Assembly: GCF_000020525.1 (NCBI RefSeq)
Contig: NC_011026.1
Span: 1,966,001 to 2,030,000, forward strand
Length of the DNA stretch: 64,000 bases
DNA from: Chloroherpeton thalassium ATCC 35110
GTDB taxonomy: Bacteria > Bacteroidota > Chlorobiia > Chlorobiales > Chloroherpetonaceae
Direction of reading: 5' to 3'
Shown: positions 1 through 64,000 of the stretch, piece after piece
Layout of the letters: every line of letters starts with the position of its first letter
Position numbering within the stretch: the first letter of the stretch is position 1
Made by a program: the position numbers and the translations under genes
The notes under the pieces: generated by a model
What the model was told of the DNA's origin: nothing
Seen by the model: the letters and a program-made list of their open reading frames with translations, nothing else
The model's database searches: none

Positions 1-412
1 GGTCCGCGCTGAGTGAAACGCTTTCAAAATACGTGAGCGCAGAATCATAAACCCCTTTTTCAAAAAACGCTTTGCCTGCATAGAGCTTTGCGATATTGCC
101 AAAATTCGTTGAGGCATACGATTCTGCAATGTTGAGCAGGCCTTCCGTATCGCCGTTGCCATAAATAGCGGTTTGATAGTCCTTTGCCTCGTAGGCTGGT
201 TGAATTTTTGCCAGCAAAGTGGCGGCTTGTGTGTTTTGCTGCGCTTGCTGATGATTCCAAAAAATCAGCCCGCCAGAAGCAAGAATGATCGCTGTGGCAA
301 CCGCAAGCACAGTAGTCTTATTTTTCTCAAAAAAATCAGCGGCTTGGATAAATAGCGCGTCGAGATTGTCTTGACCAAACACGTCGGTTTTGGCTTTTTG
401 ATGATGTGACAT
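1..412 (-). CDS. Tetratricopeptide-like membrane-anchored protein, 3' end outside window
   Basis: I translated this on the minus strand from ATG at 412; it stays open to the window edge (137 codons visible), so the C-terminus is missing. A polar N-terminus of about 30 residues (MSHHQKAKTDVFGQD) is followed by one hydrophobic segment near residues 33-53. Helical repeats then run with the pattern AYEAKDYQTAIYGN, NIAESYASTNFGNIAKLYAGKA and YDSALTYFESV, typical of TPR/YfgM-like periplasmic proteins anchored by one helix. Such proteins act as envelope scaffolds or chaperone adaptors; the role here is unknown. It lies 38 bases downstream of the PspC gene on the same strand and could share its transcript. 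Confidence 0.7.
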   Translation of the reverse strand, partial: MSHHQKAKTDVFGQDNLDALFIQAADFFEKNKTTVLAVATAIILASGGLIFWNHQQAQQNTQAATLLAKIQPAYEAKDYQTAIYGNGDTEGLLNIAESYASTNFGNIAKLYAGKAFFEKGVYDSALTYFESVSLSAD

Positions 413-450
413 AAATCAGGTTTTAACTTCTATTTTAATAGGTTATGAAA

Positions 451-636
451 TTACTTTTCGGGAACAATGAACCAAGCAATCAGATAAGTAATGACTAACG
501 GCATAACAGCCGTTGCCAAAGCCAGAATGACCGCAGCAAGGCGCAAAAGCGTGGCATCCAGGCCAAAATATTCTGCTAAACCGCCAAATATGCCAGCAAG
601 CATTTTATCTGAGCGAGAGCGATAAAGCTTTCTCAT
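451..636 (-). CDS. PspC domain small membrane protein
   Basis: A 61-residue protein consisting almost only of a PspC domain: basic N-terminus (MRKLYRSRSDKMLAGIFGG), the characteristic LAGIFGGLAEYFGLD block at residues 13-27, then one long hydrophobic segment (about 31-57) ending in PEK. PspC proteins sit in the inner membrane and, in Enterobacteria, take part in the phage-shock envelope stress response. Stand-alone short PspC proteins are common in Bacteroidota and Chlorobiota, where their role is less clear. No pspA or pspB is nearby, so only family membership is claimed. Confidence 0.85.
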   Translation of the reverse strand: MRKLYRSRSDKMLAGIFGGLAEYFGLDATLLRLAAVILALATAVMPLVITYLIAWFIVPEK

Positions 637-828
637 GTCCTTAAGTTTTGATGTGTCAGGAATTTACGATTCAGCGCAAACAGGTGCAAAAAATATGAAA
701 AATTCGGGGCTTTTGTGAAAATAGAGGGAAAATGTGGGGGTAGCCTTTCAAAAAAAGAAAAAACTTTTCATGCCTCTGAACAAATCATTTTTGTTGCCTA
801 ACAGATGCGGCATTTTTTCTTATGAAAT

Positions 829-2133
829 TTATAGAACTAAAGAGCCAAACAAATCGAAAGCTTCGGCATCGGTGATTCGCGCCTGATAAAACGTGCCCAC
901 TTTGACTTTCTTTTGTTCCGCTTCGTCTAACGCGATGACCACTTCGTTATCTACTTCCGGCGCGTCATATTCGGTTCGGCCAATTGCAAAATTGGCTTCA
1001 AATCGTTCAATTAAAACGGGCATGAATGAACCAACCAGCGCTTGATTTTTAGCATAGGCAATTTCTTCTTGCGCTGCCATTAGCAGTTCTACACGGCGCT
1101 CTTTTTCTTCTTCCGTTAGCGTATCCGGTAATTCGTGTGCTTCTGTGCCTTCCTCGTGCGAATAAGCAAAACAGCCGAGCCGGTCGAATTGGGTTTCCCT
1201 GACAAATTCAACCAACTCCGAAAACTGCTCTTCTGTCTCGTTAGGATATCCAACTAACATGGTGGTGCGAAGTCGAATGCCAGGAACTTCACTGCGGATT
1301 TGCGCAATTAATTCGGTTGTTTTTCGTTTGCTAATTCCGCGTCTCATGGATTTTAGCATCTCGTCGCTGACATGCTGAAGCGGCAAATCGAGATATTTGC
1401 AAATGTTTTCCCGCTCGCGCATAACGGGTAAAATATCAGTTGGAAACATTGCCGGGTAGGCGTAAAGCAAGCGAATCCAATCAAATTGGAGATCGGAAAG
1501 TCGTTGCAGCAATTCGGCCAATTGGCGTTTTCCATTCAGATCGTGTCCGTAGTAAGTGGTGTCTTGAGCGATCAGGCAAAGTTCGCGCACGCCTTTTTCC
1601 TTCAACTTTTTGGCTTCAAGCAGCAGTTCATCTATCGGGCGAGACACCTGTTTGCCGCGCATGAGCGGAATTGCGCAAAATGCGCAAGGATGGTCGCAGC
1701 CTTCAGAAATTTTCAAATACGAAAAATAAGGCGGCGTCAATAGTTCGCGTTCTCCTAAAAGGTGCGTTTTATAATGTCCGCCGAGTTCCGCAATAATTTG
1801 GGACAAATCGCGGGTGCCAAAATAGCAATCGACTTCAGGAATTTCCTCGCGCAAGGCGTCTTTGTAGCGCTCGGAGAGGCAGCCAAACACAATCACTTTT
1901 TTAATGCGTTTCGCTTCCTTAAAACGAATGGCTTCCAAAATTTGATCGATCGATTCCTGTTTAGACTTATCGATGAAGCCGCACGTGTTAATTAGAATTG
2001 TATCAGCTTCGTGAAAATCCTCGGCTAAGTAGATCTGATTGGCTTTGGCTTGAGCAAGCAAAACTTCAGAGTCTACCATGTTTTTCGAACATCCGAGTGT
2101 GAGCAGGTAGAGTTTTGACCGCTTTGTTTCCAT
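829..2133 (-). CDS. rimO: Ribosomal protein uS12 methylthiotransferase RimO
   Basis: A radical-SAM methylthiotransferase expected to add a methylthio group to the conserved aspartate of ribosomal protein uS12. The N-terminal UPF0004 domain carries the three cluster cysteines C15, C51 and C85. The radical-SAM CxxxCxxC motif is C146, C150, C153 in SEGCDHPCAFC. A TRAM domain forms the last ~65 residues. RimO is favoured over MiaB by TLGCSKNMVDSE at the N-terminus (MiaB has a GCQMN signature) and by the 434-residue length. The ATG start at 2133 is supported by the family N-terminus beginning about 10 residues before C15. It is divergent from the hydrolase at 2354. Confidence 0.95.
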   Translation of the reverse strand: METKRSKLYLLTLGCSKNMVDSEVLLAQAKANQIYLAEDFHEADTILINTCGFIDKSKQESIDQILEAIRFKEAKRIKKVIVFGCLSERYKDALREEIPEVDCYFGTRDLSQIIAELGGHYKTHLLGERELLTPPYFSYLKISEGCDHPCAFCAIPLMRGKQVSRPIDELLLEAKKLKEKGVRELCLIAQDTTYYGHDLNGKRQLAELLQRLSDLQFDWIRLLYAYPAMFPTDILPVMRERENICKYLDLPLQHVSDEMLKSMRRGISKRKTTELIAQIRSEVPGIRLRTTMLVGYPNETEEQFSELVEFVRETQFDRLGCFAYSHEEGTEAHELPDTLTEEEKERRVELLMAAQEEIAYAKNQALVGSFMPVLIERFEANFAIGRTEYDAPEVDNEVVIALDEAEQKKVKVGTFYQARITDAEAFDLFGSLVL

Positions 2134-2307
2134 CTTAAAACCAGGCTGAATGTTAGAGAAATTCCAAAAAGATACGCAACCGCATCCAGAACTTAAAGTC
2201 TGTGGATTTCAATATTGAGATAAAATCATTTTAAGTGAGCGGTTGCACCTTGGCGCCAAAATGATTCGAAAGGCTCGCGCAGAAAAAAATTTGCACCGGC
2301 CTGATTG

Positions 2308-2327
2308 AACCACTATCTTTTGTGGTT
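2308..2327 (+). promoter_or_regulatory. Short inverted repeat upstream of the hydrolase gene
   Basis: AACCAC, eight bases, GTGGTT: a perfect 6-bp inverted repeat ending 26 bases before the ATG at 2354, in the 220-base intergenic region between rimO and the divergent hydrolase. It could be an operator half-site pair or a small leader hairpin. No T-run follows, so it is not a terminator. Function unproven. Confidence 0.3.
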
Positions 2328-2353
2328 ACTTACAAACCTTATTTCCACGAGTT

Positions 2354-3373
2354 ATGAGTGCAGGCCAAGTTAAACCCACCGCTAAGTTCGAAAGCTATCG
2401 GTTAGATATTGAAAAGCGGCTGAAAGCTTCTAACAAACGAGTCAAAGAATACGCAGCCTATCAAAAAAAGCTGATAGAACAAAGTTGTTTTATTGAGTTA
2501 AATGGCACGGTTCATCACTACCACGATTCTGGTCCGAGAGATGCAAAAGACGTGGTTGTTTTAATTCACGGCTGGGATTGCTGGTGGATGTGGTGGCATA
2601 AGGTGATTGGGGTTTTAAATGAGCAAGGCATTCGCACCATTGCGTATGACTTGAAAGGGCATGGCTGGTCGGATGACGATCATGTGGAGGATTATTCCCT
2701 GAGTTCGTATTCCAAAGATTTAAGATGTTTTGTCTCGGCGCTCGGCTTGACGCGCTATCATATTGCGGCGTTTTCCTTAGGCCCGTTTATTGCGCTCGAT
2801 TATGCGATGCAATATGAGCAAGACATTGCCACCATGACTTTTTTCAATTTCGGATATTTTCCGAATAGTCCATTTCTCTCTAAGTTTATCCCGATTTTTC
2901 TCCCGCTTGTTTTTGATAAAGTGCTGCGCAAAATCAAATGGTGGCCGCCGCTCTATCTTTATGCGCGCATCACTTTAGCCAGAAATCCGGCAACTCGAGA
3001 GGATATTATCATCGGTGTGGATAGCTTGAAGTTTATTTCCAGTGAAGCCATTCGCCAAACAGCTGAGCAGATTTCACAGATTGAAGTGACGGAAAATTTG
3101 CCCACGCAAGTTGCCCAGATCAAAACGCCAATTTTGTTCGTTGCGGGAAAAGGCGACCAAGTGGTGATGTGGAAAAACACACAAAAACTCTACGAATTTG
3201 CAGCCAATGGAAGGTTTGTGGTGATTAAAAAATGTGGGCATCTGATTACCATAGAATTGCCGCAACGGACCGCTGAATTAATCGCAGAAAATATTTTGTT
3301 TAACGCACAATCGCAGGCGAGCTCAAACAATGAAAGTTCACATGGAGAACGAAACCCAGTTGCAAAATTATAA
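2354..3373 (+). CDS. Alpha/beta hydrolase
   Basis: A 339-residue alpha/beta-hydrolase fold protein. The strand-plus-oxyanion motif VVVLIHGWD is at residues 67-75. The nucleophile elbow is AFSLG with S141, so the first Gly of GxSxG is Ala. Further landmarks are DLKGHGWSDD (99-108), the acid region FVAGKGDQV and the C-terminal histidine in KKCGHLITIEL. An N-terminal helical extension of ~45 residues precedes the core. The substrate cannot be read from sequence; esterase, lactonase and Mg-chelatase-associated BchO-type hydrolases all share this fold. The 3' end overlaps the following membrane-protein gene, indicating co-transcription. Confidence 0.8.
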   Translation: MSAGQVKPTAKFESYRLDIEKRLKASNKRVKEYAAYQKKLIEQSCFIELNGTVHHYHDSGPRDAKDVVVLIHGWDCWWMWWHKVIGVLNEQGIRTIAYDLKGHGWSDDDHVEDYSLSSYSKDLRCFVSALGLTRYHIAAFSLGPFIALDYAMQYEQDIATMTFFNFGYFPNSPFLSKFIPIFLPLVFDKVLRKIKWWPPLYLYARITLARNPATREDIIIGVDSLKFISSEAIRQTAEQISQIEVTENLPTQVAQIKTPILFVAGKGDQVVMWKNTQKLYEFAANGRFVVIKKCGHLITIELPQRTAELIAENILFNAQSQASSNNESSHGERNPVAKL

Positions 3374-3989
3374 GCTGGCACTTTGGCTCAGCTTTATCAC
3401 GATTGGTTATAATGTGATCGAAGGGCTTTTGTCCGTCATTTTTGGAATGGAAGACGAAACGCTGGCGCTCTTTGGTTTTGGGTTGGATAGTTTCGTGGAA
3501 GTGATTTCGGGGATTGGGGTTGCGCATATGGTGTGGCGAATTCAAAAACAGCCAAACAGCAACCGAGATCAGTTCGAAATTACGGCGCTAAAAATTACGG
3601 GTTCAAGCTTCTATTTGCTGGCGCTTGGCATTGGCCTTTCCAGTGGCATTTCGATTTTTACCGGTCATCGCCCAGAAACGACCATCTGGGGCGTGATCAT
3701 CGGCGGCGTGTCAATTCTGAGCATGTGGATTTTAATTCAATACAAAATCAAAGTTGGCAAAGCGCTTCATTCTTCCGCAATTCTTGCCGATGCAAATTGC
3801 ACAAAAACTTGTCTTTATCTTTCCGCACTTATTTTGGTCTCGAGCATTTTCTATGAAATAACCGGCATTGGCTACATCGATAGCGTTGGCTCGCTTGGCG
3901 TGGCATATTTTGCCTTCACAGAAGGGCGCGAATCTTTTGATAAGGCGAAAGGCAAAACCTGCTGCTCGTCGTGTTCGTGCAGCGTTTGA
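3330..3989 (+). CDS. CDF-like cation transporter homologue with cysteine-rich tail
   Basis: A 219-residue membrane protein with about five to six hydrophobic segments, arranged like the cation diffusion facilitator (PF01545) membrane domain: ALFGFGLDSFVEVISG in the TM2 position and SSAILADANCTKTC in the TM5 position. The HxxxD pairs that form the zinc site in canonical CDF pumps are altered (FGLDS and ADANC), so metal specificity or activity may differ. The protein lacks the usual cytoplasmic C-terminal domain and ends with CCSSCSCSV, a possible thiolate metal site. Start at 3330 overlaps the hydrolase by 44 bases; a second ATG at 3342 (MENETQLQ) is equally plausible. Confidence 0.65.
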   Translation: MKVHMENETQLQNYKLALWLSFITIGYNVIEGLLSVIFGMEDETLALFGFGLDSFVEVISGIGVAHMVWRIQKQPNSNRDQFEITALKITGSSFYLLALGIGLSSGISIFTGHRPETTIWGVIIGGVSILSMWILIQYKIKVGKALHSSAILADANCTKTCLYLSALILVSSIFYEITGIGYIDSVGSLGVAYFAFTEGRESFDKAKGKTCCSSCSCSV

Positions 3990-4053
3990 ATCGATAAAAA
4001 CACGGAGCAGCAATCGACAGCGAGAACAAACAGGTTTTTGCCGTTTCTACTTT

Positions 4054-5562
4054 TTACCGGCGTTTGAGCCTCGCATGAATCTGCGAAAACTCATTTTTAA
4101 AAAGAAAAACAAACGCGACAAGAAAACCACCGAACGCAAGCAAACGCAGCCAAATGCCCGCTTCGAAATAAGCCGGGATGGCGTAGAGCCCAACGGCAAT
4201 TGTAAAAAGCCCGCCGATTTTTCCCCATTCGTAGGTGTTTGGATATACTTTTTGAGAAAAATGATACATCGCAGCGGCCATTGCGATTGTGCCGGCGGTA
4301 GTTGCAATCGCGGCGCCCATCATGCCATATTCCCAACTCAGTGGAATGCAAAGCGCCACAGTCAGTCCCGCGCCAACCGCCGAAACAATTGGCAAGTAGC
4401 CAGTTTTCTTTTCAATTAAAATGCCGGCGGAAAGATTGGTGGAAATGACTTCGAACATGAAACTGAAAAAAATGACTGGCAAAATGGGAAGGCCGATCCA
4501 AAAAGCTGGCGGCAAAAGATAAAATTTGTGGAAAAAATGCACTTGGATGAGAAGCGGAACAAAAAGCGCTGCTGCAAATGAAATCACCAAAATGCCAACG
4601 CTCGAAATGGTTAAAATTTTGCTGAATAGTTTTTTTGCGTCGGTGTCAGATGCGTGTTGTAAGAAAAACGGTTGCCAAGCAAACCGAAATACCTGAACAA
4701 GCAATTGCGCCAAAAGTCCGAAAGCAACCACGCGACCATAAATTCCCACCATTTCGGCGCTGGTGAGCGGCATGGGATAAAGTGCGTGCACTTTTTCATC
4801 CGGCACGCGAATCAAAATATTGCGATCGATCAAGCGAATTAAAAGACCGGTGATGCCCGTTGGCACATAAGGCAAGCCGAGCGAAAGCAGCTCTTTCCAC
4901 AAATTCTGTGCGAATAGAATTTTCAGCGTCCGCCAAGAAGGTAGCAACAACAAGAAGCTCAGCGCAGAACCCACAATGTTTCCCAAAAAAGCGCCTTCCA
5001 AATCCATGTTTAGCACAAGAAGAAACGCCATCGTCGAAACCACAATTGCCAACACGCCGCCCACGCGAACGATGGCAAATTGCACGGCTTTTCGCTGCAA
5101 ACGCAAATCGGCAAGAGGAATAACCGCCAGCGTGTCCAAAAGCAGAATAATGGCCGAATACCGAATAAACATCGCCGCCGATTCATCCAGCCCGATGAGC
5201 GTGGCCACGCTGGGCGCGCCGAGTGCAATCGCGCTCGAGAAAAGAAGCGAGGATAAAAGTAAGCTTAAAAATGCCGTGCTAAAGTAGCGCGCTACCAGCC
5301 CTCCGTCATTTTTCGCATCAGCGGCAAATTTCATGTAGGCCGTTTCCATGCCGTAAGTAAAAAGCACATTGGCAAAGGCGATGTTGGCGTAAATGACGGT
5401 TTGAATGCCATTGGCTTCCGGTGTGAGCAAATTGGCGTAAAGCGGCACGAGAATGTAGTTTAAGCCGCGCGAAAGCACGGTGCTTGCGCCATAAATGGCA
5501 GAATCTTTGGCAAGCAATTTTAATTTGGAAAGCATGGATTCGTTTGAAAAAAGTTGATGCAA
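4054..5562 (-). CDS. Polysaccharide flippase (Wzx/MATE-type membrane protein)
   Basis: A 502-residue integral membrane protein with about 12-14 hydrophobic helices and the N-terminal block SAIYGASTVLSRGLNYILVP typical of Wzx/RfbX lipid-linked oligosaccharide flippases of the MVF/MATE superfamily. It would move undecaprenyl-linked sugar units across the inner membrane for surface polysaccharide assembly. No glycosyltransferases flank it, so the polymer is unknown. The start could be the ATG at 5562 or the internal ATG at 5535 (MLSKLKLLAKDS), which fits the usual family N-terminus better. It converges on the CDF-like gene. Confidence 0.85.
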   Translation of the reverse strand: MHQLFSNESMLSKLKLLAKDSAIYGASTVLSRGLNYILVPLYANLLTPEANGIQTVIYANIAFANVLFTYGMETAYMKFAADAKNDGGLVARYFSTAFLSLLLSSLLFSSAIALGAPSVATLIGLDESAAMFIRYSAIILLLDTLAVIPLADLRLQRKAVQFAIVRVGGVLAIVVSTMAFLLVLNMDLEGAFLGNIVGSALSFLLLLPSWRTLKILFAQNLWKELLSLGLPYVPTGITGLLIRLIDRNILIRVPDEKVHALYPMPLTSAEMVGIYGRVVAFGLLAQLLVQVFRFAWQPFFLQHASDTDAKKLFSKILTISSVGILVISFAAALFVPLLIQVHFFHKFYLLPPAFWIGLPILPVIFFSFMFEVISTNLSAGILIEKKTGYLPIVSAVGAGLTVALCIPLSWEYGMMGAAIATTAGTIAMAAAMYHFSQKVYPNTYEWGKIGGLFTIAVGLYAIPAYFEAGIWLRLLAFGGFLVAFVFLFKNEFSQIHARLKRR

Positions 5563-5579
5563 TTTGGCCGTCGCTTAAA

Positions 5580-5622
5580 TAAAAAATGTGATTAAATCCC
5601 CCAAGGGAAGATTTAATCACAT
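5580..5622 (-). terminator. Rho-independent terminator after the STAS gene
   Basis: A perfect 13-bp stem (ATGTGATTAAATC / GATTTAATCACAT, 5586-5598 and 5610-5622) with an inner CCCC..GGG pairing in the loop, followed on the minus strand by TTTTTT. It lies between the end of the STAS gene and the start of the flippase gene on the same strand, so the two are probably separate transcripts. Confidence 0.85.
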
Positions 5623-5656
5623 AATGAAACGGCAAGTGTTTTTCTTCAGAAGGTTT

Positions 5657-5992
5657 TTATTCAGCGTTTAAAGCGTCCTCCAAAGTCTCATAGACGTCAA
5701 AAATGGAAATCAGATTGGTAATTGTAAACACATTGTGAATGTTTTGCTCAACGTTTGCCAATTTAAACGTGCCCTCAGCGTTAGTAACAGTGGTCATGCC
5801 GGAAACGAGCATCCCGATGCCGGAGCTATTGATGTAGGTGACTTTTCGAAGGTCGATGACAAAGTCCTTTTTTCCTTCGCTGATGTATTTTTTCAGCGTG
5901 TCTTTGAAGGTCTGATAATCGTCGCCGCCTAATAGATCGCCTTTGAGTTTAAGCACGACAATGCCTGATTCTTCATGTTCTTTCACGTGCAT
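5657..5992 (-). CDS. STAS-domain anti-sigma factor antagonist
   Basis: A 111-residue single STAS domain protein. After an N-terminal strand (GIVVLKLKGDLLGGDD) comes VIDLRKVTYINSSGIGML with the phosphorylatable serine at S56 (or S57), as in SpoIIAA/RsbV-type proteins. Unphosphorylated members bind an anti-sigma kinase or a partner-switch protein and release its target. No anti-sigma kinase or PP2C phosphatase is adjacent, so its partners lie elsewhere. It has its own downstream terminator and about 80 bases upstream before the next gene. Confidence 0.9.
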   Translation of the reverse strand: MHVKEHEESGIVVLKLKGDLLGGDDYQTFKDTLKKYISEGKKDFVIDLRKVTYINSSGIGMLVSGMTTVTNAEGTFKLANVEQNIHNVFTITNLISIFDVYETLEDALNAE

Positions 5993-6072
5993 GGCTTGTT
6001 TGACTGTTTAAAGTTGGAGTAATGGCCTAACCTATATGCAAAGTTACGATAAATCCGTTAGGCGCACAATGG

Positions 6073-6447
6073 TTAGATGCCGTTTTCTATGTCGGGCGTT
6101 GGCAACTCGCCGGATTTCACCTTGTCCAAATACCACCACCAGTGCGTTGTTGGGTAACGTTTTTTTCGATAAGAATCGTCGTAAAGGCCTTCGCCGAAAA
6201 TGTCTATGTAGTGCAGGCCATTTCTGAGCACTACCTGATCGCACCAGCGCACAATGGGTTTGAGCTCGCTGGTAAGTTCCGTTTTGCGAATTTCTATGTC
6301 GCTTCTGTATTCCAAGAACTCGTCGTAGCCTTCAATCCAAATATCTTCCGGGTCGTTGAGATCTTTGCAATATTTTTGATAAATCCTGACAATTTCCTCC
6401 ATCGTAAAACCTTTGGAGCAATACAAATATGGTTTAGGTTCAGGCAT
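6073..6447 (-). CDS. Conserved hypothetical protein, 124 aa
   Basis: Not recognised. A soluble, aromatic- and charge-rich protein with no signal peptide or membrane segment. Features are an acidic central helix (FLEYRSDIEIRKTELTSE), WCDQVVLRNGLHYIDIFGEG and an unusual THWWWYLDKVKSGELPTP block near the C-terminus. Coding character is supported by an uninterrupted frame with normal composition, an ATG at 6447 and a terminator of the preceding gene just upstream. Confidence 0.65.
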   Translation of the reverse strand: MPEPKPYLYCSKGFTMEEIVRIYQKYCKDLNDPEDIWIEGYDEFLEYRSDIEIRKTELTSELKPIVRWCDQVVLRNGLHYIDIFGEGLYDDSYRKKRYPTTHWWWYLDKVKSGELPTPDIENGI

Positions 6448-6472
6448 TGCGTAGGCATTAAACAGTTGGGTT

Positions 6473-6512
6473 AAAAGAAAAAGCGTTGGTTTTTACCAAC
6501 GCTTTTTCTTTT
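6473..6512 (-). terminator. Rho-independent terminator
   Basis: A perfect 18-base inverted repeat, AAAAGAAAAAGCGTTGGT / ACCAACGCTTTTTCTTTT, with a TTTT loop. The A-rich 5' arm and T-rich 3' arm make it a functional-looking terminator in either direction. It lies 45 bases beyond the end of the gene at 6557-6910 and 25 bases upstream of the start at 6447, so it ends the former transcript. Confidence 0.9.
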
Positions 6513-6556
6513 GAACATGGCCGAGAAACTTAAAATTCGTTCAGATTTTTGAGCAG

Positions 6557-6910
6557 TTAGTTGTTCTCGCTATCGGTTTTGGAAGTGCTTCCATTCACGT
6601 GTTCATTTTTTTTACCGGTGGCCAAAGCGTCTTTTAGCTTGTCTGGTCTGGCAACAAAGCGTCCATTTACCATTTCTACCGGCACTTTTGAAATCACTTC
6701 TTCAAGGTGTTTTTGTGCTTCTTTTTGGTTGCGCTTCATCTTCTCCAATTCGTCCTGCGAAAGCCCAACTGGATTGTCGCTGACCATTTCGCTGAGCGGC
6801 TCGATGGTTAAATTCTCGTTTTCCAGCTTGAAAGACACAAATTTATAGAAAATGAAAACCAAGATGAAAAATATCGGTAAGGCAAACGCGAAGAGAAAAC
6901 CCCAATGCAT
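6557..6910 (-). CDS. Single-pass membrane protein of unknown function, 117 aa
   Basis: Not recognised by family. One N-terminal membrane helix (residues 3-25, LFAFALPIFFILVFIFYKFV) is followed by a charged cytoplasmic part with a coiled-coil-like helix (SQDELEKMKRNQKEAQKHLEEV), then a polar tail. The orientation looks N-out/C-in. It is bounded downstream by a strong terminator and seems monocistronic. An adaptor or regulatory role is possible but cannot be shown. Confidence 0.65.
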   Translation of the reverse strand: MHWGFLFAFALPIFFILVFIFYKFVSFKLENENLTIEPLSEMVSDNPVGLSQDELEKMKRNQKEAQKHLEEVISKVPVEMVNGRFVARPDKLKDALATGKKNEHVNGSTSKTDSENN

Positions 6911-7100
6911 AACAACGCTCCTTTCCTCGTGCGGACGTTTATTGAATTAATAGCATTTGCATCGTGCAATAGCGTGAAGTTACAAAACTAATGCAAAATA
7001 AAAATCATCTCCTTTGGAATTTTTTCATCTCTCTTGAACGCGTGTAGGGGCGAATAAAAACAGGCTGAGCCGTCGAGAAAAAGTAAGGCAATTCCCGAAT

Positions 7101-7805
7101 TTAAAATGGGTTGGCGTTTTGCCTCTTGGCGCGGACATTTTCGAAATGAAATTTTCTCCACATGAAATAGGCCGTGCCCAAACTGAGGCAAAAAAGAGAG
7201 GGAACAATCAGGCCGTTTTGGCGGAGCGCATCAGGCAAAAGAACCGCAACGAAGCCGCCGAGCAAAAATCCAAAAACCAAAGAAACATCAAGGGCGAATT
7301 TCCATCTGTCGGTTTTGTGCCCGTGTAGCGCTTTCCCGAGCAAAATTCCCAAATCGGTGATGAGCCCGGTGACATGCGTGGTTCGAATAATCATTCCCCG
7401 ATATAAACTGGCCATTGCATTTTGAAGTCCGCAGCTCAGCGCGCCGGTAAAGAGCGCCCAATAAATATGCTTTAGCACAAGCAAATCGGTAATAAAAAGG
7501 CCGCAGCCTTCAAGAATTAAAACCAAGCCATAGCGCTTTCCAGGAATATAGTGGCTTTGGTTAATCACAAAACTGGAGAGCACCGCTCCGATAAAAAAGC
7601 CGGGAATGAGCAAAAGCAGCCCGATCAAGTGATGATGTTTTTTCTCAATTACATCGATGGGCAGGTAAGAAAACGCTCCTGTTAAGTGGCTCACCGGACT
7701 ATCGAAGTAGCGCAACATATACACATTGACATAGCCGGCAAGCAGGGAAAGCATAAAGCCGACAAAAACAAACTCTGCCGTTTCCTTTTTCAAATTTCGC
7801 ATCAT
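7101..7805 (-). CDS. YoaK/DUF1275 family membrane protein
   Basis: A 234-residue protein with six or more hydrophobic segments and the DUF1275 hallmarks: LAGYVNVYML early, SPVSHLTGAFS, and ALSCGLQNAMASLYRGMIIRTTHVTG in the middle (each element seen in order). The biochemical role of the family is unknown; the fold resembles small transporters. The ATG at 7805 gives a normal-length product. Monocistronic as far as the sequence shows. Confidence 0.88.
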   Translation of the reverse strand: MMRNLKKETAEFVFVGFMLSLLAGYVNVYMLRYFDSPVSHLTGAFSYLPIDVIEKKHHHLIGLLLLIPGFFIGAVLSSFVINQSHYIPGKRYGLVLILEGCGLFITDLLVLKHIYWALFTGALSCGLQNAMASLYRGMIIRTTHVTGLITDLGILLGKALHGHKTDRWKFALDVSLVFGFLLGGFVAVLLPDALRQNGLIVPSLFCLSLGTAYFMWRKFHFENVRAKRQNANPF

Positions 7806-8192
7806 GATTCAGTACAACTAATCCGTGAATAAAACCATGAACTTCTTCGACCCTAAAGCTCAAAGAGATTCATAAAGTACAAACACGCAATAAAGAGTCA
7901 TTACGTCGAATTTCCAATTTTATAAATCAATTAGAACTGTATTGTTAAAATTTCTGAAAGCATTTGTAAGGAAACGATGATAAAAGTAGCGTTATGTTTT
8001 AGTAATTTTAAAGAAATACAAAAAAAATTAAACGCATATGAAAGAACACATGAAAAAGTTTAATAACTTAAATTAGTGGTTCGTTCAGTTCAATCTTTTA
8101 AACAACCCATCTATAAAGCAAGGATCTAACAATATATTTGAGTGGCGACATTTTGCTGATCTTCTCAATCAACAACAATCCAATAATTTTTC
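7806..8192. other. 387-base AT-rich intergenic region
   Basis: A stretch clearly richer in A+T than its surroundings, between the divergent YoaK gene and the V4R-like gene. It holds a possible 28-codon reading frame (7977-8063) listed separately. I see no strong hairpin, repeat or tRNA, and no convincing promoter hexamers. Together with the AT-rich following gene it may be acquired DNA. Confidence 0.5.
7977..8063 (+). CDS. Possible 28-aa small protein
   Basis: ATG at 7977 preceded by AAGGA four bases upstream, then MIKVALCFSNFKEIQKKLNAYERTH and stop at 8061-8063. The ribosome-binding site is the main support. The peptide would have a short hydrophobic start and a lysine-rich amphipathic helix. 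It could equally be chance in AT-rich DNA. Confidence 0.2.
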   Translation: MIKVALCFSNFKEIQKKLNAYERTHEKV

Positions 8193-8774
8193 ATGGCTGT
8201 TTTTAAAGCAATCAACCCGAATGTAGAAGTTAATGGGAGAACGGTATTATCATTGGTGAATGGGTTAGGAGCCTTTCAAGATAATGGCATCCGTTATTTA
8301 GAGATGTATGGGATTAAAGACGTCAAGAGCGATGGATGGTATCCGCAACAAAGTTGGTTGGATGCTTTTAAATATATAAGTGAAAGAATTGGAACGGGCA
8401 CGGTATTCATGATAGGAAAGTCAATTCCTGAAAGTTCGAGATTCCCGCCTGAAATTAACAATATCTTTAAAGCATTAGGCGCATTAGATGTTGCCTATCA
8501 TATAAATCATCGCCTGCATGGGCGAGTTATGTTTGATCCATCTACTGGGAAAATGGAGGAAGGTATTGGGCATTACCGGTATAAAAGAGTAGATGAAAAA
8601 CGCATTGAACTAACCTGTGATAATCCATATCCATGCGACTTCGACAAAGGCATCATCACCCAGATGGCCAATAAGTTTAAACCCGGTGGTTCTTTCATTA
8701 TCATGGAGCATGATAAAGCACATGGTTGTAGAAATCATGGTGCTGAGACGTGCACTTATACCATAACATGGTAA
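8193..8774 (+). CDS. Small V4R-like (vinyl-4-reductase-type) sensor domain protein, tentative
   Basis: A 193-residue soluble protein. The C-terminal third has the layout of V4R/HNOB-associated ligand-binding domains: a conserved Cys (ELTCDNPYPCDFDKG), a helix, a strand, then HGCRNHGAETCTYTITW at the very end, like the Cys-containing C-terminus of V4R domains. The N-terminal half (IRYLEMYGIKDVKSDGWYPQQ ... FKYISERIGTGTVFMIGKSI) would form the rest of the domain. In other bacteria such domains sit on regulators and bind small hydrophobic ligands or metals. Here it stands alone without an output domain. Its AT content is higher than that of its neighbours. Family call is by eye. Confidence 0.45.
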   Translation: MAVFKAINPNVEVNGRTVLSLVNGLGAFQDNGIRYLEMYGIKDVKSDGWYPQQSWLDAFKYISERIGTGTVFMIGKSIPESSRFPPEINNIFKALGALDVAYHINHRLHGRVMFDPSTGKMEEGIGHYRYKRVDEKRIELTCDNPYPCDFDKGIITQMANKFKPGGSFIIMEHDKAHGCRNHGAETCTYTITW

Positions 8775-8837
8775 AATGAGCAGCCTTCGGTAGCACGGTT
8801 TCCCGCGCCGCATGGCTATTTCCGCTTTGGAAAAAAA

Positions 8838-10577
8838 CTATTCCAATTTCAAGATCAGATCGGACGTTGTCCAGCGCTTGCGAACGCGCACGGTGTCTTT
8901 CCCAATGGTAAAGTTTTCCGCCGGCTTTGTTGGAAAGGCTTTTCCGCCATCCCATGCCGCATAAGCGGTGGTGGCAGCCGTTCGATTTTCCGCCTGAAAA
9001 GCGCTTAAAGTATACATGCCTTCGGGTAGCACAGGAAATTCAAACGCAGCCGAGCCGATGGTATTTTCCACCATTGTTCGGTAATTATAAGATTTTCCAA
9101 GCGGCCAAGCAGAAATGATGATCTTCCCTAACTTTTTAGACTGCACACGTCCTTCAATTCCGCCAAATCGGTCAAGACCCGCTATTTGAAAACGCAGTTG
9201 GTAGGTGGTGTCGATGGTTGGGCGGCCAAGTGCATCTCGCACTTTTCCATGCGCCAAAACGAGTTTATACCAAGCGCCCAGCTCGAATTCTTCAGCGGGT
9301 TTGAGTTTAAAACTTTTTGCGTCTTGAAAAATCAATTTGCTTTCTATCGGCGCATAGCTGGTGTCTATCAGCTTATAGAGCGAAAGGGCTTGTTTGAGCG
9401 AAGTTCTGGAAACAGGTCGCGAGAACGCAAGCGAAAGGGTTTTGCCATCAGCCGTTGGGAGGTCATTATAAAGAAGGCCGCTCGTGCTATCCATGAACGG
9501 AATTTGAAATAGTGCTTTGAGCGAGTCGGGCTCTTGGACTCCGAAAAAAGGGACTTTTTGATTTTTTGCCACATTCCCAAATTCGTCGTGAGGACCATTT
9601 ACGGAAAGCTCGTAATAATGGTCAGCAATGAGTGAATCGATAGAAAGGTAAAAGTATTGCCAGTCCGATTGGTATTCGATGGAAAAATCATAGACGCGCA
9701 CAGGCGCAAGCGCCGTTGAGTCAAAAAGCGAGAAATTACTGGCGGCGGCATCCTTAGACACAAGTTTCCGATTAAACTTTACCGCAATTTGATTTGACGT
9801 GACAGGCGTGACCGATTGTAGTTCAACGGCAGTCGTATCTTCTTGTGCAAAACGAAGCTTTAAATTGCTCATACCGGTTTGGATAAGTGAGTCCGTTGGT
9901 ACAGCAAAAGGCTCTGTGCCGAGGTCGTAGAGCATGTTCTGGTTCTTATCTGTAATGGCGACGATACGATAGCGCCCAATAGCCAGATAGCGAAGGGAAA
10001 AGTCGCCAGCCGCATCCGTTTGGGCAATGTAATCAGGCACAACTTTTGAGGGATTGAGCGTATCGGGAATGCCTGATGCGGGTTCGGGCAAAAGATACGC
10101 CATAACTAATGCTCCCGATGCCGGTCGGCTGAGTTCGGTAAAAACGCGTCCTGAAATCCCGCCAGAGTCAACCACCTCGCCTGTGGAAAATGCAAACGTA
10201 TATGATTTTGGCAACTTATTGCCGCGCGTGTCTTGCAGGGAATTGGTAATGGTAACGGTGTAGGTTCGGTTGTCTTTGAGCGTGTCATACAAAATGATGT
10301 CGACTTCTTTATAGCCGTCCCATTCAATTTCGTAATCCGTAATGGCAGGTGAAAAAAATAGTGCGGATGCCAAAGTGGAGCGCGACATGTACTTATCGAA
10401 GTAAAGTCGTAAGTGGTTGCCTGAAAACCGGATAGCTGCTGAATCCGGTTCGGTTCGCACAACATGCGGCGGGGTTTTATCCTCAGGTCCACCGGTTGGG
10501 GCACGCTGGGATGCGCAAGAGAGAACGAACCATGAAAGGGCGAGAATCAAAAGGACGACGCGCAAGCTAAACTCCAA
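8838..10577 (-). CDS. Lipoprotein with bacterial Ig-like (Big_5) domains
   Basis: A 579-residue exported lipoprotein: hydrophobic signal (residues 5-19) and lipobox VLSC with C21, followed by ASQRAPTGGPEDKTPP, the start typical of Bacteroidota/Chlorobi Big_5 lipoproteins. The first Ig-like domain (about 35-130) has the VRTEPDSAAIRF..LRLYFDKYMSR pattern. A carboxypeptidase-like beta domain follows (ISGRVFTELSRPASGALVMAY), and further Ig-like modules contain IAVKFNRKLV and LSLAFSRPVSR. It is probably anchored in the outer or inner membrane facing the periplasm or surface. Function unknown. Divergent from glgA, with about 120 bases of shared promoter region. Confidence 0.85.
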   Translation of the reverse strand: MEFSLRVVLLILALSWFVLSCASQRAPTGGPEDKTPPHVVRTEPDSAAIRFSGNHLRLYFDKYMSRSTLASALFFSPAITDYEIEWDGYKEVDIILYDTLKDNRTYTVTITNSLQDTRGNKLPKSYTFAFSTGEVVDSGGISGRVFTELSRPASGALVMAYLLPEPASGIPDTLNPSKVVPDYIAQTDAAGDFSLRYLAIGRYRIVAITDKNQNMLYDLGTEPFAVPTDSLIQTGMSNLKLRFAQEDTTAVELQSVTPVTSNQIAVKFNRKLVSKDAAASNFSLFDSTALAPVRVYDFSIEYQSDWQYFYLSIDSLIADHYYELSVNGPHDEFGNVAKNQKVPFFGVQEPDSLKALFQIPFMDSTSGLLYNDLPTADGKTLSLAFSRPVSRTSLKQALSLYKLIDTSYAPIESKLIFQDAKSFKLKPAEEFELGAWYKLVLAHGKVRDALGRPTIDTTYQLRFQIAGLDRFGGIEGRVQSKKLGKIIISAWPLGKSYNYRTMVENTIGSAAFEFPVLPEGMYTLSAFQAENRTAATTAYAAWDGGKAFPTKPAENFTIGKDTVRVRKRWTTSDLILKLE

Positions 10578-10696
10578 TGCCGTTAAAATGAGCTAAGATA
10601 ATACCTTAGGTTGCTTATCCGGTCAAAATTTTGTAAATTACACATTCAACTATTTTGCCGGTAGCGTAAGCCAAAAATTTATATAAACTTAAACAG

Positions 10697-12181
10697 ATGC
10701 CCAAAAAAAAACTAAAGGTTCTATTTGTTTCAGGTGAAGTAGTGCCATTTGCCAAAACAGGAGGATTAGCCGATGTGCTTGGTTCATTGCCGCAAGCAGT
10801 TGAAGATCGCAGCAATGAGGCAAGAATTATGATGCCTAAATATGGCGTGATTAACGACAGGAAATTTCGCTTGCACGATGTTCTGCGTTTGAAAGAGATT
10901 CCTGTTCAAGTCGATAAGCAAACAGAAATTCTCAGCGTAAAAGTTACGGCATTGCCTTCAAGCAAAATTCAAACGTATTTCCTCTACCACGAAGGTTATT
11001 TTAAGCGCAATGGATTATATGTGGATGCCGAGACGAAAAAAGATTACCCTGACAACGACGAGCGGTTTATCTTCTTCAACCGCGGCGTTTTGGAAACCCT
11101 GAAGTTTTTAGGTTGGAAGCCGGATATTATTCACTGCAACGATTGGATGTCGGCATTGATTCCTGCATATCTGAAGCTGGTGTATCAGGATGATCCGTTC
11201 TTCAACGATATCAAAACCATCTTTACCATTCACAATCTTTCCTATCAAGGTTCTTTTGACAAAAAGGCGCTTCAAAAATCGGGTTTCCCTGAAGACGCCT
11301 TCACACCGGATGGCCTCGAGTTCTACGATCGATTCAATTTTATGAAAATTGGATTGGTTTATGCCGATGTGATTACGACTGTTTCTGAAACCTATGCTGC
11401 AGAGATTTGCAAAGATAATGAGCTCGCGTGCGGCATGAAAGGTATTTTAGAGCGTCGCCAAAAAGATATTTATGGGATTTTAAGCGGGATTGACGAGTCC
11501 GTGTGGTCGCCGAAGAAAGACGAATTGCTGTCTAAAACTTATACGGAAAGCGATTACAAGGAAGGCAAAGCGGCCAATAAAGCAGCGCTGCTCGAGAAAT
11601 ACAAACTGCCCCAAAAAGAAGGGGTGCCGATGATTGGCATTATTTCGCGATTGGTAGATCACAAAGGCGTTGATTTAATTATCGAAGCATTTGACGAGCT
11701 GATTCACTCGGAGCTCCAAATTGTTGTGTTAGGCTCAGGCGAAAAAGAATACGAAGACTTTTTCCTTTCCGCTGCGCAGAAATATCCAGACAAAATTGGG
11801 GTAAATATTTCCTTCGACGAAGAACTGGCTCACCTCATTGAAGGTGGTTCGGATATGTTTCTCATGCCAAGCCGTTTTGAGCCATGTGGCATGAACCAAA
11901 TGTACAGCCTGAAATACGGCACGGTTCCAATTGTTCGCGCAACGGGCGGCCTTTCCGATACCGTTAAGCCGTTCAAAGATGGTGAAGGAAACGGGTTTGT
12001 CTTCAAAAAATATGCCGCAGCCGATATGATGCTCGCGATTAACGAGGCGTTAAAAACTTTTCAGGACAAAGGCGCATGGGCAAAACTGATTGAAAATGGC
12101 ATGAGCGAAGATTTCTCTTGGAAATCCTCCGCTGAAAAATATGATGAGTTGTACGTCAAATTGCTTGAAGAAGAAATTTAA
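10697..12181 (+). CDS. glgA: Glycogen synthase GlgA (GT5)
   Basis: A 494-residue GT-B glycosyltransferase that would extend alpha-1,4-glucan from ADP-glucose in the cytoplasm. The N-terminal ADP-glucose motif KTGGLADVLGSLP starts at K20. C-terminal signatures are IGIISRLVDHKGVDLI and MPSRFEPCGMNQMYSLKYGT followed by TGGLSDTV. Length and both Rossmann halves match bacterial GlgA. It is followed after two bases by the GmhB-like phosphatase gene, so the two are co-transcribed. Green sulfur bacteria store polyglucose, consistent with this gene. Confidence 0.95.
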   Translation: MPKKKLKVLFVSGEVVPFAKTGGLADVLGSLPQAVEDRSNEARIMMPKYGVINDRKFRLHDVLRLKEIPVQVDKQTEILSVKVTALPSSKIQTYFLYHEGYFKRNGLYVDAETKKDYPDNDERFIFFNRGVLETLKFLGWKPDIIHCNDWMSALIPAYLKLVYQDDPFFNDIKTIFTIHNLSYQGSFDKKALQKSGFPEDAFTPDGLEFYDRFNFMKIGLVYADVITTVSETYAAEICKDNELACGMKGILERRQKDIYGILSGIDESVWSPKKDELLSKTYTESDYKEGKAANKAALLEKYKLPQKEGVPMIGIISRLVDHKGVDLIIEAFDELIHSELQIVVLGSGEKEYEDFFLSAAQKYPDKIGVNISFDEELAHLIEGGSDMFLMPSRFEPCGMNQMYSLKYGTVPIVRATGGLSDTVKPFKDGEGNGFVFKKYAAADMMLAINEALKTFQDKGAWAKLIENGMSEDFSWKSSAEKYDELYVKLLEEEI

Positions 12182-12183
12182 CG

Positions 12184-12792
12184 ATGTCTATAAAAGCGAA
12201 GGTTCTGTTTTTAGATAGAGACGGTACGATTAATGAAGATTTAATTGGGGGTTACGTCACTGAATTGGACCAATTTCGGCTGATTCCAAAATCGGATGAA
12301 GCCATTGCGCTTGCACGCAAGGCCGGCTTTAAGATTGTCATTGTAAGCAATCAAGCCTGCCTTGCAAAAGGCATGGCTTCTGAGGAAAAAATCAACGCCG
12401 TGAATGCCTACATGCAATCGCTTCTTATCAAAAACGGGGCGAGCTACGACCTCTGCTATTTTGCCCCTTACCATCCAAAGTATCCGCACCCGAAATACGA
12501 TGCCTACAAGTCGTGGCGAAAGCCGGAAACCGGAATGGTGGCGCAGGCTTTGCAAGATTTCCAAAAGATGGGGCTTGAAGTAGACAAAAATGACTCGTAC
12601 TTTATCGGCGATAAGCAAGTGGATGTGCTTTGTGGAAAGCGTTCGGGGCTTCGCCAAATTTTGGTGCGAACGGGTCATGGGGAAGTCGATGCCTGCCGCG
12701 AAAAAGACACTCACCCGGAATTCATTGCCGACGATCTTTACGACGCTGTTGCCAATTACATCCTTCCGAAATATTCCGGCGGGAATGCTTAG
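12184..12792 (+). CDS. HAD-IIIA phosphatase, D-glycero-D-manno-heptose-1,7-bisphosphatase (GmhB) family
   Basis: A 202-residue HAD hydrolase. Motif I is LFLDRDGTINED with D11 and D13, motif II is IVIVSNQACLAKG, and motifs III/IV are RKPETGM and YFIGDKQVDVLCG. Family members dephosphorylate heptose bisphosphate for LPS inner core or histidinol phosphate. Canonical GmhB carries a zinc loop with a CxH and a CxC pair; here the region reads CYFAPYHPKYPHPKYDAYKSW, so the CxC pair is absent and the zinc site is probably lost. The start is two bases after the glgA stop. Substrate uncertain: heptose, or a sugar phosphate tied to glycogen metabolism. Confidence 0.8.
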   Translation: MSIKAKVLFLDRDGTINEDLIGGYVTELDQFRLIPKSDEAIALARKAGFKIVIVSNQACLAKGMASEEKINAVNAYMQSLLIKNGASYDLCYFAPYHPKYPHPKYDAYKSWRKPETGMVAQALQDFQKMGLEVDKNDSYFIGDKQVDVLCGKRSGLRQILVRTGHGEVDACREKDTHPEFIADDLYDAVANYILPKYSGGNA

Positions 12793-12851
12793 CACGTTCA
12801 ACGAGCTTTACCTTGCAAGAATTTTATCAACATCTTTTTACACATTCATTA

Positions 12852-14060
12852 ATGAAAAGCCGCAGTTCGTTTTCGAGTTTTCTTTCCTTGTGTGGTCTTC
12901 TTGCCGTTCTTTTTGGCACGTTTGCCTGTAGTTCCGATGATGCTGACCTGATTGGGCCCAATAGCAAATTCATCACGGCAAACGAGATTTTCCAGTTCGA
13001 TTCCGATACAGTCGATGCAAGCAATATGACGTTTGAATCATTTGCCATCGATAGCGGAGCATACACCAGCGGTTACAGTTTTGTGGGCATGGGCAGCATT
13101 AATGGAACTGGCATGGGCAAAGAGGTTTTGGCCACAACCTACTTGAATTTTGATGCGGACTTTCCAGACATCGATGCGGCCACAGCCATGAGCGCCGCGC
13201 TGGTTTTAAAACTCGACGATTGGGTCGACTCGACTGATGGCGGGCAAATTCAAGTCAGTATTTACGAGGTTTCCGACTATTGGGACGAGGATGAAGTTCG
13301 CTCGCGCACCCCGATTGGTTTGGGCTCGCTGCTCGGCTCTGCAACATTTAACATTGCGGACAGTTCGGCGCAAACCATTTCGCTATCGCAAGCGTTTGCG
13401 GCAGCCTTGCTGGAAGAGCTTCAAAAAGGCGATGACTATTTTCCCGATAGCAGCAAAGGCCTGGCAATTGTTTCAACATCAGGAACAACCCTGGCCAGAA
13501 TTGAAGACGATGATACGAAACTTCGCTTGGTGTTGAACCGGCAAACCACTTCAGGTGAAACGGAAGTGTTAAGCAAATTAATGGATGTGGAAAGTGAAGC
13601 CTACACGGTTTCTCCCAATTTTTCATCGTTCGAAACCGATGGCATGTATGTTCAATCAACCACAGGCTACCGCACTTCCCTGAAGTTTGATCTCTCTTGG
13701 CTAAATCCTGAATATCAAATTGCCAACGCGACGCTGAGTTTTTCACGCGATACGCTGTATTCAACTGTCGAAGAGTCGAACAATTACGTTTCTGTGTATT
13801 ACAGCGATGAAGATGGGGAAATCGATACCGATTTTTCCAGCGCGCTGGCCTCGCCTGATTCCACAACGGGCGATATGCTTTTCACCGTGACGGTGACGGA
13901 TATGGTGCAAAATTGGGCATCTGAGCCGGACAATAACAATGGTTTTCTTTTAGTGGCTTATCGTGAGGTCAGTCAGTTTGAAACCTGGAAATTTTATAAT
14001 CCTTCAGAAGACGCAGGGCTTCGTCCTCGTTTGACGATCACATATGTCGTAAGCCAGTAG
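12852..14060 (+). CDS. Surface lipoprotein with DNRLRE-like repeats
   Basis: I start this at ATG 12852 (402 aa); upstream in-frame codons back to 12630 overlap the phosphatase gene and give no signal peptide. From 12852 the protein has a clean lipoprotein signal (MKSRSSFSSFLSLCGLLAVL) and C26, followed by SSDDAD, acidic residues like the surface-export signal of Bacteroidota lipoproteins. The body shows two beta-rich repeats with DNRLRE/CBM-like endings (FLLVAYREVSQFETWKFY ... LRPRLTITYV), known from secreted proteins of Bacteria and Archaea. Likely an outer-membrane surface protein of unknown ligand. No strong terminator separates it from xseA. Confidence 0.75.
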   Translation: MKSRSSFSSFLSLCGLLAVLFGTFACSSDDADLIGPNSKFITANEIFQFDSDTVDASNMTFESFAIDSGAYTSGYSFVGMGSINGTGMGKEVLATTYLNFDADFPDIDAATAMSAALVLKLDDWVDSTDGGQIQVSIYEVSDYWDEDEVRSRTPIGLGSLLGSATFNIADSSAQTISLSQAFAAALLEELQKGDDYFPDSSKGLAIVSTSGTTLARIEDDDTKLRLVLNRQTTSGETEVLSKLMDVESEAYTVSPNFSSFETDGMYVQSTTGYRTSLKFDLSWLNPEYQIANATLSFSRDTLYSTVEESNNYVSVYYSDEDGEIDTDFSSALASPDSTTGDMLFTVTVTDMVQNWASEPDNNNGFLLVAYREVSQFETWKFYNPSEDAGLRPRLTITYVVSQ

Positions 14061-14246
14061 GCTATTTGGATGTGTGATCGCATGGCGCGAAAACGGAACG
14101 GCGTATTGAGCCGCTTTCGTTTTCGCCACCCGTGATGAGGTTTGATCAAAACTCAAAATTGTGGGAAAGCCAGCAAAAATAAAATCCTCTTTTCTTTGCA
14201 AAATCCGCTGACTTTTTAGGCTTTTACAACCGTTTATCTGCATTGC

Positions 14247-15449
14247 ATGACTGCCAAAACATACACCGTTTCAGCGCTTACCGACGCCATCAGAGCATCA
14301 TTGGAGCAAACTTTTCCTGATTTTTCGCTTCGGGGCGAAATCTCCAATTTCAAGCGGCATTCATCCGGCCATATTTATTTTACTTTGAAAGACTCTGGCG
14401 CACAAATTCCAGTGATTATCTGGCGTAGCCTTGCCCAAAAGCTTCGTTTTGAAATGCAAGACGGTTTAGAAATTGTGGTAGAAGGGCGTTTGGAAGTGTA
14501 TCCGCCGTCGGGGCGCTATCAGGTGATTTGCACGAATGTGTCGCCTGTTGGCGAAGGCATTTTGCAGCAGGCTTTCGCGCGGCTGATGCAAACGCTTGCC
14601 AAAGACGGTTTGTTTGATGACGCGCATAAAAAAGATCTGCCTCGTTTGCCAGAGCTGATTGGTGTTGTCACGTCGCCGACGGGCGCAGTGATTCAGGATA
14701 TCCAAACCGTGCTCGCGCGGCGCTATCCGGCGGCGCAGCTAACCCTTTTTCCCGTGCGTGTTCAAGGTGAAGAAGCAATGGCGGAAATCGTTGCGGCGAT
14801 TTCGTATTTCAATAGGCAAACCGGAAAAAACCGCCCCGACGTGCTGATTGTGGGCAGAGGCGGCGGCTCGCTGGAAGACCTTTGGGCGTTTAATGAAGAA
14901 TCGGTGGCGCGGGCGATTTTTGCATCGGGAATTCCGATTATCAGCGCAGTGGGACATGAAACCGATATAACGATTGCGGACTTGGTCGCTGATGTTCGCG
15001 CGGCCACACCCTCCATGGCGGCTGAGTTGGCTGCGCCTTCGCACGATGAAATTCAGGCCTCCATCGATGGCGCGTTGCAACAAATGGCTTTCAGCATTGC
15101 CTCCAAAATCGAGGGCAACTATCGGCAAGTCAATTCCATTTTGGGCAGCTATGCGTTTAACCGTCCGGTTCGCACAATTGAAAACAAGCGGCAGCAGGTT
15201 GAAAATCAGATTCAACAGATGGAACGCGGATTGGTGCAAAAATGGATGCAGGCCGATGCGCGCTTTAAGCTGGCCGAGGGAAAGTTATATTTATTAGGTC
15301 ACGAAAATATTTTGAAACGAGGCTACGCACTGGTTTTAAAAGATGGGAAACCAATTCGTCAGGCAAGTTCGCTTTCAGCGGGCGATTTGGCCAAGCTAAA
15401 ATTTCAAGACGGCGAAAAAACGGTTCGCGTTGAAGATGACGAAAAATGA
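14247..15449 (+). CDS. xseA: Exodeoxyribonuclease VII large subunit
   Basis: A 400-residue nuclease subunit. The N-terminal OB-fold is YTVSALTDAIRASLEQTFPD ... GEISNFKRHSSGHIYFTLKD. The catalytic domain contains GVVTSPTGAVIQDI, VGRGGGSLEDLWAFNEE and SAVGHETDITIADLVADVRA, all XseA signatures. A coiled-coil segment follows, and the C-terminus has the KRGYALVLKDGKPI motif. Exo VII degrades single-stranded DNA from both ends in mismatch repair and DNA-gyrase damage processing. The small subunit gene xseB is not adjacent in this window. Confidence 0.95.
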   Translation: MTAKTYTVSALTDAIRASLEQTFPDFSLRGEISNFKRHSSGHIYFTLKDSGAQIPVIIWRSLAQKLRFEMQDGLEIVVEGRLEVYPPSGRYQVICTNVSPVGEGILQQAFARLMQTLAKDGLFDDAHKKDLPRLPELIGVVTSPTGAVIQDIQTVLARRYPAAQLTLFPVRVQGEEAMAEIVAAISYFNRQTGKNRPDVLIVGRGGGSLEDLWAFNEESVARAIFASGIPIISAVGHETDITIADLVADVRAATPSMAAELAAPSHDEIQASIDGALQQMAFSIASKIEGNYRQVNSILGSYAFNRPVRTIENKRQQVENQIQQMERGLVQKWMQADARFKLAEGKLYLLGHENILKRGYALVLKDGKPIRQASSLSAGDLAKLKFQDGEKTVRVEDDEK

Positions 15450-15544
15450 ACCTTGATGATTTTTATTGCTTCTGTTGCATTGCGCGATGACGAACTGTCT
15501 CGCGTTTCTATCCACAATCCATGATTCATTTCTAAAAATTTCCG

Positions 15545-16924
15545 ATGGCGAAGGCGAAAACAAGATATGTCTGTTCAAATTGCGGCGCGGTCTCAATTAA
15601 GTATCAAGGCAAATGTTTTGAATGCGGCAGTTGGGGAACACTGACGGAGGAAAGTGTTGAACCAGCGCCGACTTTTTCGCAAAAAATTCATTCAAAGCAT
15701 TCGCCGAATGTTCGTGTCAAACCGAAACGCTTTTCCGAGTTGGAGGACATTGAGGAAGAGCGACTTTCGACGCGCATTGAAGAACTTGATCGCGTGCTTG
15801 GCGGCGGCTTAATGACGGCATCGGTGGTGCTTGTCGGCGGCGAGCCGGGTATTGGCAAATCGACGCTGATGCTTCAGCTTGCGGCGAATTTGGTCGGCAA
15901 ATCGATTTTGTATATTTCCGCCGAAGAGTCGCTTCATCAAATTCGCAACCGCGCGTATCGGATGAACATTCGTTCGGAAGATATTCTGCTCGTTTCCGAA
16001 ACGCAGCTGGAAAATATTTTGGACACGGTTGCCGCCGAAAAGCCGGACGTGCTGATTGTGGATTCGATTCAAACGATTTTTTCCATCGGTTTTGAAAGTT
16101 CGCCTGGCACGGTAACGCAGGTGCGCGAATGCACTTCAAAACTGATGCACTTGGCCAAACGCGAAGGCATCACGGTGTTTATCATCGGCCACATCACAAA
16201 AGAGGGAACGATTGCCGGGCCGAAAGTTTTAGAGCACATCGTCGATACGGTCTTGCAATTCGAAGGCGACAATCACTATCGCTACCGGATTTTGCGAGCG
16301 CTGAAAAATCGGTTCGGCTCGACAAACGAAATCGGCGTATTTGAAATGACGGAAATGGGTCTTTCGGAAGTAACAAATCCATCGGAAGCGTTTTTGGCCG
16401 AGCGAAGTTTTGGGGTTTCTGGCTCGTGCGTGTGTGCGTCGTTGGAAGGCGCAAGGCCGCTTTTGGTAGAAATTCAGGCGCTGGTTTCCAAAACGAATTA
16501 CACTGTTCCGCAGCGCATTTCAAGCGGATTCGATCAGCGTCGGCTGTCGCTACTTTTGGCGGTTTTGGAAAAAAGAATTGGCCTGAGCATGTGGTCGCAA
16601 GATGTTTTCTTGAATGCGGCAGGCGGGCTTCGCTTGCTTGAGCCGGCGGTGGAGTTGGCTGTTTGTGTCGCGATTGCGTCTGGTATGCGCGACATTCCGG
16701 CGGATTCAGCCACAGTTGCTATTGGTGAAATCGGCCTTGCCGGCGAACTTCGTGCAGTTTCGCATATCGAGCGCCGAATAATTGAAGCAGAAAAATTGGG
16801 ATTTGAGCGTGTGATATTGCCAAAAAGTAATCGTGAAAATCTGAAAGCTTCGCGTGTCAATAAACAGATCGAAATAGTTTTTAGCCCAACATTAAATCAT
16901 GCCTTAGATGCTTTTTTGAGCTGA
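15545..16924 (+). CDS. radA: DNA repair protein RadA
   Basis: A 459-residue RadA/Sms protein promoting branch migration in homologous recombination. The zinc finger is C10-x2-C13 and C24-x2-C27 (VCSNCG ... KCFECGSWG). The RecA-like ATPase has Walker A GGEPGIGKSTLM, Walker B VLIVDSIQT and the RadA-specific KNRFGSTNEIGVF motif. The C-terminal Lon-like domain includes VFLNAAGGLRLLEPAVEL. The ATG start at 15545 gives the family N-terminus immediately before the zinc finger. It is 95 bases beyond xseA. Confidence 0.95.
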   Translation: MAKAKTRYVCSNCGAVSIKYQGKCFECGSWGTLTEESVEPAPTFSQKIHSKHSPNVRVKPKRFSELEDIEEERLSTRIEELDRVLGGGLMTASVVLVGGEPGIGKSTLMLQLAANLVGKSILYISAEESLHQIRNRAYRMNIRSEDILLVSETQLENILDTVAAEKPDVLIVDSIQTIFSIGFESSPGTVTQVRECTSKLMHLAKREGITVFIIGHITKEGTIAGPKVLEHIVDTVLQFEGDNHYRYRILRALKNRFGSTNEIGVFEMTEMGLSEVTNPSEAFLAERSFGVSGSCVCASLEGARPLLVEIQALVSKTNYTVPQRISSGFDQRRLSLLLAVLEKRIGLSMWSQDVFLNAAGGLRLLEPAVELAVCVAIASGMRDIPADSATVAIGEIGLAGELRAVSHIERRIIEAEKLGFERVILPKSNRENLKASRVNKQIEIVFSPTLNHALDAFLS

Positions 16925-17060
16925 AAAAGCCAAAATGCCTCTTCATCACATCGATAATTTCATGCGTCTTGCATTTTTTTTTTCCTCTTTTCTTCCCTAT
17001 ACTTCTATCCCTAAAAGATGAATATTTTTTTTCTTACCTCCACTATAAATAAAAAGAAGT

Positions 17061-17354
17061 ATGCTAAAACACTCATCAAAGCACGCCTTTGCAGAAGTGA
17101 TCATTAACATGAAAGCGCCTGAGCAAAAGGGTGTTTTTTGTCTTTATGACAACAAAGAAGATGTGGTTTTTATTGGTGAAGCAGAATCAAGCCTAAGAAC
17201 GACCTTGAAGCAATTTCGTGCGAATCGCCGAGCAGGCATTTTGATGTATAGCGCAGAAGTTGTTTCCGATCCGAAAACAAGAAGTCAGGAACTGATTCGT
17301 GGCTACAAAGAAATGTACGGGCAGCTGCCGTTATATAACCAAAGCAGTAATTAA
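17061..17354 (+). CDS. Small GIY-YIG-like protein with degenerate active site
   Basis: A 97-residue protein whose layout matches a minimal GIY-YIG domain: GVFCLYDNKEDVVFIGEAESSLR (GVF for GIY and VFIG for YIG, with the usual Arg after), then RSQELIRGYKEMYGQLPLYN where ELI supplies the conserved glutamate position and PLYN the terminal Asn. Both signature tyrosines are replaced by Phe, which should weaken or abolish nuclease chemistry. It may be a DNA-binding or repair accessory lying after radA, or a divergent still-active member. The family assignment is by motif pattern only. Confidence 0.55.
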   Translation: MLKHSSKHAFAEVIINMKAPEQKGVFCLYDNKEDVVFIGEAESSLRTTLKQFRANRRAGILMYSAEVVSDPKTRSQELIRGYKEMYGQLPLYNQSSN

Positions 17355-17380
17355 ATAAAACTTTTGAGGGATAAATTGGG

Positions 17381-17453
17381 TCGGGGTGAGAGGACTCGAA
17401 CCTCCGACCCCTGCGTCCCGAACGCAGTACTCTACCAGCTGAGCCACACCCCG
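17381..17453 (-). tRNA. tRNA-Pro (anticodon CGG)
   Basis: Read on the minus strand it folds into a full cloverleaf: acceptor CGGGGTG/CACCCCG, D-arm GCTC..GAGT, anticodon arm CTGCG-TTCGGGA-CGCAG giving anticodon CGG (decodes CCG, proline), variable loop GGGTC, T-arm GGAGG-TTCGAGT-CCTCT and discriminator A. The next bases are CCCA, so the 3' CCA does not directly follow the discriminator and is presumably added enzymatically. Confidence 0.95.
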
Positions 17454-17576
17454 AAACCCTTTCCGATAAGAAGGACTGCAAATGTAAAAAAATCTCATCA
17501 AAAAACAAATGCCTGCCGCTCACGAACAGAAGAAAGCATGAATTTTTGCAATAACTTTTTTGCCCACCTACAATGG

Positions 17577-19016
17577 TTAATGCGTGCCGCCGCCGAGCGC
17601 TTTATACAGATTCACGCCATAATTTAATTGTTCCAGTTTATCATCGATGCGGCTGAGCTGAGCCGAAAGCAAGTCCTGCTGAGCTGAGAGCACTTCGGTG
17701 TAATAAGCTTCACCAGCTATCAGCAGCTCCTGAGTATAATCAACCGCGTTAGCGAGCGATGAAATTTGCTTATTCCGATAATCATTTTTGCCAAGCGACG
17801 CTTCGTAGTTGTAAAGAATATCGGACACTTCTTGGCCAGCGCTGATCACCGTGCTGCGAAAGGCAAGGAGTGCTTCTTCCTGTTGCGCTTTGGCGATTTT
17901 CAAATTACCGGTCAATTGGCTTTTGTTGAAAATCGGCTGTGTAAGGCTGGCTACAATATTTGCTGCAAGATTCTCGATTTTAAAAAAGTTAGAAAAACTA
18001 CCCGAAGCGAATCCGAATGACGCTGAACTGATGTTGAGCGACGGATAAAAACTGGCTTCGGCTGCATCGGTAGCCGCATAGGCGGCCAGCAACGAAAGTT
18101 CGGCCTGTTTCACATCTGGGCGTTTGGAAAGTAATTGTGCTGGCACGCCATAATCGAGTTTTGTGGCGACTTTCTGATTGTCAATCGATGCGCGTTCGAT
18201 GGTGCCAAGGTCGCGATTGAGCAAAATGCAAATGGCATTTTCCTGTGTTCTGATTTGACTTTTCAGCGGTGGAATGGAAAGCTGCGTGCTATAAAGCAAT
18301 GCGCGGCTTTGCTCCACAGACGCGGCGTTTTGCTGCCCGGCTTCTTTCAATGCTTCCATTGTTTCGGTGCTTTTCTTTAGCAACACAACGGTTTCTTCGG
18401 TTACTTGCAATTTTTTGTCTAACGCTAGCAAATTGTAGTAAGCCGTTGCAATGTTGGCAATAAGCTCAGTTTGCACGAGATTTTTATACTCTCGGCTGTT
18501 GAGATAATTGGCATATTCCGCTCTGGCTGAGCTATTTAATTTTCCCCATAAATCAATTTCCCACGAAGCGACAAAGCCCAGCGAGTTTTGATTGGTGGTG
18601 TAGCCAAGGACTTTTTTCCCATCGTCGCCGGAGCTGGTGCGCGCGTGGTCAATTTCCGCGCCAATGGAAAGCGATGGATCGCCAGCGTCGCGCGAAATGC
18701 TTAAGCTGGCTTTGGACTGCTTAATTCGCGCTAAGGCGATCTGAAGATCGAGGTTTTTTTCAAGTCCTTCCGCAATTAAGGCTTGAAGATATTTGTCTGG
18801 AAAATATTCTTTCCATGGAATATCGGCAATCGTGGTGCTGTCGCCTTTGGCTTGCGCGCCGCCTCGAACGATGCCTTCCGTGTCGATTTGCGGCGGTTTT
18901 TCAAGTTCTTTATAGCTTTGGCAAGAGGCTAATCCTACCGAGAGAATCGCGATGAGCAAAACCCACACGCGATTCTTTTTATATGACTGATTGTACATGG
19001 AATGGATGGTTTTCAT
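17577..19016 (-). CDS. RND efflux outer-membrane lipoprotein (TolC/OprM, NodT family)
   Basis: A 479-residue outer-membrane channel protein. The signal sequence ends in the lipobox LASC with C32, and the body contains two OEP repeats with long coiled-coil helices (LIANIATAYYNLLALDKKL; LLAAYAATDAAEASFYPSLN) typical of NodT-family TolC proteins. It would form the trimeric exit duct of the pump encoded upstream. Its ATG shares one base with the RND stop codon (TAATG), a sign of translational coupling. Last gene of the operon. Confidence 0.92.
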   Translation of the reverse strand: MKTIHSMYNQSYKKNRVWVLLIAILSVGLASCQSYKELEKPPQIDTEGIVRGGAQAKGDSTTIADIPWKEYFPDKYLQALIAEGLEKNLDLQIALARIKQSKASLSISRDAGDPSLSIGAEIDHARTSSGDDGKKVLGYTTNQNSLGFVASWEIDLWGKLNSSARAEYANYLNSREYKNLVQTELIANIATAYYNLLALDKKLQVTEETVVLLKKSTETMEALKEAGQQNAASVEQSRALLYSTQLSIPPLKSQIRTQENAICILLNRDLGTIERASIDNQKVATKLDYGVPAQLLSKRPDVKQAELSLLAAYAATDAAEASFYPSLNISSASFGFASGSFSNFFKIENLAANIVASLTQPIFNKSQLTGNLKIAKAQQEEALLAFRSTVISAGQEVSDILYNYEASLGKNDYRNKQISSLANAVDYTQELLIAGEAYYTEVLSAQQDLLSAQLSRIDDKLEQLNYGVNLYKALGGGTH

Positions 19017-22000
19017 TAAAGTTCAGTGTCGTTGCTGACGATTTTTTTTGAGCTAAAGCGCTCGTGCAAACTTTGGAAAATGATGAACAGCACGGGCACA
19101 ACCAGCGTGCCGATAAACGTGCCGAGCATCATGCCGCCAACCGCGCTAATTCCAATCGAGCGGTTTCCGATAGCGCCTGCGCCTGTGGCAATTGCAAGCG
19201 GAATTAACCCGATAATACAAGTCAATGCGGTCATCATAACCGGGCGCAAGCGAGCCACGGCGCCGCCTATTGCTGCTTCAACGATGTCCATGCCTTGCTG
19301 TCGTCGTTGCAACGCATATTCCACAATGAGAATGGCCGTTTTTGCCAAAAGACCGATCAACATGATCATGGAAATCTGCACATAAATGTTATTTGCAATG
19401 CCGCTGCCGGTGATCATGGAAATATAGATGAAAAGAAACACGCCGGCCAGCCCTATCGGGAGCGAGAAAATAACCGCTAACGGCAAAATGTAGCTTTCAT
19501 ACAAAGCAGCTAAAAGCAGATAAACGAAGACCACGCAGAGAATGAAAATCAAACTGGTGTTGCTGCTGCTGCCAACTTCCTCGCGCGTCATGCCGGAATA
19601 TTCATAGCTATAACCCAGCGGCAAGCCAATTTCATCAATCGCTTTGAACACATCGCCAGACGTGTAGCCCGCTTGAAAATTCGGAATAATGGTTAATTCC
19701 ATCGAGCTGTATAAGTTAAATCTGGCTAAGCTTTGCGGCCCGGTCACATCCGAAAGGGTAATGAACTCCGTAATTGGCGACATTTCTCCGCTGGATGTTT
19801 CCATGTAGATATTATTCAAGTCATCTACCTTGTTGCGATATTCCGGCGCAGCTTGCACAATCACGCGGTATTGCTTGCCGTAGGTGTTGAAGTTTGACGC
19901 GTAAAGGCTTCCAACATTCATCTGTAAGGCGGTCATCACCTCGCTGAGCGTTAAGCCGGCATCTTTAATTTTGGGAATATTGGCTTCAACCTGTTTTTGC
20001 GGAAATCTCGGGTCGAACTTATTCAGCGTGACCATGACCTCTGGCCTTGCCTGAAGCTTTCCAAGAAACTCGCTGGCAACTTGATAAAACATGTCTATAT
20101 CGCCGCCGGTTCGGTCTTGAAGCTGCATTTCAACGCCGGTGCTGATGCCAAAACCTTGAAGCGTTGGCACGCCAAAAAAGATGAAGGTGGCATTTTTGAT
20201 CGCAGCCGTTTTTTGCTGCATAATGGCCACGACCTGATCTGTCGTTAAATCGCGTTCATCCCAAGGCAATAGCTTGATAATCACCGATCCATAAGATGAG
20301 CCTCTGCCGCTCGCAAAACTGTAGCCGCAAATCGTGGTGACCGTTTTTACACCGGGAATCTCATTTGCGAGCTTGGTCACTTGAGCCAGTGTGCTATCGG
20401 TGCGCTCAAGCGAGGAGCCTGGCGAGAGCGAAACCATGCCCAACGCCGCGCCGCTATCTTCCTGCGGAACAAATCCCGGCGGCAAAATTGTGATCAGGAA
20501 ATACATGATAAATGAGAACAGCGCCACCGTGGCCAGCGAAATCCAGCGGCGGTTCTTGTGCGACAAAAACTCAAGGATGCTTCTATAGCCGTTGGTTGCC
20601 CAATCAAAAAACTTATTGAAATTGTTATAAAAGATGTGAATTGGGTTTTTATCGCCAGCCTTTGGTTTTTCATGCGCCTTCAAAAACATGGCGGAAAGTG
20701 CAGGGCTTAAGGTCAGCGCATTTACGCCGGAGATTAAAATCGAGACGGCGAGCGTTAAACCGAATTGCTTATAAAACTCGCCGCTCGTGCCGCTAATAAA
20801 ACTAACGGGAAGAAACACGGCAACGGAAACCAGCGTCATTGAAATAATCGCTGGTGCAATTTCGCCCAAAGTTTTAATGGTTGCGGCTTTCACATCTTTT
20901 TCGCCAGCATCGATCTGCGCATAAACGGCTTCAACCACCACAATGGCGTCATCGACAACCATACCAATCGCCAGCACCAGCGCAAACAGCGTGAGCAAGT
21001 TGATAGTAAAACCGAACAGCGATAGGAAGAAAAATGTACCGATGACCGACACCGGCACGGCAACCGCCGGAATAAGCGTTGCTCTGAAGTTTTGCAGAAA
21101 CACCAAAATGATGAGGAACACCAGCACAAACACCTCAAACAGCGTGCTGACCAATTTCCCAATCGCAACATTCAAGAACTCGCTGGAATCCATCATATAA
21201 TTATAGGTCACTCCCGGCGGCAATTCTTTTCCCGCTTCTTCCATCAGGGCTTTTACCTCAGTGATAATGTCCTGCGCGTTAGAACCGGCGGTTTGGCTAA
21301 TCGCAAAAGTTGCAACCGGCAGGCCATTTCCTTTCGCGATCACATTATAGGCTTGGGCAGCGAGTTCAATTTTGGCCACATCTTTCAGTCGCAACACCGA
21401 AGACTCTTGCGAGCGGATGATGATATTTTCGAACTCTTCCACCGTTTTTAAGCGACCGGTGAATTTCAGCGTGTATTGAAAAGTTTGGTCGCCGCGTTCG
21501 CCCAATTCGCCCGGAGCGGCTTCAATATTTTGGTCTTGAAGCGCCGCGAGAACTTCGGCTGAAGTCACGCCATAAGACATCATCACATCGGGCTTTAGCC
21601 AAATGCGCATGGCATAGTCGCCGCCGCCAAACACCTGCACGTTGCCAACGCCGCTCACGCGCTTGATTTGTGGCACAAGGTTAATTTGTGCGTAGTTTTG
21701 CAAAAACACCTTGTCGTAATCAGAATTGGTGGAAGTCAGCTGAATCATTAAAATGATGCTGCTCTGTTGCTTTTGAACGGTGATTCCGTTTTGAGTCACC
21801 TCCGAAGGCATGAGCGAGTTGGCTTTCGACACGCGATTTTGCACGTTCACCGTTGCAATATCTGGATCCACGCCTTGCTTGAAGAACACATTAATCGAGG
21901 CTGAGCCACCATTCGAGGCGGAGGAAGTCATATAAGTCATGTCTTCCACACCGTTAATTTGCTCTTCGAGCGGAATGATGACGCTATTCATCACCGCGTT

Positions 22001-22162
22001 GGCATCTGCGCCGCTATAAGTCGTAGAAACGTTGATCGTTGGCGGCGCAATGTCGGGATATTCTTCTACCGGCAAGGTATAAATGCCGATAATCCCAAGC
22101 ACAACAAAAAAGATTGAAATGACCGTAGATAAAACAGGTCTTTCTATGAATGTCTTTAGCAT
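19016..22162 (-). CDS. RND multidrug efflux permease (AcrB/HAE1 family)
   Basis: A 1048-residue inner-membrane transporter with the RND plan: TM1 at residues ~10-30, a large periplasmic loop, a TM2-6 block (DDAIVVVEAVYAQID carries the twin aspartates of the TM4 proton relay), a second periplasmic loop, and TM8-12 ending near VPVLFIIFQSL. The N-terminus LKTFIERPVLSTVISIFFV and SGADANAVMNSVIIPLEEQI are HAE1 signatures. It would export hydrophobic or amphiphilic compounds using proton motive force. It is 18 bases downstream of the adaptor gene. Substrates are not predictable. Confidence 0.95.
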   Translation of the reverse strand: MLKTFIERPVLSTVISIFFVVLGIIGIYTLPVEEYPDIAPPTINVSTTYSGADANAVMNSVIIPLEEQINGVEDMTYMTSSASNGGSASINVFFKQGVDPDIATVNVQNRVSKANSLMPSEVTQNGITVQKQQSSIILMIQLTSTNSDYDKVFLQNYAQINLVPQIKRVSGVGNVQVFGGGDYAMRIWLKPDVMMSYGVTSAEVLAALQDQNIEAAPGELGERGDQTFQYTLKFTGRLKTVEEFENIIIRSQESSVLRLKDVAKIELAAQAYNVIAKGNGLPVATFAISQTAGSNAQDIITEVKALMEEAGKELPPGVTYNYMMDSSEFLNVAIGKLVSTLFEVFVLVFLIILVFLQNFRATLIPAVAVPVSVIGTFFFLSLFGFTINLLTLFALVLAIGMVVDDAIVVVEAVYAQIDAGEKDVKAATIKTLGEIAPAIISMTLVSVAVFLPVSFISGTSGEFYKQFGLTLAVSILISGVNALTLSPALSAMFLKAHEKPKAGDKNPIHIFYNNFNKFFDWATNGYRSILEFLSHKNRRWISLATVALFSFIMYFLITILPPGFVPQEDSGAALGMVSLSPGSSLERTDSTLAQVTKLANEIPGVKTVTTICGYSFASGRGSSYGSVIIKLLPWDERDLTTDQVVAIMQQKTAAIKNATFIFFGVPTLQGFGISTGVEMQLQDRTGGDIDMFYQVASEFLGKLQARPEVMVTLNKFDPRFPQKQVEANIPKIKDAGLTLSEVMTALQMNVGSLYASNFNTYGKQYRVIVQAAPEYRNKVDDLNNIYMETSSGEMSPITEFITLSDVTGPQSLARFNLYSSMELTIIPNFQAGYTSGDVFKAIDEIGLPLGYSYEYSGMTREEVGSSSNTSLIFILCVVFVYLLLAALYESYILPLAVIFSLPIGLAGVFLFIYISMITGSGIANNIYVQISMIMLIGLLAKTAILIVEYALQRRQQGMDIVEAAIGGAVARLRPVMMTALTCIIGLIPLAIATGAGAIGNRSIGISAVGGMMLGTFIGTLVVPVLFIIFQSLHERFSSKKIVSNDTEL

Positions 22163-22180
22163 GTCAATTCCTTCTTAATT

Positions 22181-23248
22181 TTATTGGACTTTAATTTTTT
22201 TCCCGTTCGATAAAGTCGCAATGCCATCGGTCACAATTTTATCACCACTTTCTAATCCGTCGAACACCACATAGCTTCGTCCATCTGGCGTTGATTTTAC
22301 TTTCACCACATCTTGCATCACGGAGTCGCCCAGAACTTTATAGATCATGATTTTATCTTGCTGGCTGAACGTCGCCTTTTGAGGAATAACCAGCGCATTG
22401 CTAATGACTTTAGGAATCAAAATTTTGCCGCTGGTGCCACTGAGCAGAAGGCCGTTCTTGTTGGGAAAAGCCGCGCGGAAGCTCACCGCGCCAGTGGTTT
22501 TATCTACAACACCCGAGATGGTTTCTATGCGACCGGGTTCTTCATATTCGCGGCCATTCGACAAACGAAACTTCACATCGGGCATGTTTTTAATTTTCTC
22601 GGCTTTTGTCTCGCCTTTCCATTCAAGCATGAAATCATAGAGATCTTTCTCGTTCATGGAGAAATAAGCCATGACGGTAGTTGTGTTGGCAACCGTAGTT
22701 AGCACGTTTGAATTATCGACAAGGCTGCCAAGTCGGTAGGAAATTGTGCCAAGAACGCCTTCAACCGGACTGGTGACGGTAATCCATGTCATGTTGGCTT
22801 CAGCTTGTTCTAATGCGGCTTTGGCAGCGGCAAACGCATTTTCGTAGGTCTCCAACTTCACCTTGCTGATGATGTTTTTCTCAGCAAGCGGGCGCATGCG
22901 TTCAACATCGATTTTCGCCGTGCTGTAATTGGCTCTGGCCTCTTCGAGTGCTTTAACGGTAGACGGGGAATTGATTTTAAACAAAGCTTGCCCTTTTTTG
23001 ACCTTTGCGCCTTCATCAACATAAACCGCCTCGATAAAGCCATCGACACGCGGCTTAATGTCGATGTCTTCTTTGCCTTTCAAAAGGGCGGGGAAAACAT
23101 CTTGCAATTCAACCGTTTCTGGCGACATGGTTTTCACCGGATAGGCTTGAGCTTGCATGGCCTGTCCGTGGCCAGAAGAATCACTTGTGCACGCAGCGCA
23201 AAACATCGCCAGAACGAGTCCTACAAGGAAAAAAATACTTCCTCTCAT
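22181..23248 (-). CDS. RND efflux periplasmic adaptor (AcrA/MFP family)
   Basis: A 355-residue membrane-fusion lipoprotein with signal peptide and C20 (MFCAACTSD). The lipoyl half-motifs flank a short coiled coil: IKPRVDGFIEAVYVDEGAKV at about residue 60 and ITVTSPVEGVLGTISYRLGS after the hairpin. Beta-barrel and membrane-proximal domains follow. It bridges the RND permease and the TolC-like channel. First gene of the three-gene pump operon; about 100 bases upstream lies a large palindrome and then tetR. Confidence 0.93.
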   Translation of the reverse strand: MRGSIFFLVGLVLAMFCAACTSDSSGHGQAMQAQAYPVKTMSPETVELQDVFPALLKGKEDIDIKPRVDGFIEAVYVDEGAKVKKGQALFKINSPSTVKALEEARANYSTAKIDVERMRPLAEKNIISKVKLETYENAFAAAKAALEQAEANMTWITVTSPVEGVLGTISYRLGSLVDNSNVLTTVANTTTVMAYFSMNEKDLYDFMLEWKGETKAEKIKNMPDVKFRLSNGREYEEPGRIETISGVVDKTTGAVSFRAAFPNKNGLLLSGTSGKILIPKVISNALVIPQKATFSQQDKIMIYKVLGDSVMQDVVKVKSTPDGRSYVVFDGLESGDKIVTDGIATLSNGKKIKVQ

Positions 23249-23349
23249 AATATAGATATGTTATTTATTATTTTATTGTTAGCTTTTAGGCAAAAAAATA
23301 ATGCTATTTCAAAGCATTTCAAATGGCAATTCTTTAACCGAAAAATTAC

Positions 23350-23395
23350 TTTTTTCATCTATCTGACATCCTAAAATGCCAGATAGATGAAAAAA
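23350..23395 (-). promoter_or_regulatory. 46-base palindrome between tetR and the RND operon
   Basis: Two perfect 16-base arms, TTTTTTCATCTATCTG and CAGATAGATGAAAAAA, separated by 14 bases. The arms have T on the 5' side and A on the 3' side, opposite to a normal intrinsic terminator, so transcript release is not obvious in either direction. It starts four bases beyond the tetR stop and ends about 100 bases upstream of the adaptor gene start. It could be the operator of the neighbouring TetR protein or a 3'-end-stabilising hairpin. Confidence 0.5.
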
Positions 23396-23398
23396 GAA

Positions 23399-23977
23399 TC
23401 AAATGCCTTTTAGAAATCTTACAATAGCATTTTCAAATAGTTTTTTGGGAGGAATGCTGCTGAGCTCTGACGGAGGCTCCATTTGTAAAATATGAAAAAA
23501 GATGTACCCTTGCTGTAAGCACATCCAGTTAAACATGAGCTCATCGGCCTTTGTGCCATCAGTGGATAATTCCTGAAAAAAATCTTGCAATTCGCGAACC
23601 ATCTCCGCGAGCTCCTCGCTGGGGCGCTTGCGCTCGTGACTGAACATCAGTTGATAGAGTTCTTTATGCTGCACGGCAAAATCCCAGTGGTTCAGTGAAT
23701 GCGTCATCAAAATTTTTCGTGGATCCGACTCGTTTTTTCTTGTTGTATTAAAGCTTTCATGCAGCATCCGAAAACCCACTAACACCATTTCATTTAAGAG
23801 CGCATCTTTGTTCTTGAAATGTTCATAAATAACGGGTGGTGTATATTCGATTGCATCCGAAATTTTTCGGATCGTAACGGAATTCCAGCCTTCGGCAATC
23901 GCAATGTTTAGCGCGGCATCTAAAATGCTTTGGCGCACGCGTTCTCTTTCTCTCTTTTTTCGTTCGATATATCCCAT
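23399..23977 (-). CDS. TetR/AcrR family transcriptional regulator
   Basis: A 192-residue regulator. The N-terminal HTH runs from about residue 12 to 58: RQSILDAALNIAIAEGWNSV, TIRKISDAIEYTPPVIYEHF and KNKDALLNEMV. The C-terminal half is a ligand-binding helical domain of the TetR_C type. It lies directly upstream of the RND pump genes in the same orientation and is the obvious candidate repressor of that operon, relieved by a pump substrate. Target control is inference from position. Confidence 0.9.
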   Translation of the reverse strand: MGYIERKKRERERVRQSILDAALNIAIAEGWNSVTIRKISDAIEYTPPVIYEHFKNKDALLNEMVLVGFRMLHESFNTTRKNESDPRKILMTHSLNHWDFAVQHKELYQLMFSHERKRPSEELAEMVRELQDFFQELSTDGTKADELMFNWMCLQQGYIFFHILQMEPPSELSSIPPKKLFENAIVRFLKGI

Positions 23978-24203
23978 TTTACGCTGTAATGTATTATAAC
24001 TTTGTTATGTAATTTAATAAAACAACTTGTTTAAATTGCAAAAAAAATTCATTAAAAATGAATGAGCTCGTTTTTTTAGTTCAACAGAAAGTAGCGACTT
24101 TTCGCGGTCGCTAACGAATCTATATTCCGCAACGATATTGTTTTCGTGCGAGCTATGATGGCTCTTTTTTATCAAAAAACAGTTCGATTAAAAATTGTTA
24201 CGC

Positions 24204-24890
24204 ATGACGTTTGGAGAAAAAGCGCTTTCGTTTTTCAAGACCATTTCTTTGGATGCCAATTTGCTTGGGGAAGTTGAAGTGATGAATCCCTATCAAGATT
24301 TGGCGGTTTTAGCCTGTGTTCAAGCGTTTTTTGAAAAGTATTACGATGATTTTCAGAAACGCATTTTTGTTTGGGGAATTAATCCTGGTCGTCATGGCGG
24401 CGGCGTAACCGGAATTCCTTTCACAGACCCGTTCGCGCTGAGCGAATTTCTGGGAATTTCCCACTCGCTGGCCGGTCAGCGAGAACTTTCTTCACAGTTT
24501 ATCTACCAGTTTATTGCGCATTTTGGCGGCGCAAGTGCGTTCTATCAAAAATTCTACATCAATAGTCTTTCGCCGCTTGGCTTCATCCAAAATGGGAAAA
24601 ATTATAATTTCTACGACAATGCCACCTTGCAAAACAAACTGACGCCTTTCATCGAGAAATCCATTTCCTCACAAATGGCGTTTGGCGCAGAGCGACGCGT
24701 TACGATTTTGCTTGGAACAGGAAAATTGCTCAAGTTTTTTGAACGACTAAATGCAAAGCATCTATTTTTTGAGCGCGTGCTGGCCGTTGAGCATCCGCGT
24801 TTTGTGATGCAATACAAACGAAAATCGCTTGACCAATTTCTTGAAAAATACGCGCAAACTTTTCGCGAAGCGCTCGCTTTCGTTGAGTGA
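24204..24890 (+). CDS. Uracil-DNA glycosylase superfamily protein, SMUG2-like (DUF4918)
   Basis: A 228-residue protein from ATG 24204; a TTG nine bases upstream is a weaker start. The N-terminal catalytic-type motif is FVWGINPGRHGGGVTGIPFTDP and the C-terminal DNA-loop motif is VEHPRFVMQYKRKS, with FYINSLSPLGFI between, matching the SMUG2 branch of the UDG superfamily found in Bacteroidota. Such enzymes remove uracil or related deaminated bases and start base-excision repair. It converges on thiE with 25 bases between the stop codons. The assignment rests on motif recognition. Confidence 0.75.
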   Translation: MTFGEKALSFFKTISLDANLLGEVEVMNPYQDLAVLACVQAFFEKYYDDFQKRIFVWGINPGRHGGGVTGIPFTDPFALSEFLGISHSLAGQRELSSQFIYQFIAHFGGASAFYQKFYINSLSPLGFIQNGKNYNFYDNATLQNKLTPFIEKSISSQMAFGAERRVTILLGTGKLLKFFERLNAKHLFFERVLAVEHPRFVMQYKRKSLDQFLEKYAQTFREALAFVE

Positions 24891-24915
24891 TTGGGCAAGC
24901 GAAATTCTTGAACAA

Positions 24916-25562
24916 CTACACGTTTTTCGCTTGCGAGAAATATGCGTCGGCCATTTGGCAAAGCTTTCTTGCTGAAACTTCCGGTTCAGGAGAAGCAGCA
25001 ATCGCCGAGACCATCGCAACCAAATCCGCACCTGCAGCAAGCACATCCAAAAGATTGCATTCGTTCAGCCCGCCAATGGCCACCAGCGTATGATGAGATT
25101 TTTCGCGAAACGCTTTGAGTCCATCCAAGCCCCACTGGGTTTTGGTGTCCGTTTTTGTCGGTGTGCTATAAATCGGACTGAGCGCAAGGTAATCTGCATC
25201 TAACGGCTCGGCAGCCGCAGCCTCTTCAACGCTTTCAATCGAGAGGCCGATGATTTTTTCTGGGCCGAGCAAGCGCGTGCATCGGCATAGGGCATGTCGC
25301 TTTGGCCGATGTGCACGCCATCGGCGTTGGCGGCAAGGGCAATGTCGATTCGATCATTAATTAGCAGTAGCACGCGAAAGGGCATGAGCAATGCTTTGAG
25401 CGCTTTGGCTTTTTCAAGAAACGCGCGGGTTGAGGCGTGTTTTTCGCGAAGCTGCACAAGCGAGACGCCGCCCTTGACAGCGCCATAAACGACTGTTTCA
25501 AGAGCGTGCGTCGGGCAATTTTCTTCACCCACAACAAGATAAATGCCTTTTCTTACGCGCAT
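24916..25562 (-). pseudogene. thiE: Thiamine-phosphate synthase ThiE, interrupted by a frameshift
   Basis: Two minus-strand frames together give one complete ThiE of about 215 residues. The first (from 25562) has GIYLVVGEENCPTHAL, VSLVQLREKHAST and LLINDRIDIALAANADGVHI followed by GQSDMPYADARA. The second (ending 24916) continues LLGPEKIIGLSIESVEEA and carries ADYLALSPIYSTPTKTD and LVAIGGLNECNLLDVLAAGA. The expected ARALLGPEK is broken because one base is missing around 25270-25274 (GCTTGCTC instead of, for example, GCTTTGCTC). Immediately after the break lies A6 (CAGAAAAAATCATC). Slippage there by minus one in translation, or one extra A in transcription, would restore the frame with the same total length. 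ThiE joins HMP-PP and thiazole phosphate. Overlaps thiM by 10 bases. Confidence 0.85.
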
Positions 25563-26356
25563 ATTTTCAAATGTGAGTGTACATCCGCTTCGCTTAGTGA
25601 ATACAAAGTATCCAAGAAATTGACTTGCAGCGAGCCAGGGCCGGCAACATTTTTTGCGGCAATTTCACCGGCAATGCCCATAGCGGCCATGCCGTGCGCA
25701 GTTGCTTCCATCATCGATGGGTTGATAGCGGCAAATGCGGCAACAACAGCCGTAGCAGTGCAGCCAAGTCCGGTTACCTTTGTCATCATTGGATGGCCAT
25801 TTTCGACGCGAACATATTCTTCTTGATTTAGAATGTGGTCGGTTGCGCCGCTAATGCAAATCACCGCGCCGTATTTTTGGCTCAAATGCTTCGCGGCTTC
25901 AATGGCCGATTCAGAACTTTCGGTACTATCAACGCCTTTGGTTTTGATGCCGGCTTCCACCAAAGCTTTGATCTCAGAAGAGTTTCCGCGAATAATTGAA
26001 GGCGGGGTTTCATGGATCAATTCAAGAATGGTTTGGGTCCGATAAGGCGTAGCGCCTGCGCCAACAGGATCAAAAACGATCGGCTTTTGAAGCTCATGTG
26101 CTTTTTTCATTGCCTTGTGCATCGCGGCGACCCAGGCTTTGCTGAGCGTGCCAATATTAATCACCAGCGAGCCGGCGATGGTCACCATGTCGATGACCTC
26201 TTCTTCGGCATGTGCCATAACTGGCGAAGCCCCAATAGAAAGCAGCGCGTTCGCGGTTGAGTTCATCACCACATAGTTGGTAATGTTATGAACGAGAGGC
26301 GCTTTTGTGCGCACCGCCAGAATGTCACGCCAAAGCGTTGTTGCATTTATTTCCAT
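25553..26356 (-). CDS. thiM: Hydroxyethylthiazole kinase ThiM
   Basis: A 267-residue ribokinase-like kinase that phosphorylates the thiazole alcohol for thiamine salvage. Signatures are [20 protein letters not shown] near the N-terminus, [40 protein letters not shown] and the anion-hole/catalytic region [20 protein letters not shown]. The length matches the family. It is the first gene of thiM-thiE and overlaps thiE by 10 bases. I looked upstream for a TPP riboswitch and saw none. Confidence 0.95.
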
Positions 26357-26588
26357 ACTACTTTTTTAAATTTTAAATGCCAATGGGGCACTACTTTTCG
26401 TAATTATTTTGATCACAGAACAAGCCTGTTTCGTGAAGTCTAAAAGATAATTCTTTTGTAAAAAAAATATAGAAAGACAAAAAGCTGGCGATGGGCAATT
26501 GTAAAGGATTTGCAACTAACTATCAAATAAGAAGAATTCCTAACTCTTGGGAATTGTAAAAATTTCAACCATTTGGGAGCACGAAGAG
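26357..26588. other. Intergenic region between divergent thiM and the csm-like gene
   Basis: AT-rich, with no reading frame of note and no hairpin of size. I could not find the TPP-riboswitch core (CTGAGA ... ACCTGA-like elements) on the thiM side. The remaining 129 bases up to the ATG at 26718 hold the promoter and leader listed separately. Confidence 0.5.
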
Positions 26589-26619
26589 TTGTGATTTTAT
26601 GAAAATTAGATTAATTTTG
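26589..26619 (+). promoter_or_regulatory. Candidate promoter of the csm-like gene
   Basis: TTG at 26589-26591 and TAATTTTG at 26612-26619. The latter matches TAnnTTTG, the -7 element known from Bacteroidota promoters, with 20 bases between the two. A sigma70-like reading (TTGTGA-17-TAATTT) is also possible from the same bases. Predicted start near 26626 would leave a leader of about 90 bases. Confidence 0.45.
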
Positions 26620-26665
26620 CCGTGCGGAATGCTTTTTCGTCTAGTCGTTTTTCTCTTTACACTAT

Positions 26666-26683
26666 CTACAGCTTCGGCTGTAG
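26666..26683 (+). promoter_or_regulatory. UUCG-tetraloop hairpin in the csm-like leader
   Basis: CTACAGC-TTCG-GCTGTAG: a perfect 7-bp stem closed by C(UUCG)G, one of the most stable RNA tetraloops. It ends 34 bases before the start codon and has no T-run, so it is not a terminator. Position in a long 5' leader of a presumably abundant transcript suggests mRNA stabilisation. Confidence 0.65.
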
Positions 26684-26717
26684 TCAATTTACTTTAAAAC
26701 AAAACCTGATTACTACA

Positions 26718-26948
26718 ATGGCCGAACAACAAAATCAATTAGGCGGTTTATTTGACGGTGTCTTCAAATCAATGAACGACATTCTCACAGCTCAAGGCAA
26801 ACTTATTGGCAAGAGCATTGAAGTTCAATCTTCTTTAATGGACGCTGTCAACAAAAACGCTACCGACGTTTTGGGTACCTTCACCAAAAAGGTAAACGAA
26901 GCTTTGAGCGGCACATGGACTGGCTTTGGCGGTGCTGCTAGCAAGTAA
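26718..26948 (+). CDS. Small protein resembling chlorosome envelope proteins CsmB/CsmF
   Basis: A 76-residue protein from ATG 26718 (MAEQQNQLGGLFDGVFKSMN). Upstream in-frame codons belong to the leader with the hairpin, so the longer reading is rejected. Its amphipathic helical body (ILTAQGKLIGKSIEVQSSLM ... TDVLGTFTKKVNEALSG) and size are like the ~75-residue CsmB/CsmF proteins that coat the chlorosome, the antenna of green bacteria. It is flanked by its own promoter, a stable leader hairpin and a strong terminator, fitting a highly expressed single gene. The Csm link is pattern-based; a phasin-like granule protein is the main alternative. Confidence 0.5.
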   Translation: MAEQQNQLGGLFDGVFKSMNDILTAQGKLIGKSIEVQSSLMDAVNKNATDVLGTFTKKVNEALSGTWTGFGGAASK

Positions 26949-26985
26949 ACTTTTAGTTGCTTTGCTTTAGAAAGACATCATGGAT

Positions 26986-27030
26986 AAGCCATCAATGATA
27001 AAGAAGTAGGTTATTATTGATGGCTTTTTT
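26986..27030 (+). terminator. Rho-independent terminator after the csm-like gene
   Basis: A 16-bp stem with a single mismatch, AAGCCATCAATGATAA / TTATTATTGATGGCTT, ten-base loop, followed by TTTT. It starts 37 bases beyond the stop codon and isolates this gene from ychF. Confidence 0.88.
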
Positions 27031-27177
27031 CTTTCGACTTCAAAAATCCTCGCCGATTAAAAAAACATCAAAATCAAAAGCGCATTTCCTTTTAAAAAAC
27101 TTGCTGCCCTTCACCTCTTTTTTGTAATTTCTGCGATTTCATTTTAACGGATCATAAAAATTTAGATAGGAAGAATC

Positions 27178-28269
27178 ATGTCGCTTCGCTGTGGAATTGT
27201 CGGGTTGCCGAATGTCGGTAAATCCACTTTGTTTAATGCCATCACTGCCCAACAAGTAGATGCTCAGAATTACCCATTTTGTACGATTGAGCCTAACGTG
27301 GGAACGGTCGCTGTTCCCGATCCGCGCCTCAAGCCGCTTTCTCAAATTACAAAAACGAAAACGATTATTCCGGCCACTTTGGAGCTGGTCGACATTGCGG
27401 GTTTGGTGCGCGGTGCGAGCAAAGGTGAAGGCTTGGGCAACCAATTCCTTTCCCACATTCGTGAGGTCGATGCGATTATTCACGTAGTTCGCTGCTTTGA
27501 GGATTCCAACATCACGCATGTGGACGGCGATATTAGCCCAAAGCGTGATATCGATACTATTGAAACCGAGTTGATGCTCGCCGATTTGGACAGTTTGGAA
27601 AAGCGTCTCGAAAAGCTAAAGAAAAACGCGCGTGCCGATAAATCGCTTCAGCCGAATGTGGCACTTTGCGAAAAATTGATCGAGTGTCTCGGCGATGGCA
27701 AACCTGCTCGCACGGTGGTAGAAACCGACGAAGAAAAAGAAATCCTGAAAAGCTTCTTCCTCATTTCCGCCAAGCCGGTGCTTTACGCCGTGAATGTTTC
27801 GGAAGATGATATGGGCGAGGGCAATCAATGGACGAAAGAAGTTGAAGAAGTAGCGGCAAAAGAAGGCGCAAAAGTGGTAACTATCTGCGCAAGTGTGGAA
27901 TCGGAAATCGCGCAGCTTCCCGAAGAAGAGCGTCCAGAATTTTTGGAAAGCTTGGGGCTTGAAATGTCCGGTCTTGATCGTTTGATTCAAGCAGGGTATG
28001 ATTTGCTTGGGCTTCATACTTATTTCACCGCCGGCGAAAAAGAAGTTCACGCTTGGACGGTTCGCAAAGGGGCGAAAGCGCCAGAAGCTGCCGGCGTCAT
28101 CCACAGCGATTTTGAAAAAGGATTTATTCGTGCCGAAGTCATTAAGTATGAGGATATGGCGAAGTTCGGCTCGGAGCAAAAGGTCAAAGAAGCTGGCAAA
28201 CTCATGGTGGAAGGCAAGGAATATGTCGTTTGCGATGGCGACATTATGCACTTCCGCTTCAATGTTTGA
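27178..28269 (+). CDS. ychF: Ribosome-binding ATPase YchF
   Basis: A 363-residue Obg-family P-loop protein. G1 is [18 protein letters not shown] at residues 6-23, G3 region [20 protein letters not shown], with a helical coiled-coil insertion ([12 protein letters not shown]) and a C-terminal TGS domain ([20 protein letters not shown] ... [13 protein letters not shown]). YchF binds the ribosome, hydrolyses ATP in preference to GTP and modulates stress responses. Standard length and complete motifs. Confidence 0.97.
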
Positions 28270-28296
28270 TTTGTTATCCCCCACAATGCCTTTAAC

Positions 28297-29116
28297 ATGA
28301 CGACTTTTTTATTTTGGAATATCAATAAAAAGCCGTTGGCTTCTCAAATCATCAACATTGTAGGGGCTTACGATGTTGATGTCGTTATTTTGGTTGAAAG
28401 CCAGCTTGCCAAAACGGGGAGGTTTCTTAGGGAAATCAACACGAAGCTACGTCCAGGCTATGCGCTGTTGCCGAATCGCAATTGTGAAAAAATTGAAATT
28501 TATACGCGCTTTGCCACAAACCGATTTCAGGCACGGGAAGAAAGTGACCGCTACACCATTGAGAAAATCAACTTTCCTGTGGCTGAAGGTGTTTTATTAG
28601 CCGCGCTCCACTTTCCAAGTAAAGTAAATTGGAGTGAAACGAGCCAAATGTTTGAAGCTGTTGATTATGCGGAACGCATCAGAGCTGTTGAAAAACAAGA
28701 AAACATTTCACGAACGGTTGTCGTCGGGGATTTTAACATGAATCCTTGAAGCTGGAATGATTTCGGCAAACGGCTTCCATGCAATGATGACAAGAAAATT
28801 AGTAGAGAAGGAAAAGCGCATCGTACAAGGAAAAACGTATCCATACTTTTACAATCCCATGTGGGGGCACTTCGGGGAAAGCCTGCCCACTCCTTCAGGA
28901 ACTCACTACCACGCGCGTTCCGAACAAGTTGTTTTCTTTTGGAATATGTACGACCAAGTTTTGATTCGCCCGGCGCTCTTCCCCTATTTTGATTCTAAAG
29001 ACTTGCTTATTTTAACCTCCGACGGAAAAAACAGTTTGCTAACCTCAACTGGAACACCTGATATTCAAAATGGCTCTGATCATTTGCCAATACTTTTCAA
29101 ACTAAATATTGAATAA
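28297..29116 (+). pseudogene. Endonuclease/exonuclease/phosphatase (EEP) family protein, interrupted by a frameshift
   Basis: Two frames together form an EEP-fold enzyme of about 273 residues. Frame one (28297-28749) has TFLFWNINKKP, VDVVILVES and the catalytic VVVGDFNMNP, then hits TGA. Frame two resumes with EAGMISANGFHAMMTRK (from about 28749) and carries the terminal NGSDHLPILFKL with the catalytic SDH. The expected NPFEAG would read CCT TTT GAA; the sequence has CCTTGAA, a net loss of two bases in a T run. All active-site residues are otherwise intact. Substrate (DNA, phosphoinositide-like or nucleotide) unknown. The break may be a true mutation or a sequencing error. Confidence 0.8.
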
Positions 29117-29122
29117 CGAGCG

Positions 29123-29551
29123 ATGGATAAAGTCAAGAAATTGGATTTATGGCCGGAAAATCTAAATATAACGGACGCTGTAACCCCCGTCACCATTTTG
29201 AAAGAACAGGCAAATTTGCTTGGAGAAAAAACACAAAACGTAGTGACTGCGGAAATCTCTACGGCGACTTTACCGGTAGGCTACTTGGATGAACGCGGAT
29301 TTTTTTTTGATGAGCAGTCGCAAAAAAATCTCCTCCTCACCGATTTTTATTTATCAGCTCCCATTTTGAAGTATCGATATAAACTGCTTCAAGTGATTCA
29401 TCCGCTGTCCCATTATCCTGTTATCATTAAGTTTGACGAGGAAAAAATTCCGGGACGAAATGAAAATGAGTTTATTGAAAGCTTGAAAAAGATTTTTTCA
29501 AGTAAAAAGACGATTAGAATTATTCAATCGCTGATTGCCTCAAGCCAATAA
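29123..29551 (+). CDS. Unknown protein, partner of the EEP nuclease gene
   Basis: Not recognised, 142 aa. It starts six bases after the EEP stop, so both genes are almost certainly one transcript. Soluble, no signal peptide. An N-terminal part (DLWPENLNITDAVTPVTILK) is followed by a beta-rich middle (VVTAEISTATLPVGYLDERG, FYLSAPILKYRYKLLQVIH, YPVIIKFDEEKI) and a basic C-terminal helix. The layout suggests a small regulatory or inhibitor protein, but that is inference. A terminator follows directly. Confidence 0.6.
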   Translation: MDKVKKLDLWPENLNITDAVTPVTILKEQANLLGEKTQNVVTAEISTATLPVGYLDERGFFFDEQSQKNLLLTDFYLSAPILKYRYKLLQVIHPLSHYPVIIKFDEEKIPGRNENEFIESLKKIFSSKKTIRIIQSLIASSQ

Positions 29552-29566
29552 ATTTTCGAGCAAAAA

Positions 29567-29600
29567 AAGAGTTCCCACTTTTTGCAAAATGGGAACTCTT
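29567..29600. terminator. Bidirectional terminator
   Basis: AAGAGTTCCCA / TGGGAACTCTT, an 11-bp perfect stem with a 12-base loop. An A-run precedes it. It lies between the convergent genes ending at 29551 and 29628, so it can serve both, best in the minus direction where TTTTTTT follows. Confidence 0.8.
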
Positions 29601-29627
29601 GTTGGGCAATAAGCTTCGCGACATTGC

Positions 29628-30590
29628 TTATCCTCGCAAACCCAAAACGGGATAAATGGTATTGGCAAAGCCAGAAACTTGCTGAAGCATGGTTGGCTCT
29701 TTGGCTGCCATTGCGGTTAAGCGAGCCTTCAGGCCGGAATTTTCGGCGTATCCTTCATCCACTTTTTTCCAAATCGGCAAAACATTTTCCTCGATCCATT
29801 GCCAGCGGTTCTCCGGGTTTGTAACGCTTTTTGCGCCCGTGAGCGTGGCTGTGTAACCAAAATGCTCGCTGAACGAGGCCATACATTTTTCACCTTTGGC
29901 CAACGCACCTTCAAAATCGAGCGCACTGCCAAACGAAACCACGATTTTTCCTAACGGTGAAATTCTATCGAAAATCGGTTGCAAGGTGTTGAGCTGTTCG
30001 TGGCGCAACAGCTTGACATTTCCTTCGCGAATCATTTGACGGGCTTTTTCCACATCTTTGTTTTGCTTCAAAAGCGCCGCACCCTCGTCGATCAGTTTAA
30101 ACCCAGCAAGCATATATTCCCGCTCACGCTCCGACACATTGGCCTCGATTTCTTTGATGCCGCCTTCAAGATAGGCCGCGTGCGCCCAAGCAATGTCGCC
30201 AAAAATTTCATCGTTGCCGTTTTTGATTTCATCCAGATCGTTCAAAAGTAGCTGGCGCGTTGCAAAATCGTGCAGGGCAACCGGAATGGAAAAAATCAGA
30301 TCGAAGGCAAAGCCATAGAGTTTAAAAAGATTGGTAAAAAAACCAGTTTCTTCTTTTGGCTTTTTGGCCACCATGCCGTCGGGCGCGTAAAGCAATTCGG
30401 AGAGCGCAAGCGCCACGCCAACTTGATACGACGCAAACGCGGCCATGCCAGCCCATTTGAACCACTGCTGATTTTCAAGATACCAATTGGCGTAGTGCGC
30501 CGTGATGGCTTTGTTGCGCTGAACCAGTTCGTTTTTTGGCGGAAGCCCTGCTTCAAGCTGCTTTTTCCATTCTTCTTTCGGGCGTATCAT
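29628..30590 (-). CDS. Unknown 320-aa protein
   Basis: Not recognised with confidence. It begins MIRPKEEWKKQLEAGLPPKN, then NKAITAHYANWYLENQQWF and KWAGMAAFASYQVGVALAL, a mildly hydrophobic helix, followed by a second one at FAFDLIFSIPVALHDFA, and a helical acidic middle (EIEANVSEREREYMLAGFKL). The C-terminal part contains WQWIEENVLPIWKKVDEGY. It may be a peripheral membrane or helical scaffold protein. No operon partner is evident: it is divergent-spaced from the amidohydrolase by 109 bases on the same strand and ends at a terminator. Confidence 0.6.
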   Translation of the reverse strand: MIRPKEEWKKQLEAGLPPKNELVQRNKAITAHYANWYLENQQWFKWAGMAAFASYQVGVALALSELLYAPDGMVAKKPKEETGFFTNLFKLYGFAFDLIFSIPVALHDFATRQLLLNDLDEIKNGNDEIFGDIAWAHAAYLEGGIKEIEANVSEREREYMLAGFKLIDEGAALLKQNKDVEKARQMIREGNVKLLRHEQLNTLQPIFDRISPLGKIVVSFGSALDFEGALAKGEKCMASFSEHFGYTATLTGAKSVTNPENRWQWIEENVLPIWKKVDEGYAENSGLKARLTAMAAKEPTMLQQVSGFANTIYPVLGLRG

Positions 30591-30699
30591 GATTTTTATG
30601 GGATAAGTTGGAGAAGTACAACGTCTTAACTTGTTTTAATCAAAATTCTTTGATGGCATTTGGCAAAAATGACCGTCCGATTGGCTTGCATGATGCGAA

Positions 30700-31914
30700 T
30701 TATTTAGACAGAAAATTCATGGCCAGATAGCTGACAAATCCAGTGCCGATTCGCAGCGCTTCTTCGTCGATATCGAAGTGAGTGGAATGAATATTATGCA
30801 CAATCCCTTTTTCTTCATTGCCAACGCCAAGCATCCAATACGCGCCTTTGCACGCTTGTAGAAAGTAGGCGAAGTCTTCAGCGGCCATCATGGGTTCTGG
30901 CGTGATGGTGTTTGCTTCACCGAGATATTCCCTTGAAAGGTCGATGGCAAATTCCGTCATGTTTTTGTCATTCACAACGGCAGGATAACCTTTTCGGATT
31001 TCAATTTCTGCGCGAACGCCCATCGCTTTTGCCGTAGCATGAACAATTTCTTCTATGCGCTGATGGCCTATCTCGCGCCATTCCTCGTTCATGGTGCGAT
31101 AAGTTCCCTTCATTTTCACTTCATTGGGAATAATGTTTGTCGCGCTTCCGCCATTAATGGCGGCGATGGTTAATACAGCTGGTTCGTGCGGCGGGAAATT
31201 TCGGCTGACGATGGTTTGAAGCGAATTGACAATTTGAACGGCGGCTAAAATGGGATCGTTGGCGCGGTGAGGCGCTGACGCATGGCCGCCTTTGCCAAAC
31301 ACGTTGATATATAGTTCATCGGCGGCGGCCATCATAGCGCCGCTCAAAAATCCAATTTTTCCAACGGGAACTTGCGGCATACAGTGTTGCCCGAAAATGG
31401 CGTCGGGTATTTTATCTGCAAAAAGGCCGCTTTCCAGCATCAACTTTGCGCCGCCTGGCGCGCATTCCTCCGATGGTTGAAAAATAAACTTGATAGAGCC
31501 AGGCAACTCAGCTTGCAGCGAGGCTAAAATTTTTGCAGCGCCGAGCATCATGGCCGTGTGCGCGTCGTGGCCGCAAGCGTGCATCACATTGGGTTTCGTC
31601 GAGCAAAAGTTGTGGCTATTTTCCTCGTTCATGGGAAGTGCGTCCATATCGGCACGAAACGCGATGGTCTTTGACGTCGCCGTCGCTTTTCCGCCTTTCA
31701 AATCAGCAACAACACCCGTTTTGGCCACGCCTTGCGTGACTTCATAACCAAGCTCGCGCAGATAATTTGCCGCAAGCTGCGACGTACGTTTTTCTTCAAA
31801 AGCAAGTTCGGGGTGGCGGTGAATGTCGCGTCGCAGCTCCACCACTTCGTCGAAAATTTCGTTTGCTTTTGTCTTAATTTGCTCTTTCAGGGGGACTTCA
31901 GTAGCACCGTGCAT
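30700..31914 (-). CDS. M20 family metallo-amidohydrolase (hippurate/IAA-amino acid hydrolase type)
   Basis: A 404-residue di-metal amidohydrolase. Metal-ligand motifs seen are MHACGHDAHTAMMLGAA, FQPSEECAPGGAKLML and FGQHCMPQVPVGKIG, with a dimerisation domain inserted (GKGGHASAPHRANDPILAAV) and PEPMMAAEDFAYFLQ near the C-terminus. The family cleaves N-acyl amino acids in the cytoplasm. The N-terminus EIFDEVVELRRDIHRHPELA is standard. Exact substrate unknown. Confidence 0.92.
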   Translation of the reverse strand: MHGATEVPLKEQIKTKANEIFDEVVELRRDIHRHPELAFEEKRTSQLAANYLRELGYEVTQGVAKTGVVADLKGGKATATSKTIAFRADMDALPMNEENSHNFCSTKPNVMHACGHDAHTAMMLGAAKILASLQAELPGSIKFIFQPSEECAPGGAKLMLESGLFADKIPDAIFGQHCMPQVPVGKIGFLSGAMMAAADELYINVFGKGGHASAPHRANDPILAAVQIVNSLQTIVSRNFPPHEPAVLTIAAINGGSATNIIPNEVKMKGTYRTMNEEWREIGHQRIEEIVHATAKAMGVRAEIEIRKGYPAVVNDKNMTEFAIDLSREYLGEANTITPEPMMAAEDFAYFLQACKGAYWMLGVGNEEKGIVHNIHSTHFDIDEEALRIGTGFVSYLAMNFLSK

Positions 31915-32089
31915 ACAGAAAATGTTAAATAGATTGAAAAATTACACCTATGATAAATATAATCTTATGGAAATAATTCCTGTTCTTTTATAGGTCATCT
32001 TCTTGTGTTGCGATCATGGCATTTCGTCATTTTTTGCCCGTAAAGTTTTGTCAAAAAAACCGATGTGAATACAGCAAAGCGCGAAACCC

Positions 32090-32473
32090 TTACTTCAATG
32101 GTGAAAGCGGAAATTTGTAGATGCCATAGAGAAAAAGCAGAAAATCAACAAACCAAACCACTTCGATCAGAATAACAAGAAAATGAAACGCCACTATTTT
32201 TTCGATCTTGCGAAATACAAGCGCCGCAGCGAAAAGCAACCAAACCAAAATCCCTAAAAAAATCCCCGCTAAAATTGTGCTGTTTGTGCCGGCAAGTTGC
32301 ATTTTCAGCCAAGATACGCCGAGGCTCGGCAGTGCAACGGTCAAAAAGTCCAGAAGCACACCGAGCGTCAGTAGCCAAATCGCAAGTTTTCCGCCCTGTG
32401 TCAGAAACGAGATGGATGCGCCAATCAAAAAAATAACATAGGCGATTGCCGTGATGAGTTCGGTTGGTGTCAT
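32090..32473 (-). CDS. Four-helix membrane protein of unknown function
   Basis: I start this at ATG 32473 (127 aa); the longer reading back to 32656 runs through the end of the alanine dehydrogenase gene. MTPTELITAIAYVIFLIGAS begins a protein with four hydrophobic helices and few loops, ending LYGIYKFPLSPLK. It follows ald by seven bases on the same strand and is likely co-transcribed. A link to alanine or membrane energetics cannot be shown. Confidence 0.65.
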   Translation of the reverse strand: MTPTELITAIAYVIFLIGASISFLTQGGKLAIWLLTLGVLLDFLTVALPSLGVSWLKMQLAGTNSTILAGIFLGILVWLLFAAALVFRKIEKIVAFHFLVILIEVVWFVDFLLFLYGIYKFPLSPLK

Positions 32474-32480
32474 GCTTGTT

Positions 32481-33587
32481 TTAAACAGGCGATTGGTATG
32501 GTAAATTAGGAAATGCTTCGGCGACCGCGCGGTTTGTGAGCACGCCGTTTCGCATATTGAGCGCTTCCTGATGGCCTGAGCCTTGCGCAATGAATTTCTC
32601 CGTTCCGAGATTAGCCAAGCATCGCGCGTAGGGCAGCGTTGCGTTGCAAAGTGCAAACGTGCTGGTTCGGCTCACAGCGCCGGGCATGTTCGCTACACAA
32701 TAATGCACGATGCCATCGATAACGAAAGTCGGCTCGTCGTGCGTGGTTGGGCGGCTGGTTTCAAACACCCCACCTTGATCGATCGATACATCCACCAGCA
32801 CCGTTCCAGGTTTTAATAGCTTCAACTGTTCCCGCGCCAAAAGATGAGGTGCTTTTTTTCCTGGAATTAAAACCGCGCCAATAATTAAATCCGCCGCTTG
32901 TGCATAAGTTTCAACAGCGTGTGGGTCGCTAAAAACAGTTTTAACATTGGCTGGCAGCGTGTCTTCCAAGTAGCGCATTCGTTCCTGATTGACATCCATG
33001 ATCACGACATTTGCGCCAAGTCCGGCAGCCACTTTTGCCGCGCCTGCGCCAACAATGCCGCCGCCAAGAATCAAGACATTGGCGCGTTCCACGCCTGCTA
33101 CGCCGCCAAGCAAAATGCCGCGTCCTTGCATCGGATTTTCAAGACATTTTGCGCCTTCTTGCGCCGCGAGTTTGCCAGCAATTTCGCTCATCGGCGCTAA
33201 AAGCGGCAAGCGGCCATGTTGGTCAAAAAGGGTTTCGTAGGCAATTGCGGTAATTTTTTTTGAAAGGCAAGATTCGGTGAGCGTTTTCGAGGCGGCAAAA
33301 TGAAAAAAGCAAAAAAGGGTTTGGCCTTTTTGGAGCAACTTAATTTCGGATGGTTGCGGTTCTTTCACCTTCAAAATTAAATCGGCTTCGTCATAAATCT
33401 CTTCCATTGAATCCAAGATTTCCGCTCCGGCATTTTCATAGTCCATGTCCGAAATGCCAGCGCCAAGTCCGGCGCCTTTTTGAACAAACACGCGATGGCC
33501 ATCTTGCGTCAAGCATTTTGCCCCAACAGGCAAAAGCGCCACGCGGTATTCATGCGTTTTAATTTCACGAGGAATTCCGATGATCAT
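32481..33587 (-). CDS. ald: Alanine dehydrogenase
   Basis: A 368-residue NAD-dependent alanine dehydrogenase interconverting L-alanine and pyruvate plus ammonium. The N-terminus MIIGIPREIKTHEYRVALLP, the substrate-domain motif FFHFAASKTLTES, the NAD Rossmann motif VLILGGGIVGAGAAKVAAGLG and SIDQGGVFETSRPTTHDEPT are all family signatures. Length equals the usual ~370. It is the first gene of a two-gene unit with the four-helix protein. Confidence 0.96.
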   Translation of the reverse strand: MIIGIPREIKTHEYRVALLPVGAKCLTQDGHRVFVQKGAGLGAGISDMDYENAGAEILDSMEEIYDEADLILKVKEPQPSEIKLLQKGQTLFCFFHFAASKTLTESCLSKKITAIAYETLFDQHGRLPLLAPMSEIAGKLAAQEGAKCLENPMQGRGILLGGVAGVERANVLILGGGIVGAGAAKVAAGLGANVVIMDVNQERMRYLEDTLPANVKTVFSDPHAVETYAQAADLIIGAVLIPGKKAPHLLAREQLKLLKPGTVLVDVSIDQGGVFETSRPTTHDEPTFVIDGIVHYCVANMPGAVSRTSTFALCNATLPYARCLANLGTEKFIAQGSGHQEALNMRNGVLTNRAVAEAFPNLPYQSPV

Positions 33588-33829
33588 AATTCGGCATTAA
33601 CTAAGGGTTAAATAATGTTTTTTATCCTTACGATAAGCGAGAACAAAAGTATCTGCTAATCCGTGCGTTGCGGCGTGTAAAATGTGTTAGGTCAAATAAA
33701 AAATTTTAGTCTGCTCATAACCAAATGAAGCGCGAGCCTGGCCAGATGGCGGGTCTGTATCCATGAAGATATTGTCAGAGCAACCCGTGTTTTGTATTAT
33801 CGTAGGAATCTGTCAAAAAAGGAGATGTT

Positions 33830-34360
33830 ATGGTCAAAAAAGCTTTATCCATTTTCGCACTCGCGTTTTGCTTTGCGACTTCCGCTTCAGCGCAGCTCAT
33901 CCGTGATTTGCCATGCGCCGGCGTTGAAGACGCCTCCAGCGCGTATATGCAACAGCCAACCACCGGCATGTTTGAATCTTTTCTTAGCTCGGCGTTCGAT
34001 GAGACGCATTTCAGCATGTCGCATAGCTATTCACTAACTTACACATCCTTGCTAAATACTACCGTTGGCGAGTATGTCAACACGATGGTTTATCAATTCG
34101 ACATTCCTTTAATGCTGCGTGCGGACATTGGCATTTCGCATCAGCCGTTCGGCGCATCGGGCACGCAATTAAAATACGGCTACGGCGATGGCGATTTGAG
34201 CGGCGTGTATTTAAAAAACGCCGAGCTACTCTATCAGCCGCTGAAGAATTTGTCCATCGGCGTGTCGTATCGGCAATATCGTGCGGGGATCTTAAATTCT
34301 TTTTGGAGCAGGTGGCCAAGCTCATCGTTCCAAACAAATCAAAATGGAAATTTGGAGTAG
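33830..34360 (+). CDS. Exported beta-rich protein, probably truncated at its C-terminus
   Basis: A 176-residue product with a strong Shine-Dalgarno (AAAGGAG at 33818-33824, five bases before ATG) and a cleavable signal peptide (MVKKALSIFALAFCFATSAS, cut after AQ-like SASAQ). The mature part is beta-strand rich (FSMSHSYSLTYTSLLNTTVG, MVYQFDIPLMLRADIGISHQ), like an outer-membrane or periplasmic protein of the Bacteroidota/Chlorobi type. The strand pattern stops at VSYRQYRAG (about 34285); after it this frame yields a poor-looking tail, while another frame reads LKFFLEQVAKLIVPNKSKWK and stops at 34369. That suggests a recombination junction near 34285. Confidence 0.6.
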   Translation: MVKKALSIFALAFCFATSASAQLIRDLPCAGVEDASSAYMQQPTTGMFESFLSSAFDETHFSMSHSYSLTYTSLLNTTVGEYVNTMVYQFDIPLMLRADIGISHQPFGASGTQLKYGYGDGDLSGVYLKNAELLYQPLKNLSIGVSYRQYRAGILNSFWSRWPSSSFQTNQNGNLE

Positions 34361-34428
34361 GTAAGATTTTTTGAATTTGATACTTCTTGCCGTTAAACGC
34401 CAGATAAGCCGATAGAAAAAAACATAAA

Positions 34429-35286
34429 ATGCCAGACTTTAAAGAAAAATATATAAATCCTTTTACCGATTACGGGTTCAAAAGATTATTCGGGGAAGAA
34501 CCCAATAAGGATTTGTTATTGGATTTTTTGAATGAGCTGCTTAAAAACGAACAAGGCACGATTACCGAATTGACCTATCTCAAAAATGAAAATCTCGGCG
34601 CGACGGAATTAAATAGAAAAGCCGTTTTTGATTTGTACTGCACAAACGAAACGGGAGAACGGTTTATTGTAGAATTGCAAAAAACCAAACAAAAGTTCTT
34701 TAAGGATAGAACGATTTATTATTCCACATTTCCAATTCAAGAACAAGCGAAAAAAGGAAGCGAATGGAATTTTGAATTGGAAAAAATTTATACAATCGCC
34801 ATACTGGATTTTGAATTCGACGATGACAAAAAATATCCTGAAAAATTCAGATATGATGTCAAATTAAAGGAATTGGAAATAAATGAAGTGTTTTCCGATA
34901 AGCTGAATTTCATCTACTTGGAGATGCCCAAATTCAACAAAACGGTTGATGAATTGGAAACACGATTTGAAAAATGGCTTTATCTGATAAAAAATTTACA
35001 TAAACTTGACCGCATTCCTGAAAAATTAAAAGAAACCGTCTTTTTAAAATTGTTTGAAACTGCCGAGATTGCAAAGTTCTCACAACAAGAGTATTTGGAC
35101 TATGAAAACAGCTTGAAATATTATAGGGACTTAAAAAATTCGCTTGATACGGCAAGGGAAGAAAGAACGATTGAGATTGCCAAAAAAGGCTTAAAAGAAG
35201 GTTTTCCAATCGAAATGATTTCAAAAATGACCGGATTATCAGAAAACGAGATAGAAGAATTAAAAAATAAAAATAAAGGAAGCTGA
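34429..35286 (+). CDS. Rpn/PD-(D/E)XK family nuclease (recombination-promoting nuclease type)
   Basis: A 285-residue protein starting YINPFTDYGFKRLFGEEPNK, the standard opening of the PDDEXK_2 (Rpn/transposase_31-like) family. The nuclease core is KAVFDLYCTNETGERFIVELQ with D and ExQ in the expected places, followed by RTIYYSTFPIQEQAKKGSEW. The C-terminal helix cluster ends MISKMTGLSENEIEELKNKN, a short putative DNA-binding helix pair. Family members stimulate RecA-independent recombination or act as standalone mobile-like genes. It is distinctly AT-rich compared with priA beside it, which suggests transfer. It converges on priA with 23 bases between. Confidence 0.88.
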   Translation: MPDFKEKYINPFTDYGFKRLFGEEPNKDLLLDFLNELLKNEQGTITELTYLKNENLGATELNRKAVFDLYCTNETGERFIVELQKTKQKFFKDRTIYYSTFPIQEQAKKGSEWNFELEKIYTIAILDFEFDDDKKYPEKFRYDVKLKELEINEVFSDKLNFIYLEMPKFNKTVDELETRFEKWLYLIKNLHKLDRIPEKLKETVFLKLFETAEIAKFSQQEYLDYENSLKYYRDLKNSLDTAREERTIEIAKKGLKEGFPIEMISKMTGLSENEIEELKNKNKGS

Positions 35287-35309
35287 ATATTCAGAAAAGA
35301 GTTTTCCCA

Positions 35310-37799
35310 TCACATCACGCTTTGCGTGTCCACATCGATATCTAACCTCACTTTTGCCGCAAATTTGCTTTCGTTTCTAAACTCGAATTGCATCTTCCGA
35401 AATAGCTTTTTCGAAATCAGCGTCGTTCCTTTTTGCTTAATCAAAATTTGGTGGCGATAGCGCCCTTTGAGTTTTGCCATCACCGCCGGTGCGGGGCCGA
35501 GAATATCGAAAGATTCCGGGTCTAAATCGCGGATCAGAATTTTGGCAAAATCCGCTGCTGCCGATGCCACCTCATTTTCCTCCTCGCCGGAAAATTCAAT
35601 TTTAGCCAAGCGCGAAAACGGTGGATAAAACAGCTCTTTTCGTGACTCAATTTCATAGTTATAAAAAATCTCGTAATCGCCTTTCGCGACAAATCGGAAA
35701 ACTTCGCTCTCTAAATTGAACACCTGCATGAACACCTCGCCTTGCTTTTTGCCGCGTCCGGCGCGTCCGGCCACTTGCAAGAGCAGCGCAAACAGCCGTT
35801 CCGACGCACGAAAGTCCGGCAACGTGAGGCCGATGTCCGCATTGATGACGCCGACGAGCGTCACATTTGGAAAGTCCAAACCTTTGGCGACCATCTGCGT
35901 GCCGAGCAAAATCTTGGTTTTGCCGGTTTGAAAATCCTTCAGAATTTCGGCGTGTTTGTCCTTGCCGGCGGTCGTGTCCAAATCCATTCGCGAAATGTCG
36001 TCCGGCGGAAATAGCTGGCCAAGTTCTATCTCGATTCTCTCCGTGCCGCTGCTTTTGAGCGTTAAATCTTTCGCGCCGCACTTTGGGCAAGTGTGCAGCG
36101 TGTCGGCGACTTTTCCGCAATAATGGCAGCGCAAATGCGCTTTTTGAAAATGATAAACTAGCGGCACATGGCAGTCCGAACACATCGCAATGAAGCCGCA
36201 TTTCTCGCAGCGCACGCTGCCCGCAAAGCCGCGCCGATTCAAAAACAGAATCGACTGTTCGCCCGAAGCGTGCCTTTTTTCAATTTCCTCAAACAGCGGC
36301 TGGCTTAAATTCTGCGACTTTTTCGCGGACTTGGGAAAATGCACGAGCTTGATTTCCGGCGCAACGGCGCCGTCGGCTCGCTCGCTCAAGGTGAGCAATT
36401 CGTATTTGCCCGAAAGCGCGTTGTAATAAGACTCAAACGAGGGCGTGGCCGAGCCAAGCACGCAAACCGCGCCCTCAAGCTTGGCTCGCATGATGGCCGT
36501 ATCGCGGGCGTGATAGCGCGGCGGTTTGTCGAACTGCTTATATGACGACTCATGCTCCTCGTCGACAATCACCAGCCCGAGATTTTCCAGCGGCGCAAAC
36601 ACCGCCGAACGCGGCCCGAGCGCGACCCGTGCTTTGCCGGTTTTCAAGCTTTCCCACGCCTCAAATTTTTCCGAGCCATTCATGGCGCTGTGCAGCACGC
36701 GGAGATTGTCGCCGAAAAATGCCTGAAATCGCGCGGCGATTTGCGGCGTTAGGGAAATTTCGGGCACTAAAACGAGCGCACTTTTGCCCGCGCCGAGCGT
36801 TTCGCGAATGGCTTCGATGTAGATTCGCGTTTTGCCGCTGCCCGTCACGCCGTGCAGCAAAAAAGTTCGGAACGCCGCCGCTTGGAGCGCCGCACGGATT
36901 TTTTCATAAACCGGTTCTTGCGCCGCCGTGAGCGGCTTTTTCGCAGAAGTTTCGCGAAACACGCTCCGATATTGCGCCGACACATCCACTTTTTCCTTCG
37001 CCAAAATGCCGCGTTGGCAAAGCGCGTCCAAAATTTGCCCCGACGCCGAAAGTTCTTCCTTGAAAAAACGCTTTTGCTCAAACGCGAGAATCCGTTCGAA
37101 AACCTCCGCTTGTTTTTTCGCTCTCTGCAAGTCCTCCTTCAGCGACGAAATTTCATCTTCGGAAAAATTTTTGCACAGCGTGTAAGCGGTTTTGAGTTTG
37201 GGTTTTCCTTTTCGGGCGTAAGATTTTTTCAGTTCAATGTAGCCTGCGGCTTCAAGCTGCGTGAGCGCCAAGCGCAGGCTTTTCGACTGCGTGCGATTTT
37301 GAAGCTGCTTAACGGTTAGGGGAGATTGTTTTTCGAGATAAGAAAGAATGCGTTTTCGTAAATCGGTCTTAACGATCGTCTCCGGTTCGCTTCGGAGTTC
37401 GAATGGTTTCAGGAACACTTTTTCAACCGGCTTCACGCGAAGTTCCGCAGGCAGCGCAGCATGAAGCGCCTCAATCGGTCGGCAGATATAATAATTCGCC
37501 AGCCATTGAATAAGCCCAAAAAGCTTCGGCGAAAACAACGGCTCGCCACGCTCGAACACATCCACGATTTCAGCGGCGGGCTTTGCACCAGAAACACCAT
37601 TTGCCACTTCCCTAACAAATCCTAACACCTCTTTCGATTTCCGACCGACAATTTTAATGAGAACCCGCGAACCCGGTTGAATCATCTCGTGCAATTCGGG
37701 CGAGGCGTAGCAAACGAGCGGCGCATCGCGAAAATATTCCTCAGCGTAGACGAGCCACGCGGTTTCCTCCGGCAAATGTTCGATGTGATAATGCTTCAA
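35310..37799 (-). CDS. priA: Primosomal replication helicase PriA
   Basis: An 829-residue DEXH helicase that restarts stalled replication forks. After the 3'BD and winged-helix N-terminus come Walker A FLLHGVTGSGKTRIYIEAI and DEEH in VIVDEEHESSYKQFD. The zinc-binding insertion has paired cysteines (RCEKCGFIAMCSDCH ... LRCHYCGKVADTLHTCPKC), and motifs V-VI include GTQMVAKGLDFPNVTLVGV and QVAGRAGRGKKQGEV. Complete, and slightly longer than E. coli PriA. Monocistronic here. Confidence 0.96.
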   Translation of the reverse strand: MKHYHIEHLPEETAWLVYAEEYFRDAPLVCYASPELHEMIQPGSRVLIKIVGRKSKEVLGFVREVANGVSGAKPAAEIVDVFERGEPLFSPKLFGLIQWLANYYICRPIEALHAALPAELRVKPVEKVFLKPFELRSEPETIVKTDLRKRILSYLEKQSPLTVKQLQNRTQSKSLRLALTQLEAAGYIELKKSYARKGKPKLKTAYTLCKNFSEDEISSLKEDLQRAKKQAEVFERILAFEQKRFFKEELSASGQILDALCQRGILAKEKVDVSAQYRSVFRETSAKKPLTAAQEPVYEKIRAALQAAAFRTFLLHGVTGSGKTRIYIEAIRETLGAGKSALVLVPEISLTPQIAARFQAFFGDNLRVLHSAMNGSEKFEAWESLKTGKARVALGPRSAVFAPLENLGLVIVDEEHESSYKQFDKPPRYHARDTAIMRAKLEGAVCVLGSATPSFESYYNALSGKYELLTLSERADGAVAPEIKLVHFPKSAKKSQNLSQPLFEEIEKRHASGEQSILFLNRRGFAGSVRCEKCGFIAMCSDCHVPLVYHFQKAHLRCHYCGKVADTLHTCPKCGAKDLTLKSSGTERIEIELGQLFPPDDISRMDLDTTAGKDKHAEILKDFQTGKTKILLGTQMVAKGLDFPNVTLVGVINADIGLTLPDFRASERLFALLLQVAGRAGRGKKQGEVFMQVFNLESEVFRFVAKGDYEIFYNYEIESRKELFYPPFSRLAKIEFSGEEENEVASAAADFAKILIRDLDPESFDILGPAPAVMAKLKGRYRHQILIKQKGTTLISKKLFRKMQFEFRNESKFAAKVRLDIDVDTQSVM

Positions 37800-38060
37800 G
37801 GTCGGTTGAAAAACGATGTTCGGTAAAAATTCCGTCGATAGATACTGCGCAAAAATGAATAATCAAACTTTTGAGATTGCTCCATTTTGATGGGTTTAAG
37901 GATTTTTCGAAATAGAAAACGTCCTAACTTAAACACTAAATTGCTTTTTGGCGCAGTTGCCTTCGTTCGGCGCGGCAGTAAGAATTATTAATCCGAATTT
38001 GGTATATTCGCGCTCAAGAGTCTGCAAAAAACCTCAATTTAGAAAGGATAAAAAAGCATC

Positions 38061-39422
38061 GTGAAAGTGGCCGTTTTTGGGGGAGGCGTTGCGGGGCTGA
38101 GCGCCGCCATCAACCTGGTAGATTCAGGGTATGAAGTTGAATTGTATGAAAAGCGCAGCGTGTTGGGCGGCAAAGTTTCGGCGTGGAAAGATGCCGACGG
38201 CGACACCATAGAGTCTGGCTTGCACATCGTTTTCGGCGGTTATGAGGAGCTTCAGCGCTTGCTCAAACATGTCGGCGCGGAAAATAACTACCTTTGGAAA
38301 GAACATGCGCTCATTTACGCGGAGACCGAAGGGCAGCAATCCTCGTTTAAAAAAGCCGATTTTCCCAGTCCTTGGGCGGAACTTATCGGCGGACTTCAAG
38401 CCGATTTTATCTCGCTCGGCGACAAAATTTCCCTGATTAAAGGACTTTTTCCCGCACTTAGCGGCAACGAAGAATATTTCCGCAGCCAAGATGACATGAC
38501 CTATTCGGAATGGCATCACTTGCGCGGCTGCTCGGAAAATTCTTTGCAGCGGCTTTGGCGTCCGATTGCGCTCGCCATGAATTTCATCGAGCCGAATGTC
38601 ATCAGTGCGCGTCCGATGGTCACGATTTTCAAATATTTCGGCACGGATTATAGCGCCACACGCTTCGCCTTTTTCAAGGACAATCCCGGCGACTCGATGA
38701 TTGTGCCAATGATGAAATATATCGAAAGCAAAGGTGGGAAAATTATCCCGAGCGCGAGGCTCACGAAACTTGAACTGAACGACGATGGCTCAGTAAAAAG
38801 CGCCGTGCTCGGCAACGGCTCAACGGTCGAGGCGGATGCGTATGTTTCGGCCTTGCCGGTTCACAGCTTCAAAAAACTGATTCCGAAAACCTGGCACAAG
38901 CATCAGCTTTTCCAAGACATTTATCAATTTGTCGGTAGTCCGGTTGCCAACTGCCAGCTTTGGTTCGATAGAAAAATCACCGACACGGACAACCTGATGT
39001 TCTCGCACGGCACGACCTTCGCGACCTTCGCCGATGTGTCTTTGACCTGCCCGGGCGATTATCAAAAGGGCATCGGGACGGCGAACGGCGGCAGCGTTAT
39101 GAGCCTTGTGCTTGCGCCGGCGCATCAGATTATGGACATGCCTAACGATGTGATTGTGGAAAATGTCATGCGCGACATTCACGACCGGTTCCCGCTTTCT
39201 CGCCACGCGAAGCTCTTGAAATCCACGATGGTGAAAATTCCCGAGTCGGTGTATAAAGCTGTTCCGGGCGTCGATAAATATCGCCCCGACCAACAAACGC
39301 CGATTTCAAACTTCTTCCTTGCGGGCGATTATACCTATCAAAAATATCTCGCCTCGATGGAAGGTGCTGCGCTGAGCGGCAAGCAAGTGGCCGAGCGCAT
39401 TCGCAAAAAATTCACGCCGTAA
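38061..39422 (+). CDS. Plant-type carotene desaturase (CrtP/CrtQ)
   Basis: A 453-residue FAD amine-oxidase-fold enzyme for carotenoid synthesis. The dinucleotide motif is VAVFGGGVAGLSAAINLVDS at residues 3-22, then YEKRSVLGGKVSAW and SGLHIVFGGYEELQRLLK. The C-terminal FAD motif is FFLAGDYTYQKYLASMEGAA. The latter fits phytoene desaturase (CrtP) more than zeta-carotene desaturase (CrtQ), but the N-terminal half has CrtQ-like features, so I do not choose. Green sulfur bacteria use this poly-cis route. The start is GTG at 38061; the first in-frame ATG is much further in, inside conserved sequence. AAAGGA lies about 12 bases upstream. Confidence 0.85.
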   Translation: MKVAVFGGGVAGLSAAINLVDSGYEVELYEKRSVLGGKVSAWKDADGDTIESGLHIVFGGYEELQRLLKHVGAENNYLWKEHALIYAETEGQQSSFKKADFPSPWAELIGGLQADFISLGDKISLIKGLFPALSGNEEYFRSQDDMTYSEWHHLRGCSENSLQRLWRPIALAMNFIEPNVISARPMVTIFKYFGTDYSATRFAFFKDNPGDSMIVPMMKYIESKGGKIIPSARLTKLELNDDGSVKSAVLGNGSTVEADAYVSALPVHSFKKLIPKTWHKHQLFQDIYQFVGSPVANCQLWFDRKITDTDNLMFSHGTTFATFADVSLTCPGDYQKGIGTANGGSVMSLVLAPAHQIMDMPNDVIVENVMRDIHDRFPLSRHAKLLKSTMVKIPESVYKAVPGVDKYRPDQQTPISNFFLAGDYTYQKYLASMEGAALSGKQVAERIRKKFTP

Positions 39423-39470
39423 AAAAACGAAAGGCTGGTTTTTGCCGGAGTTCCTATTCCTAATTTTCTG

Positions 39471-39497
39471 ATGCCTGCGAAAGCAGGCATTTTTTTT
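39471..39497 (+). terminator. Rho-independent terminator with GAAA loop
   Basis: ATGCCTGC-GAAA-GCAGGCAT followed by seven T. A compact 8-bp GC-rich stem with a GNRA tetraloop, 49 bases beyond the desaturase stop. It separates the desaturase gene from the convergent bchH-type gene. Confidence 0.93.
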
Positions 39498-39640
39498 GCC
39501 TAAAATTTTCGCAATAGCTTAAAGCAAGGGAGCGCTTTCTCAGGCGATAGTTTCCGCGTTAGGTAAAAAGAAAAGCCGCCCGAAAAAGCGATGAAGCTTT
39601 TCACGGCGGCTGAGTTCTTTAAATGGCTTTTGCTTTACGG

Positions 39641-42600
39641 TTAGGCTTCCTCTTGTTGGATGCCTTCCAAGCGATCTTCCAAGTCGGAGTAAAGTTCCTG
39701 AAGCTGATCGATGGTGTCTTGATCGGCTTCCCACATGCCACGACCGTTGGCTTCGAGCAAGCGCCCAACGATGTTTTTCATCGCCTGTGGATTGGCCTTC
39801 ATCAAGCGCTCGCGCATGTTCGGGTCAAAAGCGTAGGTTTCCGCCGCTTTTTTATAAACCCAATCATCGACGCTCTTGGTGACGGCGTCCCAACCGAGCA
39901 TGTAGGTAAAGCGGTTGCTGATTTCCGTTGCGCCGCTGTGGCCGTGCTGAAGCATGCCTTCGTACCACTTCGGGTTCAGGAGCTTCGTGCGATATTCCAC
40001 GCGCAACGCGGTATCGACATCGTCGATTTTCACATCCGCCGTAAAGGCTTCCACATAGTTCAGCTTGATGTCGTTTTGCTGCGCTCTCGGATTGTTGCGG
40101 CGCGCCGAAAGTTGCAACGAACCCGACGATGAGAAATAGTGGTCGATGTCCGAAATGCCGAACTCCACCGAATCCACCTGATGCACCACACGATCGACCG
40201 TGCTCATCAAGCCTTTCAAAATCTCAGTTTCCTTTGCGCCGTGGCGTTTGCCGCCGTACGCGTAAGCATTTCTGCGGATGAAAACATTATCCAGGTCTTC
40301 TTCGCTTTCCCAAGCAGAATCTTCGACCATGTCATCCACATAAGTTCCGTAAGCGCCGGGCGCTTGCGTGAATTGGCGGGCGGTTGCGCTTTCAAATTCC
40401 GCCCCGTTCGCGAGCGCTTCGTCGACATGCTTCTTGATGTAGTTCATGTCGTGCGGCTCGTCGGCTTTGGCCGCTTCTTGAACGAGTTTGTCCAAATGAT
40501 TCATCAAAATGCCGAATGTGTCGCGGAAAACCGGGCTGAGCTGCATGACGACATCAATACGCGGACGCCCCAGCTTTTCAAGCGGAATAAGTTCGTAGTG
40601 GCTGATTTTGCCCTGCGCGTCATACGCCGGTTGGCCGCCCATAAGCCGGATAATCACAGCAACGGCTTCGCCCTTCGTTTTGATGGTGTCCAAGCCCCAA
40701 AGCACTTGCGCGATGGTTTCGGGATAAAGGCCGCCATTTTCTTCGTAGTGGCGTTTCACAATGGAATCGGCGATTTGCGTCCCGCGCGTAAAGGCCGCTT
40801 CGGATGGAATGCGCCATGGGTCAATGGCGTGGATGTTGCGCCCGGTTGGGAGCACATTGGCGCCGTCGCGAATAATGTCGCCGCCGGGGCCTGCTGGCAA
40901 GTAGCCGCCGTTCAGCACATGAACAATTGCGTTCATTTCGCCGCTATTGTCTTCCAGCGCTTTCACGATTTGGCGGCCTTCACGAAGCGCCGAATCCAAC
41001 GCGCCAGCCATTTCTTCAGTGACCGGTGCGTTTTGCGTCAACTGACCGAAAATTTCTTTTGGATGCGTGTGTTCGAAAATGGCTTTTTGCACAAAGTTTT
41101 TGCACGCGTCGTCAATTTTTTCGCGTAGTTCAATCGCTTTTTGCTCGCCTTGGCGCGAGTGTGCGGCCAAAACGGAATAGCTATTTTGATACATCATGCC
41201 TTCTGGCATGGTTTTGAGGAAAATCGATGGCAAGGCGTTGCCGTTTCCTCGAACTTTTAGCGTTTCGGTGACGGTGACGATTTGCGATTCAATCGGCGCG
41301 GCTTTTCCGAAAACATGCAGCGAATTGGAAATCAAGCGATTTTCAAGCTCGCGCAAATAGATATAAAGTCGGCTGAGATAATCCGAGAAACTTTCGCCTT
41401 GAACGCGCGGGCAATCGTCGTTGAGGTTAAGCTGAGCAACTTTTTGCAGAACGGCTTCTTGCGTTTCCTCGTCAGCCGTTTTGTCCAAACCACGCTCGCG
41501 ATAGTCGTCGAGCATTTCTTTCAGCGCAGGCAGTTCCTTATAAAGACCGGAGCGCGAAAGTGGCGGAATGGCGTGCGAAATCATGGTGGCCAGGCCGCGA
41601 CGCTTGGCCATGTTGGCCTCGCTCGGGTTATTGACCGGATAAATATAAAGGTGCGGAAGTTCGCCGCAGAGTGCATCCGGCCAGCAGTTTTCGGTCAGGC
41701 CAAGCTGAAGTCCGGGCATCCATTCGACCGAACCGTGCATGCCGACATGAATCATCGCATCGGCGTTGAGGCTGCGACTGAGCCAACGGTAAAACGCGAT
41801 ATATTGATGGTGCGGTGTGTTTTCTTTATCAAAAATGAGGCGCATCGGGTCGCCATGCACGCCAAGTCTGGGTTGCACGCCGATGAAAATATTGCCGAAC
41901 TGAATGCCACCGAGAAAGACTTTATCGTCGCCCATCGGGACAATATCGCCAGGAAATGCGCCCCAGCGATTCTCAATGCGTTCGCGTTCGTGCTGCGTGG
42001 TAAGCGTAGCAAATTCTGATTTGGAAACGCATAGCGCGTCTTTTTCGCCGACTTGCGCTTGATGATCAGTTGCTTTATCCAGCTGTTTTAAGAGATCTTC
42101 GGCGGTTGCGGGAAGTTCACCCACGTGATAGCCTTCTTTTTTCAGGCGTTGCAAAATCTCAAGCAGCGTGGTTGGCACATCCAAAAGTGCGGCGCTGGCT
42201 TTTTTGCCAAGTCCGGGCGGATAGTCATAAACAATGAACGCCAATTTTTTCTCTTTATTGGCTTTGCGACGCAGCGTTGCCCATTTGTTGCAAAGATGAA
42301 CCAAGCGATTGAGACGATTCGGAACGGTGTCGATTCTGCCATCATTCAGTGCGCCGAGCACAATTGGAGAAATTGCGCCGTCCATTTCGGGCAGCGAATA
42401 GGTGATGGTGGTTTGCATCGGCGCAACGCCAACACGCTCCCACGATTCAAAATCTTGCATGAAAAGCGGCTGCGCCACGATATACGGCACATTCAGCGTG
42501 CGCAGAATTTCATCGCGTGCGGCGGTCGAAGTGCCGGGCTTCGTCGAGCCCGCCGGTCCTCCAACAAGGCCGAATCCCATCATGTTCACCAAAACATCGA

Positions 42601-43474
42601 TGCCTTCTTTTGTGAGCCAATCGCGAACCACCACATGGCCTTCTACGCCCATCACAAAAACTGGATAGACAAACAGCCCTGATTTTTCAAATGCTTTAAT
42701 GGTGTCATCGATATAGGCTTTTTCCTGCAAAAGATGCTTTCTGAAAAAGATCAGTCCAATGCGCGGGGCGTCCTTCGCTGTAAGGCCGGTGGTTTTCGCG
42801 CGTTTTTTGCTCCATTTGTTAAAAGCGCTCATATCTTTGAACATATCCTCGCCTTCGGGGTGATAAAGCCCCATGGTTGGAATATCCACAACGGCTTCCA
42901 CCTTAAGCTTCATGTCGAAATATTCGCAAAGGATTAGCCGAAACATGTTGGCAATATTGACCGCGGAAGGATTCGTCCAATACGCATAAACTTGCATCCA
43001 ATTTTTGAAATCTTTCGCTTTTTTGGGGATCAGCGGAAGCATGGTGCGCATGAGTTTCAGTAGCTTTACATAGCCATAGAGCGAGTCTTCGTCGCGGCCT
43101 TTCACGAGCAATTTGGCCACTTTTTTGACCATGTCGGGCATTCCGCCGCCGCCGCCTTTAACAACATAGCTGCCAACTTTCGTTAATTCCATCGCCTCTG
43201 GCATGGATTCAAAAATAAAGACAACCGGCACATTCGCTTTTTCAATATGTTCCTGGAACCATTCGACTTGGTCGCGGAAGTTGATCATGCTGGCAAAAAT
43301 GCAGTCGGCACTGCTGATGTCTTCGGCAAGCTTCGGATTCTTATTTTCCAAATCGATATCGGTGTATTGGCAGACAATTGCCTCACCAGCGAGCATCTGC
43401 TTGACCTCAGTCCAGATGCGGCGGCTGTATTGCTCCATACCAAGAACCGCTACAATTTTTTTCATCTCGCTCAT
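39641..43474 (-). CDS. Magnesium chelatase subunit H (BchH/BchS/BchT family)
   Basis: A 1277-residue CobN/BchH-type chelatase subunit that binds protoporphyrin IX and, with BchI and BchD, inserts Mg2+ for bacteriochlorophyll synthesis. Recognisable blocks are FIFESMPEAMELTKVGSYVV, GGGGGMPDMVKKVAKLLVKG, LVNMMGFGLVGGPAGSTKPG, HVGMHGSVEWMPGLQLGLTE and MLGWDAVTKSVDDWVYKKAA. Green sulfur bacteria usually have three paralogues (BchH, BchS, BchT); I cannot tell which this is. GAAGGAG lies 10 bases before the ATG at 43474. No bchI, bchD or bchM neighbours are present. Two near-identical direct repeats lie upstream. Confidence 0.93.
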   Translation of the reverse strand: MSEMKKIVAVLGMEQYSRRIWTEVKQMLAGEAIVCQYTDIDLENKNPKLAEDISSADCIFASMINFRDQVEWFQEHIEKANVPVVFIFESMPEAMELTKVGSYVVKGGGGGMPDMVKKVAKLLVKGRDEDSLYGYVKLLKLMRTMLPLIPKKAKDFKNWMQVYAYWTNPSAVNIANMFRLILCEYFDMKLKVEAVVDIPTMGLYHPEGEDMFKDMSAFNKWSKKRAKTTGLTAKDAPRIGLIFFRKHLLQEKAYIDDTIKAFEKSGLFVYPVFVMGVEGHVVVRDWLTKEGIDVLVNMMGFGLVGGPAGSTKPGTSTAARDEILRTLNVPYIVAQPLFMQDFESWERVGVAPMQTTITYSLPEMDGAISPIVLGALNDGRIDTVPNRLNRLVHLCNKWATLRRKANKEKKLAFIVYDYPPGLGKKASAALLDVPTTLLEILQRLKKEGYHVGELPATAEDLLKQLDKATDHQAQVGEKDALCVSKSEFATLTTQHERERIENRWGAFPGDIVPMGDDKVFLGGIQFGNIFIGVQPRLGVHGDPMRLIFDKENTPHHQYIAFYRWLSRSLNADAMIHVGMHGSVEWMPGLQLGLTENCWPDALCGELPHLYIYPVNNPSEANMAKRRGLATMISHAIPPLSRSGLYKELPALKEMLDDYRERGLDKTADEETQEAVLQKVAQLNLNDDCPRVQGESFSDYLSRLYIYLRELENRLISNSLHVFGKAAPIESQIVTVTETLKVRGNGNALPSIFLKTMPEGMMYQNSYSVLAAHSRQGEQKAIELREKIDDACKNFVQKAIFEHTHPKEIFGQLTQNAPVTEEMAGALDSALREGRQIVKALEDNSGEMNAIVHVLNGGYLPAGPGGDIIRDGANVLPTGRNIHAIDPWRIPSEAAFTRGTQIADSIVKRHYEENGGLYPETIAQVLWGLDTIKTKGEAVAVIIRLMGGQPAYDAQGKISHYELIPLEKLGRPRIDVVMQLSPVFRDTFGILMNHLDKLVQEAAKADEPHDMNYIKKHVDEALANGAEFESATARQFTQAPGAYGTYVDDMVEDSAWESEEDLDNVFIRRNAYAYGGKRHGAKETEILKGLMSTVDRVVHQVDSVEFGISDIDHYFSSSGSLQLSARRNNPRAQQNDIKLNYVEAFTADVKIDDVDTALRVEYRTKLLNPKWYEGMLQHGHSGATEISNRFTYMLGWDAVTKSVDDWVYKKAAETYAFDPNMRERLMKANPQAMKNIVGRLLEANGRGMWEADQDTIDQLQELYSDLEDRLEGIQQEEA

Positions 43475-43492
43475 ACTACTGCTGCTCCTTCT

Positions 43493-43650
43493 CTATTGGT
43501 TGTAAAGCGTATGGGTAAAACGCAACGATTTAAAATGAATAATTCAGTAAAGATAAGCAGTTCTTGTCAGAAAACACAACTGCTTAAGCCTTGTAGAATC
43601 AATGCTTAGAGCTTGTTGGACTTTTATTTTTCGCCTATTGGTTGTATAGC
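43493..43650 (-). repeat. Pair of 16-base direct repeats upstream of bchH
   Basis: CTATTGGTTGTAAAGC (43493-43508) and CTATTGGTTGTATAGC (43635-43650) differ at one base and are 142 bases apart, start to start, in the leader/promoter region of the Mg-chelatase gene. The nearer copy begins 18 bases upstream of the start codon. Spaced identical elements like this are often binding sites for one regulator. No other copy was noticed in the window. Confidence 0.6.
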
Positions 43651-43699
43651 AAGCATTGCCACCTGAAAAATTCAAAGTTTTAAGGATTAAAATTTTTGC

Positions 43700-44845
43700 T
43701 TAAAACTTCAAGGTTAAGGTTTCCCATGCCTGTTTTTGCGCCGAACGGTGCGCAGCGTCCATCACTTTTTGGCAATGTAGCCCATCTTGGAACGTCGCCG
43801 CGCCTTCAATTTGCCGTGAGCCTTCGCGGATCGCTTTGAGTGAGGCATGCGCTAAATGCGCAAAAGCTTGGGCAAAAATCCCTTGCTTCTCTAATGCGCT
43901 GCCTTGTAGTTTAGACGCAATCAGCCGGTCGGTTTCGTCCAATTCAGGCTGAAGCGGGCAAAAACTTTCGGCAGTTTGCGTGCTGCGCCCGCCTTTGGCG
44001 GATTCGCGCTGAGCCAAATAAAGATTGCCGTCGCCGAGCAAGCGCAAGGTGCCTAAGCTGCCGGAAACTTCAAACTTAAAAGCTGTGTAGGACTCGACGG
44101 TTGTGGCGGTTAGAACGGCTATTTTTTTCGGTGCAAGCGAATCCTTGCCAAATTTCAGCATCAGGTCGAAGCCGTCGTCGGAAGTAACCACTTGAGGCGC
44201 TCCGTTTTTATCAGGCCGAAACGGATAATGTTGGTGAAGCTCAGCGCAAACGCTTTCAGTTGCGCCAATCAGGAAATGGCACAAATCGATGAAGTGAGAG
44301 CCAACCGCGCCAAGCGCTCCGCCACCTTGCGCGCGATCGCTCCACCAGTTCCAATGGCGCTCGGGGTCGTTGCGGCTTGAAAATAGCGCTTCCGCACGCA
44401 CCGAAAAAATATCGCCGAGCGTGCCTTTCGCTATCATTTTTTTCATCCATTTCACCGCAGGCAAAAGTCGAAGCTCATGATCGACAATCGTTAGCAACGG
44501 GTTCGTTTCAGCCGCGCGCAGCATGTTTTCTGCTTCGGTTGTGTTCATGGCGAATGGTTTTTCGCAAATGACATGAACATTTTTTTCGAGTGCGGCAATG
44601 GCCATTTCCGCATGGGTGTTTGGCGGCGTGGTAATGCAAATCAAATCGGGGTTGCAGGCGATGAGTTCCTGCCAATTCTCAAATGCGTGCGGAATGCGAT
44701 AATCTGCGGCAAACCGCTCGCGGCGCCGCGCAGTTGGGCTGGCCACTGCAAAAAGTGTGGCTTCGTCGAACAAAGCAAATGCCGGCGCTTGGGTGGCTCG
44801 TGCAAATCCGCTGCCAATGAATCCAACTTTGATTTTTTCTTGCAT
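43700..44845 (-). CDS. Gfo/Idh/MocA family NAD(P)-dependent oxidoreductase
   Basis: A 381-residue sugar or cyclitol oxidoreductase. The Rossmann motif is VGFIGSGFARATQAPAFALF at residues 6-25, and the family lysine motif is VICEKPFAMNTTEAENML. The C-terminal alpha/beta domain has the substrate histidine region GGALGAVGSHFIDLCHFLIG (GxxxxHxxDxxxF/L pattern). Substrate unknown. About 220 bases separate it from the bchH start on the same strand, so it has no clear operon partner. Confidence 0.9.
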   Translation of the reverse strand: MQEKIKVGFIGSGFARATQAPAFALFDEATLFAVASPTARRRERFAADYRIPHAFENWQELIACNPDLICITTPPNTHAEMAIAALEKNVHVICEKPFAMNTTEAENMLRAAETNPLLTIVDHELRLLPAVKWMKKMIAKGTLGDIFSVRAEALFSSRNDPERHWNWWSDRAQGGGALGAVGSHFIDLCHFLIGATESVCAELHQHYPFRPDKNGAPQVVTSDDGFDLMLKFGKDSLAPKKIAVLTATTVESYTAFKFEVSGSLGTLRLLGDGNLYLAQRESAKGGRSTQTAESFCPLQPELDETDRLIASKLQGSALEKQGIFAQAFAHLAHASLKAIREGSRQIEGAATFQDGLHCQKVMDAAHRSAQKQAWETLTLKF

Positions 44846-45217
44846 AAGATTTCGTGAAAAAAGTTGATGATTTTAGTGATTTGAAAAGCAGCAATAGAGG
44901 ATTTTAGTGAACAACATAAAATAGCGCTTTTTCTCGATTTGGATCATCATCAAGCCACCGCTTTATCCCTATATCATGTTTCAAGTTTGAGAAAATTTTT
45001 AGCATCAGCGCAGCCGTTTCTAAAGAAGCCATTTCAAATTGCTTGATATTTGCCGCCGTCGCAATTGCAAAAGCAATGGGCGTAAACGCGCGCGCTGACG
45101 GCAAAGAAGGGGCTTTCTGGGCAAGATTCAATTTTCAGGTGCGTCTGTGGTTTGCATCCGAAGGCGGTTTCCGCTATCTTGACTTGTTTAAGCTTTGGGA
45201 ACATGTCAGTTTGATTT
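44846..45217. other. 372-base region between divergent oxidoreductase and uvrA genes
   Basis: Probably holds the promoters of both genes. A minus-strand frame of 75 codons (44904-45131, ending LKIFSNLKHDIGIKRWLDDD...) looks weakly protein-like but lacks a ribosome-binding site or any recognisable motif, so I do not call it. I see no repeat, tRNA or strong hairpin. Confidence 0.45.
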
Positions 45218-48160
45218 ATGTCGCAATCCAGCAAGCCGAATCATCAAAATGAGCCAATCTCGTTGCAAAACGAGAACCCGCCTGTACAAAAGCAAGCCGC
45301 CAGTTTGGCAGAAATGCCATCAGAAGATAGTGAAAAAGAAAACAGCCAATTCGTTTCTCGTCATTCGGGCGTATTCATCAAGGGCGCTCGCACGCACAAT
45401 TTGAAAAACATCGATGTGGCGATTCCGCGCAATAAGCTCGTCGTGATTTCCGGCGTGAGTGGTTCGGGAAAATCCAGCTTGGCCTTTGATACGCTTTACG
45501 CCGAAGGCCATCGGCGATATGTGGAATCGATGTCGTCCTACATTCGGCAATTTCTTGAGCGCATTCCCAAGCCTGATGTCGATTTCATTCAAGGCATTGC
45601 GCCGGCGATTGCCATCGAGCAAAAAACGACTTCGAAAAATCCGCGATCGACAGTTGGGACCGTCACGGAAATTTACGATTACCTTCGGTTGCTTTTTGCG
45701 CGAATTGGCAAAACCTATTCGAAAGACACCAATGAGCTCGTGTTGAAGCACACGCCGGAAGACGTGCTATTTCAAGTGAAGCTCTTCGAAGAGCGCACGA
45801 AATTCTACATCGGTTTTCCTTTTCCGCATCATAAGCTGGCCAAGAAAAAAGAGCGAAGCTTCAGCGACGAGCTGCAAAACTTGAAGCAAAAAGGCTTTAC
45901 GCGAATTGTTAAAGGCGAGACGATTTTTGATTTGAGCTCGGAACAGGATGAAAATAAACTCACAAAGCTGAACAAATCGGAACAAAGCGAGCTCTTGGTA
46001 CTGACAGACCGGCTGGCATATCGTGAGGATGAAGAACTTTTCCATCGGGTCACGGAAGCAGTGGAAACGTGCTTTCGCGAGTCGGGTGGTTACGCCACGG
46101 TTCGGGTGCTCGGTGGACGCGATTACCAGTTTAGCGATAAGCTCGAACTCAACGGCATTGAATATGAAGAACCAACCCCGCAGCTTTTCGCGTTCAATTC
46201 GCCCGTTGGTGCGTGTCCAACTTGCCAAGGATTTGGACGCATTCCTGGCGTGGATGAAGACGCCGTGGTTCCAAACAAAGCGCTTTCCATACGCGATGGC
46301 GCGATTGCGTGCTGGAATTCCGATAAACACTCTCGCCACTTGCGCGACCTGATCCGTGTGGCCAGCGAACATAAAATACCGCTCGACGAGCCTTACGGCA
46401 GCCTCAGCGAGAACGCAAAAAAAATTATTTGGCAAGGCGCAAAGAACAGCGACTTTCTTGGCGTCAAAGGATTTTTTAAAGAGATCGAGCGAGAGGCGCA
46501 ATATAAAATGCACTACCGCGTGTTGCTCAGCCGCTATCGTGGCTACACGGTTTGTCCTGACTGTCAGGGTACGCGGCTTAGAAAAGACGCCTTGCAAGTG
46601 CGTGTTGCCAAAATGACCCTTGCCGACATTGTGGAAATGACTATCGGCGAGGCCTATCAGTTTTTCAAAAACATAGAAATTTCGCGTTTCGACAAAGCCG
46701 TTGCCTCCACGATTTTGGAGGAAATTTTGCGACGTCTGAGCTATTTGGTGGAAGTTGGGTTGGATTACCTAACGCTAAGTCGACCGTCGCAAACCTTAAG
46801 TGGTGGCGAATCGCAACGAATCAATTTGGCCACGTCGCTTGGCTCGTCGCTTGTGGGATCGCTTTATATTTTGGACGAGCCGAGCATTGGCTTGCATCAG
46901 CGCGACTCGGCACGACTGATTCGCATTTTGCGCAAATTACGCGACATTGGCAATACGGTTATCGTTGTCGAACACGACCGCGAGATTATAGAGGCGGCGG
47001 ATATCATTTTGGATCTTGGCCCAAAAGCAGGCCGGCACGGCGGCGAGCTGATTTTTCATGGCACGTATGAAGACATTTTGCAAAGCGCATCGTCCGTTAC
47101 CGGCAAATATTTGACCGGCAAAAATATCATTCCGTTGCCGGAAAAAAGGCGCGAGCCGGATTTCAGCCGAGCCATCGAAGTGCAAGGTGCGATGGAAAAC
47201 AATCTGAAAAACTTAGATGTGAAATTTCCGCTCGGTGTGATGACTTGCGTTACGGGCGTGAGTGGTTCGGGAAAATCCACGCTCGTGACGGACATTTTAT
47301 ATCTCGGCTTGCTCAAGCAAAAAGTTGGCACTGCGGAAAAGGTTGGCACGCATAAAGCTCTTTTGGGTGGCGAGCAGATTAGCAAGATTGAGCTGGTTGA
47401 CCAGTCGCCTATTGGCCGAACCAGCCGCAGCAACCCCGCCACGTATCTGAAAATTTTCGATGAAATCCGCTCCATTTTTGCGCACACCACCTATGCGAAA
47501 GCAAAAGGTTGGGAGCCTGGTTATTTTTCATTTAACATTCCGGGCGGTCGTTGCGAAACTTGCGCCGGCGAAGGGGTAATTCATATTGAGATGCAATTTT
47601 TGGCCGACATCGAAACCGTTTGCGAGGATTGTCATGGACGGCGCTACAAAGCCGAAACGCTTAGTGCGCTCTACAACGGAAAATCCATCGCCGATGTGCT
47701 CGACATGACGGTCACCGAAGCCATTGAGTTTTTTCAGGATCACCGAGCGCTTTCTCGAAAGCTGAGCATTTTAGAGGATGTCGGACTCGGGTATTTGCAG
47801 CTTGGCCAATCAGCGAGCACGCTTTCGGGCGGCGAAGCGCAGCGCTTGAAGCTCGCGCTGCATATTTCCAGCATTGAGTCGCGAAATGCGCTTTTCATCT
47901 TCGACGAACCGACCACCGGCCTGCATTTCGACGATATTCAAAAACTGATCCAATGCTTTAATCAGCTTTTAGCACAAGGCAATACTTTAATTATCATCGA
48001 GCATAACCTTGATGTGATTAAGCAAGCCGATTGGATTATCGATTTAGGTCCTGACGCCGGCAATCGGGGCGGAGAAATTGTTGCAGCAGGCGTGCCCGAA
48101 AGTATTGCGGCGGCAGAAGCATCTTTTACCGGCAAGTATTTAAAGGAATATTTGATCTGA
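45218..48160 (+). CDS. uvrA: Excinuclease ABC subunit UvrA
   Basis: A 980-residue DNA-damage sensor of nucleotide-excision repair. Two ABC ATPase halves have Walker [21 protein letters not shown] and [16 protein letters not shown], signatures [18 protein letters not shown] and [16 protein letters not shown], and zinc fingers [16 protein letters not shown] and [16 protein letters not shown]. The family domain starts at about residue 50 ([14 protein letters not shown]); the preceding polar, Gln/Ser/Glu-rich 50 residues are an extension. ATG at 45314 ([12 protein letters not shown]) is an alternative start. The stop lies three bases from the convergent small gene's stop. Confidence 0.95.
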
Positions 48161-48163
48161 CCG

Positions 48164-48463
48164 TTAGGTTGGTAAATCGTCCTCGATGACGCCACCATGC
48201 AGGCGAATGTGCGGATAGTGAGATTCAGAAGTGCGCTCTGTCCAAACATCTTCGCCTTTTTGTGCGAGCGCTTCGTTCTGTTGAACAAACAGGCGGTTTT
48301 TGGCCAGCGCCACCACTTCTTTGGCAAATTCAAGATTAGCCTGGTCGTTGGAAGTGGCTGTCTCATCAATGGCTTTCGAACTCAAGCTGTCAAACTTTTC
48401 TATCAGCACCTTGCCGATAATCTGAAGCTGTTCGTCGGAAAATTTTTGTTCTATGGTCGACAT
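48164..48463 (-). CDS. Small unknown protein, 99 aa
   Basis: Not recognised. A soluble helical protein: MSTIEQKFSDEQLQIIGKVL, then LEFAKEVVALAKNRLFVQQN with strong amphipathic character, and an acidic tail (GGVIEDDLPT). It ends three bases from the uvrA stop on the opposite strand, with no terminator in between. A cofactor or regulatory role cannot be argued from sequence. Confidence 0.55.
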   Translation of the reverse strand: MSTIEQKFSDEQLQIIGKVLIEKFDSLSSKAIDETATSNDQANLEFAKEVVALAKNRLFVQQNEALAQKGEDVWTERTSESHYPHIRLHGGVIEDDLPT

Positions 48464-48627
48464 AATGCAAGCATTTTATTGGCTAAATAGATAATTGGTT
48501 AACATAATAATAAAAAAACCGTTCAAAGCATTCGCTCCAAAAAATTCGCGTCTCTGAATCGCATGATTCCATGCAACTGAGCTTCGCATGCAAATGTTGA
48601 ATCTAAAATGAACCCGTTTTCCGAAAG

Positions 48628-50379
48628 TCAATCCATAGACGAGAGTTCCTCTTCAAGCAGCTGTTTGCGATAAAGCTCTGCGTAAAGACCATCTTTTTCA
48701 ATCAATTCCTCGTGGCTGCCAAGCTCGGCGATTTCTCCCTCAGAAAGCACCAGAATTTTATCACAATTTTTTACCGTGGAAGTCCGGTGGCTGATGATAA
48801 TGGCGGTCATGCCGTCGGTTGCCGTATCGAGCTGCTTGAGAATAAGCGATTCCGTGTTGGTATCAACAGCAGAAAGCGCGTCATCTAAAATTAAGATTTT
48901 CGGTTTTCGAATGAGCGCGCGGGCAATGCAAGTGCGCTGTTTTTGTCCGCCGGAAAGCGTAATGCCGCGTTCGCCGAGCATGGTTTCGAATTGAGCGGGG
49001 AAGGACATCACGTCGTCGTAGATGGCGGCTTGCTTGGCCGCTGTTTCCACCTCGGCTAAAGAATTCTGTTGCAAGCCAAGCGCAATGTTTTTGCCAATGG
49101 TTTCGGAAAAAAGAAAATGATCTTGCGTGACAAAGCCGATGTGCTGGCGCAGCACGCTTAAGGGAATATTTTTGAGCGAAATGCCGTCGATCAAAATTTC
49201 GCCCTCAGTCGGATCGAAAAAGCGAGGGATTAAATTCACCAAAGATGATTTTCCCGAGCCTGTTGCACCGATAATTGCCAGTTTAGAGCCTTGTGGAACG
49301 GAAAAAGAGACCTGTTTTAAAACCGGATTTTCTGGGTTCGCAGGATAAGCAACGCTGACATGTTTGAACTCAATGCTGCCGTGAAGCGATGAGATCGAGC
49401 GGTCGCAGCTGGGCGTATCGGTAATTTCGGGAGCAATTTCAAAAATTGCGTTAATTCTTTTTTGCGCCGCCGCCGCTCGTTGGACCATGTTGGTTACCCA
49501 ACCGATGGAAATCAGCGGCCATGTCAAAACACCGAGATAAATCACAAACTGAGCAATTTCGCCAATGGTGATTTCGTGGTGAATGACTTTGCCGCCGCCA
49601 ACCCAAATCATCACAATCAAGGAAATGCCAAGCAACCCAGAAGTGAAAGTTTGAAAAAGCGCTTGCACTTTTGCGAGCGAAAGATTTTGCTCGTAATATT
49701 TTTGATTGAGCACGCCAAATTGTTCAGCCTCGTTCTCTTCGCGCGTGTAAGCTTTGATGACACGAATCCCCGACAAATTTTCCTGAACCTTCGAAGTAAT
49801 GTCGGCATAGCGTTTTTGGAGAACTTTTGTTCGTTTATGCACAGCCTGGCCGATTCGATACACCGAATAGCTTAAAATTGGCGCTGGTAAAAGTGCGTAA
49901 AGCGTGAGCATTGGCGAGATGGCGATCATGGCCGAAAGCGTAAAGACCAAGCGAAAAACAGTATTGATCGAATACATGATGGCCGGGCCAAAGTAATTTC
50001 GGACCGAATTCATGTCGTTGGTTGCGCGAGCCATCAAGTCGCCAGTGCTCGTTTGCTTAAAAAAGCTGAGCGAAAGCGTTTGAATGTGTGCGTAAAAATC
50101 GTTTTTAAGGTCATATTCGATAAGCCGCGAGGCCACAATAATGCTACGGCGAACTTTGAAAAGAAAAAAGCCGCTGGCGGCTGAAGATAAAATCGCGAGA
50201 ATGGCATGTTTGGTAATCGATGAAAAGTCAAAATCCGATTTCATTTCATCGATGGCCGCGCCAATGAATTTCGGAGAAATAATCAGAAATACGTTGGTGC
50301 AAATAATCCAGAAAAAGCCGAAGAAGAAATACTTCCGAAACTTATAAAGATATTTATTTAAACTTAAAAGGCTTTTCAT
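48628..50379 (-). CDS. ABC exporter half-transporter (MsbA/MdlA-type), degenerate catalytic site
   Basis: A 583-residue ABC-B type half-transporter with six N-terminal membrane helices (from IFFGFFWIICTNVFLI-like segments at ~18) and a C-terminal NBD: Walker A IIGATGSGKSSLVNLIPRFF, Q-loop GFVTQDHFLFSE, signature LSGGQKQRTCIARALIR. Walker B reads ILDDALSAVDTN, so the catalytic Glu is Asp, as in the degenerate site of heterodimeric exporters such as MdlA/BmrC. It may pair with a second half-transporter encoded elsewhere. No partner gene is adjacent. Substrate (lipid or drug) unknown. Confidence 0.88.
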   Translation of the reverse strand: MKSLLSLNKYLYKFRKYFFFGFFWIICTNVFLIISPKFIGAAIDEMKSDFDFSSITKHAILAILSSAASGFFLFKVRRSIIVASRLIEYDLKNDFYAHIQTLSLSFFKQTSTGDLMARATNDMNSVRNYFGPAIMYSINTVFRLVFTLSAMIAISPMLTLYALLPAPILSYSVYRIGQAVHKRTKVLQKRYADITSKVQENLSGIRVIKAYTREENEAEQFGVLNQKYYEQNLSLAKVQALFQTFTSGLLGISLIVMIWVGGGKVIHHEITIGEIAQFVIYLGVLTWPLISIGWVTNMVQRAAAAQKRINAIFEIAPEITDTPSCDRSISSLHGSIEFKHVSVAYPANPENPVLKQVSFSVPQGSKLAIIGATGSGKSSLVNLIPRFFDPTEGEILIDGISLKNIPLSVLRQHIGFVTQDHFLFSETIGKNIALGLQQNSLAEVETAAKQAAIYDDVMSFPAQFETMLGERGITLSGGQKQRTCIARALIRKPKILILDDALSAVDTNTESLILKQLDTATDGMTAIIISHRTSTVKNCDKILVLSEGEIAELGSHEELIEKDGLYAELYRKQLLEEELSSMD

Positions 50380-50414
50380 ATTAATTTAGGATAGCTGGCG
50401 CAAATACGCGTTAC

Positions 50415-51728
50415 TTATTGTGACTCGTCTCTTTTGCGACGAGTAAGCCGTTTGGATTCCTCAACAATTTTTTCAAATTCATCAGCGCCAAGCTGTTCTT
50501 TGATTCGCAAGAGGCTTTCGTTGATAACGATTTTATAATTCAAATTTAGCTTTTCGCAAAGGGTTTGCGCAGCAATAAAGTATTTCACGCTGCCTCTGTG
50601 CATCCTTTTTTCCTCGTAGACGCGTCCCGTATAGGCAAGCGAAAGCGCCATGTGTCGCTGAGCGCCAATTTTGCGTGCGAGTTCAAAGGCTTCGTGATAT
50701 TTTTCCACCGCTTCTTTGTAGAGCCCAATTTCCTCTAAAATGCCACCGAAGTTAATCAGCGTGTTTACAATTCCCTTTGTATTTTCGAGCTGCTTGTTAT
50801 CGGAAATACTGCTTTTGTAGTAGCTGATGGATTTATCAAATTCCCCTAAATCTTGATAAAGTAGTCCGAGTTGATGCTTGGCGCTGGCAAGCCCTTCTAT
50901 ATCGGAGACTTCCTCGCGCACCTTTTCACTGACGCGGTAATAATTTCTGGCTTTATCGTAGCAGCCCCAAATGTGCAAAATCATCCCAAGATTATACATG
51001 ACTTGCGCATATCCAATCGGGTTGCTCGATTCTGTTTGGTAGTGCAAGGTTTCGTTGTAAGCCTCAAATGATTTTTCGTATTGGTGATCTTCAAAGTATG
51101 TTTTGCCGAGCTCGATCAAAGCTGGCATCAATTCGGTGGGGAGCGCGTCGGCAGTTTCGCGAAGGTCGGCAAGTTTTGCCTCAAGAATTTCGATGCGTTT
51201 TTTCAAATTTGGCGAAAAGCTGAGTTCATCCACGTTGTACTCGAGTTCTTTTGGCAATTCCCCGTGGGGTTTAAACTCGATAATGTTCTCAGAAATGGCT
51301 CGCCAGAAATTTGGCGAACGCCGATAAGCAATGTCAAGAATAAATGTTGGCAAGCAAATAATAACAGAGGCTGGAATTTTAGATGTTTCACGGCCAAGTG
51401 TGTCTAAAAGAGAGGCAACATGCTCTTCGTTCGTGTGATCTTTGACCGCTTCCCCAAAACTATTGACAACGATCGCATCGATTTTTTTATTGGAGCGAAT
51501 AATCTCGTTTTCAAGCTGGTGCATGAGGTTGGCATGTGTTGAAAAGCATGTCTCAAGCACAACAATGCCTTTGGTTTCCGAAAGCTGAGAAAGCTTTCCA
51601 ATAAGCTTAATGCGGAAAACAGGAGAATTAATTCGAATGACACGTAATTGTGGCTTTTGTGAGCGAACATCCGCACGTAATTCTGAAATAAGCTCACCTA
51701 ATTGATGCTTAAACTGATATTGAATCAA
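50415..51728 (-). CDS. TPR protein with N-terminal degenerate NTPase-like domain
   Basis: A 437-residue protein. Residues 1-170 form an alpha/beta region (ELISELRADVRSQKPQLRVI, KGIVVLETCFSTHANLMHQL, IDAIVVNSFGEAVKDHTNEE, ASVIICLPTFILDIAYRRSP then NFWRAISENIIEF). This order matches the N-terminal STAND-like module of bacterial TPR proteins where the P-loop is eroded. From about 205 on there are five or six TPRs (ALIELGKTYFEDHQYEKSFE, AQVMYNLGMILHIWGCYDKA, ASAKHQLGLLYQDLGEFDKS, NTLINFGGILEEIGLYKEAV). A role in signalling or protein interaction is likely. It is divergent from the histidine kinase with 421 bases between. Confidence 0.7.
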   Translation of the reverse strand: MIQYQFKHQLGELISELRADVRSQKPQLRVIRINSPVFRIKLIGKLSQLSETKGIVVLETCFSTHANLMHQLENEIIRSNKKIDAIVVNSFGEAVKDHTNEEHVASLLDTLGRETSKIPASVIICLPTFILDIAYRRSPNFWRAISENIIEFKPHGELPKELEYNVDELSFSPNLKKRIEILEAKLADLRETADALPTELMPALIELGKTYFEDHQYEKSFEAYNETLHYQTESSNPIGYAQVMYNLGMILHIWGCYDKARNYYRVSEKVREEVSDIEGLASAKHQLGLLYQDLGEFDKSISYYKSSISDNKQLENTKGIVNTLINFGGILEEIGLYKEAVEKYHEAFELARKIGAQRHMALSLAYTGRVYEEKRMHRGSVKYFIAAQTLCEKLNLNYKIVINESLLRIKEQLGADEFEKIVEESKRLTRRKRDESQ

Positions 51729-52149
51729 GGCTTTACAGTGTTTAAAATTGACTATCTACTCGGGACAGCGTTAGGTGAATCAAAGGTTCAATGAGAAAGT
51801 AAGTAAAGCTACTGAGTGAATAATTTAATAAAATTAAAACAGGTCTTGATAACTTTTCGTTGCGCATGATGAATTGATTTTGCGCGATTTCAAATTTCCG
51901 ATTCAACAAAGATTTTACTAAGTTTAAACTTAGTCCCTTGCCCGAACAAGATGGCAACAAAATTACTCGACTAAAAAGTACCAGCCAATAAACCTGAAAG
52001 CTACTTTACCATTATGTTTATTTAATGCAAGGAAAAGAGAATTTGTCTGTTTCTTGAGGTAAATGTAAATTCAAAGAATTTGTTATAGGCAACCCCTGTT
52101 TTTGCTTTAGCAAGTGGAAAGTGGCAAAAATTAGGCAGATGATTCTTTT
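51729..52149. other. 421-base intergenic region upstream of the TPR and kinase genes
   Basis: AT-rich divergent spacer expected to contain promoters of both genes. A 72-codon minus-strand frame (51742-51960) is hydrophobic but has no support. I see no convincing hairpin or repeat. The sequence does not let me place the promoters. Confidence 0.5.
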
Positions 52150-53880
52150 ATGGCGTTAAGTGAAAATGGTAAGAAAACAAATGGAATGAGTAAATATCGT
52201 GATATTATTATTTCGGTGGCGTTATTTCTCATTCTTGATGTAGGTGTGCTGATACTGAATTTCATCATTTCAGCGCAAATTAAACAAGATGCGATTAGCG
52301 TGGGGTTGGCCGGTCGGGAGATGATGCTCTCGCAACGAATTGTAAAAGCAACGTTTCAAATTCATTTTATCCAAAATTACGGACGAGGTGAAGGCAAACG
52401 GATCGATGCGCCAAGAGAGGAACTCAAGCAAGCTGCTGCGTTATTTGAGCAAACGTTAGAAGGTTATAAAGAAGGCAAAAAAGTCTTGGATGAAAATCTT
52501 GAGCCGGTATATTTGCCGAAAGTGGAAGAGCCGCAAACTCAAGAGATTGTGACACGAGCACTGGCAATTTGGCGGCCTTTTCGACGAAAACTTGAACCCA
52601 TGATCACCGCGCGCGATAGTGTAGACCTTGCAGTTTCGATTAACACGATTATCCACGCGCTGCGTGCGGATTCTAAGCTCCTTGACTTGATGAGTGATCT
52701 CTCTTTTGATCTTCAAAGCAAAGCGGGTAATAGAGCCGAAATTCTGCGATTGATTCAAAGCGGCGGTATTGTCTTAGCGCTTGTCAACTTTCTTATTTTG
52801 CTTTTCCACTTCATTGGAAAACTCCGGCAGCGTGATGAGGAAATCGAGCGATATTCTCAGGGGCTTGAAGAAATGGTGGCTGCGCGAACGAAAGAGCTTC
52901 GACAATCACAGCAGCAATTGATTCAGTTAAATGAGAATCTGGAAGTTATGGTTGAAAATCGAACAAAACAGCTTCGCGATTCACAAGCTCAGCTCATTCA
53001 GTCCGAGAAAATGGCGTCGCTGGGTCAGATGGTTGCTGGTATTGCTCACGAGATTAACACGCCTCTTGGATATGTGCGAAGCAATATAGAGGCGATCAAA
53101 GAAACACAATCGGAGATTTCCGTTTTAGCCAAGCAGTTTGAAGTCACGCAGAAAAAGTTGATTTTAGGCGAATTAGACGATTTTGAAACAGTGCTCAGAA
53201 GAAATCACTTTCTGTTGAAGGAGTTGTTGCGTAACCCTGCATATTTGCAAGCGGGACTTTTATTGGATGGTGCAGTAGAGGGCTTGGATAAAATTCAGGA
53301 TTTGGTCATTAATCTTAAAAACTTCTCCAGGCTTGATGAAGCCGATATGAAAGAAGTTGATCTTAGTGCAGGACTCGATACGGCATTGAAAATTGCGCAT
53401 AATGTGTTGAAATATCGAGTAGAAGTAACGCGAGACTATGGAAAATTGCCGTTGGTTAAGTGTTATCCCGCTCAGTTGAACCAGGTTTTTTTGAATATTC
53501 TTATCAACGCAGCACAGGCTTGCGAAAAACCAGATCGAGAAGACTATCAAGGAAATATCAAGATTAAAACGGGCGTTGAGCTCAATAAGGTTTATATTGA
53601 AATTAGTGACAATGGCGTTGGGATTCCTGAAGAAAAGCTATCTAAAATATTTGAGCCATTTTACACCACAAAGCCTGTTGGTCAAGGTACAGGGTTAGGA
53701 CTCTCCATTGTGTATCAGATTATGGAAAGACATAATGGAAAAATTACTGCGAAAAGTAAACTTGGCGAGGGCACGACTTTTAGAATTGAACTTCCACTGA
53801 CAGCAAGTACAGCTTCAGAGTCAAGTACGTCGGGATTATTTACTGAAGAAGAGCCTGAAACATCGCTATTTAAATCGTAA
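52150..53880 (+). CDS. Membrane sensor histidine kinase with PilJ-type input domain
   Basis: A 576-residue kinase. TM1 is at about residues 19-40 and TM2 at 205-224, enclosing a periplasmic region that starts GREMMLSQRIVKATFQIHF, the PilJ-type NIT-like helical sensor signature. A coiled-coil linker (EEMVAARTKELRQSQQQLIQ and a second copy) follows. The H-box is MVAGIAHEINTPLGYVRSN with H300, then HATPase motifs NILINAAQAC (N-box), DNGVGIPEE (G1) and GQGTGLGLSIVYQ (G2). It should phosphorylate the receiver protein encoded 20 bases downstream. Stimulus unknown; gliding or surface sensing is only a guess. Confidence 0.93.
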   Translation: MALSENGKKTNGMSKYRDIIISVALFLILDVGVLILNFIISAQIKQDAISVGLAGREMMLSQRIVKATFQIHFIQNYGRGEGKRIDAPREELKQAAALFEQTLEGYKEGKKVLDENLEPVYLPKVEEPQTQEIVTRALAIWRPFRRKLEPMITARDSVDLAVSINTIIHALRADSKLLDLMSDLSFDLQSKAGNRAEILRLIQSGGIVLALVNFLILLFHFIGKLRQRDEEIERYSQGLEEMVAARTKELRQSQQQLIQLNENLEVMVENRTKQLRDSQAQLIQSEKMASLGQMVAGIAHEINTPLGYVRSNIEAIKETQSEISVLAKQFEVTQKKLILGELDDFETVLRRNHFLLKELLRNPAYLQAGLLLDGAVEGLDKIQDLVINLKNFSRLDEADMKEVDLSAGLDTALKIAHNVLKYRVEVTRDYGKLPLVKCYPAQLNQVFLNILINAAQACEKPDREDYQGNIKIKTGVELNKVYIEISDNGVGIPEEKLSKIFEPFYTTKPVGQGTGLGLSIVYQIMERHNGKITAKSKLGEGTTFRIELPLTASTASESSTSGLFTEEEPETSLFKS

Positions 53881-53900
53881 GCCGTATAAACTTTTAGCTC

Positions 53901-54848
53901 ATGAAGTATACGATCTTATTTGTTGATGATGAACCACAAGTGCTGATCTCTCTGTCTATTGTTTTTCAGAAAGATTACAATGTACTAACGGCTCAGAGCG
54001 GCATAGCAGCATTGGAGATTATTAGAAGAACTCCTCTTGTCCATGTGATTGTTTCAGACCAGCGGATGCCTGGAATGCCAGGTGTTGAGTTGCTAAAATC
54101 GGTCAAAGAAATTAGCCCAACCACCATGCGCATTCTTTTGACGGGCTATGCCGATTTAGATGCAGTGATCGGCTCCATCAATGTCGGTGACGTTTTTCGC
54201 TTCGTCAATAAGCCATGGAAAAACGATAAGTTAAGAGAAACGGTGCGGTTGGCTTGCCAAATATCGGAGAAGATGAACAATCTTTATGTTCAGCACCAAA
54301 ATGTCCAGCCTGGAGTTGAACAAGCCGATTTCCATCTTGATGCCCGGCTTTTGGTAGTCGATGCGAACAAAGCCCATCTACAAGCTATCAAGGAATTATT
54401 TGTAAATGACTATACCGTTTATACTGCATCAACCATCGAGCAGGCCTTTCAATTTATCAAATCCACTCCTATCAGCGTATTGATTACGGAAGCCATGATT
54501 GGTGAAACGGATGGTGTTGATTTCCTTGCGGCGGTTCGGGAAGAGCAACCCGACACGGTTCCCATTTTATTAAGCGATAGCAAAGATGCCGCATTGGCTG
54601 TTAGGTTAATTAATCAAGGGCGTGTTTTCCGTTATTTGATCAAGCCGTTCAAGCGAGAAGTTCTGAAAACGGCAGTGCAATCAGCGGTCAGTCAGTATAA
54701 TTTGTTCCGCAAACGGCCAAGCATGAACTTGCGTCGCCAGGAAGAGGAGTTGCTGGTTAAAGGCTCTGAGGAAAACGTTACCATTCAGCAAGTCAATGAA
54801 CTCTTGGACAGGGCTCGCCAAAATATGAAAAATCGGACTACTTATTAG
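53901..54848 (+). CDS. Double-receiver response regulator
   Basis: A 315-residue protein with two CheY-like domains and no DNA-binding domain. Receiver 1 (residues 3-125): acidic pocket D9-D10, phosphoacceptor D53 in VSDQRMPGMPG, and K104. Receiver 2 (150-265): D154 in LLVVDANKA, K248 in YLIKPF, but the phosphoacceptor position is E197 in LITEAMIGETDG, so it probably cannot be phosphorylated and may be locked on. A charged helical tail follows. The kinase gene is 20 bases upstream; they form one operon ending in a strong terminator. Confidence 0.9.
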   Translation: MKYTILFVDDEPQVLISLSIVFQKDYNVLTAQSGIAALEIIRRTPLVHVIVSDQRMPGMPGVELLKSVKEISPTTMRILLTGYADLDAVIGSINVGDVFRFVNKPWKNDKLRETVRLACQISEKMNNLYVQHQNVQPGVEQADFHLDARLLVVDANKAHLQAIKELFVNDYTVYTASTIEQAFQFIKSTPISVLITEAMIGETDGVDFLAAVREEQPDTVPILLSDSKDAALAVRLINQGRVFRYLIKPFKREVLKTAVQSAVSQYNLFRKRPSMNLRRQEEELLVKGSEENVTIQQVNELLDRARQNMKNRTTY

Positions 54849-54867
54849 AGCCTGTGTAACACAATAA

Positions 54868-54895
54868 AAAAAGCCCCGCCAAAGCGGGGCTTTTT
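54868..54895. terminator. Bidirectional Rho-independent terminator
   Basis: AAAAAGCCCCGC-CAAA-GCGGGGC-TTTTT: GC-rich 7-bp core stem with flanking A:T pairs and a CAAA loop, between the convergent regulator and GH13 genes. Suited to terminate both. Confidence 0.92.
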
Positions 54896-54917
54896 GCTTT
54901 TCCTCAAGTTTTTTTTA

Positions 54918-57900
54918 CTACTCGTCGGACTTCTTTTTGCGTTTCGCTGTTTTCGTTTTTGAGTCAGAGGCTGACTTTGTTGTCGTTTTTCTTTTCGTGG
55001 TTTTCTTCGTTGCCGAGCTGCTATCCTTTGCTTTTTGTTCTTCGCTGATGTTCGCTTCTGCTTTCTCCAGAACGCTCAATTCTGAGTTATCCAAAAGCGC
55101 GATGAACTTTTCAAAGTCATAGCCAGCTTGCTCCGCATTCGAAAGAATTTCTTCTTTAGCAGCAAAAAGTTCGCTTAGTTGTTTGGTTACGGTTTTCTCT
55201 GTTTTCGTGCGAACCGTGTCAGCCGCTCCAAACATGAATAGCCAATTGCAAACCATTTCAAGCTGTTCTTTATTTAGCCAATAATGATCGTCCCAGAAGT
55301 TGATTTGCAAAAACTGCTGCACATGGCGATTTTTGGCAAGAATGCGAAGCTGAGCGGAAATTTTAACCGAGCTGACACCCTTGTCGAGAAGTCTTTGAAG
55401 TTCAAGGGCAATGACAAGCAATTTCAAGCTAACTTCAGCGTCATGATTATCGGTGCTGACATGAATAAGTGATTGGCGAAGGAACTTATCGAGGTGCCAA
55501 TCGCAGAGAAGGTTGAACTCCGGTTCATTGTGCAATGTGCAAATCTCGTTCAAATGGCGAAGCGTTGCCCAGCCAAGGATGATCTTCCAGCCGGAAAGAT
55601 CGCCTGAGTCGGAGTCGGACAATAGCGTTTTAATCAGTGCTTGCCAGCCGTCAGACGCCTTTGAATTGGCGGCTAACTTATAAACCAAGGTCATAATTGC
55701 GCTAAAATCAGCTTCTGCGCTTTTTAAGACGCTCACCTCAGGAATTTTATGGCCGGTTTCAAGCTCTTTAACGCTACGAATAAACCCTTTGATTTTGGCC
55801 TTAAACGGTGTGAGCGCTGCTTTTTTTACCGCAGTTTGATACCAGCCGTTTTTACACTTTTTCAAATGCTCAGGGTCAATCATTTCGCGGAAAGCCGCAT
55901 GAACCGTTTGTAAGGTTAATTCTAAAACCGCTTCGTCAATTGACGGCACGCCGCTGCCGTTGAGCATTTTGTAGAGCTCATCGTAAGGTTTGATTTTGGA
56001 CGGGCAAACTTCGCGGAAATCCCAGAATATATGATATTTATAGGCGTGAAGGTCGGCGAAAATGCCCTTCTCATGGATGTCTGTGTTTTTGCGAATGAAT
56101 TCCATGCCGCTGATGTGATCTCTAAAGACCGTGTAAGTGTTCGCATTGTTGGAAATTCCCAAGCCATCGGCAAGCGATTTTTGGACAATTTGGCCATTTT
56201 CAAGATAGCCAACTGAAGTTTTAATCCAGCCGGAAGTCTGGCCATATTTATTGTGATAAATCACCAATGCTTTTTCGTTGCCATAGCAATTGCTGAACGC
56301 GAATACGTTTTCATCAACTGCGCCGGATTCAACGTAGAAATCATATAAGAAGAAGTTCTCCACTTCGGCGAAAAGAAAACGCTTTTTGAGCACAGGGAAA
56401 ATTTCCCGTTCGTGGCGCGAAACAAGATAGTGATCCGGCTCTTCGTTGTAATAGGCGCGCTTGTATTCCATGCCGTATTTTTCTGTAAAGCCTTCGATTT
56501 GGCCGTGACCGAACATCGGCAAGCCGGGCATGGTCGCCATCATCACGCAAACGCCGAAGTATTTGTCGCCTTTGCCGAATTGCGCAACGGCGGTTTCCTC
56601 GTCGGGATTGTTCATGAAGTTGACATAGCGCTTCAAGATTTGCGGATTGTACTCGAGCGTATTTTTAATCAAGTAGCGGTAGCTGGAGTTTTCTTCCTTC
56701 TTGAACATGTGCATGAACGCGCTGTTATAAACGCGGTGCATTCCAAGCGTGCGCACAAAATAGCCTTCAAGCATCCAGAACGCTTCAGCGAGCAAGAGCG
56801 TATTGGGCACTTCGCGTTGAACACGCTCGACAACCTCGCGCCAGAATTCCTCAGGAATGGCAGCGTCAAATTCCTCGTCTGTCATCGCATAAGCCCAGCG
56901 AGAAGGCACTGCGCCGCTTTTGCCCGGGCGCGGGAACCACAAGCGCTGAATGTGCTGCTTAGCAAGAACCATTGCCGCATCGAAGCGGATGATTGGGAAC
57001 ATTCTCGCCACATGTAAAATCTCTTGAATGACGGCTTCGCGAACTTCAGGATTTAAAAAGTTAAGCTGCGCGGTGTCGTTCCAAGGCATCGCTGTGCCGT
57101 CGTTGCCATGATAAATATATTTTGTGTCGCCCGTCCAACGATCAAGGCGTTTGAACGTGACAGCTGCATCGGTTTTTGACCAATAGCCATCTTCAATGAA
57201 AATGCCAACGCGATCGTTTTCGCTTAAGTCTGGTCCGTTGTAAGTATAAGTTGGATATGGTGGATGGTCAGTTTGCAAGAACCAATCGGGATGATTAATC
57301 ACCCAGTCGGAATCGAGCGCGGTGTGGTTCGGCACCATGTCGCTGGCGAGACGAAGGCCGCGACGCTTCGCGCGGTCGCGCAAATTTTCGTAAGCCACCG
57401 GACCGCCCAAATCTTCGGCAATGTCATAATGGTTGAGCGAGTAAGCAGAGGCTACGGCGTCGATGTTGCCATTGATGTGCTTGATTTTTTTTGACGCTTT
57501 GCTTCTTTGCCAAATGCCGATCAGCCAAAGTCCAGTAAAACCACTTCGTGCAATAATGTCCAATTCCTGATCTGGAATATCGTCTAAACGCTGAATGGGG
57601 CGCTTATATTTTTTGCTGAGCTGATCGAGCCAAACAAACGTGCTTTTGGCAAGCAGCACAACTTTTGGCATCCAATTCAAATCGGGCGAAAAGCGTTCTG
57701 GGCCTTCTGGCATGAAGTTATAATCCGGCACGGGCGGGGTTTCTTTTTCAAACCAACCGCCAAAAAATGCTGGCTTTACATCCGGTTGTTTTTGTCTATC
57801 CGCGTCAGCCTGCAGTTTCATCCAGAAATAATGATCTTCTTCTTTGATGAACTCAGTGGCTTGCATGAGGCTGGCCAAAAATGGTGTTTCCTTCAGAAGC

Positions 57901-58640
57901 TCACCCCAGTTGGATAAGATGAATTGCAACTGATCGAGCAAGGAGGTTGGTGCTGCCAAAATCGGCGCGAGAAGCATTTTTACGAGAGGCAAGAAGTCCG
58001 GTCCAAATGTCGGCTGCGCATCAAAGAACGCATCGATGGCGATGATGGATTTTGGATAAACCTCTGACTTTTTCAGCTGTGAATCATCGATTAATTCTTT
58101 TACAGGCTTAAGCGCCGGATTCTGATTTTGTAGCCACACCAAAATCAGTTCTTCAAGTTCTAATTCACGATTGGCAATGCCCGCATTTATGCCTGCCAAA
58201 AAAGCTTTCGGTGTAGTTTCCTGTTTATAAACCGAGAGCGGCGGAAAGCTTTCAACAAAGCGCTCTAAAAATGGTTCATAATTGCTTTGGCCTAATTGGT
58301 TGAGAAGAACCTGATTGCATTTTGAAAAAGCCGTTGGGTTCACACGCTTGACATAGAGGTCAATGACAAAGTGGAAAATCTCATGTAGCAGCGCCATTGC
58401 ATGAAGCTGCGCAGGCAAGACAGCCGGTCTTTTAGGGTCTTGAAGAACAGCGCGGCGGTTGTTTATCTTTTTTGCAAATTCTTGTGCTTTTTTATAGTCG
58501 CCGATAAGAAGCGAGCCTTGCACTGAAAAGAATTCTTCTTCTAACTCATATTCATCCCTTGCTGTCTTGACAATATGAAAGTCTTTTTTGGCGAATAAAA
58601 AATCCGCTTTTTTAGGATGCTTGGATGAACGATAGGTCAT
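54918..58640 (-). CDS. Giant GH13 alpha-amylase-family enzyme with lysine-rich tail
   Basis: A 1240-residue protein. The N-terminal ~330 residues are an unrecognised helical region. The GH13 barrel (about 350-800) has GFTGLWLIGIWQRS, region I DMVPNHTALDSDW, the nucleophile in IIRFDAAMVLAKQHI, the acid/base in LLAEAFWMLEGYF and the third acid in FMNNPDEETAVAQF. C-terminal helices (850-1190) follow. The last ~45 residues are almost all Lys, Thr, Ser and Ala (KKTTKRKTTTKSASDSKTK), like histone H1-type tails. It would act on alpha-glucan, plausibly stored glycogen, in the cytoplasm (no signal peptide). Exact reaction unknown; the motifs fit hydrolase or transglycosylase. Confidence 0.85.
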   Translation of the reverse strand: MTYRSSKHPKKADFLFAKKDFHIVKTARDEYELEEEFFSVQGSLLIGDYKKAQEFAKKINNRRAVLQDPKRPAVLPAQLHAMALLHEIFHFVIDLYVKRVNPTAFSKCNQVLLNQLGQSNYEPFLERFVESFPPLSVYKQETTPKAFLAGINAGIANRELELEELILVWLQNQNPALKPVKELIDDSQLKKSEVYPKSIIAIDAFFDAQPTFGPDFLPLVKMLLAPILAAPTSLLDQLQFILSNWGELLKETPFLASLMQATEFIKEEDHYFWMKLQADADRQKQPDVKPAFFGGWFEKETPPVPDYNFMPEGPERFSPDLNWMPKVVLLAKSTFVWLDQLSKKYKRPIQRLDDIPDQELDIIARSGFTGLWLIGIWQRSKASKKIKHINGNIDAVASAYSLNHYDIAEDLGGPVAYENLRDRAKRRGLRLASDMVPNHTALDSDWVINHPDWFLQTDHPPYPTYTYNGPDLSENDRVGIFIEDGYWSKTDAAVTFKRLDRWTGDTKYIYHGNDGTAMPWNDTAQLNFLNPEVREAVIQEILHVARMFPIIRFDAAMVLAKQHIQRLWFPRPGKSGAVPSRWAYAMTDEEFDAAIPEEFWREVVERVQREVPNTLLLAEAFWMLEGYFVRTLGMHRVYNSAFMHMFKKEENSSYRYLIKNTLEYNPQILKRYVNFMNNPDEETAVAQFGKGDKYFGVCVMMATMPGLPMFGHGQIEGFTEKYGMEYKRAYYNEEPDHYLVSRHEREIFPVLKKRFLFAEVENFFLYDFYVESGAVDENVFAFSNCYGNEKALVIYHNKYGQTSGWIKTSVGYLENGQIVQKSLADGLGISNNANTYTVFRDHISGMEFIRKNTDIHEKGIFADLHAYKYHIFWDFREVCPSKIKPYDELYKMLNGSGVPSIDEAVLELTLQTVHAAFREMIDPEHLKKCKNGWYQTAVKKAALTPFKAKIKGFIRSVKELETGHKIPEVSVLKSAEADFSAIMTLVYKLAANSKASDGWQALIKTLLSDSDSGDLSGWKIILGWATLRHLNEICTLHNEPEFNLLCDWHLDKFLRQSLIHVSTDNHDAEVSLKLLVIALELQRLLDKGVSSVKISAQLRILAKNRHVQQFLQINFWDDHYWLNKEQLEMVCNWLFMFGAADTVRTKTEKTVTKQLSELFAAKEEILSNAEQAGYDFEKFIALLDNSELSVLEKAEANISEEQKAKDSSSATKKTTKRKTTTKSASDSKTKTAKRKKKSDE

Positions 58641-58936
58641 ATTAGATATGGTTTATTTTTTAGATAGACATTAAAAGTAATTGGTTTAGAATCGTTAATC
58701 CCACAAAAACATCGTCTTTCGCTTTGGCTTGGTGGCCAAATTGGGTCTTGACAAAATCGACATCAAAGCCCACTAATACAAGCCCGTATTTTTTTCCATA
58801 TCAAATCATTTCCTGAAAATATAGTTCTATACTCTCTGCCTATGTATTTCAATGATAGTTACTTGATTCGAGAAAAATTTATTCTTTTAAATCCTCTAAA
58901 AAATTTGGGGGTAAGGCTAAGCAAATTTTACATAAA
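58641..58936. other. About 296-base spacer upstream of the GH13 gene
   Basis: AT-rich intergenic DNA between the end of the RuBisCO-like transcript and the start of the GH13 gene (same strand). It should hold the GH13 promoter. No reading frame, hairpin or repeat of note seen. Confidence 0.5.
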
Positions 58937-58966
58937 AACAAAAAGCCTTGAGCTGTCTCAAGGCTT
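58937..58966 (-). terminator. Rho-independent terminator of the RuBisCO-like operon
   Basis: AAGCCTTGAG-CTGT-CTCAAGGCTT, a perfect 10-bp stem followed on the minus strand by TTTTTGTTTTT. It lies 26 bases beyond the stop codon of the RuBisCO-like gene. Confidence 0.92.
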
Positions 58967-58992
58967 AAAAAATGAAAATGGGCTAAGAATTT

Positions 58993-60294
58993 TTACTTTC
59001 GTTTGCTAAACGCATGAATGGCTGCTTTTAACTCTTCATGTGTTTCGGCATAAGTTTCGATGGGCGTCGCGCTGGAAATGGCTTCCCAAGCTTGGCGAAT
59101 GCTTGCCGCACCTGCTTTCGGGCCCATCGGATGTCCGAACACGCCGCGTCCGGGCACAAATCCAAAGTCCGTAGAACCGACTTTTTCATATACATTTTTT
59201 AGCGTCACAGCAGAATCGCTACCGCCAGGAACTGGCAGCACGCGCTTGATGTGTCCCATGTCTTCATAGCAAGCCTTAATATTTTGGAGCACTTCGTCTT
59301 CAGGCGTCATCATTCGGTTGCCAAAGCCAGGCATAATGATAGAGTCGAATCCGGCAAGGCGCTGAAGTTTTGTAATGACCTGCGAGTGAATGCCATAGTG
59401 CTGCATTCGGCTAAAGGATGCGGTGAACGGAAAGTGCGCGATAAGCGGCACTTTGGTGTGTTTGCGAAGCATGCGAACCGCACTTAATCCGACAGGCATG
59501 GCGTTTAGCATGAGTGCGTTCGCGCCATTTTCCACGGCGATGTCGTGAAGTTCTATAATACGATCGACTTCATCGGTAATATTGGCCAGGTAAATTTTGG
59601 GCACGCCGGTTTCCCTCTCTGCTTTTTCCCGCGCCGCGCCTAAAAGTTTAGAGCGAATAGGCGTTGGCGACCATGAGGTGTCGGCGAGCATTTCATCATC
59701 TTTTGCAATGTCCAATCCGCCCAGCCAGCTTTGGTAGCCAATTTCCGAAAACGGCTCGGGTGGCAAGCCAATGTTGGGTTTAATGACGCCGAAGAAAATC
59801 GGTCGATCATACACGTTTAAAATTTCCCGCAATCCTTCGATGCCAAACTTGGGGCCTTCGAATTGATTCAAGTACGACTTTGGAAAATGAATATCCAATA
59901 GTTTGATAATGGGAATTCCCGGCGAAAAGAACGTGCCTTCTCCGCAAACTGCCGATAGCAAATTCGGAATTCTGGGTCCAAAATTGTTATGCGGATGTGC
60001 AATTTTCGCTTTGCAGGCGTAAGTTTTGCCATCAAAGACATTTTTAACCGGGCAGCTTATCTCGTCAAGCTCTTTAATCACTTTGAGTTCAAGCACTTTC
60101 GCTCCGAACTCTTCCCTGAAATCTTCATCGATGCCGACGCGCTTCCACTGCGCAGTGGACTGCTCGCTGCACAAATGCGCTGCCGCTGCTTCGGGCTCGC
60201 CGATGCACTCGAAGTAATAATCCAAATAGATATACTTTTCAGCGTCTATTTCTTCAGGTTTAGCAAAAAAGCCGGGTATATCTTTTGCTTCCAT
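58993..60294 (-). CDS. RuBisCO-like protein (type IV)
   Basis: A 433-residue protein with the RuBisCO large-subunit fold: [14 protein letters not shown] (K172 region) and the carbamylated-lysine region [10 protein letters not shown] with K198, D200 and E201 preserved. The catalytic HxHRA motif of true RuBisCO is HFPF here (H287, then P289 and F290). The loop-6 lysine position reads GFGNRM, with R327. It therefore cannot fix CO2 and belongs to the type IV proteins known from green sulfur bacteria, linked to sulfur metabolism and oxidative stress. The physiological reaction is still uncertain. yjbQ precedes it by six bases. Confidence 0.95.
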
Positions 60295-60300
60295 GAAGGG

Positions 60301-60726
60301 CTATTCTCCTATGATTTGAATTGTAACAGAACGTTTTTCTCTTGGGCCGTCAAGTTCTATAAAAAAAACAGATTGCCATTCGCCTAAAATGAATTTTCCA
60401 GCAGAAAGTGGGATCGATTCGGATGTGTTCATAAAAAGCCCCATGAGGTGAGCGTGAGCATTATCTCTGCCGTCGATAGGCTTTAAATTGTGAAGGTAGT
60501 CTCCGTCGCGGGGAACCAGACGCTTCAGATAAGTTGCCATATCTTTTAGAAGCATCTCTTCTCTTTCATTAATATTGATGTAGGCGGTTGTATGATTGGA
60601 AATTAAGGTCACAAGGCCGTTGGTGATGCCGCAATCGGCAACAAGCGCCTTGACCTTCTCGGTAATATCAACAATTTCTATGGGTTCGGTTGTCGGGAAA
60701 GATATCTTTTGGATGATGTACTGCAT
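60301..60726 (-). CDS. yjbQ: YjbQ (UPF0047) family protein
   Basis: A 141-residue YjbQ protein: IEIVDITEKVKALVADCGIT, LVTLISNHTTAYININERE, the conserved DGRDNAHAHLMGLFMNTSES with clustered His and Asp, and FILGEWQSVFFIELDGPREK. The family is known to have secondary thiamin-phosphate synthase activity and a metal/phosphate-type active site; its main role is unclear. It starts the two-gene unit with the RuBisCO-like gene, six bases apart, which ties it to that protein rather than to thiamine by position. Confidence 0.9.
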   Translation of the reverse strand: MQYIIQKISFPTTEPIEIVDITEKVKALVADCGITNGLVTLISNHTTAYININEREEMLLKDMATYLKRLVPRDGDYLHNLKPIDGRDNAHAHLMGLFMNTSESIPLSAGKFILGEWQSVFFIELDGPREKRSVTIQIIGE

Positions 60727-60959
60727 AAAGTCCAGTTAGTAATGTTTCTTTTCTCCTCGTGTATCTCCAATCAAAAAACTTAACGCTGAAGATAGTGCAT
60801 TTGCGCGGAAGTGCAAAGGGGAATATCTACTAAAAAGAAGTCTGGAATTTGGCCTGATCGGATTCATTTTGCGTAAAGGTCTTTCGAAAAGACTTGTTTT
60901 TTTGGAAAACTAAAATTATTTACACTCTCTATTTTCTCGTGAAAAAACACTCAAGGTAA

Positions 60960-61658
60960 ATGGAAATCACCGGCAACAAGTTTGCTCTTATCGGTCTTGG
61001 CGATTTTGGCGCTCATCTTGCGATGGTTCTTTCTGAAAAGGGCGCGGAAGTTTTAGCCATTGACCAAAACATGGACAATTTGGAAGAAGTAAAGGATTCT
61101 GTTGCGCATACGGTTTGCCTTGATGCGACCGAAGAAAAGGCGCTAATGAGTCAGGGAATTGATGAATATGATGCGGTGATTGTGTGCATCGGCGACGAGT
61201 TTGAGGAAACGCTGCTTGTGGTTACGGTGCTGCAAAGTCTTGGGGTCAAGCGCATCATTGCGCGAGCCACCACGCCAAGGCACGCACAAATCCTGCGGCA
61301 CTTGCAAATCAAAGAAGTAATCCTTCCCGCCGTAGATGCCGCCGATCGGCTTGCCAATAAGCTTTTGTTTCAGAGTAAATTGAGCAGTTTGGAGCTTTCA
61401 TCCGACTATGAAATTATCGAGGTGGATGCGCCGGATAAGTTCGTTGGGAAAAATCTTCGTGAGCTGGAGCTTCGAGTTCATTATGATGTGAGTTTGATTA
61501 CAATTAAGCGCATCGAGCTAAAGCCTCGCTTGCTGGGTGGAACGCGAGAAGTGGAGCATATCATTGGCATTCCATCGCCGGATACGGTCATTGAACGCGG
61601 CGATGTGCTGATGCTGTTTGGCAAGAAAGAGTCTGTGCAGCGAATGATGGCCGATTAA
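60960..61658 (+). CDS. Potassium uptake RCK protein (KtrA/TrkA family)
   Basis: A 232-residue cytosolic regulator of a K+ transporter. The RCK-N Rossmann domain starts with [18 protein letters not shown] (GxGxxG) and has the acidic ribose-binding residue in [11 protein letters not shown]. The RCK-C domain runs from about 145, [20 protein letters not shown] to [18 protein letters not shown]. It gates a Ktr/Trk membrane subunit in response to nucleotides. The channel subunit gene is not in the window. Its stop is two bases from that of the convergent gene. Confidence 0.92.
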
Positions 61659-61660
61659 AT

Positions 61661-62464
61661 TTACTTCACTTTGCGCGCACGAATTTCATCGCCAAGGCGA
61701 GCGCGTAATCGCTCGGCAGCATGGCCATTTCTCATGCCGACTTCCAAAAATCCGTCGCTACCAATGTATGCGACTAATTCCCCCTCGGCAACTTCTGTGT
61801 ACGTTTTGCTTAATTTGGAAACTGTCGCGTTGCAGATAGAAAATAGCCAGTTTGAGCTTTCCTGACTAATTTCCTCTGCCGTCAAAGATGAAATGAGATT
61901 TCCAAAACGATCGATGTGAATAATTTCCCCGCGCCATGAATTTTGGTTGAGCGGCTCGTTTTTGGGCGGCGCAAAAAGCACGAGTTCTTCATTCGCAAGG
62001 GGGCGGCCTAAGTCTGCGAATTCTACACCATGAGCAAGATGCGCAGCTGCCGGCGAAAAAATATCACGTCCGTGAAAAGTTGAGCTAATCGTTTTCAAAC
62101 GATAACGTTCATTCTCAAGCAAAACAATTGACTCCGTGCCATATTCGTGCACAATATGGCTTAGCAGGCCGTTGTTTGGCACAATGAACGTTTGGTTGTT
62201 TGCACGAACCGCAATCGCTTGGCGGTTGCTTCCGACGCCCGGGTCGACAACCGCGACAAAAATCGTCTCGGCGGGAAAATACGGCGCAGCAATTTTCAGC
62301 GCATACGCACCGTGACGCACGTCTTGCGGGCGAATGTCATGTGTAAGGTCAATGACTTTGGCGTTGGGCGCGATGCCCGCAATGACGCCTTTCATAATGC
62401 CGACATACGTGTCGGAGAGGCCAAAGTCAGTGAGTAGAACAATAGTCATTATGTTAATCGGCAA
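61661..62464 (-). CDS. SAM hydroxide adenosyltransferase family protein (DUF62)
   Basis: A 267-residue member of the fluorinase/chlorinase superfamily, which in most bacteria hydrolyses S-adenosylmethionine to adenosine and methionine. Signatures are IVLLTDFGLSDTYVGIMKGV, VIDLTHDIRPQDVRHGAYAL, TIFVAVVDPGVGSNRQAIAV and TFHGRDIFSPAAAHLAHG. The C-terminal beta domain is present. The start may be 62464 or the ATG at 62449 (MTIVLLTDF), which fits the family better. It is not a halogenase by context. Confidence 0.9.
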   Translation of the reverse strand: MPINIMTIVLLTDFGLSDTYVGIMKGVIAGIAPNAKVIDLTHDIRPQDVRHGAYALKIAAPYFPAETIFVAVVDPGVGSNRQAIAVRANNQTFIVPNNGLLSHIVHEYGTESIVLLENERYRLKTISSTFHGRDIFSPAAAHLAHGVEFADLGRPLANEELVLFAPPKNEPLNQNSWRGEIIHIDRFGNLISSLTAEEISQESSNWLFSICNATVSKLSKTYTEVAEGELVAYIGSDGFLEVGMRNGHAAERLRARLGDEIRARKVK

Positions 62465-62479
62465 TGCTCGGCGTAAACA

Positions 62480-63334
62480 TCATTTTTTAGGAATGCAAAA
62501 TAAATGAACATTTGGATATTCGGCAATCTTACTTGGTGTATGGATTGCTTGATCAAATTCAACAATTTCACCATCAATACGTAGTTGAATGTAGGAAGTG
62601 TATTTGTCCATTTCGATAATATTCAAAAGCGACGTGATGGATGCGATTCTATCATCAAACTCGGTACAGTGAATTTCAAGGTCAATTTTTGGATAGGTCT
62701 TTAAAATATTTTTCGCGCCTCTTAATGCTGCAACTTCAGCACCTTCAACATCTACTTTTAAAACATCTGGTGGGTTATTTTGAAATACATCATCAAGTGC
62801 AATGACATCAACCTCAACAGTTTCAAAGTCATTGTTTTTAGCAATAGCACCGTTTGAGGAGACAACAAATTTCGCTTTTCCACTTTTTTCTCCAACAGCT
62901 TGATTGCGAATTTCTAAGTTGGAAATATGATTTAGCTCAACGTTTTTCCGCGCAATCTCCGTGTTTTTTGGTAAACCTTCAAATGCAATAACTTTCCCTT
63001 TCTCTCCAACAGCTTTCGCGCACATCATGCTGACCAAGCCGTGATGTGCACCGCAATCAATCACGAAATCGCCTTTTCTGAGCAATTTTTCTTTCAAAAA
63101 ACGCGTCTCAGGTTTAGATTTTCTCGTATCCGTTTTGCAGTCGTACCAATCCTTTCCACATAAATCTCCAATCAAGAATGCGTAAGTTTCTCCTTCATAT
63201 ACTTTTTGAATGAAGTAAGGCTTAAATGTTCGCTCTTCGATGGTTTGCTTTATCGTTTTTTCAACTTTTTGAAAAAGTGGTCCAACCCCTTCGTTTTGCA
63301 GCGTATCCGTGATTTTCTTTATATAGTTTGGCAT
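62480..63334 (-). CDS. FkbM-family SAM-dependent methyltransferase
   Basis: A 284-residue methyltransferase. SAM motif I is GDFVIDCGAHHGLVSMMCAK, followed by KGKVIAFEGLPKNTEIARKN and, at the FkbM signature, DVLKVDVEGAEVAALRGAKN. About 80 residues precede the fold. Members O-methylate sugars, antibiotics or lipids. Composition is more AT-rich than neighbours, suggesting later acquisition. It is 15 bases upstream of the SAM hydrolase gene on the same strand; joint transcription is possible. Confidence 0.88.
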   Translation of the reverse strand: MPNYIKKITDTLQNEGVGPLFQKVEKTIKQTIEERTFKPYFIQKVYEGETYAFLIGDLCGKDWYDCKTDTRKSKPETRFLKEKLLRKGDFVIDCGAHHGLVSMMCAKAVGEKGKVIAFEGLPKNTEIARKNVELNHISNLEIRNQAVGEKSGKAKFVVSSNGAIAKNNDFETVEVDVIALDDVFQNNPPDVLKVDVEGAEVAALRGAKNILKTYPKIDLEIHCTEFDDRIASITSLLNIIEMDKYTSYIQLRIDGEIVEFDQAIHTPSKIAEYPNVHLFCIPKK

Positions 63335-63450
63335 TGAAGTTTTTTGGTTTCTTTTTTGAGGTGAATTTTAAATTGAACCAAAATAGCAAATATGTTTTTC
63401 CCAATGGAGAGTTAAAGCTTAAAAGAAAAGTTGTAACTCGTTTAAATTTG

Positions 63451-64000
63451 CTACTTCTTCGCTTTAAATAAAAACACTAAGCCGACCGTGAGGAATAAAA
63501 AATTTGGAATCCATGCGGAAAGAATCGGATCGACCGCGCCTTTGTAGCCGAGCGTCGAAAATGTTTTTTGCAAAATGATATAAAGAAAGCCGATGAGCAG
63601 GCTAATGCCTGCTTCCAACGCAATGCCGCTTCGCTTTTTTTCGGCGGAAAGCGGCACGCCGATTAAAATCACAATCAAACACGCGATGGGAAACGAAATC
63701 TTGATGTGATATTTCACCAGCGCCTCATCCACATTCGAAAAACCAGCTCGGCGCCGCGCTTCAATGTATTTCCAGTGCTCGTCGAGCGACATTTGGTCGA
63801 GCGCCGCGTTATTTTCCTCCAGCTCCTTCGCGCTAAAAACAAGCTGAACTGTATCAATTTTGGCGGCGTAGGAAAACTGCTCTTTTCCCGATTGAAAATC
63901 CCGATAATAGGCTTGGTAAAAAATCCATCTGGAAAGCGATGTATCGTAGGTCATTTTGGCCGCGTCGATTCGCCAAAGCATGTGGGATTTTTGATAATTT
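63451..64000 (-). CDS. LptF/LptG-type permease (YjgP/YjgQ), 5' part outside window
   Basis: The frame is open to the window edge (codons NYQKSH precede the first internal Met at 63981), so the start lies outside. The visible part (about 183 codons) is the C-terminal portion of a lipopolysaccharide export permease: periplasmic jellyroll end (SHMLWRIDAAKMTYDTSLSR ... FSYAAKIDTVQLVFSAKELE), EARRRAGFSNVDEALVKYHI and three final membrane helices (FPIACLIVILIGVPLSAEKK, SLLIGFLYIILQ, LFLTVGLVFLFKAKK). It works with LptB to extract LPS from the inner membrane. Confidence 0.88.
   Translation of the reverse strand, partial: NYQKSHMLWRIDAAKMTYDTSLSRWIFYQAYYRDFQSGKEQFSYAAKIDTVQLVFSAKELEENNAALDQMSLDEHWKYIEARRRAGFSNVDEALVKYHIKISFPIACLIVILIGVPLSAEKKRSGIALEAGISLLIGFLYIILQKTFSTLGYKGAVDPILSAWIPNFLFLTVGLVFLFKAKK

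Follow-up and report, generated by a model that had tools for sequence, protein, structure and literature searches.

A one-base frameshift in the thiM-linked thiE gene of Chloroherpeton thalassium lies beside an ordinary A6 run

Introduction

In the genome of Chloroherpeton thalassium, the thiE gene that follows thiM is divided between two reading frames, and a run of six A's (A6) lies just beyond the division. The locus raises the question of whether this gene is broken in the cell, is rescued by slippage at the A6 run, or is broken only in the deposited sequence. Single-base events of this kind are well known, yet we found no earlier description of this particular thiE locus, and searching the literature yielded no publication about thiamine genes in this organism.

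The window, that is, the whole stretch of 64,000 bases that was analysed (G000:C1:1966001-2030000), is part of an assembly consisting of one closed-size contig of 3,293,456 bases, with a completeness score of 99.86%. For comparison 61 genomes were searched, among which G001 is the only other one of the same family. The background of frame breaks was obtained from a coding-potential scan of 184 kb, comprising the window and 120 kb of flanks.

Results

The thiM-thiE pair is located on the minus strand, with thiM (hydroxyethylthiazole kinase) at 26356-25553 and thiE starting from 25562, resulting in an overlap of 10 bases. The thiM gene is intact, scoring 354.6 bits against NF006830 and 284.1 bits against TIGR00694, both above the cut-offs, in addition to a match to PF02110. 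An Rfam scan of the window gave tRNA only, with no TPP riboswitch at the thiM-thiE operon. On the plus strand at 26622-26948, a small protein (MAEQQNQLGGLFDGVFKSMNDILTAQGKLIGKSIEVQSSL...) looks phasin-like by eye.

The N-terminal half of thiE (frame a, 25562-25200, minus strand) begins with the ATG at 25562, is closed by a stop that ends at 25200, and encodes 120 residues. It reads as ThiE up to ARA, the homology being lost after ...GQSDMPYADARA, and ends with 23 out-of-frame residues. A sequence-only reading of this DNA had proposed that a one-base frameshift splits the gene and that the remainder continues in the -1 frame from LLGPEKIIGL. Both proposals proved correct. DNA alignment with the intact syntenic ortholog (L035:3903-4565) revealed a single gap, between 25273 and 25272, and the C-terminal half (frame b, minus strand) is open from 25272 to 24916, spanning 118 codons with a TTG at its beginning as the sole start codon. 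The two halves match positions 1-95 and 92-180 of the 180 positions of the Pfam TMP-TENI profile (PF02581), each above the cut-off and jointly covering the full domain. Against TIGR00693 (thiE), they match positions 2-98 and 94-196 of 197, and neither half alone reaches the cut-off of 145.1. With either profile, no single reading frame carries the whole of ThiE, the break lying at 25273/25272. Both frames are jointly open over 154 nt, and neither a tandem repeat nor phase variation was found at the lesion site.

Matches to thiE were found in 59 of the 61 genomes, and among the copies above the cut-off only the window locus is split. G001 possesses the same thiM-thiE pair, in which thiE is one open frame of 220 residues with the same A6 run. 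In a tree of 68 proteins the window thiE and this G001 copy are paired at 100/97, apart from the clades of biosynthetic thiE and tenI-like genes. The frame break is therefore not conserved in homologs across the set, the G001 ortholog being intact. A scan of public genome contigs with the C-terminal half as query yielded distant relatives only, the best at 48% identity.

Elsewhere in the same genome, at about 2.43 Mb and near thiD and thiG, an intact thiE is adjacent to a tenI-like gene that is likewise intact. Since another intact thiE is thus present in a biosynthetic cluster, the window copy is spare. Judging from the established pathway, the ThiE of the biosynthetic cluster should be able to use the thiazole phosphate derived from ThiM, and loss of the window copy should therefore be tolerable. 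In addition, only a minority of the order has ThiM (7 of 41 genomes above the cut-off), indicating that the thiM-thiE salvage pair is optional or dispensable there.

To judge from its halves, the gene shows no decay. At codon positions 1/2/3, the N-terminal half differs from the G001 ortholog by 0.38/0.21/0.70 and the C-terminal half by 0.38/0.24/0.62, a pattern resembling that of intact thiM, thiD and the biosynthetic thiE. Neither half carries a further stop or frame break. As both halves are still coding-like under constraint and no second lesion is present, the lesion is either recent on this scale or not in the organism at all.

The 184-kb scan recovered thiE and at least two more breaks in otherwise intact genes. 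The first, 3.5 kb from thiE, splits an endonuclease/exonuclease/phosphatase (Exo_endo_phos) gene into 28297-28749 and 28757-29116 on the plus strand. This nuclease is broken after ...VVGDFNMNP, whereas in the relative G003 (L050) the homolog forms an uninterrupted frame of 270 codons and is followed by a similar neighbour. The break is not flanked by six A's or T's in a row. The second gene, mtaB (tRNA methylthiotransferase; L054:12830-14317, genome positions about 2042830-2044317, plus strand), is located about 53 kb away and appears frame-broken, its first piece matching the 416-position profile TIGR01579 no further than position 324. Three broken genes within 184 kb, including one so close to thiE, make an unpolished sequence plausible.

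The lesion itself lies at one edge of an imperfect GC-rich inverted repeat (25273-25318), whose arms at 25273-25286 and 25305-25318 are 79% complementary and whose DNA fold has a z of -1.63. Such a repeat could promote either a replication slip or read compression. No counterpart of it was reported at the same site of the intact G001 ortholog.

The A6 run (25254-25259, minus strand) starts about 14 nt downstream of the lost base and is the only homopolymer of at least four within the 154-nt overlap of the two frames. In the frame of the C-terminal half it reads GAA AAA ATC, Glu-Lys-Ile. As had been suggested from the sequence alone, a slip at this run restores the frame and alters only LLGPE to CSAQK, and these five residues fall in weakly conserved columns. 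At the corresponding place the intact G001 thiE reads GAAAAAATT and the window copy GAAAAAATC. Since the intact ortholog has the same run, A6 is not tied to the lesion and plainly encodes Glu-Lys-Ile.

Runs of this type are common in the window. Its coding sequence (56.7 kb) contains 77 A6 runs, 20 runs of more than six A's and 32 in-phase heptamers of the AAA-AAA type, many of which are GAAAAAA as at thiE. For a random coding position, the chance of a run of six or more A's starting in the next 14 nt downstream is 2.4%; for a run of at least six A's or T's it is 14% within 30 nt on either side and 34% at any place within an overlap of 170 nt. The 154-nt overlap contains no X XXY YYZ slip heptamer. 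The 84 nt downstream of A6 fold no better than shuffled sequences (z -0.78), which gives no sign of a stimulatory structure there. A wider segment folds better (z -2.35) and includes a GC-rich hairpin upstream of the run. With six A's, the site also falls short of the run length of about nine or more A's or T's at which transcriptional slippage typically occurs. We conclude that the A6 run beside the lesion is coincidental and part of ordinary coding sequence, with no sign of deliberate frame-switching.

Discussion

Taken as a whole, the locus is very probably a redundant thiE paralog in which one base is missing through an isolated event and nothing is programmed to recover the frame. The loss may be in the assembly or in the cell, and we regard the two as about equally likely, a weighting that is judged rather than computed.

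If the cell's DNA does contain the base, which was dropped during sequencing or consensus calling, thiE would be normal. We consider this an even bet. It is consistent with the absence of any other lesion in either half and the retained pattern of coding substitutions, with the three frame-broken but otherwise intact genes of the 184 kb, and with the position at one end of the GC-rich inverted repeat, where reads could be compressed. In a survey of 1106 prokaryotic genomes, unclustered singleton frameshifts validated by BLASTp were expected to reflect errors of sequencing and not true indels (PMC3711429). The thiE break is of that kind, being isolated, validated by homologs and not conserved. 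However, the high completeness and the single closed-size contig argue against such an error. The most common error site in 454 sequencing is a long homopolymer, and the missing base does not lie within one.

A recent mutation that made a fresh pseudogene of a spare salvage gene is a serious possibility as well, a little short of even. The second intact thiE and the sparse retention of ThiM in the order both suggest that such a loss would be tolerated, but the complete lack of decay in thiM and in either half of thiE fits less well. As the second gene of a thiM-thiE thiazole-salvage pair, thiE would in this case be translated for only 120 residues, half of a (beta/alpha)8 barrel, and the window copy would yield no working thiamine phosphate synthase. 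The ThiM product would then probably be used by the intact ThiE of the biosynthetic cluster elsewhere on the chromosome.

It is very unlikely that transcriptional or -1 ribosomal slippage at A6 produces a useful full-length ThiE. The run does lie inside a short stretch open in both frames, closely behind the loss, so that a slip there would cost only five residues. In addition, the dnaX gene of C. thalassium has a nine-A run and is among the poly-A dnaX frameshift genes listed as slippage candidates (PMC3711429). Nine A's, as in that gene, is a believable length for slippage. In most genomes runs become slippage-prone at about nine, although this length differs between organisms (PMC1088944). 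The frequency of insertions grows exponentially as runs lengthen, and in E. coli and Buchnera no transcription errors that restore the frame were observed (PMC5574713). Transcriptional slippage was rejected because the run is short and also present in the intact ortholog, and programmed -1 frameshifting was rejected because heptamer, stimulator and conservation of the break are all absent. Of the three readings offered from the sequence alone, those of a pseudogene and of an error stand, as does the frameshift itself. The emphasis on slippage does not, as the run is shared with the intact ortholog, common, short and accompanied by neither heptamer nor stimulator, and the break is unshared among the 61 genomes.

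A weaker version, in which the loss is real and low-level slippage at A6 yields a little full-length salvage ThiE, sufficient for the cell's needs, is likewise highly improbable. Separate synthesis of two half-barrels that assemble into a working enzyme is the least credible reading and was rejected. Although the break falls roughly halfway along the TIM-barrel domain (profile positions 95/92 of 180), the C-terminal half lacks a good start, having only the TTG at the lesion itself and no ribosome-binding site in evidence. In addition, the N-terminal half ends in 23 out-of-frame residues, and conservation of the split is lacking.

Among known systems, the thiE locus shows no material difference from the singleton frameshifted genes of the GeneTack survey, which are indel pseudogenes or sequencing errors (PMC3711429): it has one break, intact homologs, no conservation and homology support for both halves. 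It resembles dnaX of Thermus thermophilus, in which transcriptional slippage occurs at an A9 run (PMC1088944), in that an A run lies near the break and a slip would restore the frame. However, the run in thiE comprises six A's instead of at least nine, it is present in an unbroken relative, and the split is not conserved. With E. coli dnaX, where A AAA AAG and stimulators direct programmed -1 ribosomal frameshifting, it shares adjacent AAA AAA codons, but it lacks an X XXY YYZ heptamer, a stimulatory structure above chance and conservation.

The thiE break is ordinary and has little import beyond annotation. More generally, if an intact ortholog already has a short A run, finding that run beside a frame break says little in favour of recoding. 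Several isolated frame breaks are present in this reference sequence and merit rechecking. In mtaB, there are possibly two breaks within about 100 nt, beside T5/T6 runs, and the gene seems to continue in other frames.
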